Shown here: one piece after another, positions 1 to 64,000 of the stretch
How the letters are laid out: each line of letters starts with the position of its first letter
How positions within the stretch are numbered: the stretch's first letter is position 1
Source of the DNA: Gossypium raimondii
Lineage: Eukaryota; Streptophyta; Magnoliopsida; Malvales; Malvaceae
DNA: 64,000 nucleotides
Assembly (NCBI RefSeq): GCF_025698545.1
Contig: NC_068570.1
Span: 1,736,001 to 1,800,000 of the forward strand
Direction: 5' to 3'
The notes under the pieces: model-generated
What the model was told of the DNA's origin: nothing
Database searches by the model: none
The model's input: only the letters and a program-made list of their open reading frames with translations
Translations under genes and position numbers: made by a program

Positions 1-202
1 GGTATGTTTCAAAATTTTGAATAAAATGACATGTACTTAGGAAGATCAAGTGTGTTCGAAGTAGTAGGGACTAAAATATAAGTTATGACAACTTTTTTTT
101 TTATGTTCAAATATATTAGTGATTAGCCAAAATCACTTTGACACCACATGTAATATTCCTATATCAGGTTCCTTGGGTCGAACCAGATATAGGGGTGTTA
201 CA
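1..202. repeat. 3' tip of a degraded Gypsy-type LTR
   Basis: The block ends with GGGGTGTTACA, the same terminal motif as the well-supported solo LTR ending at 27102. Like that LTR it has a short GC-containing stretch just before the end. The start lies outside the window, so size and target duplication cannot be seen. It could instead be an unrelated repeat sharing a short terminus. Confidence 0.35.
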
Positions 203-3200
203 ATATGTTTAAAAAATTAAGCTACATCAATTTATTTTAAAGAATTAATGAGAAAAGGTTGACCTCAAGAATAGAAATATACATTTCAAGTGAAGAAATT
301 AAAATGATCAAATTATAGTAGGACTAAATCTACCAAAAATGTATAGTACAAGGACTTTTTATACAATTCTAAAAAAAGACCTTTTATACAATTTGAGAAG
401 AAAATTTCATCGTTTGACTAATGGAATTTTCAATAGTGTTGAGTGATTTGGAATAAGTTATAGGTATTTAAAGTGGTTTTTGGTCAAAAGTGGTGTTAAA
501 ATTATGAGTTCATTTCATGTAGGACATTCGGTAAGAATATGCCATGTGTGACGTTCTTATTGTCTATTATTGTTTTGGGATAAAATAGGACGAAATCAAT
601 AGTTTAAGTACCTCTTTTGATGAAATATCAGGTACTTAAATGGAAAAAGTAGTATAATTTAAGAGCCAATTTTACATTTGAGGGTAGATTAACTCCTTTA
701 GGAGAAGTCTTCGAAGTGTTGTTTGTCAGGGAGCCGACTGAACTCCCAATAACAATCGAAGGTTTTGTCCCTCAAAGAGGATTTTGTCTTTTGTGCTCTG
801 CCGAGAGCAAACATGTCGTGAGCGGCTACCCTGAGGCCTGGTTCACTAAGCTAGGAGCACCTCGATTGCATGTAGGTGTATGACCAACCACCAAGGGGAA
901 GTGAGCATCTTGCCCTTGGTGAGGTTTGAACCCCTGACTTTTATCATATAGGTCACATTTCGAGGATAGTGGTACCACCACTTGGGCCAGCTAGCACAAG
1001 GGTGAGATGCTAACGTCCCCTTTGCAGGTAGTTGTATGCCCATGTATGGTTTAAGCACTCTCAGCTCTGTGAATTAGGTCCTTAGGGCAACCGCTCATGG
1101 CATACTAGTCTCGGCAAATAAAACTCTCGAGAGACAATACATTCGGTTGTTAGGGAACTAATCGACTACCCAATAAATGACATTTTAAAAGCTTCTCTCA
1201 AAAAAACCAATCCCTTCAACATCTCTCAATTCTCAATGAATGTAATTTTAATTTTAAAAAGTTGAATTTGTATTCTCGAAATAGTATTATGCTCAGTTAA
1301 CAGTATATTCCTTACTGAATCTAAAGACTCCCAAAACTGTTATACGTTACCCAATCCACTTGAACCTATTTCGGCCATATGATCAACAATTTTATTTTGA
1401 GATCTTGAAACATTACGAATAAATCAACTTTATTAAATTTAAAAAAAAAACGATAACAAGAACTTTAAAAACTTATCAAAAAAAAGAATTGCCTATCTTG
1501 AAATAGTAAGAAAAGAAAAAACCACCATTTTTCTTTTTAATTACTTTTATACTTTTATACTTTTAAACATTTTATAATTTAAAAATTACACTTAAAATGA
1601 ACATAAACAAATAAGGGTTTAAATTCAAATAAACTTGAAAGTTCATTTACTGAGATTCGTTTTAGATTTAATTTTTTCTTTTCTTGGCATGATAGTGCTA
1701 GGTCAAACATCATGATGGCTAACTTAGCGGATGTTAATGGTCATGTCAACATAATAATGATCAACAACAAAAAGTTGTTAGTTAAAGGGCTTAATTGATG
1801 TGTTTTTAATATTTGAGAGCCAATTGAATGTGTTTTTCACGAAGGGGTTTAATTAATATTTTTTTTAACTTCAAAAGGTTTTTTTTTAAGCCTATTTAAA
1901 ACATGTGGGTCAAATTACAAGCACTATATACATAGGCAAATCTGAGGGGGCAGGCAGGGGTCTTAATCCCCTAAAAATGAAAAATTTTCAGTTTGGTCCT
2001 CTTATAAATAGAAAAATTATAAATTAATATAAAGTGAAATTACACTTTGACTCCTCCTAAAATGAAAAAAAAAATTGTTTAGTCCCTCAAAAATAGTGAA
2101 ATTATATATTAATACATAATAAATTTATATTTTAATTTATAAAAAAATTATAATTAAATACTGACCCTGCTAAAACTTTTCTAGACTCAACCCTTCATAC
2201 ATACCTATTGCATGACAAGCTTAAATTGACATGTTAGCAAATAAAAAAAATTTCTAAATTTTATTATTACCATTTACTTTAACAATTTAAAGTCTAAATT
2301 CTCATGCACTAAGTACACACTACAATCCTAGGGATGACGTTAGGTTAGATATCTGTAATTTTGTAAAATCCGAATATGAATATGTAAATTTGCTTTTAAA
2401 TTTGAATCATTTATAATTCATATCAAATTTTAGCATTTCTATTTGAATATGAAACTAAATTAATTAAATTACCTTCAATTTCTAAATCTGTTAAATTTTA
2501 TATTTAGTAAATATAAACAAGATCTTTAAATAAAAATTTAAAAATAAAGCCAATAATAGATTTAAATATACTATTTACAAAAGTAAGATTGATTCGGATA
2601 ATGAATATTCAAAATTATTAACCTTTTGCGATAATTAAAATATCTAAATCCAAATATTATTTAAATTTATAAAAAGTAAATACCATCTTTAATACATAAT
2701 AAAAAGACCTCATTCATATAGAAAATATTTGAAACAACTATTCCTGAAGTAGCAAAAATATCTGTCAAAACCTTATCATCGACCAAAGAAGAGGCATTCG
2801 TGGAGCAAATATCCTTCCAATGTGGGCTCACAAGGTTAAACCCTACTGATGAAAAGACTGCTATGCGTGACCCACAAATACACAATTACCATGTTCATTT
2901 TCTTTATTGCCATATCCCAGAGGAAAAAAGAAAAGAAAAGAGGTTTTTTCAATATAAAAAAGAAAGTGAGCAATACTCATTATGGGACACCATTAAATTT
3001 TGAATGGTGGGTCAGTGGTTCTTATCTCCACAATAGTCTATTGTATCAACCAGTAGGAAATAAACAACACCTCCCATTTTCAAGTCCAATATGCTCGATA
3101 TGATTTGTAGGACCGACTTTTTTTCTTTCTTTTGGGAAATTACTCTTAATGTTTTAGTGAGAGGATGGATATTCAAATAGTATTCCAATAACCAATCTTG

Positions 3201-3510
3201 CTCTTGTATCAAGTTTCAGCTTCATCTATCTGCTAATTGTGAGGCCCCAATGGTTGAATGGCAAGATTTAATATGACTTTCAAATCTGTTGGCACTTGGC
3301 ATCATGTGCAAAGTTCGATTCAGTGACGAAAGCTACCAAATTTAGGACAAACCTTAGTAAGGAGGGATCATATGTGTCAGAAATATATTCTTCACTAAAT
3401 TCGTCTGAATTTCGTCTCTCTCTATTACCTCAAATTTTGCTAGTGAATACTCATATTCTTTTGAAGGGAAAAAAGGTGACCCTATCGAAGTACCGAGTGA
3501 TTCATGGAAT
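203..3510. other. Intergenic, no gene recognised
   Basis: AT-rich sequence with short non-homologous open frames. Around 850-1080 there is a less AT-rich patch of unknown identity. Around 1930-2200 there is a degraded stretch with the phrases 'aaattacactttgac' and 'tttagtccctc', seen also near 15940 and 40190 and typical of dispersed plant repeats. No coding similarity was recognised on either strand. Confidence 0.5.
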
Positions 3511-3514
3511 TGCT

Positions 3515-4306
3515 ATATTGAGTTCATGAAAGGTATCATAGAAGCAGAGAACCCACCTACTCCACTTAAAGTTAGATGCGGATGGAATCTGATTTTTGAA
3601 TCAAATAATTTAATATTAATTTGAATTCTTAATGATTTTTAAACGAGAAATTCATATTTACATTGAAGAAATCAAATAATTCAATGATGGATTTTTTTTC
3701 TCTTTTCAACTGATTTTCAATATTTTATAGATTAATCGATTAAATTTTTTTCAAATTGATACTGTGATCAATTTTTGATACAATCCATCTAATCGACTAA
3801 TTTAATTGAGTTTGAACAAAATTAATAAGTAAAAATTTCCAAAGTGGCATTATGTTCCAAGCACATGGTACAATGTTTTTTTATCCAAGATTAATTTATT
3901 AATAGATCAAGTTTTGCATGTGAAATAGTTTTATTATGCAATATTATAAAAGCAAGAACTCCTCGGTGCATGTGAAATAGTTTCTTCATTAATGTTGATG
4001 CTCGAATTCCAACAGGCATCCTCACTTAGATCAATGATTTAAAAAGATGGGTAATTTCCTTTTGAGCACCAAAAAAATGGATTCATCAACAGTTCGAATC
4101 ATCTCAGGATGTTTTGTTAAACCACAACATGTTTCAGAACAATCAAAACAGCCCTTTTATCTCACAACATGAGATCTTGTCATGCTTTCCGTACACTACA
4201 TTCAAAAGGGTATTCTTTATACCAAACCACCACCAGGGGATTATTATGAACTAAAATTGATCAACAATGTCTTGGTAAGGCTCAAACAATCCCTTTCCAT
4301 TGCCCT
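3515..4306 (+). repeat. Segment A, copied at 11028-11790
   Basis: This segment (5' flank plus first part of the BAHD pseudogene) aligns over nearly all its length with 11028-11790. The second copy has 38 extra bases before the ATG, bounded by two copies of TTCCTTTTGAG. That suggests this copy lost the segment by recombination between the short repeats. Confidence 0.75.
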
Positions 4307-4732
4307 CCTTCATTTCTATCCCTTAGCAGGTCGGCTTGCAACGAAAATAGAACAAAACCCAAAGTCTCATATTTCGTCTTTGTTGATTGCAAAAACAGTC
4401 CAGGAGCCAAATTTATACATGCAGATGTTGATTTATCAGTATCCGACATTGTTTCCCCTACTTATGTTCCGTTGGTTGTTCAATCGTTGTTCAATCGTTC
4501 TTCGACCATGATCGAGCAATCAACTATGATGGTCACACCAGGCCTTTGTTATCGATTCAGGTCACTGAGCTGGTAGATGGGGTGTTCATAGGTTGTTCTA
4601 TGAACCATGCTATTGCCGATGGAACCATGTTTTGGCATTTCATCAACACATTGTCCGAAATATTTCAAGCCCAATGAGATACTAAAATAAAAATCTCAGG
4701 CTCTCCAATGTTGGAGAGATGGTTTCCAGAGG

Positions 4733-4737
4733 GTAAC
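4733..4737. repeat. Target-site duplication GTAAC, left
   Basis: The five bases next to the left LTR match those after the right LTR (9416-9420). In other BAHD copies the same place reads GGGT(G/A)AC, so this is the original target. Confidence 0.92.
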
Positions 4738-4920
4738 TGTTGAAGAATAGAATAACCATGAAATAAACTTCTATATTTTCTTTCTTTGAAGAGAGGATAC
4801 AGACTTATTTAATAGAGTAAGATCATAACCGTTTCTTAACAGTTTAACTGACTGCACTTACTGCTAACTGCTAAACTTTACTGCTAACTGCTAAACTAAC
4901 CATACTTAATACTCATAACA
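4738..4920 (-). repeat. Copia 3' LTR (183 bp)
   Basis: Starts TGTTGAAG and ends CATAACA on the plus strand. It matches 9235-9415 apart from a 2 bp indel in a CTTT run and a C/T difference. The pol frame runs 25 bp into this LTR and stops at 4896. Confidence 0.95.
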
Positions 4921-7900
4921 TTTCCCTTGCTGTCCTGACTTCCTTTTCTTCGGTTGACTTGTTCTTCGTTTGGAGCCACCCGTAATTGTTGCCTGAACTT
5001 GTTGAACATAAGTGCCGACAATGGTTTTGTTAACATATCAGCAACCTGATTGAGGTTGGACACATGTCCAACTTGAAGTATTCCTGCTGCTACTTTCTCT
5101 CTTACAAAGAAGATGTCTAGCTCCACATGCTTGAATTTTGAATGCATGACTGGGTTGCCTGCAACAGCAACTGCAGCGGAACTATCACACCAGACCAAAG
5201 ATTTCTTCTGAGTAGGGACACATAATTCAGTTAACAAGGACTGAAGCCAGACTATTTCCGCAGTAACATTTGCCAGGCTTCTATATTCGGCTTCTGCTGT
5301 GGAACGTGAAACAACAGATTGCTTCCTGGAGCCCCATAAAACAAGATTTCCTCCTAAAAAAACACAGTAACCTGACGTGGATCTTCGATCATCGATGTCA
5401 GACGCCCAGCTGGAGTCCGAATAACCTTCAAGCACAAATTTGGACGTACGATGAAAATGAAGACCATGATCTAAGGTGCCTTGTAAATACCTCAGAATCC
5501 TTTTAACAGCTTTAAAGTGTGTGTCGAGTGGCTTGTGCATGAACTGGCAGACTTTGTTCACAGAAAACGCAATGTCTGGCCTAGTTATTACTATGTACTG
5601 GAGGGCACCTACGATGCTCCTGAAGAAACTCTCATCTTCAACCACATTTCCTTCATGAGCGGACAAACGACAAGTGGAGACCATTGGTGTGGGAGAGCAA
5701 TTTGACTTCTCCATTGATGCTTTTTTTAGAAGATCCAGTATGTGTTTTTTCTGACTCAGCATTAGGCCATTTGTGGTAGGAGTTACTTCAATCCCTAGGA
5801 AGTAGTTTAAACTCCCCAAGCCTTTTAGAGAAAATTGGTGGTTGAGACGAGCAATAAAGTGATCTACAGCTTTCGAATCAGAACCAGTAATCACAACGTC
5901 ATCAACGTAGACAAGAACATACATCAAATGATTCCCAGCTTTGTGAATAAAGAGGGAACTGTCCGCTTTTGAAGCTTCAAATTGATTTGCTAGTAGAAAC
6001 TCCCTTAACTTGTGGAACCAAGCTCGAGGGGCTTGCTTAAGTTTGTACAAAGCTTTCCTTAGCCTGCAAACCAGCTGCTGGCCATTACCACTTTGTTGTT
6101 CAAAACCTGGTGGTTGTACCATATATATCTCTTCACTCAAATCACCGTTTAAGAACGCATTATTAACATCAATCTGACTGAGAGACCATCCCAAAGATAT
6201 GGCAAGTGTCAAGACCACTCTAATTGTAGTAGCTTTCACAACAGGGCTAAAAGTCTCATGGAAGTCAATGCCAGCTTCTTGAAGATAGCCCTTGACTACT
6301 AAACGGCCCTTGTATCGTGCAATCGAGCCATCCGCATTCCTCTTAACTTTGAATATTCACTTGCATCCGACCGCCCTCCTACCTTCAGGTAACGGTAGAA
6401 GATCCCATGTGTGATTTGAAATCAACGCCCGATACTCAGCTTGTGCAGCTGCTGTCCACTCAGAACTCTGAAGAGCTTCTTCTATAGAGACTGGCTCCTT
6501 AGTAGTCACCACTGAATTAAGGACCTTAGGCCTATAGATGCCAGACTTAGATCGGGTTTGCATAGGATGAACATTTTCAACAGCCCGGGGTGGAGAATCT
6601 GACTGAACTATAGGTAGAGACTCATATTGTTCACTACATGAATCAGACGGCTGAGCTGACATATTTGGGATAGGTTGACTTGGTGTAGAATCATCCACAG
6701 AGTTTAAGTAATCAGAGCTAGTCACCATAGTATTCGAGGAAACTATAGGTGTAACAAGAGAAACATATGATTGTTGTCGAGGTTGCTGCTGACCATTAAT
6801 CAAACTCTTGGAAGGAGAGCGTTGCTGAAATAGAAAACAAGTCTCATCAAAAACCACATGTCGAGACACAAATATCCGACCAGTATCATCAAGACACCTA
6901 TACCCTTTATGATTAGCCTCAATACCAAAAAACACACAGCATTTTGACCGAAACTGTAACTTGTGCTTGTTGTACGGTCGCAAACAAGGGAAGCAGGCAC
7001 AACTAAAAATGCGCAAGTAGGAGTAATCAGGCGACCTTTTATGCAACATCTTATAGGGACTAACACCGTGAAGAGTAGACGAGGGTAACCTACTGATTAT
7101 ATGTACAGCATAGGAAAAAGCAGAAGACCAAAACTTCAGAGGAAGAGACGCATGTGCTAAGAGTGTCAACCTTATGTCAACCACTTGTCGATGTTTCCTC
7201 TCGACCACACCGTTTTGTTCCGAGGTATGATGACACGTAAGTCTATGCTGGATGCCACATTTAAACAACTCAGCAAATAGGGACCGATATTCACCCCCAA
7301 TCTGTTTGAAGCATTTTGATGGAGAACCCAAATTGGGCTTGAACCATTCGTTAGAAATGAACAAAACAGTTCAACACTTCAGATTTAGCTTTAATAAAAT
7401 ACAACCATGTATATCGGCTGTGCATATCGACAAAGGATACATAGTAAGAAAACCCATTTGATTTCTCATGAGCAGGTCCCAAAACGTCAGATACAACAAG
7501 CTCAAACGGTACGGAGTACACTGTTGTAGATGTGCTAAAAGCAAGCTTGTGAGATTTGCCTAATTGGCAAGCAGAACAAACACTTGGCAGGCAATTGTTC
7601 TTAAAAGAAATATTACAACTTTGCAAAACTTTTGAGAGAACACCGTTGCATGGATGCCCAAGCCGTTGATGCCACAACAAAGGTGCTGAAGCACACGAAA
7701 GACGGCACACATTGATGGAATTGACCCTCGGTACAGCAGGTGACTTGAAGGAACCAGTTTTAGTCACATCAAACCAGTAGATACCTTTATGCATGTGGCC
7801 CACCAGGAGGACCTTCCCTGTCTGAATGTCCTTCACAAAGCACATATATGGGTGAAATTCAAAATACACCAAATTATCCTTAGCAAATTTACCCACAGAT

Positions 7901-9195
7901 AATAATTTTTTGCAAACAGTAGGCACATGAAGTACATTTCTAATATGAAATAGTCTAGAACCAGAAACCACCGATGACGAGCCTACATGAGCTATTGAGA
8001 CTTGTTCACCATTTCCCATAGAGACCTTATCCATACCTGTGTAAGGTGAAGGAGATGAAAGATTGTCCACATCCGGAGTGACATGGTTCGTGGCACCAGA
8101 ATCCGGATACCAAGCCTGAACAGAAGACCCTATAACAGAAGACTGAGAAGTCTGTGCAGGGGCTTGAGAATGAAAATTACAACAGGATGAAGGGTTTTGT
8201 TCATAAGAATGATAGTTAACAGTTTTTGAGTCATTAGTCTCCACACCAGAAAAATTTTCATCAAACCGATGATAGCAAGTTTGAACAACATGCCCAAGCT
8301 TACCATACAACTGACACTGTGGTCTGGAGCGTGTCAACCCCCTGCCATTACCGCGACTTCTACCACGAAACCAGCCTCTGCCATGTTCCTTAGGACCTTG
8401 TCTACCACTTGACCCATAGCTACTTGAACCATCAGTAGGCTTGGAAGAGCTAGAATTCTTGGAATAGGAGGTTACATTTGCCTGCGTAGGAACTTCAGTC
8501 AACATGTCCAACTGTCGAGCTTCACAGTCAAGAAGTAAATCAGTCAAGAGGTCTAAAGACATTGGTGTAGCTGAGGCAGTTACACGAACAGACTCAAATT
8601 CTGGCGAGAGCCCAGCTAAAATAATACTGATTTGTTCTTGCTCAGATACAGCACTGCCAGCAGCAATAAGGCTATCACTCAGCCGTTTCACCTTTGACAA
8701 GTAATCTTTAATCGAAAGGCTGGCTTTCTTGAAGGAATATAGATCAAGTCTCATTTTTGAAACCTTAATGCTAGACTTAACACCAAATCATTTTTCAATA
8801 GCAGACCAAATGTCAGAACTGCTCTTGGCTGACGTGAGATGAACTAGAACCTCATCAGACACTGTCGACAATAGCCAAGAAGCAAGAAATTTGTCTTGTT
8901 TCTTGTGAGCATGAAACAACGGGTTATCAACCAACTGACCATCAACACCGAGAACAAGAAGAGATGGGACGAAAATAGTACCTTGTACAAAACCTTCAAG
9001 ATCATAACCTTCAAGAATGAGCAAGATTTGATGCTTTTAGAGAAGAAAATTACTCTCGGTGAGCTTGATAGTATCATGTTTAGAAAAAGAACGGACTGTG
9101 TGTGACACGGCACTTCCAGAACTTCGCGAAGGATCTCCCTCAAAAGTAGAAGAGTGATGAGGAGTATCATCCCCAAGTACAGGATCAGAAGCCAT
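4896..9195 (-). pseudogene. Copia gag-pol polyprotein, inactivated
   Basis: Starts at ATG 9193-9195 (MASDPVLGDD). In order: UBN2-type gag, zinc knuckle near 8300, protease active site DSGA near 8100, GAG-pre-integrase HHCC region near 7560-7680, integrase core, reverse transcriptase with YVDD near 5920, and RNase H near 5310-5420. Lesions: stops at 9037-9039, 8788-8790, 7351-7353 and 6357-6359, plus a 2-base loss in a G run at about 7293-7298. The second knuckle Cys is Tyr (8305-8307). The 8788 and 6357 stops fit TGG to TGA and the Cys change fits TGT to TAT, all G-to-A on the coding strand. Segments 8754-7351, 7350-6360 and 6356-4896 are otherwise long and well conserved. The original protein would have been about 1430 residues. 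Confidence 0.9.
4921..4929 (-). other. Polypurine tract of the Copia element
   Basis: On the minus strand the sequence CAAGGGAAA lies directly before the 3' LTR. This is the expected position and composition for the plus-strand DNA primer. Confidence 0.75.
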
Positions 9196-9222
9196 GAAGA
9201 AGAAAAAAATTATAAACCTATT

Positions 9223-9234
9223 GCTCTGATACCA
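9223..9234 (-). other. Primer-binding site, initiator tRNA-Met type
   Basis: On the minus strand the sequence is TGGTATCAGAGC, directly after the 5' LTR. This is the standard Copia site complementary to the 3' end of initiator tRNA-Met. The 61897-61908 site in the second element is identical. Confidence 0.93.
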
Positions 9235-9415
9235 TGTTGAAGAATAGAATAACCATGAAATAAACTTCTATATTTTTTCTTTGAAGAGAGGATACAGACT
9301 TATTTAATAGAGTAAGATCATAACCGTTTCTTAACAGTTTAACTGACTGCACTTATTGCTAACTGCTAAACTTTACTGCTAACTGCTAAACTAACCATAC
9401 TTAATACTCATAACA
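9235..9415 (-). repeat. Copia 5' LTR (181 bp)
   Basis: Upstream LTR in the element's own orientation. It is near identical to 4738-4920 and followed by the GTAAC target duplication at 9416-9420. Confidence 0.95.
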
Positions 9416-10131
9416 GTAACAATGGCCCATTGCTTACCCTTCCTTTCACTCATCAAAATGAGTTCATCACCAGATTCGAAACACCCCATGTTTTAGAGAG
9501 AATATTCCATTTTTCAGCAAAGTCCATTACAAAGCTCAAAAAAAGGGCTAACATAGAATCCAACACCACCAAAATCTCCTCCTTTCAGTCTTTATCAGCA
9601 TTTGTGTGGCGGTCCATAACAAGAGCTCGTCGTTTACCATGTGAAATTGTTACTTGTTACATGTTGGCTATAAACAATAGGTCAAGACTTGAACCACCAT
9701 TATTCCCTAATTACTTTGGGAACTCGTTTCAAACCGTGATAGCAATAACCACAGCCGGTCAATTGCTCGATCATAGTCTCGGTTGGGCTGCTTGGAAATT
9801 ATTCCAAGCTGTGGTTAACCATTCAGACAAATCAGTGCGTGGTTTTGTCAATGATTGGCTTCGGTCACCTTTCGTTTACCAGTGTTCTCCACATTTATAT
9901 CCACGGAGTGTGATTATTGGAAGCTCACCAAGGTTCAACATGTATGGAAACGAGTTTGGGTTAGGGAAAGCACTTACACTTCGAAGTGGATAGGGTAATA
10001 AGTTTGATGGGAAAGTTTCACCGTATCCAGCCCGTGAAGGAAAAGGAAGTGTTGACATAGAAATTTGCCTTCCATCATTTTCAATGAATGCTCTTGAATC
10101 AGACGAAGCGTTCATGGCTGCTGTTTCATAA

Positions 10132-10705
10132 CCCATTTGATGTCGTTTGCCCCCTGGGTTTCATGTTTTTATTTAGGTTAAAATGTGTAATTAGTCATTG
10201 TGGTAAATTCTTGAATTATGTTTATTAATTATATTTTGTTTGTTAATTGAAAAAAATAAATTTAAGTTTATTTTTAACAAATTTTTTATTGAACTTTTTA
10301 ATTGCGGAATTTTAATATTTTCATCATAACTTAAATTATATACTTTTATTTTAATATTATAATATTGAATGAAATTGAAGCTTTTTCTTATTAATTTTCT
10401 AAAACTTTTAATTATTGCTTTCATTTTAGCTTTCAAATTAAAAATCATGTAACATGAATGGGGAGTGGTTTGATTTTTTTTTCCAATAGAACACTATCCC
10501 AAAAATGGAACTTTAATTTAAATGTACTTTGCTTTGTTTAAATTATTAGAGTTTTTTTCATAACTCAAATAAATTTTTTTGATAAATTATAAGAGGAAGA
10601 CAAAACCTTAAATAGTAACACGATTAGTGTGACTCGACTCCATATCATACATGGAACAGTGAATATCTTAACTATCAGGCCAACACATGGTTCATAGCTC
10701 AAACA
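10132..10705. other. 3' flank of the BAHD pseudogene
   Basis: Strongly AT-rich sequence with only short chance frames. No gene, RNA or clear repeat structure was recognised. Confidence 0.5.
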
Positions 10706-11027
10706 ATTTATTTATTATTATTATTTTTTTTTGCTTATGTCTTAATTGAAAGGCATTCTCATTGCGACAATACAATGAGTCAACTTAATGCCTATTAATG
10801 CTTAAGTTAATAATGGCATTAATGTTTGCTTAATTGAAAGTTATTTCCGTAGGAAATGGATGTCATTCAATTTCTTTAGCCATGTTCTTTTAATGAAAAA
10901 CATATGTTAAGCCTATATATGATAGTTATGAAGAGGTCCTATGGTCAACAGATCTATAGTTAATTTTTATTTCACTTTTAATTATATTTTCATTTGATAA
11001 AAGTATCGTGAAAGTTCATGAGCTAGT
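10706..11027. repeat. Segment B, copy 1
   Basis: About 320 bp starting with an ATT-rich run and continuing TGCTTATGTCTTAATTG. It aligns with few differences to 11790-12115. The two direct copies bracket segment A' (11028-11790), giving the order B-A'-B. Confidence 0.8.
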
Positions 11028-11790
11028 AATTATATTGAGTTTATGAAAGGTATCATAGAAGCGGCACCTACTCCACTTAAAGCTAGATGTGGATGGAATC
11101 TGATTTTTGAATCGGATAATTCAACTCTAAATGATTTTTAAAACGAGAAATTCATATTTACATTGAAGAAATCAAATAATTCAATAATAGATTTTTTTCT
11201 TTTCAACAGATTTTCAATATTTTATAGATTAATCGATTAATTTTTTTCGAATTGATAATTTGAACAAAATTAATAAGTAAAAATTTCCAAAGTGGCATTA
11301 TGTTCCAAGCACATGGTACAATGTTTTTTTATCCAAGATTAATTTATTAATAGATCAAGTTTTGCATGTGAAATAGTTTTATTATGCAATATTATAAAAG
11401 CAAGAACTCCTCGGTGCATGTGAAATAGTTTCTTAATTAATGTTGATGCTCGAATTCCAACAGGCATCCTCGCTTAGATCAATGATTTAAAAAGATGGGT
11501 AATTTCCTTTTGAGAACAACGAGTTCCCAGCAAATTATCTTTTCCTTTTGAGCACCAAAAAAAATGGATTCATCAACAGTTCGAATCATCTCTGGCTGTT
11601 TTGTTAAACCACAACATGTTTCGGAACAATCAAAACAGCCCTTTTATCTCACAACATGGGATCTTGTCATGCTTTCCTTACACTACATCCAAAAGGGTCT
11701 TCTTTATACCAAACCACCACCAGGGGATTAAATTGTGAACAAAACTTGATCAACAATGTCTTGGTAAGGCTCAAACAATCCCTTTCCATT
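11028..11790 (+). pseudogene. Truncated BAHD 5' fragment with upstream region (segment A')
   Basis: A second copy of 3515-4306. The frame opens at ATG 11564-11566 and reads MDSSTVRIISGCF...TTWDLVMLS, keeping the Trp that is a stop in the 4077 copy. It hits a stop after the TKPPPGD motif near 11730 and breaks off at about 11790 where segment B resumes. Only about 75 codons of homology remain, with no HxxxD motif, so no enzyme can be made. The duplication probably predates the early stop in the 4077 copy. Confidence 0.82.
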
Positions 11791-12115
11791 AATTTATTTA
11801 TTATTTATTATTTTTTTGCTTATATCTTAATTGAAAGGCATTTTCATTGCTACAATACAATGAGTCAACTTAATGCCAATTAATGCTTAAGTTAATAATG
11901 GCATTAATGTTTGCTTAATTGAAAGTTATTTCCGTAGGAAATGGATGTCATTCAATTTCTTTAGCCATGTTCTTTTAATGAAAAACATATGTTAAGCCTA
12001 TATATGATAGTTATGAAGAGGTCCTATGGTCAACAGATCTATAGTTAATTTTATTTCACTTTTAATTATATTTTCATTTGATAAAAGTATCGTGAAAGTT
12101 CATGAGCTAGTAATT
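11790..12115. repeat. Segment B, copy 2
   Basis: Direct copy of 10706-11027 with about ten scattered substitutions. It begins exactly where the truncated BAHD fragment stops, so its left edge marks a rearrangement junction. Confidence 0.8.
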
Positions 12116-13400
12116 AGATTGCATTTTAGTTTATCTATTTAAAATTGAGAAAATTAATTATTGTACTCTAGATCAAAGAGTAAATTGGTCTTCTTGTTAA
12201 AATTTCTTTTCATTTCTACTGTTAAAAACTGTTTCTATACATCAGCATGAGATACATGTGGCATGTTATGTGTCACTATTCGATTATTCATCCAGCCACA
12301 TCGATTTTTAACATTACAAAGGGATGAAAATTTAAAAAAAAAGAATTAATTTTTTCTTTGAATTAACATACAAAGACTAATTTATTTATTTATTAATAAA
12401 AATTTTAAAAAAATTTAACTCCTTCCGCACGAAATTCGCTACTTTTACCTGTTACACTTATAAAAGTATATTTTATTTATGGATGAATCATTTATAGATT
12501 TGAGAGTTGAGACCAATCCTTACTGATAAAATAAAATAAAAATATGCGATTTCAAAGTTCAAAATTTGTGTTCTCAAGGATGAGATCACTTGCCTCTCAT
12601 CTAAATTCTAAACCAAATTTTCACCTTTTAATTAACCAATAGAAACTGCGGCTACATATTTTTATTATTTTAATCATTATTGTTAAATACTTTTATCATT
12701 TTAGTCACTTATCACTAATTTGTTATTATATATACTTATTTAGTCCCTCAATTTTAGTAAAAATCATTTTGATCACTCAATTTCTTTTCTAGAATTAAGA
12801 TTTTTTTAAAACCAGTAATTTTTATAGGAATTAAGCTATTTAATTATTGAGATGAAACCACGTCTTTCACTTGTATCCAATTCCATGTAAAAATCAAGAT
12901 TTTTCCTTGTGAAACCCTAGATTAGTTTTCTTTTACTAAAACAACTAATATTAAATCTAAAAGGAAAAATAATAAATGAAATTAAAAAGATAACATGGTT
13001 TTTCCAAATAAAATTTAAGTTTTCCTATAAAACCCCAAAAGTTTCTAAAATTAATTCTAAAAAAGAAAATTAAAAAGATAAAATGAGTGATCAAAATGAA
13101 AATTTATTAAAATTTTGTGACTAAAATGAGTGAATCTATTGGAAAATTAACGGCTAATGACTAAAATTATAAAAATATGTAAGGTCGGTGCCTAAATTGC
13201 TAACTTCTTATTTTCGGTGCCCAAAAGAAAAATTTATAAAAGTTGAGTCACTAACTATGTAGTTTACCCAACTTTAAATCGTTTTCCACTTCAACTATGG
13301 GCTCTTGTATGTCAACATAAGGATTGAGGTGTTTGGTGGGATGAAACATTTATTGATTAATATAGTGGAATAGTAAACGTTTGAACAAAGCAAGCCTCTT
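12116..13400. other. Intergenic, no gene recognised
   Basis: AT-rich. Around 12240-12330 the phrase 'ccagccacatcgatttttaac' resembles the centre of the MITE at 44346-44692, so a degraded relative may lie here. Otherwise nothing was recognised. Confidence 0.4.
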
Positions 13401-13469
13401 TCAAACCAAAGCACCTAATCAAGGAAAATTCAATTTGATGACTTCTATTCCCACAAATCAATTTTATTA

Positions 13470-14837
13470 TCAGATACCAATTCCACCACAAGAAACAACA
13501 CTCATGAACTCTTCATCTAATTCAAGAGCTTTCATTGAAGATGGTGGAAGGCAAATTTCCAAGTCAATACTTCCTCCACCTTCATGTCCTGGATACGCCG
13601 AAACTTTCCCATCAAACTTATGAGCATATCCACTTCGAAGCGTCAATGCTTTCCCTAACCCGAACTCATTTCCGTACTTGTTGAACCTTGGTGAGCTTCC
13701 CATCATCACACTTTGTGGGTCAAAAAGCTGAGCAATCTGGTAAATGAAAGGTGAATCAAGCCAACCATTGACAAAACCACGCACTTGTTTATCTGTATGG
13801 TTAACCACAGCTTGGTGTAGTTTCCAAGCAGCCCAACCGAGACCATGGTTAAGTAGTTCACCAGCTGTGGTCACTGCTCTAACAGTTTGAATTGAGTTAC
13901 CAAAATAATCTGGGGATAAAGCTGGTTCTAGCCTTGACCTATTGTTTATAGCTAACCTACAACCAGTGACTGTTTCGTTTGGGAAACGACGTGCCTTTGT
14001 TATTGACCGCCATACAAATGCAGATAAAGATTGAAAGGAGGAAATTTTGGTGGTGTTGGATTCTGTGTTAGCCCTTTCTTTGAGCTTTGCAATGGATTTC
14101 GCTGAGAAATGGAATATTCTCTCTAAAAGCTCGGGTGCTTCAAATCTGGAAATTAACTCATCTTGGTTAGTGAAAGGAAGGTTAAGTAATGGACCATGAC
14201 CCTCTGGAAACCATTTCTCTAACACTGGAGGACGTGAGATTTTCAAATTAGTATCTCCTTGTGCTTGAAATATTTCAGACAATGTGTTGAAGAAATGCCA
14301 GAAACTGGTTCCATCGCCAATAGCATGGTTCATGGAACAACCTATGAACACCCCATCTACCAGCTCGGTGACTTGAATCGATAACAAAGGCCTGGTGTGA
14401 CCATCATAGTTGATTGCTCGATCATGGTCGAAAAACGATTGAACAACCAACGGAACATAAGTAGGGGAAACAATGTCGGACACGGATAAATCAACAGCTG
14501 CATGTATAAATTTGGCTCCTGGGCTGTTATTGCAATCCACAAAGACGAAATGAGACTTCGGGTTTTCTTCTATTTTCGTTGCGAGCCGACCTGCTAAGGG
14601 ATAGAAATGAACTAGGGCTATGGAAAGGGATTGCTTGAGCCGACCCAAGACATTGTTGATCAAGTTTTCTTCACAGTTACCCTCTGGTTTGGCATAGAGA
14701 AGACCCTTTTGGATGTATTGCACCGACAGCATAGCAAGATCCCATGTTGTCAAATAGTAAGGCTGTTTTGATTGATCAGAAACATGTTGTGGTGTAACAT
14801 AACATTCTGAGATGATTCGAACTGATGATGGATCCAT
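13470..14837 (-). CDS. BAHD acyltransferase, intact (At3g50280-like)
   Basis: A single-exon gene of 455 residues, normal for plant BAHD enzymes, starting MDPSSVRIISECYV at ATG 14837. The catalytic motif HAIGD is at residues 171-175 (His 171 is the general base). The second family motif, usually DFGWG, is NEFGLG at 390-395, a variation shared by the local pseudogenes. The sequence resembles plant 'uncharacterized acetyltransferase At3g50280' proteins, a clade that includes EPS1-related enzymes. The substrate cannot be told from sequence. The family acts in the cytosol and uses acyl-CoA donors. A TATA-like motif lies about 80 bp upstream. It is the only intact member among four related loci within 14 kb. 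Confidence 0.92.
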   Translation of the reverse strand: MDPSSVRIISECYVTPQHVSDQSKQPYYLTTWDLAMLSVQYIQKGLLYAKPEGNCEENLINNVLGRLKQSLSIALVHFYPLAGRLATKIEENPKSHFVFVDCNNSPGAKFIHAAVDLSVSDIVSPTYVPLVVQSFFDHDRAINYDGHTRPLLSIQVTELVDGVFIGCSMNHAIGDGTSFWHFFNTLSEIFQAQGDTNLKISRPPVLEKWFPEGHGPLLNLPFTNQDELISRFEAPELLERIFHFSAKSIAKLKERANTESNTTKISSFQSLSAFVWRSITKARRFPNETVTGCRLAINNRSRLEPALSPDYFGNSIQTVRAVTTAGELLNHGLGWAAWKLHQAVVNHTDKQVRGFVNGWLDSPFIYQIAQLFDPQSVMMGSSPRFNKYGNEFGLGKALTLRSGYAHKFDGKVSAYPGHEGGGSIDLEICLPPSSMKALELDEEFMSVVSCGGIGI

Positions 14838-14919
14838 TCTTTTTGTTGCTAGAGAGGAACAGGATAAAGTATATTGAGGTTGGATTAGCAGGGTTGTTGA
14901 ATATTGAAGTAATGATGTG

Positions 14920-14927
14920 TTTATATA
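14920..14927 (-). promoter_or_regulatory. TATA box of the BAHD gene
   Basis: On the minus strand TATATAAA lies 83 bp upstream of the ATG, a suitable spacing for a plant core promoter with a short 5' UTR. Assigned by position and sequence only. Confidence 0.5.
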
Positions 14928-15009
14928 TTGATGGTTGCCAAAAACGAAGAGAGAAAATTATTTTGCTTGGTCTACTTTTGATTCGCAGCTTGGCTTTATG
15001 TGGTTATTG

Positions 15010-15600
15010 AATTGCTGGGAACCAAGTTAAATATTTTAGCAATATTGATTATATAATAATTTTAATGTATTGATGTTTTAATAATTGGATTTGTAATTGG
15101 ATTAATTAAATCATTAATTCTCAATTTTGATCGACTTGACTGATTTAATCGTAAATTCAATCAGTTAAAATTAAAAACTTCTTGATCTTCCGTCTACATT
15201 TATTTTAGAGGTTTAAGTCAAATATACGTAACAATTTGATGTTTTAACCGGTTCAATTAGTTACGATTTCGATTCATTAATGGTTCTCAGTTCATTACCC
15301 TTGTTCGGATTGATACACTCATCGATTTCCAATTCAATTAATCTATCTGATCTGATCATTCTAACCTAATTCAAACAATATTAATTATATCCCTTAAATC
15401 TACTAATGGTTAAAGTTTAAAAAAAATAAAAAAAGAAATCCTTTCACCAATCACATGAATAAAAACAATTTAAATGAATTGAAGAAAGGATTGTCGCATT
15501 AAAAAGTAGGTAACCATCCAAGTAGTGATGGTTGTTAAGAGTTGGGAAAGCTACCTACGCAATGGTTGACGACTTAGGGTCTAATTTAATATAATGTTCG
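15010..15600. other. Intergenic between BAHD gene and PABP fragment
   Basis: AT-rich. Around 15180-15400 it contains degraded 'cggttcaatt' style sequence like that at 23050-23460. No gene was recognised. Confidence 0.4.
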
Positions 15601-15619
15601 ATTGAGAATTTATCTATGC

Positions 15620-16830
15620 TGTTATTGCAATCCTTGTAACCACCAAGCATCTGATCACCAGTCACAAATTGACAATATAAAGGTCTTGAAGGAAATTAAA
15701 TTGAACAAAATATAGTCACGGAAATTGGAAAAACAAGACTCACCGTCCTTTGTTGTTCAGGGGCTGCATTTGCGAGAGCAGCAGCCAAACGTTGAGGAGG
15801 CTTAGGCTGTCCAGTGCCAGCATCTTGCAATGGACCAGGCAAATTACAACCAGGTGGGTAACGATAGGGACGTCCCCTAGGAATCATCTGGAACAAGTTT
15901 AGTGAATTAGAACAAAAGACTTCAGTCAAAGCATAAGCATAAAATTACACTTTGATCCCTAAAATAATAAAATTTTGATTTAGTTCTTTAAAATTTTATA
16001 AATATATAAACTATTAAAATCGTAAAATTACATTATAACTCTTATAAAATTATACAACTTAATTCCATCCTTTCCTTAAAAAAATTCCTGATCTTGCCCT
16101 TATTGTGAAACAGTAATGAATTTAGAAACATCCCATCTTTGATCTCATCCATTTCCATTCCTAATATAACTATTAATATAAAAATTCTTAAATTATTTTT
16201 TAATAATTTATTGTTCACAGATTTGAAGGGTTTCCTTTTATAAAGGAATAAAGAAGAGATGATTATTGCTTATAAAATCACATTTATTTTTTAATAATCA
16301 ATCCAACATTAATTTAGTTGAATAATGATAAAAAAATTTTATTTTATAAAATAATTTATAATTTATAGTATTTTAGATATTTTTTATCATTTTATTATTG
16401 CTTATAAAATGTGCACATATAATAAATGTAAACCCAAGCCCTTGATTTTCAAGGTTTGTTTAACTAAAACATGGACCTTAAAATTTATCTAGTTATCTGT
16501 AAATGACTAATCTAAGTTTGTTTAAGCTGCATATATCTTTCATTTTGAGAAGATTTAAGTTTTAATAAATATATATTTTATTACTATTATATGATTTTTT
16601 TATTAAATCTACAAATATGCAACTTAATATATTTTTTAATATTTACATTATAATATAATATTTTTTGAAAAGAATATAATATATTTTATTATTCATATGA
16701 AATAAATTATATAATATATGAAATGGAGGTTAGTAGTATACACGTGTATACAACTTACCGGTCGCTGAGCCTGTTGAAATGGACCTGCTCCGCGTCGTCC
16801 CCCTAGGCGCTGGCCCTGCTTTACCATGGG
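15620..16830 (-). pseudogene. Partial PABP gene copy (exons 7 and 8 only), interrupted by a repeat
   Basis: A minus-strand duplicate of the 3' part of the PABP gene at 18012-21701. Exon 8 is complete at 15747-15890 (MIPRGRPYRYPPG...) with its donor and acceptor. Exon 7 survives only as its last 24 codons, 16759-16830 (GQRLGGRRGAGP...). Exon 9, which would encode the MLLE domain, is missing: the downstream phrase AATCCTTG.AACCACC (near 15630) joins directly to AAGCATCTGATCACC. This is a deletion with CACCA microhomology. The intron between exons 7 and 8 carries a 0.79 kb inserted repeat. Exon 7 breaks at about 16830 into BAHD sequence on the other strand. No functional protein is possible. Confidence 0.88.
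15937..16725 (-). mobile_element. Dispersed element X, inserted in the PABP-copy intron
   Basis: About 0.79 kb of AT-rich sequence absent from the corresponding intron of the intact PABP gene (18497-18591). It is an inverted copy of 39428-40196, roughly 90% or more identical by eye. In the 39.4 kb orientation it starts near ATATTATATAATTTATTTC and ends near GGGTCAAAGTGCAATTTTA. No coding capacity or clear terminal inverted repeats were seen. Its presence at two unrelated sites with matching ends argues for a non-autonomous mobile element of unknown class. Confidence 0.7.
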
Positions 16831-17360
16831 AGTGTTGGAGAGATGGTTTCCAGAGGGTGACAATGGCCCATTGCTTACCCTTCCTTTCACTCACCAAGAT
16901 GAGTTCATAACCCGAGTTGAAGCACCCCATGTTTTAGAGAAAATATTCCACTTCTCGGCAGAGTCCATTGCAAAGCTCAAAGAAACAGCTAACACAAAAT
17001 CTAGCACCACTAAAATCTCCTCCTTCCAGTTTTTAACTGCACTTTTGTCTCGAGACTGGAGTCACCATTGCCCCCATATTGCTTTGGGAACTCAACTCAA
17101 GCTGACAGCAGTGACCACAGCCAGTGAACTGCTTGAACATGGTCTGGGTTGGGCAGCTTGGAAATTGAACCAAGCCGTGGCTAACCATACAGACAAATCA
17201 CTTCGTGGCTTCGTCAATGATTGGCTTCATTCACCTTTTATTCACCAGATTTCTCAGCTTTTTGACCCACAAACTGTAGTGATACAGGCTCACAAGTTTC
17301 AATACATATGGAAATGAGTTTGGTAGGGAAAGCATTGACAGTTCGAAGTCATCACTACCA
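16831..17360 (+). pseudogene. BAHD acyltransferase fragment, internally deleted
   Basis: Begins abruptly at a LERWFPEG motif, equivalent to about residue 207 of the intact gene, at the junction with the PABP exon 7 fragment. It matches the C-terminal half but lacks the stretch between SSFQ and FGNS (about 40 codons), then continues TTASELLEHGLGWAAW. It shifts frame and stops near 17317. Weak similarity to the EFGLGKAL region continues to about 17350. The HxxxD half is absent. Confidence 0.85.
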
Positions 17361-18011
17361 TTTGTGAGTCGAAAAAGAAAGTGGAGGAATGGGAGTAAAA
17401 AAGAGAAATAAATTAAATTTAAATGTACTTTGTTGGAAGGGAAAGTAAGAGAAAAAAAAATAAAAGATTGATTTTTCATAAAAATGAATGAGAAAGGTAT
17501 ATATTAATTCAAATTTATGTATTTTTAAAAATTTTTATTTTATTTCCTTAGATGAAAAACAAATTTTGAATTCCTTTTTTCATTTTTCAATCTTTCCTAC
17601 CAAGCAGAGTCCCATGTTTTCCATTCTACTTCTAATTTTCTTTCCGGAGCAAAACCTTAAAGTAAAGAACCGTATTGAAGTACAGGGACTAATACAACAT
17701 TTTAATTTGTTATGGAACTGTCATGAGAGGAATAGCATCTTCCTCTTAAGACAATTTAAACCTGTCCAAAATCTTCGAAAGCATGATATGTAAGTAATGA
17801 GATCCAAATGATGTTAAAAATAAAGTTCCAATGACATTAAACAAAACTTATTGTAATAAATAACAATCCAGTAAATAGAAAAAGCCTATGAAGCCAAACC
17901 GAAAAAACACAATGCTAGCAAAGTATTAGAATCCTTGCAACCACCAAAAAAAAAACAAAAGCATAAATAAATGTTCCAAACTCAACCCTACAATACCAAA
18001 ATTCCAGTCAC
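17361..18011. other. 3' UTR and flank of the PABP gene
   Basis: The part nearest 18011 should contain the PABP 3' UTR (minus strand); its AATCCTTGCAACCACC phrase also survives beside the truncated copy. The rest is AT-rich with no recognised gene. Confidence 0.5.
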
Positions 18012-21985
<3,974 letters not shown>

Positions 21986-22016
21986 TGCACCGCACCGGCG
22001 ATGGAGAACTGTGTGG

Positions 22017-22024
22017 TATTTATA
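22017..22024 (-). promoter_or_regulatory. TATA box of the PABP gene
   Basis: TATAAATA on the minus strand, about 316 bp upstream of the ATG. It is compatible with a 5' UTR of roughly 280 bp. Assigned by sequence and position only. Confidence 0.5.
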
Positions 22025-22119
22025 CGTAGAATAGTTTCGAAGAAACCCTATTTCGTTTAGGAAGGTTGATCTCCGCCGTCAGATCTTTTGATGGAAATTA
22101 AATTGTAGCCGTACGATGA

Positions 22120-23690
22120 TCGTGGTCAAAATCAGGTTGCCGTCAGATCTTTGTGTTATTTTTTTATTTAATTTTTTAAATTTTCAAATTTAAAATTTTA
22201 AGTGTAATGGTTATCATAGTTAATTTTTTATTAAATTTAATTTTAAATCTAAAAATAAAATTATTAAATTATTAAAAATAAAAATAGAAATATTAAATTT
22301 AAAATGGAAATTCTTTTTACATAATTGCTCTCCACAATTTTTAACTTTTTGTCCCTTTATTGTTGTCTTATATATCTGGATTAGATCTTGTTTTCTACTT
22401 AAAATGGTAGGTTTTGTCTTTATTTATGGAAACAAATTAATTACAGATTTTATTTCTCTATTTACAAAGTTTATGAAATTAACTTTTATGAAAACCAAAA
22501 AAAATATTAGAACCCATGTTGATATGATGGTCGAGTATTTATCGTTTGGTGTGATCTGAGTTGTATTACGTTAAGGTGTTACTCAATTGGATTATTTTTA
22601 TTTTTAAAAAAATTAATTTAAATTTTAATAAATTAGAGTGATTAACTTTATAATTAAATTTTTAAAATTTTAAAAATAAAAGGTGAATGCTAATCAAAGC
22701 CCAATAAAGAGAGTTGTGATAACCAAAATTCACTAAAATAATGTTTGAAAAAGATCATATTGGATCCTTATCAATTTGGGTTCTCTAGTCTTGCAAATGA
22801 AATAAACCCAATAATTTGTTCCTTTTCTTTTTTCCTAAAATTCTCTGTAATTATATTAAGGTGGGATTAAATTTAGAATCCAAAAAATATTCAAAATGGA
22901 AAGAATTGTCTCCCAAAATTTGTTTCCTATTTTGATATTCAAAATTAAGATTTTATTTAAAAGATATTAAATTTCTAATTACTCAATTCGGTTGATTATA
23001 AAACTATATATAGAAAGATAAACAATGTATTTATTGAAGGAACAGAAGGTTAGGGGTGTTCAAACTTTGATTAAGACCGAATTAACCAATCGAATCGATC
23101 TAATTCGGTTAACCTGATCTAATTCGTTCGGAGGTCGGTTAGAAGTTTTTTGGAATTTTGGTTAATAGTTAATTGGTTCGAAATCGGTTAATTAACCAAA
23201 CTTAATAAATAATATTATATATTATATGCATTAGGCTATTACTAATTCGGTTAATTCGGTCAAATGAACATTCTAAATTTATTTTATATGTTTTATACTT
23301 GTTTTAACAAAAAAAAACATATAAAGTTCGGTTAATTTGGTTAATCGACCAACTTAACGAAATATTTTTGTTAGGTTAATTTTTTAAAAATTCGGTTCGG
23401 TCAACGGTTAAATGATTAAAAGTTCGGTTAATTCAGTTAATATTAGTTCTATTCAATTAACCGTAAGGCTGTAAAAAAATAAAAAGCACAATTGTAAATT
23501 TAAGGATAAAAATATTGTTTATTTAAGAATTATTGGGATTTTATCCTTGTCCAATTGCATGTATTTGGATGATTTTTATTTACAAATCAAATTTGTAATA
23601 GTTTGAGTCGAAATTTATTTTTATTTAATTAATATTTAAATTTAATTTTCTTATTTATTTAATAGTAAAAATGGTTTTAAAATTTTATAT
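22120..23690. other. Intergenic; degraded CGGTTAATTCGG-type repeat at 23045-23465
   Basis: No gene recognised. From about 23045 to 23465 the sequence repeatedly uses the words TTCGGTTAA and TTAACCAA on both strands, opening with AGGGGTGTTCAAAC. This is a self-complementary pattern typical of small dispersed plant elements. A similar but weaker patch is at 31910-32150. Ends and target duplications could not be fixed. Confidence 0.45.
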
Positions 23691-23701
23691 AAAAATTATT
23701 G

Positions 23702-26700
23702 TGTAATAGCCCGATTTTAGGCCTAGTCGGAACAGTGGTTTCGGGACCACAAATCCTACGAGAAAAAAAATTGTAATGGCCTGAATTTTCAGAGGTGTCG
23801 GAACGGTGATTCGAGATCACTAAATTCGACAAATGGGTAGAAAATATTATTAATTTAGTAAGTATAAGTTAAATGTGAAGTTAGGAAAATTTTTGAAATA
23901 GTGAATAGTGCACTAGAAATAAATATTAAAATAATTAGAATCCAAATGAGGTATCAAGACCTCGGGGATTTTAAACCGAGCCATAAATATTTTTATAAAT
24001 ATTTATGGAGTGTTAAAAAGTTAGTATTAAAGTTTCGTTAAGAAATTTTAAAATTCCGATAATTAATTGAACAAAAAGGACTAAATTGTAACAAATGCAA
24101 AATTTTGAGAAATGATTAAATAGCTTAAATGATAAAAGGAAGAGGGCTTAAAAGGAAAATAGACCCAAGGTCTATTTGGGCTGGACGGCAAAGACATGAA
24201 ATCAGCAAGAAAGTAAGAAGAATTAAGGACAAAATTGGAATATTGCAAAATTTGCTTAATAAAGTTAGGACCAAAGAGGAATTATCTAGATTTCTCTTCA
24301 TTTTTCTGAATTCTCATCAGTTAAAACACCATGGAAGGGCTTCTTCAAGCTGGTTCTTCATATTTTTATTACAAGTAAGTTCAATTCTTGACTATTTCTT
24401 GAAATTTTTGTATTTTTATGACTTTTACAACTAGGCCCACTTGTTAAATTCATTAGTTTTTGATTTTATGAAAGAAGTTGAAAGTTGATATGAATATGTG
24501 TTGGAATTATATGATGATTTATCATGAAATTAGAGCTTTAAATTGTTCATATGCTGATTTTATTGAAAGAATTGAATAGAAAGTGAATGTTTGGGACCTA
24601 ATAGTAAAAGAGTTTGAAGATAGAGTTAAATATGGAAATTCTGAATTTCAATAGTTGTGTAACAACTTATAATGTCTAGGTAAAGTATTAATTTAGAAAA
24701 TTAGATTAATTGAGGGGTTAATTGAGAAAGGACCGAATTGTATAAACTGTGAAATTTGGGGCAAAATGGAAATCAACATTTTGCACTAAAGCAGTTTTGG
24801 ACAGCAGCAGTAGTGTAACTTTGAAAAATCACCAAAAATTTTAGAGATTGAATTAGAGGATGAATAAAATATGAAACTAAAGCTTATTGAGTCTAGTTTC
24901 TTATAAAAGAAATGGTGTGAGCAATGGAATTGTAAATCATGAGATATAATAGATTTTGTGAGACAAGGTCAGAATGAATTCGGGTTCCCCTGTTCTGACT
25001 TTGGAAAATCATTAAAAATTGTAAAAAAATTATTATGAGTTATAATTTATATGGTTAGAATCCTTAATGAGTCTATTTTTAGAAGAAACAAACGAAAATA
25101 TCATCCGAATTCTGTACAATGAGATAATTAATTTTAGTGAAGAGTGGTTGGAACTGTCAAACAGTGAAACAGGGGAAACTTTAAAGAATAAACTGTACTA
25201 TTTGGCTGAACCAAAAATTCTGAAAATTTTATGGTATGAATATATTTGAGTCTAGTTTCAGGAAAAATTAACGGATCTTAATTTGGAGCTCTGTAGCTCC
25301 GGATAAAAATAATTTAGTGACTCTAACTCGGATAAACAGTTTTGAATATACATGTGAGTGAATAGTGAAATTATAGCTAATGTTGTTTAAGTGTGTTATA
25401 CACATTAAGGATGTGGAATGGAGAGGAGGAGGAGGAAAATTGGGAAATATATGAATGATTTGTGTATAATTGGTCATATGCTTGATTTTAACTGACAAAC
25501 GATGGAATAGAAATGATGCTTATATTTGTGCATTATTGGTCATGGTTTAAGCTCATGTGTGAAAATAAAAGTTTCATAGTATGTGTGTATGGTATATTCG
25601 GTATATGATTTGGCATGAAATAATGTCATGAATGGTTTATGAATTAACACATGTTGGTAAGCCTGATACATGAATAAATGTTGTGCTCATCCATGCTTAT
25701 AATGCTTATGCTATACGTGTATTTGGCTAACATATTTGGTGTATATGCTTAGACTTTGGCCAAGTAGTGGCTAGATTATGCCACGTTAAATTTATAAGTT
25801 ATGCATTGAAATGGTTTATCGTGTGGTTAGTTCTAAAAAGAGTTATGTTTAAATACACTAGCTTGCAACTATGGTTGAATGATATGCTTATATCTTGTGT
25901 GATGTGCATAGAAACAAGTGTGGAAAGATAATGAAATAATAAGTTCATATGGCTGAAATTTAATGATTAAATGTTAATTTCATGAATTATACAATGTATG
26001 ATGAAATGTATTCATTTTTGAAATGAGAATAAAATAAAAATGTGAAAAATCGAATAAATGATCAAATTAAGCGGAACACCGGATTTGAGTACTTCTGATC
26101 AAGAGATAAAGTGATAAGTGGTAGCTTTAGCTACACTTATCTGATCAAGTGAAAAAGTGATAAGTGCTATACTTATCTGATCAAGTGACAAAGTGATAAG
26201 TGTTAGCCTTATCTACACTTATCTGATCAAGTGAAAAAGTGATAAGTGCTATACTTATCTGATCAAGTGAAAAAGTGATAAGTGCTATACTTATCTGATC
26301 AAGTGACACAGTGATAAGTGTTAGCCTTAGCTACACTTATCTGATCAAGTGAGAAAGTGATAAGTGGTAGCTTTAGCTATACTTAACTGATCAAGTGACA
26401 AAGTGATAAGTGGTAGCCTTAGCTACACTTATCTGATCAAGAGACAAAGTGATAAGTGGTAGCCTTAGCTATACTTATCTGATCAGGGACAAGTAATAAG
26501 TGATCATACGTAAGACCATAGTTATACTATGGCAAGGTGAAAGTGAAGTACTCAATCTTCCATAACTGTTCCCTAATTTGATTAAGGATGGTAAGTGACA
26601 AATGGGCCCAAAAGAATTAAAGTAAATGGATAAGTGGTAGTGTATTTATATCAGGACGATGTTGTTATTCAAGCTAAAGTGATATTTTCATTGCAAAATT

Positions 26701-27102
26701 GAGAATTTCATAAATGTGTTATTGAATGGTATAATCAATAAACATTGAGTTAAATGGTAAATGCGTATTAGTGTTGAACTTGATGTCATTGAATTGTACC
26801 TGAATTAAATGGAAATTGCTAGTGATATGATCTAAATCGTGAGCATGAGAAATTGTGAATTGAAGGAAATGGAAATGAAGCATTGAATTGCATGAGTATG
26901 TATCGGGTCTCGTAAGCCCTAATTATTATGATTATAACATTTTGAGGATATACTGTGAAAAGTTATAGGAGCATGTTAATTATTTTGAAAGTTTTAATTT
27001 AGATGAAATTTTATAACTCGGTTAAATACGTTTACAAGTGCATGTGTTTTGGTAATGCCTCGTACCCTATTCCGGTATTGAATACGGGTAAGGGGTGTTA
27101 CA
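23702..27102. mobile_element. Solo LTR of a Gypsy-type retrotransposon (3.4 kb)
   Basis: Starts TGTAATAGCCCG and ends GGGGTGTTACA. It is flanked on both sides by TATTG (23697-23701 and 27103-27107), a 5 bp target duplication. No internal coding domain is present; all frames are short and unrecognised. The form is that of a solo LTR left after recombination between two LTRs. The start is unusual: a second LTR-like beginning, TGTAATGGCCTG, follows 72 bp later, each followed by a GTCGGAAC phrase. The 3' end phrase CGTACCCTATTCCGG is typical of plant Gypsy LTRs. Length is large for an LTR, so nested insertions are possible. Confidence 0.8.
26095..26507. repeat. Tandem array of 46/36 bp hairpin-forming units
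   Basis: Nine full units plus one partial, each starting CTGATCAAG. Unit starts: 26095, 26141, 26177, 26223, 26259, 26295, 26341, 26387, 26433, and a partial at 26479. Lengths run 46, 36, 46, 36, 36, 46, 46, 46, 46. Each long unit holds an imperfect inverted repeat (GATAAGTGGTAGC, 4-base loop, GCTACACTTATC) able to form a 12-13 bp hairpin. The short unit has a smaller 7 bp stem (GATAAGT/ACTTATC). The array lies inside the solo LTR. No spacers or cas genes are present; this is a minisatellite, not a CRISPR. Confidence 0.9.
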
Positions 27103-27107
27103 TATTG

Positions 27108-28084
27108 TTCAAAAAATATTATATAAAAAGTTATTTGTTATTTTTATTTACTTAAAAAAATTAAATGTTTGTGAAAAATCCTAATCGAAACAACTTGTCA
27201 TAGAACTTCTCTTGCAAAAATTACAATTAAGGAAAGTGGTTTCCACATAAATGCTCGTAGCCACAAGGTCTAGTAAAAATAAAAACATTTTGATTTGTTG
27301 ATGGAATCTTAGTTCGATTGGTATGGATATGATTATTATCAATGTAAGAGGACGTGGGTTCGAGTACGCTGAAAATTATTATGATCAGAACTTATAATGA
27401 GATTATTTATATCAAATCAAACAACTTGACTTTTATATAAGTGCTCCCAACTACGAGACCTAATTGTACAAAAATCCTATTACTTAATAGTAATTTCCTA
27501 TTCTCTAGAGGATGCAACTAAATCTTTAGACTCTCTCATTTTTAATAGGCTCATTTAATGATATATTTTGTTTGTTTTGATATTCACCTGCTTTAACATA
27601 AAGAATTTATTGTTATACCAAAATATGAAAACATGACTGATCTAACCAAATATATGACAAAACCAACCCATTATGCCACCCCACTTGCATACCAATAATA
27701 AAGGATAGATAACCTTTGGACAAGACATATTATTCATAGTAATTTCCCCTCAAAAAGAGATCTCTCTTTTCTCTTTCATTTCCATCTTCATCTTCTTTAC
27801 TCATTCCATTTTCAAAAATAGATCTTTTATTGAATTTAGCATTAGAAGCAATGATTCCCTTTAAACATCATGTCTACTCAAAAGCATTCAAATCCACTCC
27901 ACCTTCTTCCAAGGACATCTCCAAGCCCATCCCATAACTAAAAATGCACAAACAAACTTACCCAAACAAATAGTGGGTTAGCAACACAAACCACTTGTTG
28001 ATTATAAGATAATGATGCACATTTAGGTGAGTTAAGAACATCAAACTCATGGATATATGATAAAGATGACATGTTATTCCTCAA
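27108..28084. other. Intergenic, nothing recognised
   Basis: AT-rich with no open frame of note and no clear repeat structure by eye. Confidence 0.4.
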
Positions 28085-28472
28085 GGTAAACTATAAAAAT
28101 AGTCACTTTTGTTTGCCTCAGATTACATTTTAATCACTTATGTTTGAAATGTTATGTTTTAGTCACTTACGTTATCGTTTTGTTACGAAATGGTCACTTA
28201 CCGTTAAACTCCTTTACCTCCCTAATGATAGACCTACATGGCAGTCCAAATGGGTTTTAAATGCCAACTTGAATGTTCAGTTGCTGGGATGAAAATAGGT
28301 TTTTAATTAAATAAATTTAATTTGGACTGTCAGGTAAGACCGCCGTTAAAGAGGTAACAGAGCTTAACGATAGAGTGACCACTTCGTAACAAAACGATAA
28401 TGTAAATGACTAAAACGTAATATTTCAAACATAAGTGACTAAAATGTAATATAAGGGAAACAAAAATTTACC
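28085..28472. mobile_element. MITE with long terminal inverted repeats
   Basis: About 388 bp. The first ~130 bp (28085-28215) is closely matched by the reverse complement of the last ~125 bp (to 28472): both read GTTTGAAATRTTAYGTTTTAGT, then CGTTTTGTTACGAARTGGTCACT. The centre is short and non-coding. This is a classic non-autonomous inverted-repeat element; the class and target duplication could not be fixed. Confidence 0.8.
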
Positions 28473-29005
28473 CACAACTTATAAAAGTGTGAGGGTGACA
28501 TGTTATTTCACAACAATTAATGAACCTTTTACCATTCTATCCTAAGCAAAACGTATAGCTAACACAATCACTTGTTTAAAATTTAGGAATATATCAATTA
28601 ACATAAGCTTAGTAACCTATTGTAAACAAAAATAATTATCACATACACCTTTAATTTTTTTTTCATTTTGTTCATGAAGTTAAGAAGAATATATATTGTT
28701 AGTTTGTAAAAATACTAAGTCATAAATAACATCACAAAAAGAAAGGTCAATTTTGAATCTACTATAAAGATTTCATGTATGTACCAACCACCAATTGAGC
28801 AAGTTGATTGCAATATTGCAGTTTGACTAAATTAATTATGAACATAACAATGAAATTTAATATGATTTTTGGATAGCATATAATAAAAACAAAACAAAAA
28901 TTATAATTAAAAAAGGTGAATGAAGGTTGGAGAGTGAGAAAATGTTTAGTAAATATGTAGATTTTTATTAGAAAAGTAGGAAGATATGAAGGAATAATAA
29001 GTAAA
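28473..29005. other. Intergenic, nothing recognised
   Basis: AT-rich with no recognised gene. Confidence 0.4.
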
Positions 29006-29385
29006 TCATCTAGAATCAGCTTGAATTATGCATTGGATATAAATGGAAATCGAAAAAATTGGACATAAATATTTATGTAGAAAAATCTCATTCAAGGAGG
29101 ATAAAAAATCATAAGTAAAGCAAACTTCACTAAAATAGGCAAAAATTGAAAGTGGAGTACAAGATGGAGGAACAAACAGCATGAAATACAAAGTTTTCCC
29201 GAATTTCCCACAAACTCTCTCTTCATTTTGTTGTTGTTATTTAAAACTATCTAGGGTTGCTAAAATGCCTATTTATAGATTAAAATCCGTGTGAAAATAC
29301 GACTGAAACATTCCTAAAATAATCAAAGTTAAACTGAGAAAAGATAACAGAGTTTAACTAAGAGAAGAAACTTGATTAAGTGGAG
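29006..29385 (-). repeat. Degraded Copia-type LTR remnant
   Basis: Organised like the LTRs of the element at 59964-62362: a GAAAAA..TC..AGAGGATAAAAAA phrase, then 'gtacaagatggagg', then GCCTATTTATAG (a TATA motif on the minus strand), then AGTTTAACTAAGAG. No partner LTR or coding part was found, so it may be a solo LTR or fragment. Confidence 0.4.
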
Positions 29386-32300
29386 AACACGTCGCTATGT
29401 CATGAAGTCATGTTCAGCTCGTCTGGACGTCATGCATCGTGTCGTCGAGACGATGGGTTCTTCTCATTGGGTACTGGTGCCATGTTGACGTTGACTCTTC
29501 CTCGTCACGATATTGTCGTCTGTTTCATCCGAAATGTGAGCCACATTCCACATAATCCATATAGATAGTGGGGAATTTTATTAACTCATTTAAACATTTT
29601 TTTTCATATAAAAAATCAAGTTAGAAGTCTTGACAATATAGTATTAAAATTATTAAAAGGTAGCAAATGAATAATTAAGAACTATTGGGACATTAAAAAA
29701 TGGTAATGGCTTATTACAACATGAGAACATCAGCTTAATAAAATAATATAACTAATTGGTACTGCCGACCAAATAGGTGATGCAAATTTTATATGCATAT
29801 ATAAATTTTGTTACTTTATAATTGCTTATGGAGATTTTTTTATACAGTTGGTAGGAGCAAATTAATTATTTATATGCACACATTACGGATGCGAGTTATG
29901 GGTGTAACTCGAATAAATTTACTTAATTTTTAATATGTCGGAAAATTGTTTAAATTATGGTTCTCATTCACCGTACGATATAAGTCTAATCCTTATCTTT
30001 AAAATGATATTCAAATAATATATAACTCTAAAACTCGAACTTGATCTAAAGACCCTAAAAAGAAATCACAATCACTCCTTAGTCCTTCCACGTCTTAACT
30101 GCCTACTTTCAATTCTGTACGGTCACTGTCTCTTCCCCCTGCCCGCCCGCCTGCCATGCACGTTCCCATTTACTACCACAAAATACAATAAAAATCTCAG
30201 TATTTAACACTACTTTCCTATTGACCTATTTATTCATGATAGGTTAAATGTATCTTGACTTTAGTGTTGCTCTCAAATAAATTTGTACATATATGGTCTT
30301 CTTTATCCGGATTTTCATTTGGTGGTTTTCAATTTTTTTTAATATTTCATATATATATATGAAATAAAAACTGTTGATTCATGTTTGGGTCAATACAATA
30401 AAATGTTTGACTGAAAAAAAATGGCATGTTTAAATTTATTTGAAGGAGATTGCAGCACTCTTTGATTTATGTTCAATTTCATTCAATGTCGACAGTAGAA
30501 GACAATTGGAAGAAGCTAAACGGTGCCTAACCTGAATTTTCCCTTTGCAAAAAGTTTTAGGTTTGGACCCAATAAAGTAGATGATATTCCATTATTTCAT
30601 GTTTACCTAGGTTTTTGTGTTGTATAATGGTCAAATTTTGTTGACGTTAAAAGTGTAATGTATAGTTTCGTCTTTTTAAAAAGGGCTAAATAGAAATTCT
30701 TTTATTTTATCGGGAGTAAAAGTACAATTTTATTATATACTAATTTCTAGTTTTATCATTTAAAAGGATTAAAATGAAAAGTTTTCAATTTTGGGAGGCT
30801 CATGCCTGGTCTCCTATAGATTCACCTCTATTCATAGCCAAATCAAAATTATTCTAGAGAAGATCTACACATGATAAGATTCGAGTCAGAATGAATCTAG
30901 AGACAAATTATATATGACTTATGCAAGGTGGGAGTTGAACTTTTCAAAGTCCCCAACACCACCAAGGCCTTATTATTAATCTAATTCTAGTTTTCATCCC
31001 TCTACAATCTTCAAATTTGAGATGTAATTCATCTACTTTAATCTACATAGTTTGGTCTCTCTATTTTTATAATATTATTAATAAGTCCAAATTGATAATA
31101 CTATTAGTTGCTGCTATTAAAGTGATAAAGTAAAATTAAAAAAAAAAACAATCTTTAAGTATTTGTTAGAATCTAGTGGAGGGATTAAAGCAATATATAG
31201 ACCTTCTCTAATTAATTCAAAAGACGACAACCCTAATGGCTTTAAAAGAAACATTTTAAGGACTAAGGTGTTAATAGTGAATAATTCAAAAGTGATGGAT
31301 TGGGTGGTGAATGTGTTTTTCTAATGCTAAAATCAAAGAACCAATTAAAGGATTCCACATAAGGGACATCAATTAATCATGGATTAAGCACTTAGAAATG
31401 TGGAAAATTACACCACTACTCTTTTATTTAAAAAAGTTTAAAATTATAATCAGATGATTATGATTGACAATTGACACCAAAAAAAAAAAGGTCAGTTCAA
31501 TAAGTTTGAACCATATGGGAACAATGAAATAATAATGATTAATCAATTTGCTATTTCCATTAAAAATAGATGGATCATCCCATCTTTATTGCGTGGACGA
31601 AAAGCCACTCTCAATGTCTATCTTCCCATCCACCACCGACTTTCTTTCTTTTTTTCAACTTATTGGTTTAATAAGGTTTATCTCTGGTTAGTATAAAAAT
31701 AATGATGACGATAAGATTAGTTATTATAACGTGAGACAAAAAAAAACTACATGTACCAGACAAAAAATAAACGCACATCAAAAAGACCCATAGACTTTCA
31801 TAATTTTAAGTTTATTGTGTGTAAAAAAATTTATTTAAATAGGCTTTTTACTCAACCTATGAAATTGAATTGTTGTTTATAATAAAATATAATAGTACTA
31901 TCATGGTTGTTGAAATTAGATTGGATCGGTTAGTTAAACCGAGTGGACTGTAAACCGACTGGTATGTCAAATCTAGACAAAAAGATTGAATCAATTTTTA
32001 AATAAACTACCCGAAACTAATTAAATCGAGACAAAATTAATTGAACCGGTGATTAGGCTAATCGAGCCAATATCATAATTTTATAATTCTATTTATTAAA
32101 ATTAGACGAATTGATCAAATCAAAAATCAATACGATTTTATCACTAATCTGGTTTTTTAAAACCATGGGTACTATAGATAAAATATTTCTTTCTAAACTC
32201 GGATGGATCTATTTACAAAGTTTTGTTTCTGTTTTTGCTTTTTGTTGGTCTTTCCCTTCTTCTCAACTTGGATCGCTTGCCGCTTGCCTAATATTATTAT

Positions 32301-33790
32301 GCTAATAAGAAAACAAGGAAAAATCCAGTTATTTCAGTTATGCCAAAAGCAACTTTCTTGTTTTCTTTGAGTTGTAAAGTTTTCAAGTGATAGAATTATT
32401 AGATGTTAACCAAACATCGATATCATCTCATTACATAAATAAAGCAAAAATAAATTAAAATTCCTCCCACTTAATTTTAGTTTCATACATTAGCTTTCAT
32501 TAATTTCACCATATGTTTTAATTATTGCTCGAATTTTAAATTAATTTAGTAAATTTTAAAATGTTTTAATTGAGTTTTTAAAGTATTAATATTGTATCAA
32601 TTAGGTGTCGAGAAATGTGTCCATATTATAGTAAATATGTAACTGTTTTCTATGTATTTGAACAATGAATAAATAGATAAAGTTAATTTCACATTTCACT
32701 ATTATATCTTTTGTGTTTCTGTCTTTTATGTTTTTCATACAGAGCGAAATTGTGACAAACAAATATTAGCTCATTAATTGTCTAAGTTCAAACTGATGAT
32801 AAGTGGCATTGTAAGAACGTTTACATTGCGAGAAGGACAACTTACTTCAGTAGATAATCTAAACAAGTCTGTAATCTTGTAAAATAATCAAAGTGAGCAT
32901 TTGATTTAAATACTTAGAAGGATTATTATGTCGTCTACAATTCCAATTAAGTAGATGACTAGTCTTGACTATTGGAGTAGTTGACTCTACGGATAGAGAC
33001 ATAGATGAACTCATTGGAAGAATGATATATTGGACTGGACCCAATTTGAATTAATTCTGAATCCGTTTGTGAATTGATTCACTTGTGACGTTTATGGTGT
33101 GACTTACCTAAATCCTGAGTTAGTTACTGACATGTGTATGTAACTCATGTGCTTTGATATAAGTGGAGGCTTATGCTTTAAAGATGATCGAGCCGATAGC
33201 CGGTATGTTAGGTACATGACTTGTGGATGCATGACTTTATTAGCAACAATGGAATTCATAGTTTGATTAAAGAGTTAACGATATCCTCTCATTGGCATTG
33301 TGTGGATTGATAAATATGGAACGTGGTCACTGGTTGCTAGTTCTCGAACAAGCAATTTATCACAGACATTAGTTGACAGTGATCATATTAATCATTAAGA
33401 TGACACAATGGTGACAATGAGATAAAATAGGATTGTTTGAGTGAATGGGTTTAACTCAAAAGAATCAAAGATATCATATGAAGGTAACACACATATGACA
33501 AGGTCATTGGACAAATCAGTTGGATGAATTGCTTTCTTAAAGAGTATACAATAAGGAGTTTTCAATCATGATACTTCTTGTGGACTAACTCCATGATTAA
33601 GAAAATTGTGAATTATCGAAATGATGCTTCTGGACATAATTGCAATTACTCGAGCCTAATTTTATATGTCCGATTGGTCCCTCCGCTAGCTCAACAAAAT
33701 CTCGATCAGACTACATTTGAATCAGAAGAAAATTCTACGACTTTGGAAATAATTTAATTTAGTCGAATTATTCACTATTTTGAAATTGTT
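29386..33790. other. Intergenic; several short repeats, no gene recognised
   Basis: Mostly AT-rich. Around 31910-32150 there is a degraded CGGTT-type repeat. From about 32600 to 33730 the sequence is less AT-rich and non-coding, with the look of an old LTR or other dispersed repeat, but no second copy is present here to prove it. Short frames lack recognisable domains. Confidence 0.4.
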
Positions 33791-33988
33791 AGAATGTTAG
33801 TGATAGTTGAGAACAAATGCAATATTTCTTATTTCATCACTATTTTTATTAGAGGGCATAAGCTTAAAACTCCAATTTTGGTGTACAACAATAATCTAAT
33901 AGAATCATTTTTGTTCGATCAAGTGGGGGATATTCTTGAAAAGGTACCTGACAATTTTAGCAATGACAAAAGAAATGTTTAAACTTGG

Positions 33989-34330
33989 TTGGGCAATCAA
34001 TACAGTCAAACTCATGAGGCAGAAGATGGTGGCTTGAGACTCAATTGTGGGTGGGATGATAGTACTGTTTTGGAGGAGCAAGATCATTGGAATGTTGAAC
34101 AAGTAGAGCCAGTTGGAAAGGGTAAGGCCATGAGGGTAAAAGACCAATTGGGCACGGAGGAAGGCAATGGAGACGAAGTCAAGGATGGAGATGAAGATGA
34201 AGGCGACGCTAGAGACGAAGATAATCACGAGGGTGGAGGTGAATATGAAAAAGATGAAAACGATGGTGACGATCAAGTGGATGAGTCGGTTGCACTAGTT
34301 GTGCGAAAAAATCCTACTCACACCCGTTAG
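33989..34330 (+). CDS. Hypothetical acidic protein, doubtful
   Basis: A 113-residue frame with a Glu/Asp/Gly-rich tail (residues 60-100) and no recognised domain. A second frame just upstream (33794-33982) may belong to the same degraded gene. It lies directly before a foldback element, so it could be a remnant of a transposon protein. Acidic low-complexity frames arise easily by chance. Not claimed as a functional gene. Confidence 0.2.
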   Translation: MGNQYSQTHEAEDGGLRLNCGWDDSTVLEEQDHWNVEQVEPVGKGKAMRVKDQLGTEEGNGDEVKDGDEDEGDARDEDNHEGGGEYEKDENDGDDQVDESVALVVRKNPTHTR

Positions 34331-34744
34331 CCACTGTCCTGTGGCACACATTCGGCCCAACGAAGCCGATGATGTATTTTTTATTTACTTATTGTGATGT
34401 AAAAATGATTGTCATCAATAAAGAAACAATAACTTTTTTTAGTATATTTCCATTGCAACTCATATTTGTCTTTGTTAAAATCTTATATAAATTATACGTA
34501 AATTTCCATATATTTAATATTTGATATGAAATATGTAACTTTGGATAGACGTCTTTATTGAACTGGTAGAACGAGACAAATACAGTTGAAATGCTAGTTA
34601 AAAAGAAAGAAAAAGATTTTGGGTGCAACAAAATGAATGCTAACAATGTTGAGGCCTTAATGTACCATTCAATACAGAAAATGTTGCATTCGTATGCCCT
34701 GGGTTTCTACGATACTCGTATAACCTCTGCTGATTGTTCTTCTC

Positions 34745-35490
34745 CTTGAGTTTCTACGTAGAGGTCTCAATCGACAGTCGTTATGCGGTCATGGATCGGG
34801 GTATAACGGGAGAGCCAATTGACGGTCGTTATGTGGCACGAGCTCAAACTTTTTGGATACCCAGAAATGTTGTCGTATAAATACTATACAGAAGTTTGAA
34901 GGCATAATCATATGGAAAATCTATTAGGCTTCCCGCTATAATTGACGTAATTTTTTTCTCCATTTCTAAGCAGTTAGTACCTTTAATCTTCCTTCTTATT
35001 CGAAGGCCGACACCGCTGTGGATGTAGGAGGACTCTCAGGCGGAGCGGGGAGAGATTGTTGCGGTGCAGTAAAGGTGATGCTCTTTTCAGGCTGATAACG
35101 ATTGTTGTTATTAAACAACCCATTAATAACTACAACCGTTGTCGCACTGACCCGAGTTTGACATCTATTGTGCCAAAACATCCGCTCTCCGCCTGAGAGC
35201 CCTATTGTGTCAACTTTGGTGTTAGCCTTCGGATAAGAATGAAAGGTTAAAGATATTGAGTGCTTGGAAATATAGAAAAAAATTTACGTTGATTACTCCA
35301 GAAACCTTTCCATTTTCCCTATAATTATGACCTCAATCTTATGTATGATATATAAAAGACATCATTTGCAAGTATCCAAAAAGCTTAAACTCGTAACCGC
35401 ATAACGACCGTCAATTGACTCCCGGTTATACTCGAGCCCGTGACTGCATCACGACCGTCAATTGGGACCTCCACCTAGACTTCCACCCGT
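34745..35490. mobile_element. Foldback element with ~300 bp inverted arms
   Basis: The left arm (34745-35056) matches the reverse complement of the right arm (35178-35490) along almost its whole length. Examples: ATTGACGGTCGTTATG versus CATAACGACCGTCAAT, and CTCTCAGGCGGAG versus CTCCGCCTGAGAG at the inner edge. The central loop is about 120 bp. Each arm holds two spaced copies of a GACGGTCGTTATG-like subrepeat. No transposase is seen. Foldback and MULE-type elements have such arms. The right arm is partly copied again at 37371-37580 by the ERF tandem duplication. Confidence 0.82.
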
Positions 35491-35640
35491 GACCGTATCA
35501 AGCACTGTCACCCAAAACCTGGCTACCCCAAGATGGGTTTATGAGGTAATAGTCCTATCCCGCCATGACATACAAAATGTATGTGTTTTGAGTCACGTTA
35601 TCACATCCTGACCCCTCCAATTTACCTATAAACTTTCGTG

Positions 35641-35705
35641 ATTTCACCCCTAAACCCTTAAAAAATCCTAACCCTAACAAAAATCCTAAACCTAACATAA
35701 TTAAA
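35641..35705. repeat. Short interstitial telomere-like motifs
   Basis: Several degenerate CCTAAACCC / CCTAACCCTAA words occur here, and again at 37735-37800 in unit 2. They resemble teloboxes found in some plant promoters but are too degenerate and few to be a telomeric array. Confidence 0.35.
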
Positions 35706-35845
35706 AAAACCCTATTATTGGAAGAGAGAAAGGAAAGCACGCTCAATTGGACACGCTTTCTCTTTTCTCTCCAAAATGATATTTTAAAATTTTAAAAAAA
35801 TAGCATAAAACCAAATAAAAATATTTTTACCCGTAAATAGTTAAT

Positions 35846-35925
35846 ATAAAACAGATCCTAAAGCATTAGATAATAAATAAATATGAGAAATCCTAAAGCA
35901 TTAGATAATAAATAAATATGAGAAA
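35846..35925. repeat. Direct repeat, two copies of ~35 bp
   Basis: The phrase ATCCTAAAGCATTAGATAAT with its following AAATAAATATGAGAA occurs twice in a row, and again twice in unit 2 at about 37950-38020. A local slippage duplication in the ERF upstream region. Confidence 0.8.
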
Positions 35926-36348
35926 TGATTTGCTTGCCAATAAGATATACTCCAAAGCTAAAAGCCAAACCCCAAAAAAGGGGAGAAAAACGTCGGCTAT
36001 ATCACATGCTTTATGCTTACAAGCCGCTACTTGAGTTGATTTCGGTTTTGGTTAAGTCATCAAACACCCTTTCGTACCCTCCAAGAGAAAAATATATATA
36101 TATACAGTTTTGTATTCGTATATAACTATGTATCTCATATACAGTATACCATTACTACTATATATAACTTTTGTAGGTTATAGTAAGACTTAAAGAGAAG
36201 AAATTAAGAGGTGTAGATGATGGTTTATGTCGGCCAAATTTGTATTTAAGTATATACGATCAACGTGGCGGCCGTGCCCCGACGACAAACTAGCAGCCAA
36301 GTGGGAAACTATACTGCAATTCATTTCACCCCCCACTCTCTGTTTATG

Positions 36349-36359
36349 TATATATATAT
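36349..36359 (+). promoter_or_regulatory. TATA-like box of ERF copy 1
   Basis: A TATATATATAT run about 106 bp before the ATG. The equivalent run in unit 2 is one repeat shorter. Confidence 0.4.
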
Positions 36360-36464
36360 CTCATTGTGAATCCCTTTTTTGTAGCAAGGGTGTTCTTTGA
36401 TATTTAAATTTTAACCCTTCTTTCTCGTAAAATAGGGTTTTGGTTTTTTGGGAGGGTTCCGGCC

Positions 36465-36935
36465 ATGGAAGGTGACTGTTGTTCTTCATCGACATCGAGT
36501 TCAACGAGCGGTGAGAAGCCGAAGGCGGAAAGGACACAACAAAAGGAGAAACCATATAGAGGGATAAGGATGAGGAAGTGGGGGAAATGGGTGGCTGAAA
36601 TAAGGGAACCTAACAAGAGGTCTAGGATTTGGCTCGGGTCGTATACCACCCCCGTTGCCGCCGCCCGTGCCTACGATATCGCCGTGTTCTACTTACGAGG
36701 TCCGTCCGCGAGGCTTAACTTTCCTGACCTTATAGAAAAGGATAATAAGCTTAGGGATATCTCTGCCACTTCCATACGGAAGAAAGCGGCTGAAGTGGGG
36801 GCGAAAGTTGATGCTTTGCAAACATCATCGGTTTATCATCATGGTGGTTCTTCGTCGGACTCACCGAATAATACTCGTCGAGTTTTGTTGAAGCCTGATT
36901 TGAATAAGTACCCCGAAATTTCCGATGAAGATTGA
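36465..36935 (+). CDS. AP2/ERF transcription factor (DREB-type) with EAR motif, copy 1
   Basis: 156 residues, single exon, ATG at 36465 ([10 protein letters not shown]). A Ser-rich start is followed by one AP2/ERF domain at about 30-88 with [18 protein letters not shown]; Val 43 and Glu 48 correspond to the V14/E19 pair typical of the DREB side of the family. The C-terminus holds DLNKYP at 145-150, a DLNxxP EAR repression motif. Short proteins with one AP2 domain and this tail resemble ERF group II (Arabidopsis ERF008-ERF011 type). They act in the nucleus, bind DRE/GCC-like promoter elements and repress transcription via TOPLESS-type corepressors. It sits in the first unit of a tandem duplication; the second copy is frameshifted. 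Confidence 0.93.
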
Positions 36936-37370
36936 ATCACAGATAGGAACACACCCCTCACAAATCAACAAATGTTCATAGGCACCATTTTTTTTCCTTT
37001 TGTTTATTTAAGAATAGAATCAATGGAGAAATGGATTGGTTCTATTTGATAAGGTTATGTTTTACTTTGGAATACTATTGAAACTTTAGTTAGTGGCTTG
37101 TAACTTAACTTTGATAGTCATGGAATAGGATTTAGCTTACCCTTGTTTTCCTTTATATATTTACTATATTATAAACCTGGGTTATTTTTCAAGTTCGAAA
37201 ATAACTTAAAATTCGAGAAAAATTTAAATAAAAATTAAGCATATTTAAAATATGGGTTGAAGTCAGTTTTAATATTCAAAGCTCTAGTTTGATTTAATTA
37301 GATCGATTTTTAAGTTTATGGTATGTTCTATTTTATATATTATATAATTTATTTCATATGAATAATAAAA

Positions 37371-39463
37371 TTTACGTTGATTACTCGAAACCTTTCCATT
37401 TTCCCTATAATTATGACCTCAATCTTATGTATGATATATAAAAGACATCATTTGCAAGTATCCAAAAAGCTTAAACTCGTAACCGCATAACGACCGTCAA
37501 TTGACTCCCGGTTATACTCGAGCCCGTGACTGCATCACGACCGTCAATTGGGACCTCCACCTAGACTTCCACCCGTGACCGTATCAAGCACTGTCACCCA
37601 AAACCTGGCTACCCCAAGATGGGTTTATGAGGTAATAGTCCTATCCCGCCATGACATACAAAATGTATGTGTTTTGAGTCACGTTATCACATCCTGACCC
37701 CTCCAATTTACCTATAAACTTTCGTGATTTCACCCCTAAACCCTTAAAAAATCCTAACCCTAACAAAAATCCTAAACCTAACATAATTAAAAAAACCCTA
37801 TTATTGGAAGAGAGAAAGGGAAAGCACGCTCAATTGGACACGCTTTCTCTTTTTCTCTCCAAAAATGATATTTTTTAAAATTTTAAAAAAAATAGCATAA
37901 AAACCAAATAAAAAATATTTTTTACCCGTAAATAGTTAATATAAAAACAGATCCTAAAGCATTAGATAATAAATAAATATGAGAAATCCTAAAGCATTAG
38001 ATAATAAATAAATATGAGAAATGATTTGCTTGCCAATAAGATATACTCCAAAGCTAAAAGCCAAACCCCAAAAAAAAGGGGGAGAAAAAACGTCGGCTAT
38101 ATCACATGCTTTATGCTTACAAGCCGCTACTTGAGTTGATTTCGGTTTTGGTTAAGTCATCAAACACCCTTTCGTACCCTCCAAGAGAAAAATATATATA
38201 TATACAGTTTTGTATTCGTATATAACTATGTATCTCATATACAGTATACCATTACTACTATATATAACTTTTGTAGGTTATAGTAAGACTTAAAGAGAAG
38301 AAATTAAGAGGTGTAGATGATGGTTTATGTCGGCCAAATTTGTATTTAAGTATATACGATCAACGTGGCGGCCGTGCCCCGACGACAAACTAGCAGCCAA
38401 GTGGGAAACTATACTGCAATTCATTTCACCCCCACTCTCTGTTTATGTATATATATCTCATTGTGAATCCCTTTTTGTAGCAAGGGTGTTCTTTGATATT
38501 TAAATTTTAACCCTTCTTTCTCGTAAAATAGGGTTTTGGTTTTTTGGGAGGGTTCCGGCCATGGAAGGTGACTGTTGTTCTTCATCGACATCGAGTTCAA
38601 CGAGCGGTGAGAAGCCGAAGGCGGAAAGGACACAACAAAAGGAGAAACCATATAGAGGGATAAGGATGAGGAAGTGGGGGAAATGGGTGGCTGAAATAAG
38701 GGAACCTAACAAGAGGTCTAGGATTTGGCTCGGGTCGTATACCACCCCCGTTGCCGCCGCCCGTGCCTACGATATCGCCGTGTTCTACTTACGAGGTCCG
38801 TCCGCGAGGCTTAACTTTCCTGACCTTATAGAAAAGGATAATAAGCTTAGGATATCTCTGCCACTTCCATACGGAAGAAAGCGGCTGAAGTGGGGCGAAA
38901 GTTGATGCTTTGCAAACATCATCGGTTTATCATCATGGTGGTTCTTCGTCGGACTCACCGAATAATACTCGTCGAGTTTTGTTGAAGCCTGATTTGAATA
39001 AGTACCCCGAAATTTCCGATGAAGATTGAATCACAGATAGGAACACACCCCTCACAAATCAACAAATGTTCATAGGCACCATTTTTTCCTTTTGTTTATT
39101 TAAGAATAGAATCAATGGAGAAATGGATTGGTTCTATTTGATAAGGTTATGTTTTACTTTGGAATACTATTGAAACTTTAGTTAGTGGCTTGTAACTTAA
39201 CTTTGATAGTCATGGAATAGGGATTTAGCTTACCCTTGTTTTCCTTTATATATTTACTATATTATAAACCTGGGTTATTTTTCAAGTTCGAAAATAACTT
39301 AAAATTCGAGAAAAATTTAAATAAAAATTAAGCATATTTAAAATATGGGTTGAAGTCAGTTTTAATATTCAAAGCTCTAGTTTGATTTAATTAGATCGAT
39401 TTTTAAGTTTATGGTATGTTCTATTTTATATATTATATAATTTATTTCATATGAATAATAAAA
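37371..39463 (+). repeat. ERF tandem duplication, unit 2 (2.09 kb)
   Basis: Direct copy of 35283-37370. Differences are changes in run length (A, T, G and C runs, a TA repeat) plus a lost CA near its start. After 39463 the sequence continues into element X (39428-40196), of which unit 1 has only the first ~40 bp. The right breakpoint therefore lies inside that element. Confidence 0.95.
38561..38905 (+). CDS. AP2/ERF transcription factor, copy 2, frameshifted (loses EAR motif)
   Basis: Identical to copy 1 through residue 97, so the full AP2/ERF domain is present. One G is missing from the TTAGGGAT run of copy 1 (here TTAGGAT, near 38849). The frame changes and ends after an unrelated tail at 38905 (114 residues). 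A second G is missing further on (GTGGGGG to GTGGGG, near 38892). The original stop position corresponds to 39027-39029. If real, this is a DNA-binding protein without its repression motif. Because all inter-copy differences are run-length changes, a sequencing error is at least as likely. Confidence 0.75.
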
Positions 39464-40196
39464 TATATTATATTCTTTTCAAAAAATATTATATTATAAT
39501 GTAAATATTAAAAATATATTAAGTTGCATATTTTTAGATTCAATAAAAAATCATATAATAGTAATAAAATATATATTTATTAAAAATTAAATCTTCTCAA
39601 AATGAAAGATATATAGGCTTAAACAAGCTTAGGTTAGTCATTTACAGATAACTAGATAAATTTTAAGGTACATGTTCTAGTTAAACAAACCTTGAAAATC
39701 AAGGGCTTGGGTTTCCATTTATTATATGTGCACATTTTTCCTATATAAAAGATATAAAATGATAAAAGTATATTTAAAATAATATAAATTATAAATTATT
39801 TTATAAAATAAAAATATTTTATCATTATTCAACTAAATTAATGTTGGATTGATTATTAAAAAATAAATGTGATTTTATAAGCAATAATCATCCTTCTTTA
39901 TTCCTTTATAAAAGGAAATCCTTCAAATCTGTGAACAATAAATTATTAAAAAATAATTTAAGAATTTTTATATTAATAGTTATATTAGGAATGGAAATGG
40001 ATGAGATCAAAGATGGATGTTTTAAATTCATTACTGTTTCACAATAAGGGCAAGATCAAGAATTTTTTAAGGGAAAGGATGGAATTAAGTTGTATATTTT
40101 ATAAGAGTTATAATGTAATTTTATGATTTTATATTTATAAAATTTTAAAGAACTAAATTAAAATTTTATCATTTTAGGGGTCAAAGTGCAATTTTA
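39428..40196 (+). mobile_element. Dispersed element X, second copy
   Basis: Matches the reverse complement of 15937-16725 with high identity, including CACAATAAGGGCAAGATC and ATTAGGAATGGAAATGGATG. Left end near ATATTATATAATTTATTTC, right end near GGGTCAAAGTGCAATTTTA. Non-coding. Its left end is cut by the ERF duplication junction. Confidence 0.7.
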
Positions 40197-40822
40197 CTAT
40201 GTAGTAACTTAAAATTTTATAAATTTGGCCTAAAGTGATTTTTTATTTTAGGGGGCAGGACCCTACCAACCCCCTAGCGCCACCCTTACTCCACAATTTG
40301 TATGCTCTACTCTACCACCCATCACGCTCCACTATGAATGTAAAACCTTAAAAATCACTATCACCTCCATGACTGTTTGTGGATTCATCTTTGACCACCT
40401 CAATCCGCTTCAATTTAATTTTTGCTACTTATATTTAATATTTTCAATATTTTTAAAGTCAAGTAAATACTCAAACATAATTATTCAAAAAAATATATTT
40501 TTGAAAGCTTTAAACATACGAGTTTCTTTTCTATATTATATTGTTATATTTTTACCCTTTTAATAATTATGTATATACAAATATAAAATAATAATTTCGT
40601 TTAGTAGAGCAAAGCAAGACAAACAATTATCATAATTGCTCGAAACTTACTATTTCGAGGCGAATCCAAGAGGGGCAAGTAAGGCCTTGACTCCCTTTGG
40701 TTCAAACGGGTCAATTGTCCTATTAGTCCTTTTTAAGATTTTATAATTCAATTTAAAACTCTTTAATACAAAATTTATAGTTTAGTCCCTTAAAAAAATT
40801 TTATTTCAGTCCCACTCCACCC
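40197..40822. other. Intergenic, degraded repeats
   Basis: Contains phrases such as 'gggggcaggaccctacc' and 'tttagtccctta', seen in other degraded repeats of the window. No gene. Confidence 0.4.
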
Positions 40823-40824
40823 TA

Positions 40825-41334
40825 GAGGTGATCATGGGTTGGGCTACTCGGCCCAGCCCGACGGCCCGCTCAAAAAATGAGAGGGTTCGGGTAAAAATAT
40901 AGGCCCGAAATATGGGTTTGGGCAAAAAACGAGGCCCGTTTAGAAAACGGGTCGGTTCTCGGGTAAAACTTTTGCGGCCCGAGTCCGGCCCGAGTTATAT
41001 ATTAAATATATATATTATTTTTAATCAAATATACTTTTATTTTATTATTAATTTGGCTATTATTTTAGTTCTAATTTGTTTCAATGTTAATATAACCACT
41101 TTTTTATTATATTTTTAATTTGTGTATTGTTTTAATCATTTTTTTTGTTTTAAAATTTTTTATTTAATGAAATAAACTAAAAAAAATTAATATGGGCCCG
41201 GCTGGGCTCGGGCTTAGCAATTTTCTTTTGAGCCGGGCTTAGACAAAAATTTTAGACCCGTTTCCTAAGCCCGACCCGAAATATGAATCTAAAATTTTGT
41301 TCAAGCCCTACCCGGCCCGGCCCATGATCACCTC
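40825..41334. mobile_element. GC-rich TIR element with TA target duplication
   Basis: Perfect terminal inverted repeat GAGGTGATCATGGG at both ends, flanked by TA (40823-40824 and 41335-41336). The subterminal parts are rich in GGCCCG words on both strands around an AT-rich centre. About 510 bp, non-coding. TA flanks and a short TIR suggest a Tc1/mariner (Stowaway)-type non-autonomous element. Confidence 0.8.
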
Positions 41335-41336
41335 TA

Positions 41337-44300
41337 CTCCACCCACACCCATTTTTCAAACTAAAATCCACTTCATTTGAAGTAAATTAATTCAGAATCC
41401 ACCAAAGGTATTCAAAGTTTTTCCATATCTAAATTATAACAATAATTCGATGACAAGTCAAAAGGAAAAAAAAAAAAATCCCCATTAACTTTTTCATATT
41501 CGGTCCTCCATTAATACAAATAAACAAAAATCAAGGGGTCCCATTAATGCCTTGCCTATACGTATTCAAAAAACAAACAAACAAAAGAGGACTAATCAAA
41601 ATCCCCAAAACAAGAATAAGCATAAACCTACGTTAATTAATCATAATTAAGAAAAGAATAGAAAGAAACCGAAAAATCTAATCACCGCCCACCTTCATCA
41701 CCTATCAACATCCACCGAACAACCCTCTTTCGTAAGCTACCAGTAACCATGAAGGTGACAACCTCCCTTAGCTCATCATCTATAGGACCATACGGGTTTT
41801 CTCAAGATAAATATCTCGAGCAAAGTTAGAAAATTAAATGTTTTTGAAATGAATTGAACCAATCAGATTATCGATTATCGATTCTATTGATTCAATCAGA
41901 TTTTAAAGGAAATGAATTATTTTAAAAGTTATAAAATTATAAATCGCCAGTTCATGTCAATTAGCAGGTCAACCGATTTTATACCTCTCACTGAACCAGT
42001 ACCTCAGCCAATTCTCTGAATTATTAATTTTGGGGAGATTGAAAATACAATTTTTATTTAACGAAAGAAGAAAGGATTAAATTGAATTATTTAAGTTTAA
42101 GAGGGCCTAATTTTGAAATTGGACCATTACCCCGTGCTTGGTTCTCATACGTATCTCACCCTTATCTCCTTATCTACTTTCTTTGATTTTAGGAACTAAA
42201 AATACGAGGACGCAAGCTAGTAGGCCATATCACTCTTTGGCCTTTGTGTCTTCATACGGTTGATGCAAGGATTGTCGATTTTGTTATTACGAGATTTTGT
42301 TTGTTTTAAATCGTCATATTTTTTGTATTCCGATAATTGTTGCATTCTGATTACAACGTATGTAAAAATTCATACCTACACTTAATGAGGACGCAATCCC
42401 TAGTTATTAAAACGAACAATACCTCATAACAGATACAAATCCGATAGTTCGATGAATTGTGCTCCAAGATGGCTGCTTGCAATGTTGTTGTATTGGTAGA
42501 TGATGAGTGCAAATGTAAATGCCTCCACCACCTATAGTTACAGGGAAAGGGGGGGGGGTGAGGGACATGACAATGTGACACTAATGTTATGATATCATGA
42601 AGCATTATTGGGGTTCTAGACCAAACTATTAACCAAACTAGTTCTTCAAAGCTGATTGATAATGAGCAGTGAGTCCTATTAGTGCCGACAGAATAGCAAT
42701 CAAATCAAAGATTAAATATTTAAGAATATCACTAATTATGGTCTTTCTTTCATGATGAAGTTGTTTAACATCATCTAGGAATCGATTTATTTAAAGAAGT
42801 TTATGAAATGTTGTTTGTTTAAAATTAACTGTGCGTCAAGGTAAACTATATGCTATAAGTTGGGGGTCCAAATCTTACCATAGACAAATGTCCTCGTTTT
42901 TTTTAGTAGATAACCATGTGTCACTCACTATTTGATCTCGAAGAGGTGGTTCCGTTTTGTGAACTCATTATCTTTTTAAATAATTTTTCAAGGCATCGGG
43001 TTTTCTATAAAGTCGAGAGATAAAACTAAACTCAACTTAAAAACAATACTAACCGTTAAGGGATTGTCAGCTCTAAACGAACAACACTTTAAAAAACCTT
43101 ACAAAACTTCAATTTGTTTATTTGAATTTAAATATATAAGATGCCTAAAACTTTTCTTCTTGTTTTGCTTCTTTCATGTAACTCTAATTAGCCCTTAAAC
43201 CTTACAACATCCATCAACCAAATGCCCTAATTCTACTCAAAATTTGTCTATCCTTGGAATTTCAGCTAAACCTATCAATTGAGCAAATCAGATTGATTTT
43301 AAGTCGAGTGAATATAAATAAAATCAATTCAGATCATATTGAATTCATGTCATTTCAAGTTCAAATTGTTTCAATTCAAGCTATTCAAGTTTAAAATTTG
43401 AGTTTTCAAGTTGTATCATTATGAGTTCAAATAATTTTGAGTTATGATTATTTCAAGTTAGATCATTACGAGTTCAAATGATTTTGAATTACGATAATTT
43501 TAAATTACTTGTTCAAACATTTCAAGTTCAAATTGTTTCAAGTTCACGTCATTTTAAATTTAGGGTTTAATGTTCGAGTCAATTTTTTAAAATAGGTCGA
43601 AAAAGTTTAAGATATTAATTTTTTAAAATTTAAATTGAGAATATTCAATTTAGATTCCACAAGTCCAATTTCAATTGTACCTAAATTTCTTGCTTCAACA
43701 AAATAACTAACAAGTAGTTATCATTTTGTGGCAAACCCCTCCCCTCCCCCACCCACCATCCTTGTCCTACATCACCTATGATTGGAGGAACCTTTAGTTG
43801 AATCAGTGGACTTGAACTTTAATTATCTCAATCAGAAGACAAAGCGGCAATCATCCATTAAACCCGAAAATGACCTCAGTCGGCAATGGGCTTTGAACTC
43901 CTCAAATTAGTGCTTTGAATTTTCTTCCCATTTCTTGATTTCCTCTTCAAGCAACTCTCCACTTATGTTACTTGGATTGAGGTGTGCCTAAATGTTATAT
44001 ACAAATATATATCCAACACAAGTATGATTATTCTTCTCTAAGTTTTTCTATACTTTTGTCGAATCCTTGTAGGTCATATCTCGATATCCATGTGTTGACT
44101 GCTTCAAAAAAATTAAAGAGTCCGAGCAACATAGATTCATACTTCATGCCCCTCTAAGAACAAGAGAGATCAATCAAGAATCATTTCTTACACAAGCATT
44201 TTGATTGGTCAACGAAGGTCACGCAGAAAACCAGCAATTATGCAACAGCATTCAAGTATATCACCCACAGGAACAAATTTTCAATATAACAAGGCCAAAA

Positions 44301-44345
44301 GAATTGGATCTAATTTACCCCAGACAAGCAATAATCATTTGTAAA
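41337..44345. other. Intergenic, no gene recognised
   Basis: AT-rich, including a region at 43330-43570 with many repeats of 'ttcaagttcaaat'-like words (low-complexity) and a 9-base G run near 42550. No coding similarity was recognised. Confidence 0.45.
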
Positions 44346-44692
44346 GGTAAAAGTATTATCGAGCCTCTTATACTAGGAGTCAATTTACATTTTGCCTCCT
44401 TTACTCAAAAAATGGATAAATTAATCCAAGTATATTACATCAAAGAAAATTTTATTCATTTTTACTAATAAAAACCGGTCCTTCTACATCAGAATGAGGG
44501 CCATCTATCACTTTTTGGTTGTTCCATCAGCCACATCAATTTTTCACAGTATAAATTGATGAATTTTTTAACAAAAATGACTAATTTACTATTTGAACTA
44601 ACGTACAAGGACTACTTTGCCTATTTTCTTTAGTAGAGAAGGCAAAATGCAATTTAAATTCTAATACAGTAGCCTCCATAGTACTTTGACCC
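44346..44692. mobile_element. MITE with ~50 bp inverted ends
   Basis: The left end GGTAAAAGTATTATCGAGCC and the right end, read in reverse as GGGTCAAAGTACTATGGAGG, match with several differences. The match continues through TACATTTTGCC versus TGCATTTTGCC. Centre non-coding, with a 'cagccacatcaatttttcac' phrase shared with about 12283-12305. Confidence 0.65.
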
Positions 44693-45108
44693 TATATGAA
44701 TTAAACATTCTCCATATACAAATCTATAGAACTAAAATGAAAACTATATATATGAACGCAACAATGATCCACCACTTTCCACTAATCAAATTCATAACCT
44801 ACACCATAGGTGAAACACATACTAAAAATTGGTGTTAAAAAATGAAAAAAGATTACTACATTGCAGTTCCTCTGTTGTTCATACCTATACTATACCATTT
44901 CAATTTTGAGGGTATCAATGGTACACTCTACACAGTAAAAAAGAAGATAATATAGAGACAATATAGGCATGATATATACCATTAGCAACTCTGAAAACAA
45001 TGAAGAACCACATTGTGCAAATGGGACTCATAGATTATAATCTCCTTCTCCATTATTCCCTGTATAAGTTTGAATTCCTAACATTGATAAGCGTCCGAAC
45101 TTTCCTCA

Positions 45109-46329
45109 TCAATAATACCCATCTTCCTCAAAAATCATTTCATCTTCACTACCATCCAACAAGTAATCTTCATCACCAACTTCCTCAATATCCCATTCAT
45201 CCTCATCTTCTGAAAACACCGAAATCATCATGCCACCGTACTCATTCCTCCCTACTAAAAGCTCATTCGCAACACCATCCAATTCCCCGATACTAATGTT
45301 CTCACCATCGAATTCCGAAACTGAAAACAACCCATCATCACTACTCATTCTCTTCCTCTTGGGCACCAAATCTTTCTCTGAAACCTCCCCATTTTCTACC
45401 TCAACCCAAGACACCCATAAATCAGCATGTCTACCTAAACCCCTATCCCAATCACCTACAACCACAGTCCCTAAATCTGCTTCCCTTGCTCTCCTCAACA
45501 TCTCCACAAAATCCTTATCATCAGAAACTAAAAACAACCAATCAATCCCTCTACTCATTGAATGTTGCATTTGTCTTTTCAATGCCCAATCCGCTGCTTG
45601 GGGCTTATCCTCCACGGTTTTAACATAAACCCCAGCTCTCCTTAGCTCACTAGCTAAACCATAACCAATCTTAGGCTTAATTATACTCCTAGCAGCTTCA
45701 TTGTACTTATGGTTCCCACTTATAAACCTTTCTTTAAACCGTTGACGTTTCTTACCCTTCAATGATTTCATCCTGTTCAACTTCTTTTGCCGTTCCCTTT
45801 CGTGTAATTGCTTGAAATGTTTCTTCAAATCAAGATTCGTTTTACATTTCCGGCCACAAACGCCGCAAATGTACGGTTCGTCCGGCTTCACAATCCCTTT
45901 CCGTTCGAGGATGTCGAGGCTCCTCCTTTCCCGTCGTTCTTGAAGGACCCATTGAGGCAAATGAACGAACGCGTGGCGGTTAGCGTAAGCCGACATATCG
46001 ACGACTTCACCGAACTTCTCGGCGACCCTTTTCAACGCCAACGCCGCTTCGTACGGCGGCCCTCGCGGCGGTTTGTTGTCGAGGTCCCATAAAACAACGA
46101 CTTTCTTCTGTTTGGGTGCGTAAACGCCTTGCTTGTTCCTCACCATGTCGATTTCAACGGCGTTGGCTTCGGCTTTGACGGTGAGACGACATCGGGTCGG
46201 TGAGGATTTGGATTTAAAGGGTGGGGCGGAAATGGGAGAGAGGGAAAAGGAAAAGGGAAGCTCTGGTTTTGTTGGGAAAAAGGTGGGGTTTACGTGAAGG
46301 GATTTCAGGGAATTGCAGAGAGAACTCAT
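45109..46329 (-). CDS. NYN (PIN-like) domain protein with C2H2 zinc finger, plastid-type N-terminus
   Basis: 406 residues, single exon, ATG at 46329. The first ~50 residues are Ser/Pro/Lys-rich and poor in acidic residues, like a chloroplast transit peptide. A metal-dependent nuclease-like (NYN/PIN) fold is suggested by VVVLWDLDNKPPRG at 77-90 (Asp 82, Asp 84) and DWLFLVSDDKDF at 263-274, the acidic signature of the fold. Between them is a C2H2 finger with Cys 155, Cys 158, His 171, His 176, followed by a strongly basic stretch (about 176-203), suited to RNA binding. The C-terminus is very acidic. Related plant proteins are annotated as putative endonucleases. An RNA-processing role in plastids is inference. 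Long opposite-strand frames across this gene are shadows. Confidence 0.9.
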   Translation of the reverse strand: MSSLCNSLKSLHVNPTFFPTKPELPFSFSLSPISAPPFKSKSSPTRCRLTVKAEANAVEIDMVRNKQGVYAPKQKKVVVLWDLDNKPPRGPPYEAALALKRVAEKFGEVVDMSAYANRHAFVHLPQWVLQERRERRSLDILERKGIVKPDEPYICGVCGRKCKTNLDLKKHFKQLHERERQKKLNRMKSLKGKKRQRFKERFISGNHKYNEAARSIIKPKIGYGLASELRRAGVYVKTVEDKPQAADWALKRQMQHSMSRGIDWLFLVSDDKDFVEMLRRAREADLGTVVVGDWDRGLGRHADLWVSWVEVENGEVSEKDLVPKRKRMSSDDGLFSVSEFDGENISIGELDGVANELLVGRNEYGGMMISVFSEDEDEWDIEEVGDEDYLLDGSEDEMIFEEDGYY

Positions 46330-46437
46330 TGCTTCATTTATAGGTATTGCTTTTCTTCTTCGTTTCGAATGTATGTGAAGGAGTGAATTTTTTTTTTTTT
46401 TTGGCGAAGATATTTGGATAAACAGAGCCGAAGAGTG

Positions 46438-46443
46438 TATATA
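46438..46443 (-). promoter_or_regulatory. TATA-like box of the NYN gene
   Basis: TATATA on the minus strand about 110 bp upstream of the ATG, beyond a long T run on the plus strand (46390-46402). Assigned by position. Confidence 0.4.
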
Positions 46444-46899
46444 TCAACAGCCGGAGAGAGATATAGTTGTCGTTCATCACCATGGGCCATTTTTAGACCA
46501 TTTTAAGGGGCTTTTCAATAAGTTGCAGATGCAACAAAGACGATAGTTTATGGTCCAATTGTTGGTAGATATGGGCCTATTTATTTGGAAAATCTTGAAG
46601 GTCATTAAGGGTGCGTTTGGTTCGCTGTATTGGATTAGAAGTGTATTGGATTAGAGGTGTAATAGCAAATCAACTGTTTGGTTGAATGTAATGGAATAGA
46701 GGCGTAATAGTAATCTTGTGTTTGGTTGAATGGAATAGAGGTGTAATAGCATAGTGGAAAAAACTAAAATGACTAGAATACCCTTAGCATAAATTTGTTT
46801 TGGTAAATGATTATTGTTATTGTTATTTAAATTTTAATAAGATTATTATTATCAATAATAAATATTTTAATCATATTTAAACATAATTATTATTAAATA

Positions 46900-47220
46900 T
46901 ATTATAATTAAAATATATAATTTAATAAAATTCTTAATAATTAATATTCTTATATGAATTTACTCAAATTATAATTTATGATACCATAAAAGATAATTTG
47001 AAATAATTAATATTAAATATATTTTAATTAAAATATATGATTTAATAAAATTTAAAATAATTATAACTAATAAATTATCTTATATGAATTTGTATAATTT
47101 AAAATAATTATTATTACATATAATTTAATAATAATATATAATTTCATAAAATTCTTGATAATAAATTTTCTTATATGAATTTATACAATTTAAAATAATT
47201 AATATTAAAAGAACTAAAAA
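46900..47220. repeat. AT-rich imperfect tandem repeat, three copies of ~105-120 bp
   Basis: The string ATTTAATAAAATT...CTTATATGAATTT recurs at about 46917, 47036 and 47140, each followed by a TATAATTTAAAATAATTA-like stretch. Over 85% A+T. No coding potential. Confidence 0.6.
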
Positions 47221-47708
47221 GCACGTCCGATGAATTTGGATAAATGATTGTCTAGATGCACTTGAATCAATAAATTCATTCTTGATGTAAAAACCTTTTT
47301 ATATTAATTTATAAAACTTAAAATTTCAAAATACTAATAATATAAATAACCACTTATTAAAAAATACATATAGAATGGATGAAGATAAATAGGTGTCCAA
47401 ATTCAATTGTATCTAGATAATATTCAAATAATAAACATAAAACAGAATGGAATGAAGAGGGCAGACAGTAAAAATTTTGCCATGAAAGTATGACTGCGGA
47501 TGCCTGCTAAATGAATGCATGTCTTACAAGATCCACCTTGTTTCTCAAATGATTGGATAAATTTTTCTCACACAATTATTTTCTTATCATTACAGCCTAA
47601 TCTTTCCAACCCAGATCACCGCACAAGAGAAAAAGGGGCTAAAACAACAGAAACGGTTCAGAAATTCTAGTCGAGACCAAAAGCTTGGCCATTAAATTCA
47701 CAAAGATG

Positions 47709-50335
47709 TCAATAGCCCCGGTAGTCATTCCGGATCTCATCATCGAATTTCTTTTTAAGCTCTGGATGTTTCTCAAAGTACTCGTCTGCGGTCATGGTGC
47801 TGATCTTTTGTTGTTCATAAAAAAAGATAAAAAAATTCAGCAATTGTGATTTGGAACACAACAACACACATTCCGGCATTGTTTTATTTATTACCTTAAG
47901 TTCTTGAACCTCGGCAATTTCTTTCTCCAATCGCTCAGACTCTTTCAAGGATTTCTCCTCTGCCTCTTTCAATTCTACAAGCTATAACCACAAATAAATA
48001 GCACATCATTCGAGGAAAAAACTTGGAGACAGGGTAAAAGAGAGTCAATTATCCTGTTGATTCTCACCAATTCATCAAATTTTGGTTTGTATTGAGGAGT
48101 GACGGTGTCAACAAACTTGGGGATCTCTACACCTGCAATGGAAGAGTATATAACATTTGTAACGGTGAATCCCTCAAAACTCCATCCAAACCTTATAACA
48201 AGCATGATAAATATGATTACTTCGACTGCTAGAAATTGCAGACAAGTGAGAATTGAGTAGCTAGATGTCTATATTTTCTTCATTCTACTTTGAACATAAG
48301 TATAGGAGTATCTCAAGTTTTGGTGTCCAGAAGAATCTGATCACATAATAGCATTATTGAAATGAAACATCTACGGCATTAATCTGAAATTGTTAAATGC
48401 TAATAGCATTCAACAAGTGAATTGCACATAAATAAGAATTGTATTTGCAAACAAAATAGCAGCCAACAATGTCCTCATTGGCAATTGATTTCCATTTAAC
48501 TTTCAGTGAAGTATGGGGCATGGAACTGATCTAGGAAAGATCAAGGAGATCTGGAGCTGGAAAATGATTGATAACTGTGTTACGCAAACTCGAGTGCAAG
48601 TGTCAGATCAGGCTAAATGTCCAAAATGGGTATGTTCAACTTTTTTCCAAGAATTTGTAGGGTCCTTGAAGGGTCATATCCCCATATCTATGGTCCAGAT
48701 ATAGGTTAGGCATTGATATTTCCGTAAAAAACAGTCAGAGAAATATAAAGCAATAGCAATATAAAGCAAAGGGCACAGAAATCCTCAGGAATCAGAAAGC
48801 TCAATCTGAAACTGCAAATTCCATTCTAAATACTATCACATGCTATGACCAGCAGAAGGGAGAGGAGTATCTTGGCTGAATGAACCATGCAGAAGATCAC
48901 CTGTACGGTGGAAGCAGACGATAGTTGACAATTTCAAGCACCAGAAGTGTCACCGCAGGCTTGCTCAATAAAGAAGCATTCCTCTGTGCCAAATGCTGCA
49001 AAGAAGGCATTTTAAAGAAATCCTATTATTCTATTAGCAAGTGACAATATATTTTTGTAAATCCATAAAGAGAGAATAAGGAAATCAGACTTTAGCTTTG
49101 GTCTAAATTGAAAAAATCAGCAGTCAGACAACAACTAAGCCTTCTCCCACTACATGGAGTCATCTATTGATCATAAATCATCATTGGCTCTTATATAAGT
49201 TGCCAATGGATGGTTACAATGGGTTTGGAAAGAAATTTCCAAAGTGCAATTTTCTAAATTAAATGATTTAATAAAGGGTGAATTGTTACATTTAGTCAGT
49301 TAGTTGGTTTGGATGAAAAGTAGCATGATCTTGAACAGATGTCAGGAAATCTGAAAAACAAATATTATATTGACAGATAAAGTCATTATAAGTCAAAATT
49401 TGTTTTTCCAAATTAGTAGGATGATTGACTTACTTTCAGCCAGTAGCAAGAATGAGGTTACAAGTATATTGAAAGTGGCAATTACTTCTTAAGACTTCCA
49501 TTAAAAATGAGATGGAATAACTTTTCCAATGGACAAAATTTATACCACAAATCTCGAAAACTGCATGACACTAATCCTTTACTAAGAAATCTTCTAAAAG
49601 ATAAGAAATAATAACATTAGAAGGGAAGCAAGTTACACTGAAGTGCGAACAAAATAACGAATGAGGTGCAATGAGCAACAATCTGGTGTATGTTTCAACC
49701 ATAGCAATACTAGGAACAACCTGCGTCAAACGAATCAATACCAAGCATTAGAAACAGTTTGAAAATCAGTAGTGATCCAATTGTCAAAGACCAAATAAAA
49801 ATTAATTAAGCCTACAAGAAAATAGTGATCAATTTATAAATTAGATTACATTACTCTATTCAGGATAATACCTGCCCAGCAAATAAAGATTCTTCCATTT
49901 GAAAGACCAACTTCAAATAAAGATTCATTGAAAAGCCAGATAACAGTGAAATAGGCAATGGACTAACTTCCCGCATCACCATGAATCTCTCATTGGGCTG
50001 TACATTTGCTTCAGGTAACAACTCTGTAACTCCACCAGAAGATAACCAATTCATGACCGTTTCACAAGTTGGCTGCGCCATCGTGTAGGAGACAACCCAA
50101 AACATCCCAATTGATTTATAGAGAGAATAAAAAAGGAGCTAGGGATTAGAGAGAAGAAAAAGACCTGGCTGAATTTGGTTTGTAAAGTAGAGTTAACTTC
50201 ATCAAAAGTGCGACGAAGAGTAGCGAACTCTTTGCGAGCCTCATCGGAGACCAAAAGCTTAGCCATCCCTTCCCAATCAATGTTCTTTGATGCTTTGAAC
50301 ACGACATCGACGACTTTCTTCCCCGGTCTGCTCAT
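47709..50335 (-). pseudogene. ATPQ: Mitochondrial ATP synthase subunit d gene lacking exon 2
   Basis: Exon 1 (50165-50335, MSRPGKKVVDVVFKASK...TKFSQ), exon 3 (48068-48132, VEIPKFVDTVTPQYKPKF), exon 4 (47895-47981) and exon 5 (47709-47804, ending RNDYRGY then TGA) match plant ATP synthase subunit d, a peripheral-stalk protein of the inner mitochondrial membrane. All have proper splice sites. The exon that should encode the conserved segment around an IDWxYYRKGIG motif (about 27 residues) was not found on the minus strand between exons 1 and 3. MED23 exons lie there instead. Exon 3 needs a preceding exon ending in phase 1. Exon 1 alone (171 bp), or with MED23 exon B (84 bp), C (95 bp) or both, leaves phase 0 or 2, so no simple splice keeps the frame. 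Probably non-functional unless exon 2 was missed. Confidence 0.78.
48901..50108 (-). pseudogene. MED23: Captured MED23 (Mediator subunit 23) gene fragment
   Basis: Three consecutive exons with introns kept, same strand as ATPQ: exon A to 49872 (from about 50108; MAQPTCETVMNWLSSGG... to SLFAGQ), exon B 49637-49720 (VVPSIAMVETYTRLLLIAPH..), exon C 48901-48995 (HLAQRNASLLSKP..). These match, in order, an internal stretch of the large plant Mediator subunit MED23 as I remember it. Exon A has no acceptor upstream: the MED23 sequence begins abruptly at about 50108 inside the ATPQ intron. Exon C ends at a donor site (CAG/GTGATC). The fragment is about 100 codons of a protein over 1500 residues long, so it has no independent function. 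Confidence 0.7.
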
Positions 50336-50662
50336 TTTTCTCGCACTTTCTCACTTCCCAAACGCGAGACGGTGGAGATTTGGTTCGAAGAAAACTGCTG
50401 TTGATGTTGGGAGGGAGAGGGTGGGGTGGAGCAGCAGATTTTGGCTGGGGAGGGTAAAACAGAAACGATTAGCTAATCCTTACTTTTGAAACGGATTGGC
50501 TAATCGTTGTTGAAGCAGAGAAAATGAGGAATACATCCGTGTTGTAATAGGCCTGTAATAGGCAATACATCAAACCAAACACGGGATTAAGTGGGAATTA
50601 GTGGGGCCCACGGATTAGGGGTGTATTGGCTAATCCAACACACCCAACCAAACATGCTGTAA

Positions 50663-52750
50663 GTTTTCCCTTATTCAATTGCATCAACACAACAAAGATA
50701 AAAAAAAAAAAACCCTTTGGATCAAATATTCTTCACTTGTCTTCAACATTAAATCTTGACAACTCTTGATTTAAGGCCAAGTCTCAAAGACTCTTGAAAC
50801 AAGATTAAATCTAGACTATCCTTAAATCGAATAAAATGATATATGTAGAGATTTTAATTCATAATTTTATTCCTACTCACCAACCACTGGGGCTTTGCAT
50901 TTTCTTGAGCCATTACTTTCACTTTTTTCTTTTCAAGTTGAAGTGGAAATAAAATTCCCTTTGTCATTGACAAGGCTATTTGGGAAGATAAAAGGGAAAC
51001 TGTTTGATAATTGACATCAATCAATGGTCTATTTCTAGCTTTTAGCTGCTAATTATTACTTCCCAATACCATTTTCCTTTCGTTTTAGTTAACTAAATGA
51101 TATAACTCCATTGTCATCTTCTATACTTTTGATGTGATTTGTGATTACTTTTTATTGCACATTCTTAAATATATTCACTTTTGACCCTTAAAAGTTTTAT
51201 AATTTAATCATTCATCCTAAGTTCCAATACTCCAGTCTTATTGAAATTTTTGTATGAATGAAGTGAAATGAAATTCGGGTTTATCATATACATGTATTAT
51301 TTTGAATTTCATCTTTCTACTTATGAAAATAAAGAAGTCTGTGCTTTACAAAAATTGAGAAGTTATTATAATGGTTGGTAAATATATGGACTTGAATTAT
51401 TGATTTTTTTGCAAATTTCATGCATATAAATTCTTAAAATCAACAATTTAATGGTAAAATTTAACGGTATTACCCAATTGAATTAAATACTTTCTTAATT
51501 TCCATAGAACATATTGAAAAATAAAATTCATAATTAAATCATTTTAGTTATTGCATATGAAAAGCAAAGTGTTTCTCAACATCTTTATGGTTTATCCCCT
51601 TGAATTGTGGCAATTATCTCTGGAATTATGGCCTAGACTTTTTGCCAACTATTACCAAACAAGATGATTACTCATAGTTTTTATATGTTCACTTATGAAG
51701 AATTAAGTAGCCCTCCCCCAAAAAGAACTTCAGTGGCAAGTGGGGCTTCTATAAATTGAGTTATTGGCTTTAATATGGTCACATCCACTCTAAATTTTCC
51801 TTAGTGCTTGGCTACCATTAAAAATGAAATTATATTTTTGTTTTTCTTATATTAGAATAGGATGTCTACAAAAGGTCAACATATTTATTTTTTTGGTGCT
51901 TTATTGGGTTTCCATGAATATGAAGGCCTCCCACTACTTTGGCATAATAAAATCAGAATCCCTGAAAATCACAAGTCCCCACCACTAAAATTTTTGAGTC
52001 TAGAGATCAGATAATGTCTAATGAGACAAAACTTCAACTAGAACGAAGAAAGTAAAAGTTATATGTATAATTGAGACATATTTTAGTTTCAACTATTGAT
52101 TATTTTGAATTTTTATTGAACTCAAGATTTAATGTCAATTAAAATTGTCATTCGATTGATCGAAACTAAACATATTTGATTATATTTTTATATATTTACT
52201 ATAAGGACTAAAATCAATTTTTTGAAGAATTTTAGGGATCCCCTCCCGAGATTAGACGATCCTCATTAAATACATTGCATTCATCTTCATTAAAGCACAC
52301 ACTTTTCAATGAATGTTGATTGTTCTACAGCGATATATCTTCATGCCAAGTTCTTAAGAGCTCTTTACAAACATGAAATCATTGCTTTTGCATAGAAATT
52401 CCAAGGTTTTACATGGAATTAACTCTAAGTTCGACAAATACTATAATAAAAAACCAAGTTCCTTAATTTCTTGGCACTTTTCTCAAACTTTTTCTTCAAC
52501 ATTCCCCTTTTTACTCTAGTTTCAAAGAGTCAAAAATTTGTTTTAGAGAACTAAAGATACCATGATATCAATATACTATTTCATAAATTTAAAAAAAAAT
52601 CTTAAATTTATCATTTATGAAGACAAAAATTAATTTTTGTTTTCATTTTTGCCCTTAATTATCACCTATTTTTTAATATAAATTTTTTTGTTGAAATCAA
52701 TATATTCATCCTTATGAAAAAGGGTATTTTAATAAAGAAAGATTTGTGGG
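50663..52750. other. Intergenic, no gene recognised
   Basis: AT-rich with no recognised coding or repeat structure. The last part should hold the promoter of the SPRY gene; no convincing TATA box was singled out. Confidence 0.45.
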
Positions 52751-52937
52751 TTGACATTTAATAAAGAAAATGGACCCAAAAAAAAAACTTACACCATAGC
52801 TCTCCCTTGCCTTTTCTTGAACCAGTCTTTTTACTCCAACGCTTGCTTTGCCGTCTCTTTCTCCTTTCTAGTTTTCCTTCTCCTTTTCTTCTACATTTTC
52901 CCAGAGAAAAAAAAAAACCCAATAAGACTTTGTAGTG

Positions 52938-55004
52938 ATGGTTGAATTGATGCATGTAACAGCAGCAGTGGTAATCATTGTTATTTTTTTGATCCTTTTG
53001 GTAGTGTTTATACTTAAGTGGTGTCTTCATAAAGAGAGTACTGAAGGTAAAGACATGGTTGCTGATCACCACTATGTTTTCCGACGTGGGGTGTCGGCAA
53101 AGCCATTGTTTAGTTGGTCTGATCATCCATCTCTCATCACAGATGCAGTTGAAAATGGATGGTCTAGATTTGGTTTCACACCCTACAACATATCATCATC
53201 AACAAGGTCATCAAGCTTGTTGGGATTATGTGCAGCTGTTGATTTTCTAAGAGGGAATGATGTTGAATTAAGTTGGGAAGTATGTCAAGGATCAGCTGAT
53301 TTCATGCAAAAGGTTAGGCTAAAATCTGGGTCATCCATGGCTGCAGCATCATCAGCTGTTATTAGAACAGCTTTGCCTTTACCAGGCCCACCTTTAGGGA
53401 ACACTGCTTTTCCTCAAGAAGCTTATTTTGAAATCAAGATTTTGTATTGCCATGGTGATGATGATAGTGGGAAGCTCAAGGAATTAGGTGAGAAAACAAA
53501 ATTGATCCATGAACATCAAGATTCCCACCATGTTATTAACAAGGTTGATGAATTAAAATCTGCAACTAAAGATGATGGAAAAGGTGAAGAACAAGTGATG
53601 TTATCAATGGGATTAACAGCAGGTGGTTCTCTTCCTTCGAAGCTTCCTGGTACTTATCCAGGTTCCATTGGTTTCAATTCAGATGGTTCGGTCTTTCTTG
53701 ACGGTAACTTTCTTTTTTCATCAACTTTCTATTTGGTAACTTCCATTTTTTAGATGATCAAATAAACCCCATTTATTTTATAATGTTAATCGAGATGAAA
53801 TAGTATCCGAAGGATGTCAAAAATTGAATAAATCTGTGAAGGTAATTGAAAAAAGGGTCCACTGCCACATGATCACGAATTATGTATTAAGACCACTTAA
53901 TCAGTTAATGATGCCACACTTTACTGCATGTGGAGTAACTGTGAAGCTATTGACTAAAAATGATGCATCAGTTTCATATAATTTATTGCAGTATTATGTG
54001 TACCAGTACATACCTACGTATCAAATTATAGGGGTTCAAATTTGTTGGTACTAAGTACCAATAAAGAGGAGAAGGTGAGTACAAGGCAGAGAGTCAATAA
54101 GGAAGAAAGGGAGTGAGGAAGAAGGGGAGAGTGACTCGGTCTCTTTTGTGCACTTGGGCTTATATAGGGATTTTAATTTTGTAAGATAATGCCACGTGAT
54201 GAGCCGTATGATTATACAGACAAGTCAGAGGTTAGTGATCAGAAGTCAGGTGTCAAACGGGGCACTGCTATTGTAGGTTGATTGTTGTTATAGTAAGTGT
54301 TCCGTGGTCCTATGTATGTCGTTAGACATGAGTGTCAAATGACAGGTGGGCTCACTTGTCCTTGGTTGAGGGGTTATAGGTAAATAGTCTTAGGCGAAGA
54401 GTGTCTAACTTACCAGATGAGCTCCAGGGTTCAATTTCTTAATTCTAAGTTGCTTGTTTATGCAACTTTAACTCATGGTTTACACTAATTTTCAGGAATT
54501 AAGCTTATTTTCGAATCCGAGAAAGAAGACTGGGGGAAACCAGGGAAAGTGATAGGTTGCGGTTTCAATCCGAAGCAAAAGAAAGTGTTTTTCACATTAG
54601 ACTCGGAGTTAGTACATGTAATAAACTGTAAGTCTGAGGAATTCGGGACACCTCTATATCCGACACTAGCAGCAAACGATGATGTTTTGGTTCTAGTTAA
54701 TTTCGGACAAAGTGCATTCGTTTACAGTCCGGCGAACGGGCAACGGACACCGAATCCATGCTTCATTGGCCCTGTGGTGAATTCCCCTGCTGCTGCAGCA
54801 GCTTTAGGGTACGAAGACAGCAAAGAGCTATTTTCAATGGGGAGAATTGATTCTCAATGGCTTAATAGATGCACAAATAAAGGCAGCCATAATAATTATG
54901 GGACAAATTGTTCAACAATGGAATTTGATGAAGAATCTGAGGCTGATTTGTTTGAAATTGTATTGGATAATCATAATGGAAGATCCCCTAACTTAGTTTT
55001 GTAG
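52938..55004 (+). CDS. Membrane-anchored SPRY-domain protein (2 exons)
   Basis: Exon 1 52938-53703, exon 2 54496-55004, intron 792 bp with GT..AG; 424 residues. ATG 52938 is chosen over an in-frame GTG just upstream. Residues 5-28 form a strong hydrophobic segment (AAVVIIVIFLILLVVF), a single N-terminal membrane anchor with a short lumenal or outer tail. A SPRY/B30.2-like domain spans about 160-330: EAYFEIKIL, GLTAGG, LPGTYPGSIGFNSDG, then FESEKEDWGKPGKVIGCGF. A charged, low-complexity insert (about 172-218) lies inside it. The last ~70 residues are acidic and unordered. An N-terminal anchor plus SPRY recalls fungal Ssh4/Ear1 ubiquitin-ligase adaptors; that parallel is inference. The intron centre (54040-54470) is less AT-rich and may be an inserted repeat. 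Confidence 0.9.
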
Positions 55005-55099
55005 CATGTGAAACTGAGATTTTGTTTGATTTTTTTGGAATGAGTGTGTGGGTTTTGGCGTTGAAAATTGAACTTGTTTTAGTTGTATAGTTTTTAATT

Positions 55100-56700
55100 G
55101 GAGTTTGGTAGATTGCAAATGCTTCAATTCTCTGCTTAGATATACAAATATTAACATGCGATCTATGGTTTGAATTAGTCGAATTATGATTTAATTATCT
55201 CTGAAATACTCTGATTTTTTTTAAATATTGTGAAAAATACAAGTATTTACTGCAGAGAAAAAAATTTGTCAATTAAAATAAACTGAAAGAAGATAATTGT
55301 TTAATGGGTGTCGCCGGTGAGAATTAAAAAAAATAGGTGAAATAAAAAAGAAAATTGAAAAGAGACAGTTGAAATAAATAAATAAATAACCGAAAAAAAA
55401 TAAATGAAAAGCCCGTGATTAATGCTTGCTTCATAGGTAATTATCGTACTAGCACCATACATTTTTCAATTTTCTAATTTGTTTGTGTTTAGTTTTCTTT
55501 TCATTTCCCCTTTATTTTTTTCCATCTTTTTTCTATTTCAACTGTTTTTCTTCAGCATTTTTTTTTCGGTTTCACCTTTTTTAAAAAAAAAATTTCCACC
55601 AATGCTGCCTAACACCAGCAGCACCCATTAAAAAATTATTTTTAAATACATACGGGTGTTGCCTAATACAGTGGAGGCACAAAAAATATTCTTTCTTTTT
55701 TTTTAAATTTGGTGATTGAGTGATGATTAAAAGAAAAAAAAAGTAGTACCGTCAGTATGTCAAATTACACGTTGGGTGCTCTTAAAAACAATCTATTTCC
55801 ATAAATAACTTTTCGCTATCCCATTTTTATAATTAATTAATTTTTTATATTATTTTTATATTAAAAAAAAAAACCTAAACATCCTAACGTGAGAGACTTG
55901 TGCACGTTTTGATCAACAATTCAATTTTAAAAAAAAATGAATACAGGAATAAAGAAATAAAGTAAAGCAGAGAAATTCGTCGGCTGAGATGCCAAATGCC
56001 GTTAAATGTGCATTAAAAATAAGTTGAATATTTATCCATGGATTCAGCTAACAAAACCAGTGCGAAGTCAAATTTATTTTCCATCAACAGAATGTTTGAT
56101 GAATAATTCGTTTTTTTATTATTATTTATGTTTATTTATTAAATTAAATAAATGAATATAAACAAAATTTTGAGGTTTTCGTCTATTGTTCCGTTAATAT
56201 ATATTAATAAAATTATTTTGATTTGTATTTTTTATTTATAATATAATTATTAATATTTATATTTAATTATTTTATATCTAAAAACAATATATGTTTATTT
56301 ATTGTTTGTTTGTTTATTTATTTTTCATGAACATTGTTCGTAAACATGTTCAATTATATGTTCACGAACATGTTTGATAACATGAACATTAAACAAACGA
56401 ACATTAAGATTCATAATTTTAAATAAATGAACACAAATAAAAATTTTGAGATTCTTAACGAACACGAACCGAACACAAACAAAATTGAAATTAAACAAAC
56501 GAATATGAACGAATAGAAGTTCGTTCATTCAAGCTCGATTCATTTATAACCCTAGTTGTAAATATGTGTGTACTTTATTGGATGAATCATTTTAAATCTG
56601 GTGCATTAAAAAAATAGTTTCAAAAAAATTTGAGAGGTCTCTGTTTTTTAACATGTTATATATCCAAGCTATCATGTGATAGATGTACTATATAACAGGT
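55100..56700. other. Intergenic; ACGAAC-type repeat at ~56140-56545
   Basis: No gene. From about 56140 to 56545 the sequence uses words such as GTTCGTAAACATGTTC and GAACATGTTTG on both strands, ending near TAACCCTAG. This self-complementary pattern looks like a small degraded dispersed element. Confidence 0.4.
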
Positions 56701-56739
56701 TATATATACAAGTGGAGGTGCACACATCATGTTACAACA

Positions 56740-57420
56740 AATGTTGATAGAACAACCACACCTAAGCCTGCTAAAGAGAAGTATACTATCACAGAAGGAA
56801 GGGTACACATTACAACTCAAAAGCCTTGAATGCAATTTTCAATCAAACAATCAAAATCATTTCTATGTGTAAATCTGTCAAAGATGCTTGGACACTTCTT
56901 TAAGATCAACATGAAGGTAATGTATCAATTCGTATGTCCGAGCTCTAGATCTTTTCTTTCAAGTTTAGAAATTTAAGAATGGATGAAGAATAATTTTGTT
57001 TTTTTTATCTTTGAAAGAAAGGTTCATTATAAAAGTTATTACAATCGAAGAAATTAAAAATGATACCACTTCCAAACTTGACGAGTTCATATGTTCACTT
57101 GCAACTTTTGAATTGGATTAAGAAGAATCTAAAATGTAGAAGGTGAAAGATGAAAAGAACATTGCTTTTAATGTCTAAATTGTGGTTACAACGTACACCT
57201 GATTCAACAATTACTTCTATTGTTGAACTTGGAGAGAAGCTAGTCTTACTCACTAAGAACTTCAATAGAGTATGCAAAACTTTTTGAAGAAAGAAGATAT
57301 GAGAAGAATATCAACCGAGACAAAGGGAAAATCTTGTTGAAAGAAGATGCACCATCTCCAAAGAAGATGAGAATTGAAAGCCATGAATGTGGAGGTTTTG
57401 GACATCAAGAAGAAACAAAA
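56740..57420 (+). pseudogene. Degenerate Copia gag remnant
   Basis: Read on the plus strand with frame changes, it shows the UBN2-type gag pattern: ALNAIFNQTIKIISMCKSVKDAW, then QHEGNVSIRMSELQ, FRNLRMDEE, and a broken zinc knuckle HECGGFGH near 57383. Many stops and no pol. No LTRs were recognised. Confidence 0.65.
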
Positions 57421-58109
57421 ATATTTCACTTAGTGGTTAAAAAAACCTCTCATAAAAAGAGCAAAAAAAAAAAATCAAATATGCTCTCATGAAAAATTTA
57501 CATCAAATTGAGAAGTGAAAATTTAATCAATTAAGCCCCTGTTAATGTTGACCATGTTTAACCGTTAAATTTTGTTGATGTGGCTGATGGAGCAAGCAGA
57601 TGGTGGAACGTGGCATCCATGTGTACCTAATAGCATGGTATTTTGCCACATCAACAAATATTTAAATAAAAAATAAAAATTATAAAAATATATTAATTTT
57701 TAATAATTATTTCAAAAAAATACAGGCTAAACAAATTAATAAATAAAAAATTTAAAAAATTATTAATAATTATAAAAAATTTAAAAAATATTACGAATTA
57801 TAAGAAAGGTTCATCTTAAACCAAGCTTTTAATTAATTATTAGGTACAAAGCCTTTATGCTTTCTGGGTTTGGGTCTTCGGGTATTAACAGGCCTTTATA
57901 TGATGTGCCCATGAATCATTGAAGAACTTTCCAATTAACCAAAACTAATAAAACATTGCCCACCATTATTGTATTTCTTCTTTATTTAGGGAAAACAATA
58001 TTGTTTCTCAAGTTGTTCATGCAAATTACCACAAACATAGCCTACCATTGCCGTGTTTAATCTGTTTTTAGAGTTAGTTTATTGTTAATATTAAAACCTA
58101 CTTCTAAAA

Positions 58110-58110
<1 letters not shown>

Positions 58111-58144
<34 letters not shown>

Positions 58145-58146
58145 CA
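58111..58146. repeat. (CA)n(TA)n microsatellite before the UGT gene
   Basis: About 12 CA units followed by 6 TA units. The TA part lies about 110 bp upstream of the UGT ATG and may double as its TATA region. Likely length-polymorphic. Confidence 0.9.
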
Positions 58147-58255
58147 CCCTTTACCCTTTGAATTTTGATATAAGAGTTTGATTACACATTTCAAACAAAA
58201 AGAAGGAGAAAAAGCTTCAAATTTGGCAAACAAGAGAAAAGCTTATCATCATAAC

Positions 58256-59764
58256 ATGGGAAGCGATGGAAATCAAATACATGCAATGTTTTTTCCTTAC
58301 ATGGCACCTGGTCACATGATGCCAATGGTGGACATGGCGAGGATGTTTGCTGCTTTCGGCGCTAAGGTCACCATTATCATCACAACCATGAATGCCCTTC
58401 GCATAAAAAACGTCATTGATCGAGATGTTAAATTAGGTCGAGACATTACACTTGAAATCATCTCATTACCTTCCACTGAGGTTGGATTGCCCGAAGGTTG
58501 CGAGAACGTGGTTTCAGCCCCAACCCCAGAAATGTCCATAAAGCTCTTCCATGCCATCGAATTGCTTCAACCCAAAATAAAAAAGCTGTTCAGTGATCTC
58601 CACCCTGACTGCATAGTCTCTGATTCTCTTTGTCCGTGGACTCTGGATATTGCCAATGAGCTTGGCATTGCAAGGATTGCCTTCAATGGAAGCGGATTCT
58701 TTAACCTTTGTCTCTTGGAGAATATTACACTTTATGAGCCTCATAAGAGCATCGAGTCGGAGACTGAAACATTCGTTGTTCCAGGACTGCCTCATGAAGT
58801 GAAACTCACTAGATCACAGTTGCCAGACATTGTTAAAGCCAAAAATAAATTCTCTGAGTTATTCGATAAGTTAAGAGAATCCCAGAGGAAGAGCTTTGGG
58901 GTGTTGATGAACAGTTTTTATGAGCTAGAGCCTGGTTATGCAGATCATTGTAGGAATGTTTTAGGAATCAAAGCATGGCATATTGGCCCCGTTTCTCTGG
59001 TCAATAGAGACACTGTTGATAAAGTTGATAGAGGTGAAAAAACATCAATTTCGAAGCACGACTGCATTAATTGGCTTGATTGCAAAAAACCCAGATCTGT
59101 TCTTTACATCTGCTTTGGAAGCTTAACTAGATTCAACAAAAAACAAACAACGGAGATTGCTTATGCACTCGAAGCTTCGGGCCATCCATTCATTTGGGTT
59201 GTTGGGAAAGTGTTAAAAACAAGCAACGGTGAGTTCGAAGATGAAGAGCAAGAGCTATGGTTGCCACAAGGATTTGAGGACAAAAACGGGCAAGGTTTAC
59301 TTATTAGAGGGTGGGCACCTCAAGTGTTGATACTCGAACATGAAGCCATTGGAGGCTTCTTAACACATTGTGGGTGGAACTCGATACTCGAAGGGATTGT
59401 TGCAGGTGTACCCTTCATCACATGGCCGATTTTCGCCGAGCAATTCTACAATGAAAAGCTGGTGACTCAAGTGCTGAATTTGGGAGTATCAATTGGCAAC
59501 GAGGTGTGGAAAGCATGGGCAACGGAGGATTCACTAGTGATAAAAAGTGGGGATGATATTCTCATGACGATTAATGCAGTGATGGGGGATACTGAGGAGG
59601 CAATTGATATGAACAAAAGAGCTAAAAAACTTGGGGAATTAGCAAAGAAAGCTGTTGAAGAAGGCCATTCATCTTATAATGATTTGAAACGTTTGATTGA
59701 GGATATCAAAATGCACAGAATATCAAAAAGTAATGGAGTTATCAAAAATTCTGGCCATGCTTGA
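58256..59764 (+). CDS. UDP-glycosyltransferase, UGT73-type
   Basis: 502 residues, single exon; the first ATG is 58256 (MGSDGNQIHAMFF), the open frame upstream having no ATG. Catalytic His 20 lies in PYMAPGHMMP and its partner Asp 123 in CIVSDSLCPW. The PSPG sugar-donor box covers 353-396 (WAPQVLILEHEAIGGFL ... FAEQ), 44 residues, with HCGWNS and a final Gln 396, which favours UDP-glucose. Overall pattern (GHMMPM, NSFYELEP, PSPG) fits plant family 1 UGTs of the UGT73 group, which glucosylate flavonoids, coumarins, terpenoids or hormones in the cytosol. The acceptor cannot be told from sequence. All key residues are intact. A gag-only retroelement lies 200 bp downstream. Confidence 0.94.
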   Translation: MGSDGNQIHAMFFPYMAPGHMMPMVDMARMFAAFGAKVTIIITTMNALRIKNVIDRDVKLGRDITLEIISLPSTEVGLPEGCENVVSAPTPEMSIKLFHAIELLQPKIKKLFSDLHPDCIVSDSLCPWTLDIANELGIARIAFNGSGFFNLCLLENITLYEPHKSIESETETFVVPGLPHEVKLTRSQLPDIVKAKNKFSELFDKLRESQRKSFGVLMNSFYELEPGYADHCRNVLGIKAWHIGPVSLVNRDTVDKVDRGEKTSISKHDCINWLDCKKPRSVLYICFGSLTRFNKKQTTEIAYALEASGHPFIWVVGKVLKTSNGEFEDEEQELWLPQGFEDKNGQGLLIRGWAPQVLILEHEAIGGFLTHCGWNSILEGIVAGVPFITWPIFAEQFYNEKLVTQVLNLGVSIGNEVWKAWATEDSLVIKSGDDILMTINAVMGDTEEAIDMNKRAKKLGELAKKAVEEGHSSYNDLKRLIEDIKMHRISKSNGVIKNSGHA

Positions 59765-59785
59765 AGAACTACCAAGTTTTCTAAT

Positions 59786-59935
59786 GCTCTTATGGTAAAT
59801 AGTTGATTTGAGTCTACATATTGATTATTCATCCGCTATACATATGTAAAAAAGAAGAAGATTTGAGCTATTTGTATTTTATAAAGAAATATGTGGTAAA
59901 TAGTTGATTTGAGTCTACATGGTGATTATTTTTCT
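59786..59935. repeat. Direct repeat in the UGT 3' flank
   Basis: ATGGTAAATAGTTGATTTGA (with about 20 more matching bases) occurs at about 59793 and again at about 59891, 98 bp apart. Probably a local duplication within the UGT 3' UTR. Confidence 0.7.
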
Positions 59936-59963
59936 TGTGTTGTGCGTTTCATATTCTTGTTTA

Positions 59964-60391
59964 TGTTAGGGATCGACCTGATTAAGCAACAAGTAACAAA
60001 AATAGCAGAATAAATTGAGAAATTGAACACACAAATTTAACGTGGAAAAACCCCTCCAAAGAGGATAAAAAACTACGAGCAAAGATAATTTTACTATAAT
60101 GGCAAAAGAATGAAGAGTACAAAAGATGGAGATAAAACTAAACCCAAACCCCGAAAATAAAGAACCCTCAAAACGTAAACACAAAATTATCTAAATGTGT
60201 TATGAGTTCTAATCTCTAAATGGGGTGTTTTTTTTTAATGTTTGTAAAAGAGCCTATTTATAGGCTAAATTCATATGTCAAATAATAATAAAATAATCTA
60301 AACTAATCAGTGTTTGATTGAAACAAATAAACAGAGTTTAACTAGAAGATTATTTCTCAAATTTAACTGAAAATAAGAGTCATACTTAACA
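59964..60391 (-). repeat. 3' LTR of the gag-only element (428 bp)
   Basis: TGTTAGGGATCG to CTTAACA on the plus strand. Compared with 61911-62362 it lacks about 20 bp near 60120 and shows scattered substitutions. The two are clearly more diverged than the Copia pair at 4738/9235. Confidence 0.92.
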
Positions 60392-60449
60392 AATCTCCAC
60401 CTTGACTCATATTTCTACAACGCCATCTTTGCCAAAGCCCGCCACGAGC

Positions 60450-61863
60450 CTATCTTGAATTATGCAGGGAATTAACTGAGTCGAATTTGTGCTTAGAAAC
60501 TGGAAGACTTCTAGCCTTCGACTTGTACACTGCCAAATCAAAATTAATCCGGGTCTGATTTTCACGAACACAGTGCCCTAACTTTTCACAACCTGCATCC
60601 AAAAGAGAACCTCTCTTCAACGAAGCGATCATACATTTTTCCCTCCTATGACCAAGTTGCCTCCGCTTCAAACGAGTTGACTTCGACTCTGTAACGGACG
60701 AGGGACGTCCGATTTCACCGGTCACTGTAGAACTTTCCAGAATATAAAGACTGTCAGTTCTTTTACCTTTTAACAAAACGAAAGCTCCACGAGATACTTT
60801 AATACCGCTTGACTCGATGTTGATTCTACATCTTTTCAAGTCTAAAATACTCAAGGAGATGATATTCTTTCGTAAATCAGGTACATACCTAACATCTGAG
60901 AGTGTCATAATCGTCCCATCGTGTATCCTAATTTTAACAGTACCAATACCAATTACCTTACTAGATGAATTGTTTCCCATGCGCACAACTCCACCTTCAA
61001 CCGAACTGTATGTGGAGAACCATTCTCTATTGGGACACATGTGGAAAGAACATCCCGAATCTAGGATCCACTCGGACATGAGCTTAGAGTTATCGCTCGT
61101 TGACACTAACAAGAAATCATCACTGCTTTCATCGATCAAATTAGCACTAGCTACATCTTCCTCGTTACTCTCAGCAACTCTTTTATTTCGCAGTTTATAA
61201 CAATCTGCTTTGACGTGACCTAACTTTTTACAATAGCGACACCTTTTGTCTCGTTTCTTTGATGCTATCAAAACGGAAGTTTGCCTATTTGCCTTGCTAT
61301 CCAAGTAAAGCTCATTGTCGAGTTTGTCTCTACTCAACAAATGACCATTCACATCTTCGAACGAGAGTTTGTCTCTGCCATAAATCAGGGTCTCCCTGAA
61401 AGACTTGTATGAAGGGGGTAAAGAGCACAATAATAGCATAGCTTGATCTTCATCATCAATATGAACCTCTCTTTAAATCATTTAAAAGAGTAATGAATTC
61501 ACTGATGTGATCTCTAAGAAGCTCACCTTTGTTCATGCGAAACGTAAATAGACGTTGTTTCAACACTAAACAGTTAGCCATAGACTTAGTCGCATAAAGA
61601 GTTTCTAACCTTTTCTACAAGGCAGATGAGGTCTTCTCCATCAATACCTTCTGCAATACCATATTCGCGAGGCACAACTGGATTGCAGACAAGGCCTTTT
61701 CATCAAGCTCTTCCCATTCTGTTTTATTTAGATTCTCAAGTTTTTTTCCGGTAACAACCTTTTTTAAATCGGATTGAACTAGAATTGCCATCATCCGGAC
61801 TTGCCACAGATTGAAATTTGTCTCACCATCGAACTTCTCAATTTCAAACCTTGTTGTTGCCAT
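60450..61863 (-). pseudogene. Gag-protease polyprotein of the gag-only element, interrupted
   Basis: Starts at ATG 61861-61863 (MATTRFEIEKFDGETNFNLW), a typical Copia gag N-terminus, and stops at 61615. The frame resumes at about 61439 and runs to a stop at 60450. In the second part: zinc knuckle CRYCKKLGHVKADC near 61195-61235, protease motif ILDSGCSFHM near 61030, then SDVRYVPDLRKNIISLS and a degenerate pre-integrase stretch. About 60 codons between the two frames (61440-61614) are readable only with frame changes. No integrase or RT follows. Confidence 0.85.
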
Positions 61864-61896
61864 ATTTGAATGGGTTGATCTATGAAAATTAAACTA

Positions 61897-61908
61897 GCTC
61901 TGATACCA
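61897..61908 (-). other. Primer-binding site of the gag-only element
   Basis: TGGTATCAGAGC on the minus strand, two bases from the 5' LTR edge. Identical to the site at 9223-9234. Confidence 0.9.
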
Positions 61909-61910
61909 CT

Positions 61911-62362
61911 TATTAGGGATCGACCTGATTAAGCAACAAGTAACAAAAATAGTGGAATAAATTGAGAAATTGAACACACAAATTTAACGTAGAAAAACCC
62001 CTCCAAAGAGGATAAAAAACCACGAGCAAAGATAATTTTACTATAATGGCAAAAGAATGAAGATAAAATATGGAGATAAAACTAAATATTTTACAAAATA
62101 TGGAGATAAAACTAAACCCAAACTCCGAAAATAAAGAATCCTCAAAACGTAAATACAAAATTCTCTAAATGTGTTATGAGTTCTAATCTCTAAATGGGGT
62201 TTTTTTTTAAAGTTGTAAAAGAGCCTATTTATAGGCTAAATTCATATGTCAAATAATAATAAAATAATCTAAACTAATCAGTGTTTGATTGAAACAAATA
62301 AACAGAGTTTAACTAGAAGATTATTTCTCAAATTTAACTGAAAATAGGAGTCATACTTAACA
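61911..62362 (-). repeat. 5' LTR of the gag-only element (452 bp)
   Basis: Matches 59964-60391; its inner end reads TATTAGGG instead of TGTTAGGG, so the terminal dinucleotide is mutated. Contains GCCTATTTATAGG, a TATA motif on the minus strand. Confidence 0.92.
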
Positions 62363-62719
62363 GTTTGATTGGTGATAAACTTGTTTGAGTAGAGTTGAGA
62401 GTGATATTTGGTGTTTATTGATTGTGGTTTTGTTCTCTATTGTGACGGTATGAATTTGGCTTGTAAGGGGTTATGAGTTTTAGCCGATAGAGATAAATTG
62501 TTACGGTTGTTTGATTTAGTGATTGAATAAGAGTATATTTTAAGTAAGGCTTCACAGACGTAGGACTTTTGTGTCTAAACTACGTTAACAAATATTGGTT
62601 TTGTCGTTTCTTCTTCCTCTCTTGTTTCCTGATAAGTTCAATTTTTGTTCTATTTATCGTTGCAACGAATTCTAGGCATAGTAGAATTTATCATATTTGC
62701 CGGCTAATTTTGTTTCAAT

Positions 62720-62938
62720 TGGCATTAGAACTTTCCTTTATAAGGCACTTGAAGAGGATCCAATGATAAGTTTGAAACTATGGAACCTATGAGAGAAGAA
62801 ATTTTGGTATCTCGGGCTCCGCTTCTAGTAGGCCCTTTAAATTACGTTTATCGGAAACCTCATATGAAGGCGTTTATCATGTCTGATGATGTTGCTGCTT
62901 GGGAGGCAATTGAAGAAGGCTGGGTACGCAGCCAATAG
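62720..62938 (+). pseudogene. 5' piece of another Copia element (PBS and gag start)
   Basis: A degraded initiator tRNA-Met site TGGCATTAGAAC (62720-62731) follows a likely LTR end. A frame then opens at ATG 62780 (MEPMREEILVSRAPLLVGPL) and reads like a Copia gag start (NYVYRKPHMKAFIMSDD..AWEAIEEGW) until TAG 62936-62938. The rest of the element is missing. Orientation is opposite to the neighbouring gag-only element. Confidence 0.6.
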
Positions 62939-64000
62939 TTACTAGAACGGATGGAAGTAGTTGCCCAAAAGAAAATATACAATATAGAAAAGGATTCATT
63001 TACACCAACATAAAATTAACATCTTCCTTATTATTCATTTTAAAGAATTATATTTCTTGTTTGTATCCAAATATATATAACATAAAAATATTTCCGAAAA
63101 GACTTTAAAAAAGAAAAAGAAAAAAGGAGCCGAACCAAAGCTCTGGAAAATCCCACAACCTAATTGCAAAATTGAAAGCATCCCCATGATTGAAACCCCA
63201 CAATCCAGCACATGTTATTTCTCCAACACATTGAAAAAAGGTTTTAATTTTATCATCAAAAGGGTTATTACCAATAAGAGGGCACACAAAGATCTTTATC
63301 AGCAATTTTGGTGTTTTATTTACGGCAGAAAAATTATATGATGGTTGACAAGATAAAAAGAATCCAATTTAGATTTTCTTTTTGTAATAATTATGATGTT
63401 TGAAATTAATTATTATGATGCAGGTCTCTTATAAGCACAATTTCAGATTTATGAATGTGATGAGTTCAAATCATCTTAAAACCTAACAACAATGTCAAAA
63501 GCTAAGCAAAGCAAATTAAAATTCGATAAAAGACAAGATTCGAAGACGAATTTTTTCGAGGAAAGGGGGAATGATACATGCACGGGTGGTTTGAAATTTA
63601 TTAAATTCCAATCACCAAAGTTGTCAATTTTCAAACTTGGAAAATTAATAGATTTGCAACGACTTTTTAAATGAGATCCTGACATTTTTGGGTTGAGATG
63701 TCCCATGGCGATTGAAGATCGGTCGTGCATGTATCACATTACATTTATATGAATAATGAAAAACCTTAGATATTAAATTGTACTAATGAAACAACATGGT
63801 GCACTGTTTACAGTTAATTTTTTTGATAATTGGGTTAAAAACTTTTTGCTGGTAAGAATAGAATGAAATGGGGACAAAGATTGGTGCTTTGATAAAAATA
63901 AAAATAAAAGGTTGAGAATTAATTTTTAGTGATGTGGAAGCATGTGGGGTAGAAAGCACATGGGGGAATATGTTAAAAGAATAATGCAAATTCCTACATT
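62939..64000. other. Intergenic, nothing recognised
   Basis: AT-rich sequence with short frames lacking recognisable domains on either strand. The window ends here. Confidence 0.4.

Follow-up and report, generated by a model that had tools for sequence, protein, structure and literature searches.

PIF/Harbinger elements encode a DDE transposase and a Myb/SANT-like protein, end in short imperfect terminal repeats and are flanked by a 3-bp TNA duplication. Pack-type PIF elements, a second capture in maize (PMC8903248) and capture by PIF/Harbinger elements in Gossypium raimondii (PMC12030055) are already in print. In the maize Zm-Pack-PIF cluster #18 (Gisby and Catoni 2022, PMC8903248), the first capture is 163 bp in length and a subgroup of four elements has a second one, of 58 bp, from another gene; in the same paper, neighbouring insertions are proposed for plant Pack-TYPE elements. 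The review PMC12030055 relates that PIF/Harbinger elements captured MIR482/2118d in G. raimondii (Shen et al.) and that about a fifth of the Pack-MULEs in rice carry pieces from several loci. For animal Pack-TIRs, gap filling or template/fork switching is proposed by Tan et al. 2021 (PMC8277862). The paper on the cotton transposon database (PMC5467567) gives 435 PIF-Harbinger elements, and no word in its text begins with 'captur'. A search of the open-licence literature that did not use the names ATPQ and MED23 found no report of the elements described here.

The element under study is located in the window, the 64,000 bp of C6:1736001-1800000 that were analysed, and searches were run over the genome of 750.8 Mb (281 contigs). 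It is almost certainly a non-autonomous Pack-type PIF/Harbinger element that captured ATPQ and then MED23 in separate steps and moved after each of them. It starts with GGGTGCGTTTGGTTCGCTG at 46609, ends in CCAACCAAACATGCTG at 50659, is 4,051 bp long and has TAA directly outside both ends. The inverted ends and the TAA at both outer edges had already been seen in an earlier, sequence-only reading, and both hold. Terminal inverted repeats and a 3-bp TWA/TNA duplication (TAA/TAA), both marks of PIF/Harbinger elements, are present in the window copy. A repeat search gave an inverted pair of 24 bp with 88% complementarity (46615-46638/50630-50653), alongside much AT-rich chance pairing; since family copies recur with both ends, the pairing of the ends goes beyond chance. 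Five of the seven first bases differ between the left and right terminal repeats of the window copy. The poor match of the outermost bases had been raised as an objection to a single element, but unlike first bases at the two ends are found in other family copies as well, and some copies have fewer terminal mismatches, for example an element with ATPQ only (L030: GGGCACG and GAGCGTG).

By eye, no transposase ORF was seen among the 95 ORFs of at least 30 amino acids that overlap 46200-51100, part of which were also run against Pfam. Because this list holds no transposase between its ends, we regard the window element as non-autonomous. Between the arms, exons of ATPQ and MED23 with their introns are indeed on the same strand, the minus strand, as had been read, but ATPQ is represented by exons 1, 3, 4 and 5 only and exon 2 is missing. 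Both genes of the supposed two-gene block are present; however, they do not lie side by side: MED23 sits inside ATPQ, in the place of exon 2 and of parts of both flanking introns (Table 1).

Table 1 Features of the window copy (positions in the window) and cargo of other family copies (strand relative to the left end).
Feature	Position or copy	Strand	Basis
Left target-site duplication, TAA	46606-46608		matching 3 bp outside both ends in 18/19 delimited family copies
Left arm: terminal repeat GGGTGCGTTTGGTT, then ~120-bp AT-rich repeats	46609-47209	+	family alignment to ~47209; 99% in L032-L034
Captured ATPQ, 3' part: exons 3, 4, 5, stop and 3' flank	47210-48764	-	94% to C4 donor L039 over 47422-48764
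ATPQ exon 5	47712-47804	-	exon match
ATPQ exon 4	47895-47981	-	exon match
ATPQ exon 3	48068-48130	-	exon match
Captured MED23 piece: three exon stretches with introns, both cuts within exons	48765-50119	-	98.1% to C3:45114247-45115633 (L029) over 48739-50119
11-base junction filler, from neither donor at this place	50120-50130		identical in L032; shorter by one A in L033, L034
Captured ATPQ, 5' part: exon 1 and 30 bp upstream of ATG	50131-50365	-	95% to donor L039; no similarity beyond 50365
ATPQ exon 1	50165-50335	-	exon match
Right arm, terminal repeat CAGCATGTTTGGTT read inwards	50366-50659	-	aligned family right ends; 50366-50460 alone at 18 places among the matches listed
Right target-site duplication, TAA	50660-50662		outside right end
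Cargo: CUE domain	L009	-	Pfam
Cargo: ribosomal S7/S5e	L010; nearly identical ORF in L012	-	Pfam
Cargo: universal stress protein	L025; similar in L011	-	Pfam
Cargo: ribosomal L14e	L021	-	Pfam
Cargo: PP2A B55	L015	-	PDB match, E 2.7e-17; Pfam without match

The family was sampled by a genome search that took 161 left-end bases as query; the best 40 of 1,267 candidates, the window included, were scored, and 20 of the other 39 matches were taken, each with about 10 kb. A pattern scan (at most 7 mismatches in 25; accepted ends had 2-5) found a right end ending in ACACCMAACCAAACAWNNNN at 1.6-7.9 kb from the left end in 19 of the 20 copies; where two matches lay close together (L010, L016, L019), the outer one was taken, and in L027 the scan of about 10 kb gave no acceptable right end. 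Because the genome search used the left end only, the recurrence of the right end is separate evidence. In 18 of the 19 delimited copies the same 3 bp (TAA, TTA, TGA or TCA) adjoin both ends; in L015 they are unequal (TTG vs TTA). Over 185 bp, left arms differ on average by 1.0% and right arms by 28.7%, the uniformity of the left arms being partly a selection effect since copies were chosen for likeness to the left end of the window copy. At L019, two family elements adjoin directly and have one TTA in common. L024 sits in a retroelement whose joined flanks with one TAA match at least 38 other places across the site at 72-84% identity; these uninterrupted sites are relatives of the L024 site rather than that site itself, and both halves of L024 itself were not counted.

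Transposase- and/or Myb/SANT-like ORFs were seen by eye in at least 10 of the 19 delimited copies (L020 included). In the two copies tested against Pfam, ORFs of L013 (E 1.5e-8) and L014 (E 8.5e-16) matched DDE_Tnp_4, and an ORF of L013 matched Myb_DNA-bind_3 (E 2e-6). With these ORF types in copies with the same ends, and with TNA duplications, the assignment to PIF/Harbinger made in the sequence-only reading is well founded. The PIF transposase with these ends that it proposed to look for was recovered in part: the domain is there, but the frames of L013 and L014 are interrupted by introns or breaks, and the matches represent partial frames. Common ends and duplications suggest that the transposase of full-length relatives also moved the window element. 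By eye, the remaining nine delimited copies have no transposase- or Myb/SANT-like ORF, and seven of these nine carry five identified cargo kinds (Table 1; L017 and L023 were excluded from this count). All seven identified cargo kinds, ATPQ and MED23 included, read away from the right arm, and so does the transposase.

A DNA search with the cargo (47200-50460), in which the best 40 of 173 candidates were scored, found the full block at four places, the window included, with 95-100% identity among the matches listed. Both ends are present in all four, and the lengths are 4,051 bp in the window and 4,070, 4,040 and 4,036 bp in L032, L033 and L034. The duplications are TAA/TAA in three of them, and L034 has CTA on the left vs TAA on the right. 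The similarity extends at most a few bases past the element ends; in about 100 bp on each side there is one 18-base match between the window and L034 (E 0.004) and no other likeness between different copies. The block is one non-autonomous element of about 4.05 kb, as had been supposed, since it occurs with both ends at three other places with different flanks. The search for further copies with the same ends that had been recommended thus yielded three more chimeras and 19 delimited family copies.

In the chimeras, about 0.6 kb with ATPQ exon 2 has been exchanged for 1.36 kb of MED23, and both MED23 junctions are common to all four, up to single-base changes. Overlapping BLAST ends had indicated a 26-base homology at the ATPQ-MED23 junction; this was rejected, as the alignment shows homology over a few bases only. 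Three fixed sites separate the chimeras from the ATPQ-only copies. In a tree of the ATPQ part the four chimeras were not grouped (supports 71 or less), for which low signal or exchange between copies could account. Their left arms start with GGGTGCG and differ on average by 1.4% from those of other family members (partly a selection effect) vs 5.2% from those of ATPQ-only copies; a third event may have been an exchange of left arms within the family.

Donors were found for both genes, and the suggestion that two unrelated genes had been picked up proved right, with the addition that the captures were successive. The ATPQ donor (L039, C4:33699400-33703100) has all five exons and no MED23, and no element end was found within 8 mismatches of 25 in these 3.7 kb. 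It matches the window at 94.0% (47422-48764), 95.4% (50131-50365) and 81% (47183-47424), and the ATPQ-only element L030 over 2.2 kb at 94.2%. The likeness ends at 50365, which is 30 bp upstream of the ATG; beyond it, the element continues with its arm and the donor with unrelated sequence. With so little leader taken, ATPQ probably came without its own promoter. In the donor, the intron that follows exon 4 starts with GC, whereas in the seven element copies compared it starts with GT. Complete ATPQ matches Pfam Mt_ATP-synt_D; exon 1 alone has no Pfam match. Between the donor and its C1 paralogue Ka is 0.026 and Ks 0.65, and the ATPQ gene was therefore under strong constraint. The paralogue (C1:19413584-19415462) was rejected as donor, its Ks to seven element copies being 0.48-0.63 vs 0.06-0.10 for the C4 gene. 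A 20-nt repeat (47673-47692/50247-50266) was rejected as a product of the capture; it is already present in the C4 donor.

At least eight places match both ATPQ parts and the stretch of right arm, with no MED23 match listed; the gap between the parts is about 0.6 kb in seven of the eight and about 11 kb at C4:12.54 Mb. The five of these that were read (L030, L035, L036, L043, L044) all contain exons 1-4, four have a recognisable exon 5, and their ends are of the same family. The duplications are equal in four (TAA, TTA, TTA, TTA), and L036 has lost the last bases of its right end. The junctions of arms and ATPQ are common to all nine ATPQ elements read. A protein search found ATPQ exon 1 whole or nearly so at 12 places and in part at two more; by DNA matches, 12 of these 14 are in elements, and the other two are the C1 paralogue and the C4 donor. 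Partial ATPQ loci without exon 1 were also observed (C1:33.60 Mb, C5 and two on C193), and two of these, L037 and L038, are near the C1 paralogue (Ks 0.04-0.07).

The MED23 donor (L029, C3:45113000-45116900) is, among the matches listed, the one place with the MED23 part alone, and its 3.9 kb contain no element end within 8 mismatches of 25. Over 48770-50119, the differences from this donor are 14 in 1,350 for the window, 15 in 1,348 for L032, 47 in 1,321 for L033 and 58 in 1,323 for L034; the last two are therefore farther from the donor than the window copy. The MED23 peptides of the element alone had no match in Pfam or PDB. The sole Pfam Med23 match found in the genome (C3:45113652-45113843, minus strand, the sense of the captured piece) lies 0.4 kb further along the same C3 locus than the captured stretch; the name MED23 is taken from this locus and from plant MED23 sequence.

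Both captures were copied at the DNA level from donors on two other contigs, ATPQ before MED23, and copies are found at several places after each capture; retroposition was rejected, as introns are present. As in Pack-TYPE elements, the donor loci are elsewhere (ATPQ on C4, MED23 on C3) and the element was mobilised as a unit with its captured DNA (four chimeric and at least eight ATPQ-only copies). Since the junctions are common to the copies, the simplest reading is that each capture was one event. In the history that we propose, an ancestral element would have taken the whole of ATPQ (five exons, introns, 30 bp of 5' leader and 3' flank) between its arms, at the DNA level, from the resident gene now at C4:33.70 Mb. 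This element would then have moved, presumably by the transposase of full-length relatives, to give the at least eight ATPQ-only copies, whose places with TTA/TAA duplications are observed. One copy would later have swapped about 0.6 kb with exon 2 for a 1.36-kb stretch of the MED23 gene at C3:45.11 Mb, most likely during repair of a break inside the element with the MED23 gene as ectopic template (template switch), as judged from the junctions only: ectopic repair is favoured because the breakpoints are inside exons, an 11-base filler is present and no element ends are found at the junctions. The chimera would then have moved again, to at least four places, one of which is 280 bp upstream of the start codon predicted for an adjacent NYN-domain gene.

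The sequence-only reading had itself considered two related MITEs around a resident gene; in this case an ATPQ gene flanked by two separate MITEs of one family would later have received a MED23 fragment. Such an origin would allow for the great abundance of the left end in the genome and for the unlike outermost ends, but the chance that it is correct is minimal: the two ends are found together around the block rather than independently of it, the whole block has both ends at three other places with different flanks, left ends are paired with right ends of the same type in 19 of 20 sampled copies, and an ATPQ gene without these ends exists on C4. An ATPQ gene at the orthologous loci of related species without either repeat, or with each repeat present independently, had been named as the finding that would speak against one element; we judge that this is not the case, because the C4 donor has neither end (3.7 kb). 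That MED23 is located wholly within ATPQ would also fit if it had entered the resident ATPQ gene first and the fused gene had been captured once. This is hardly credible, since exon 2 and the same arm junctions are present in all five ATPQ-only elements read, and the donor on C4 likewise contains exon 2 but lacks MED23. A less remote but still improbable alternative to the repair route is neighbouring insertion, in which two nearby elements are mobilised as one with the intervening DNA. It is the published model for this superfamily (PMC8903248), and the abutting elements of L019 with their common TTA show that such neighbours occur. The route predicts the order element, gene, element, whereas the MED23 piece, with both its limits in MED23 exons, takes the place of an internal part of ATPQ; the pattern scan of the window found no further element end between the terminal repeats, and there is none in the 3.7 kb read at the C4 gene, from which earlier insertions could since have excised. 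For the first capture, that of ATPQ, neighbouring insertion is possible.

Another reading takes the chimera for a new functional gene under selection. In the window copy, ATPQ exons 1, 3, 4 and 5 are open and have splice-site dinucleotides. Against this, exon 1 is broken in L033 and L034, and exon 3 of L033 and exons 4 and 5 of L034 are below the recognition threshold. Element copies differ by few changes, in which no clear constraint is evident (in ATPQ, 4 replacement vs 0 synonymous for the window and L032, 3 vs 3 for L030 and L035), and a selected function is very unlikely. It is tempting to speculate that the element family works as a one-way expression cassette, in which the right arm would provide promoter and leader, cargo would be kept in sense orientation only and fused ATPQ-MED23 transcripts would be made. 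We consider this rather doubtful; it is suggested by the common direction of all seven identified cargo kinds and the transposase away from the right arm, and by the capture of ATPQ from just 30 bp upstream of the ATG.

With donors, intermediate and product of a two-step capture in one genome, both the breakpoints and the succession of the captures are directly readable. For MED23, the inner replacement with filler at one junction and no element ends favours template switching of the repair type over neighbouring insertion. Such copies also inflate gene counts: ATPQ exon 1 is present, whole or for the most part, at 14 places, and 12 of them are in these elements.

Like full PIF/Harbinger elements, the element has the TNA duplication and short imperfect terminal repeats, and both ORF types occur in copies with the same ends; unlike them, the window copy shows neither ORF and carries host genes instead. 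Pack-MULEs are likewise non-autonomous DNA transposons with host gene pieces, but of the Mutator type. Animal Pack-TIRs (PMC8277862) share inter-chromosomal capture in multicopy elements, whereas theirs are animal genomes and many cases are single-copy and copied from nearby DNA. The MIR482/2118d elements, as related in PMC12030055, belong to the same superfamily and the same host, G. raimondii, and also multiplied after capture, but their cargo is a microRNA gene and not protein-coding genes; the likeness is one of superfamily. Zm-Pack-PIF cluster #18 (PMC8903248) is also a PIF-type element with a first capture and then a second from another gene; in contrast, the pieces here are of kilobase size, with a complete five-exon gene taken up first and then partly replaced by the second capture. 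The two-gene element is thus a known kind of gene shuffling that is unusually well documented.

Among the 19 delimited family copies (L009-L026 and L028), the left arms are nearly uniform (mean difference 1.0%), whereas the right arms are strongly diverged (28.7%). This contrast is in part an effect of how the copies were chosen, and end exchange is perhaps a further contributor. Pieces of other genes are found as cargo in several copies (Table), all in a single common orientation. Directly left of the start of copy L019, the right end of one family element is followed by TTA and then, with no gap, by the left end of the next.

Within the captured ATPQ, a 20-nt stretch from exon 1 is present again in the 3' flank; the resident donor gene on C4 already has this repeat. 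Four partial ATPQ copies lack exon 1, and the two that were read (L037 and L038) are near relatives of the C1 paralogue, the ATPQ gene rejected as donor, with intron sequence in common. The four are possibly cargo of a different mobile family.

Features in the window, in family copies and on contigs (C) of the same genome
Feature	Location	Strand	Pfam E
CUE-domain gene piece	L009
Ribosomal S7/S5e gene piece	L010, L012
Universal stress gene piece	L011, L025
PP2A B55 gene piece	L015
Ribosomal L14e gene piece	L021
20-nt repeat, ATPQ 3' flank	window 47673-47692
20-nt repeat, ATPQ exon 1	window 50247-50266
Partial ATPQ (L037)	C1:33601300-33604000
Partial ATPQ (L038)	C5:47523300-47526000
Partial ATPQ	C193:64008
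Partial ATPQ	C193:137631
NYN-domain protein open frame	window 45109-46443	minus	3.6e-6

The predicted ATG of the neighbouring NYN-domain frame (46329) is 280 bp away from the left end of the element, which may be seated in the promoter region of this gene.
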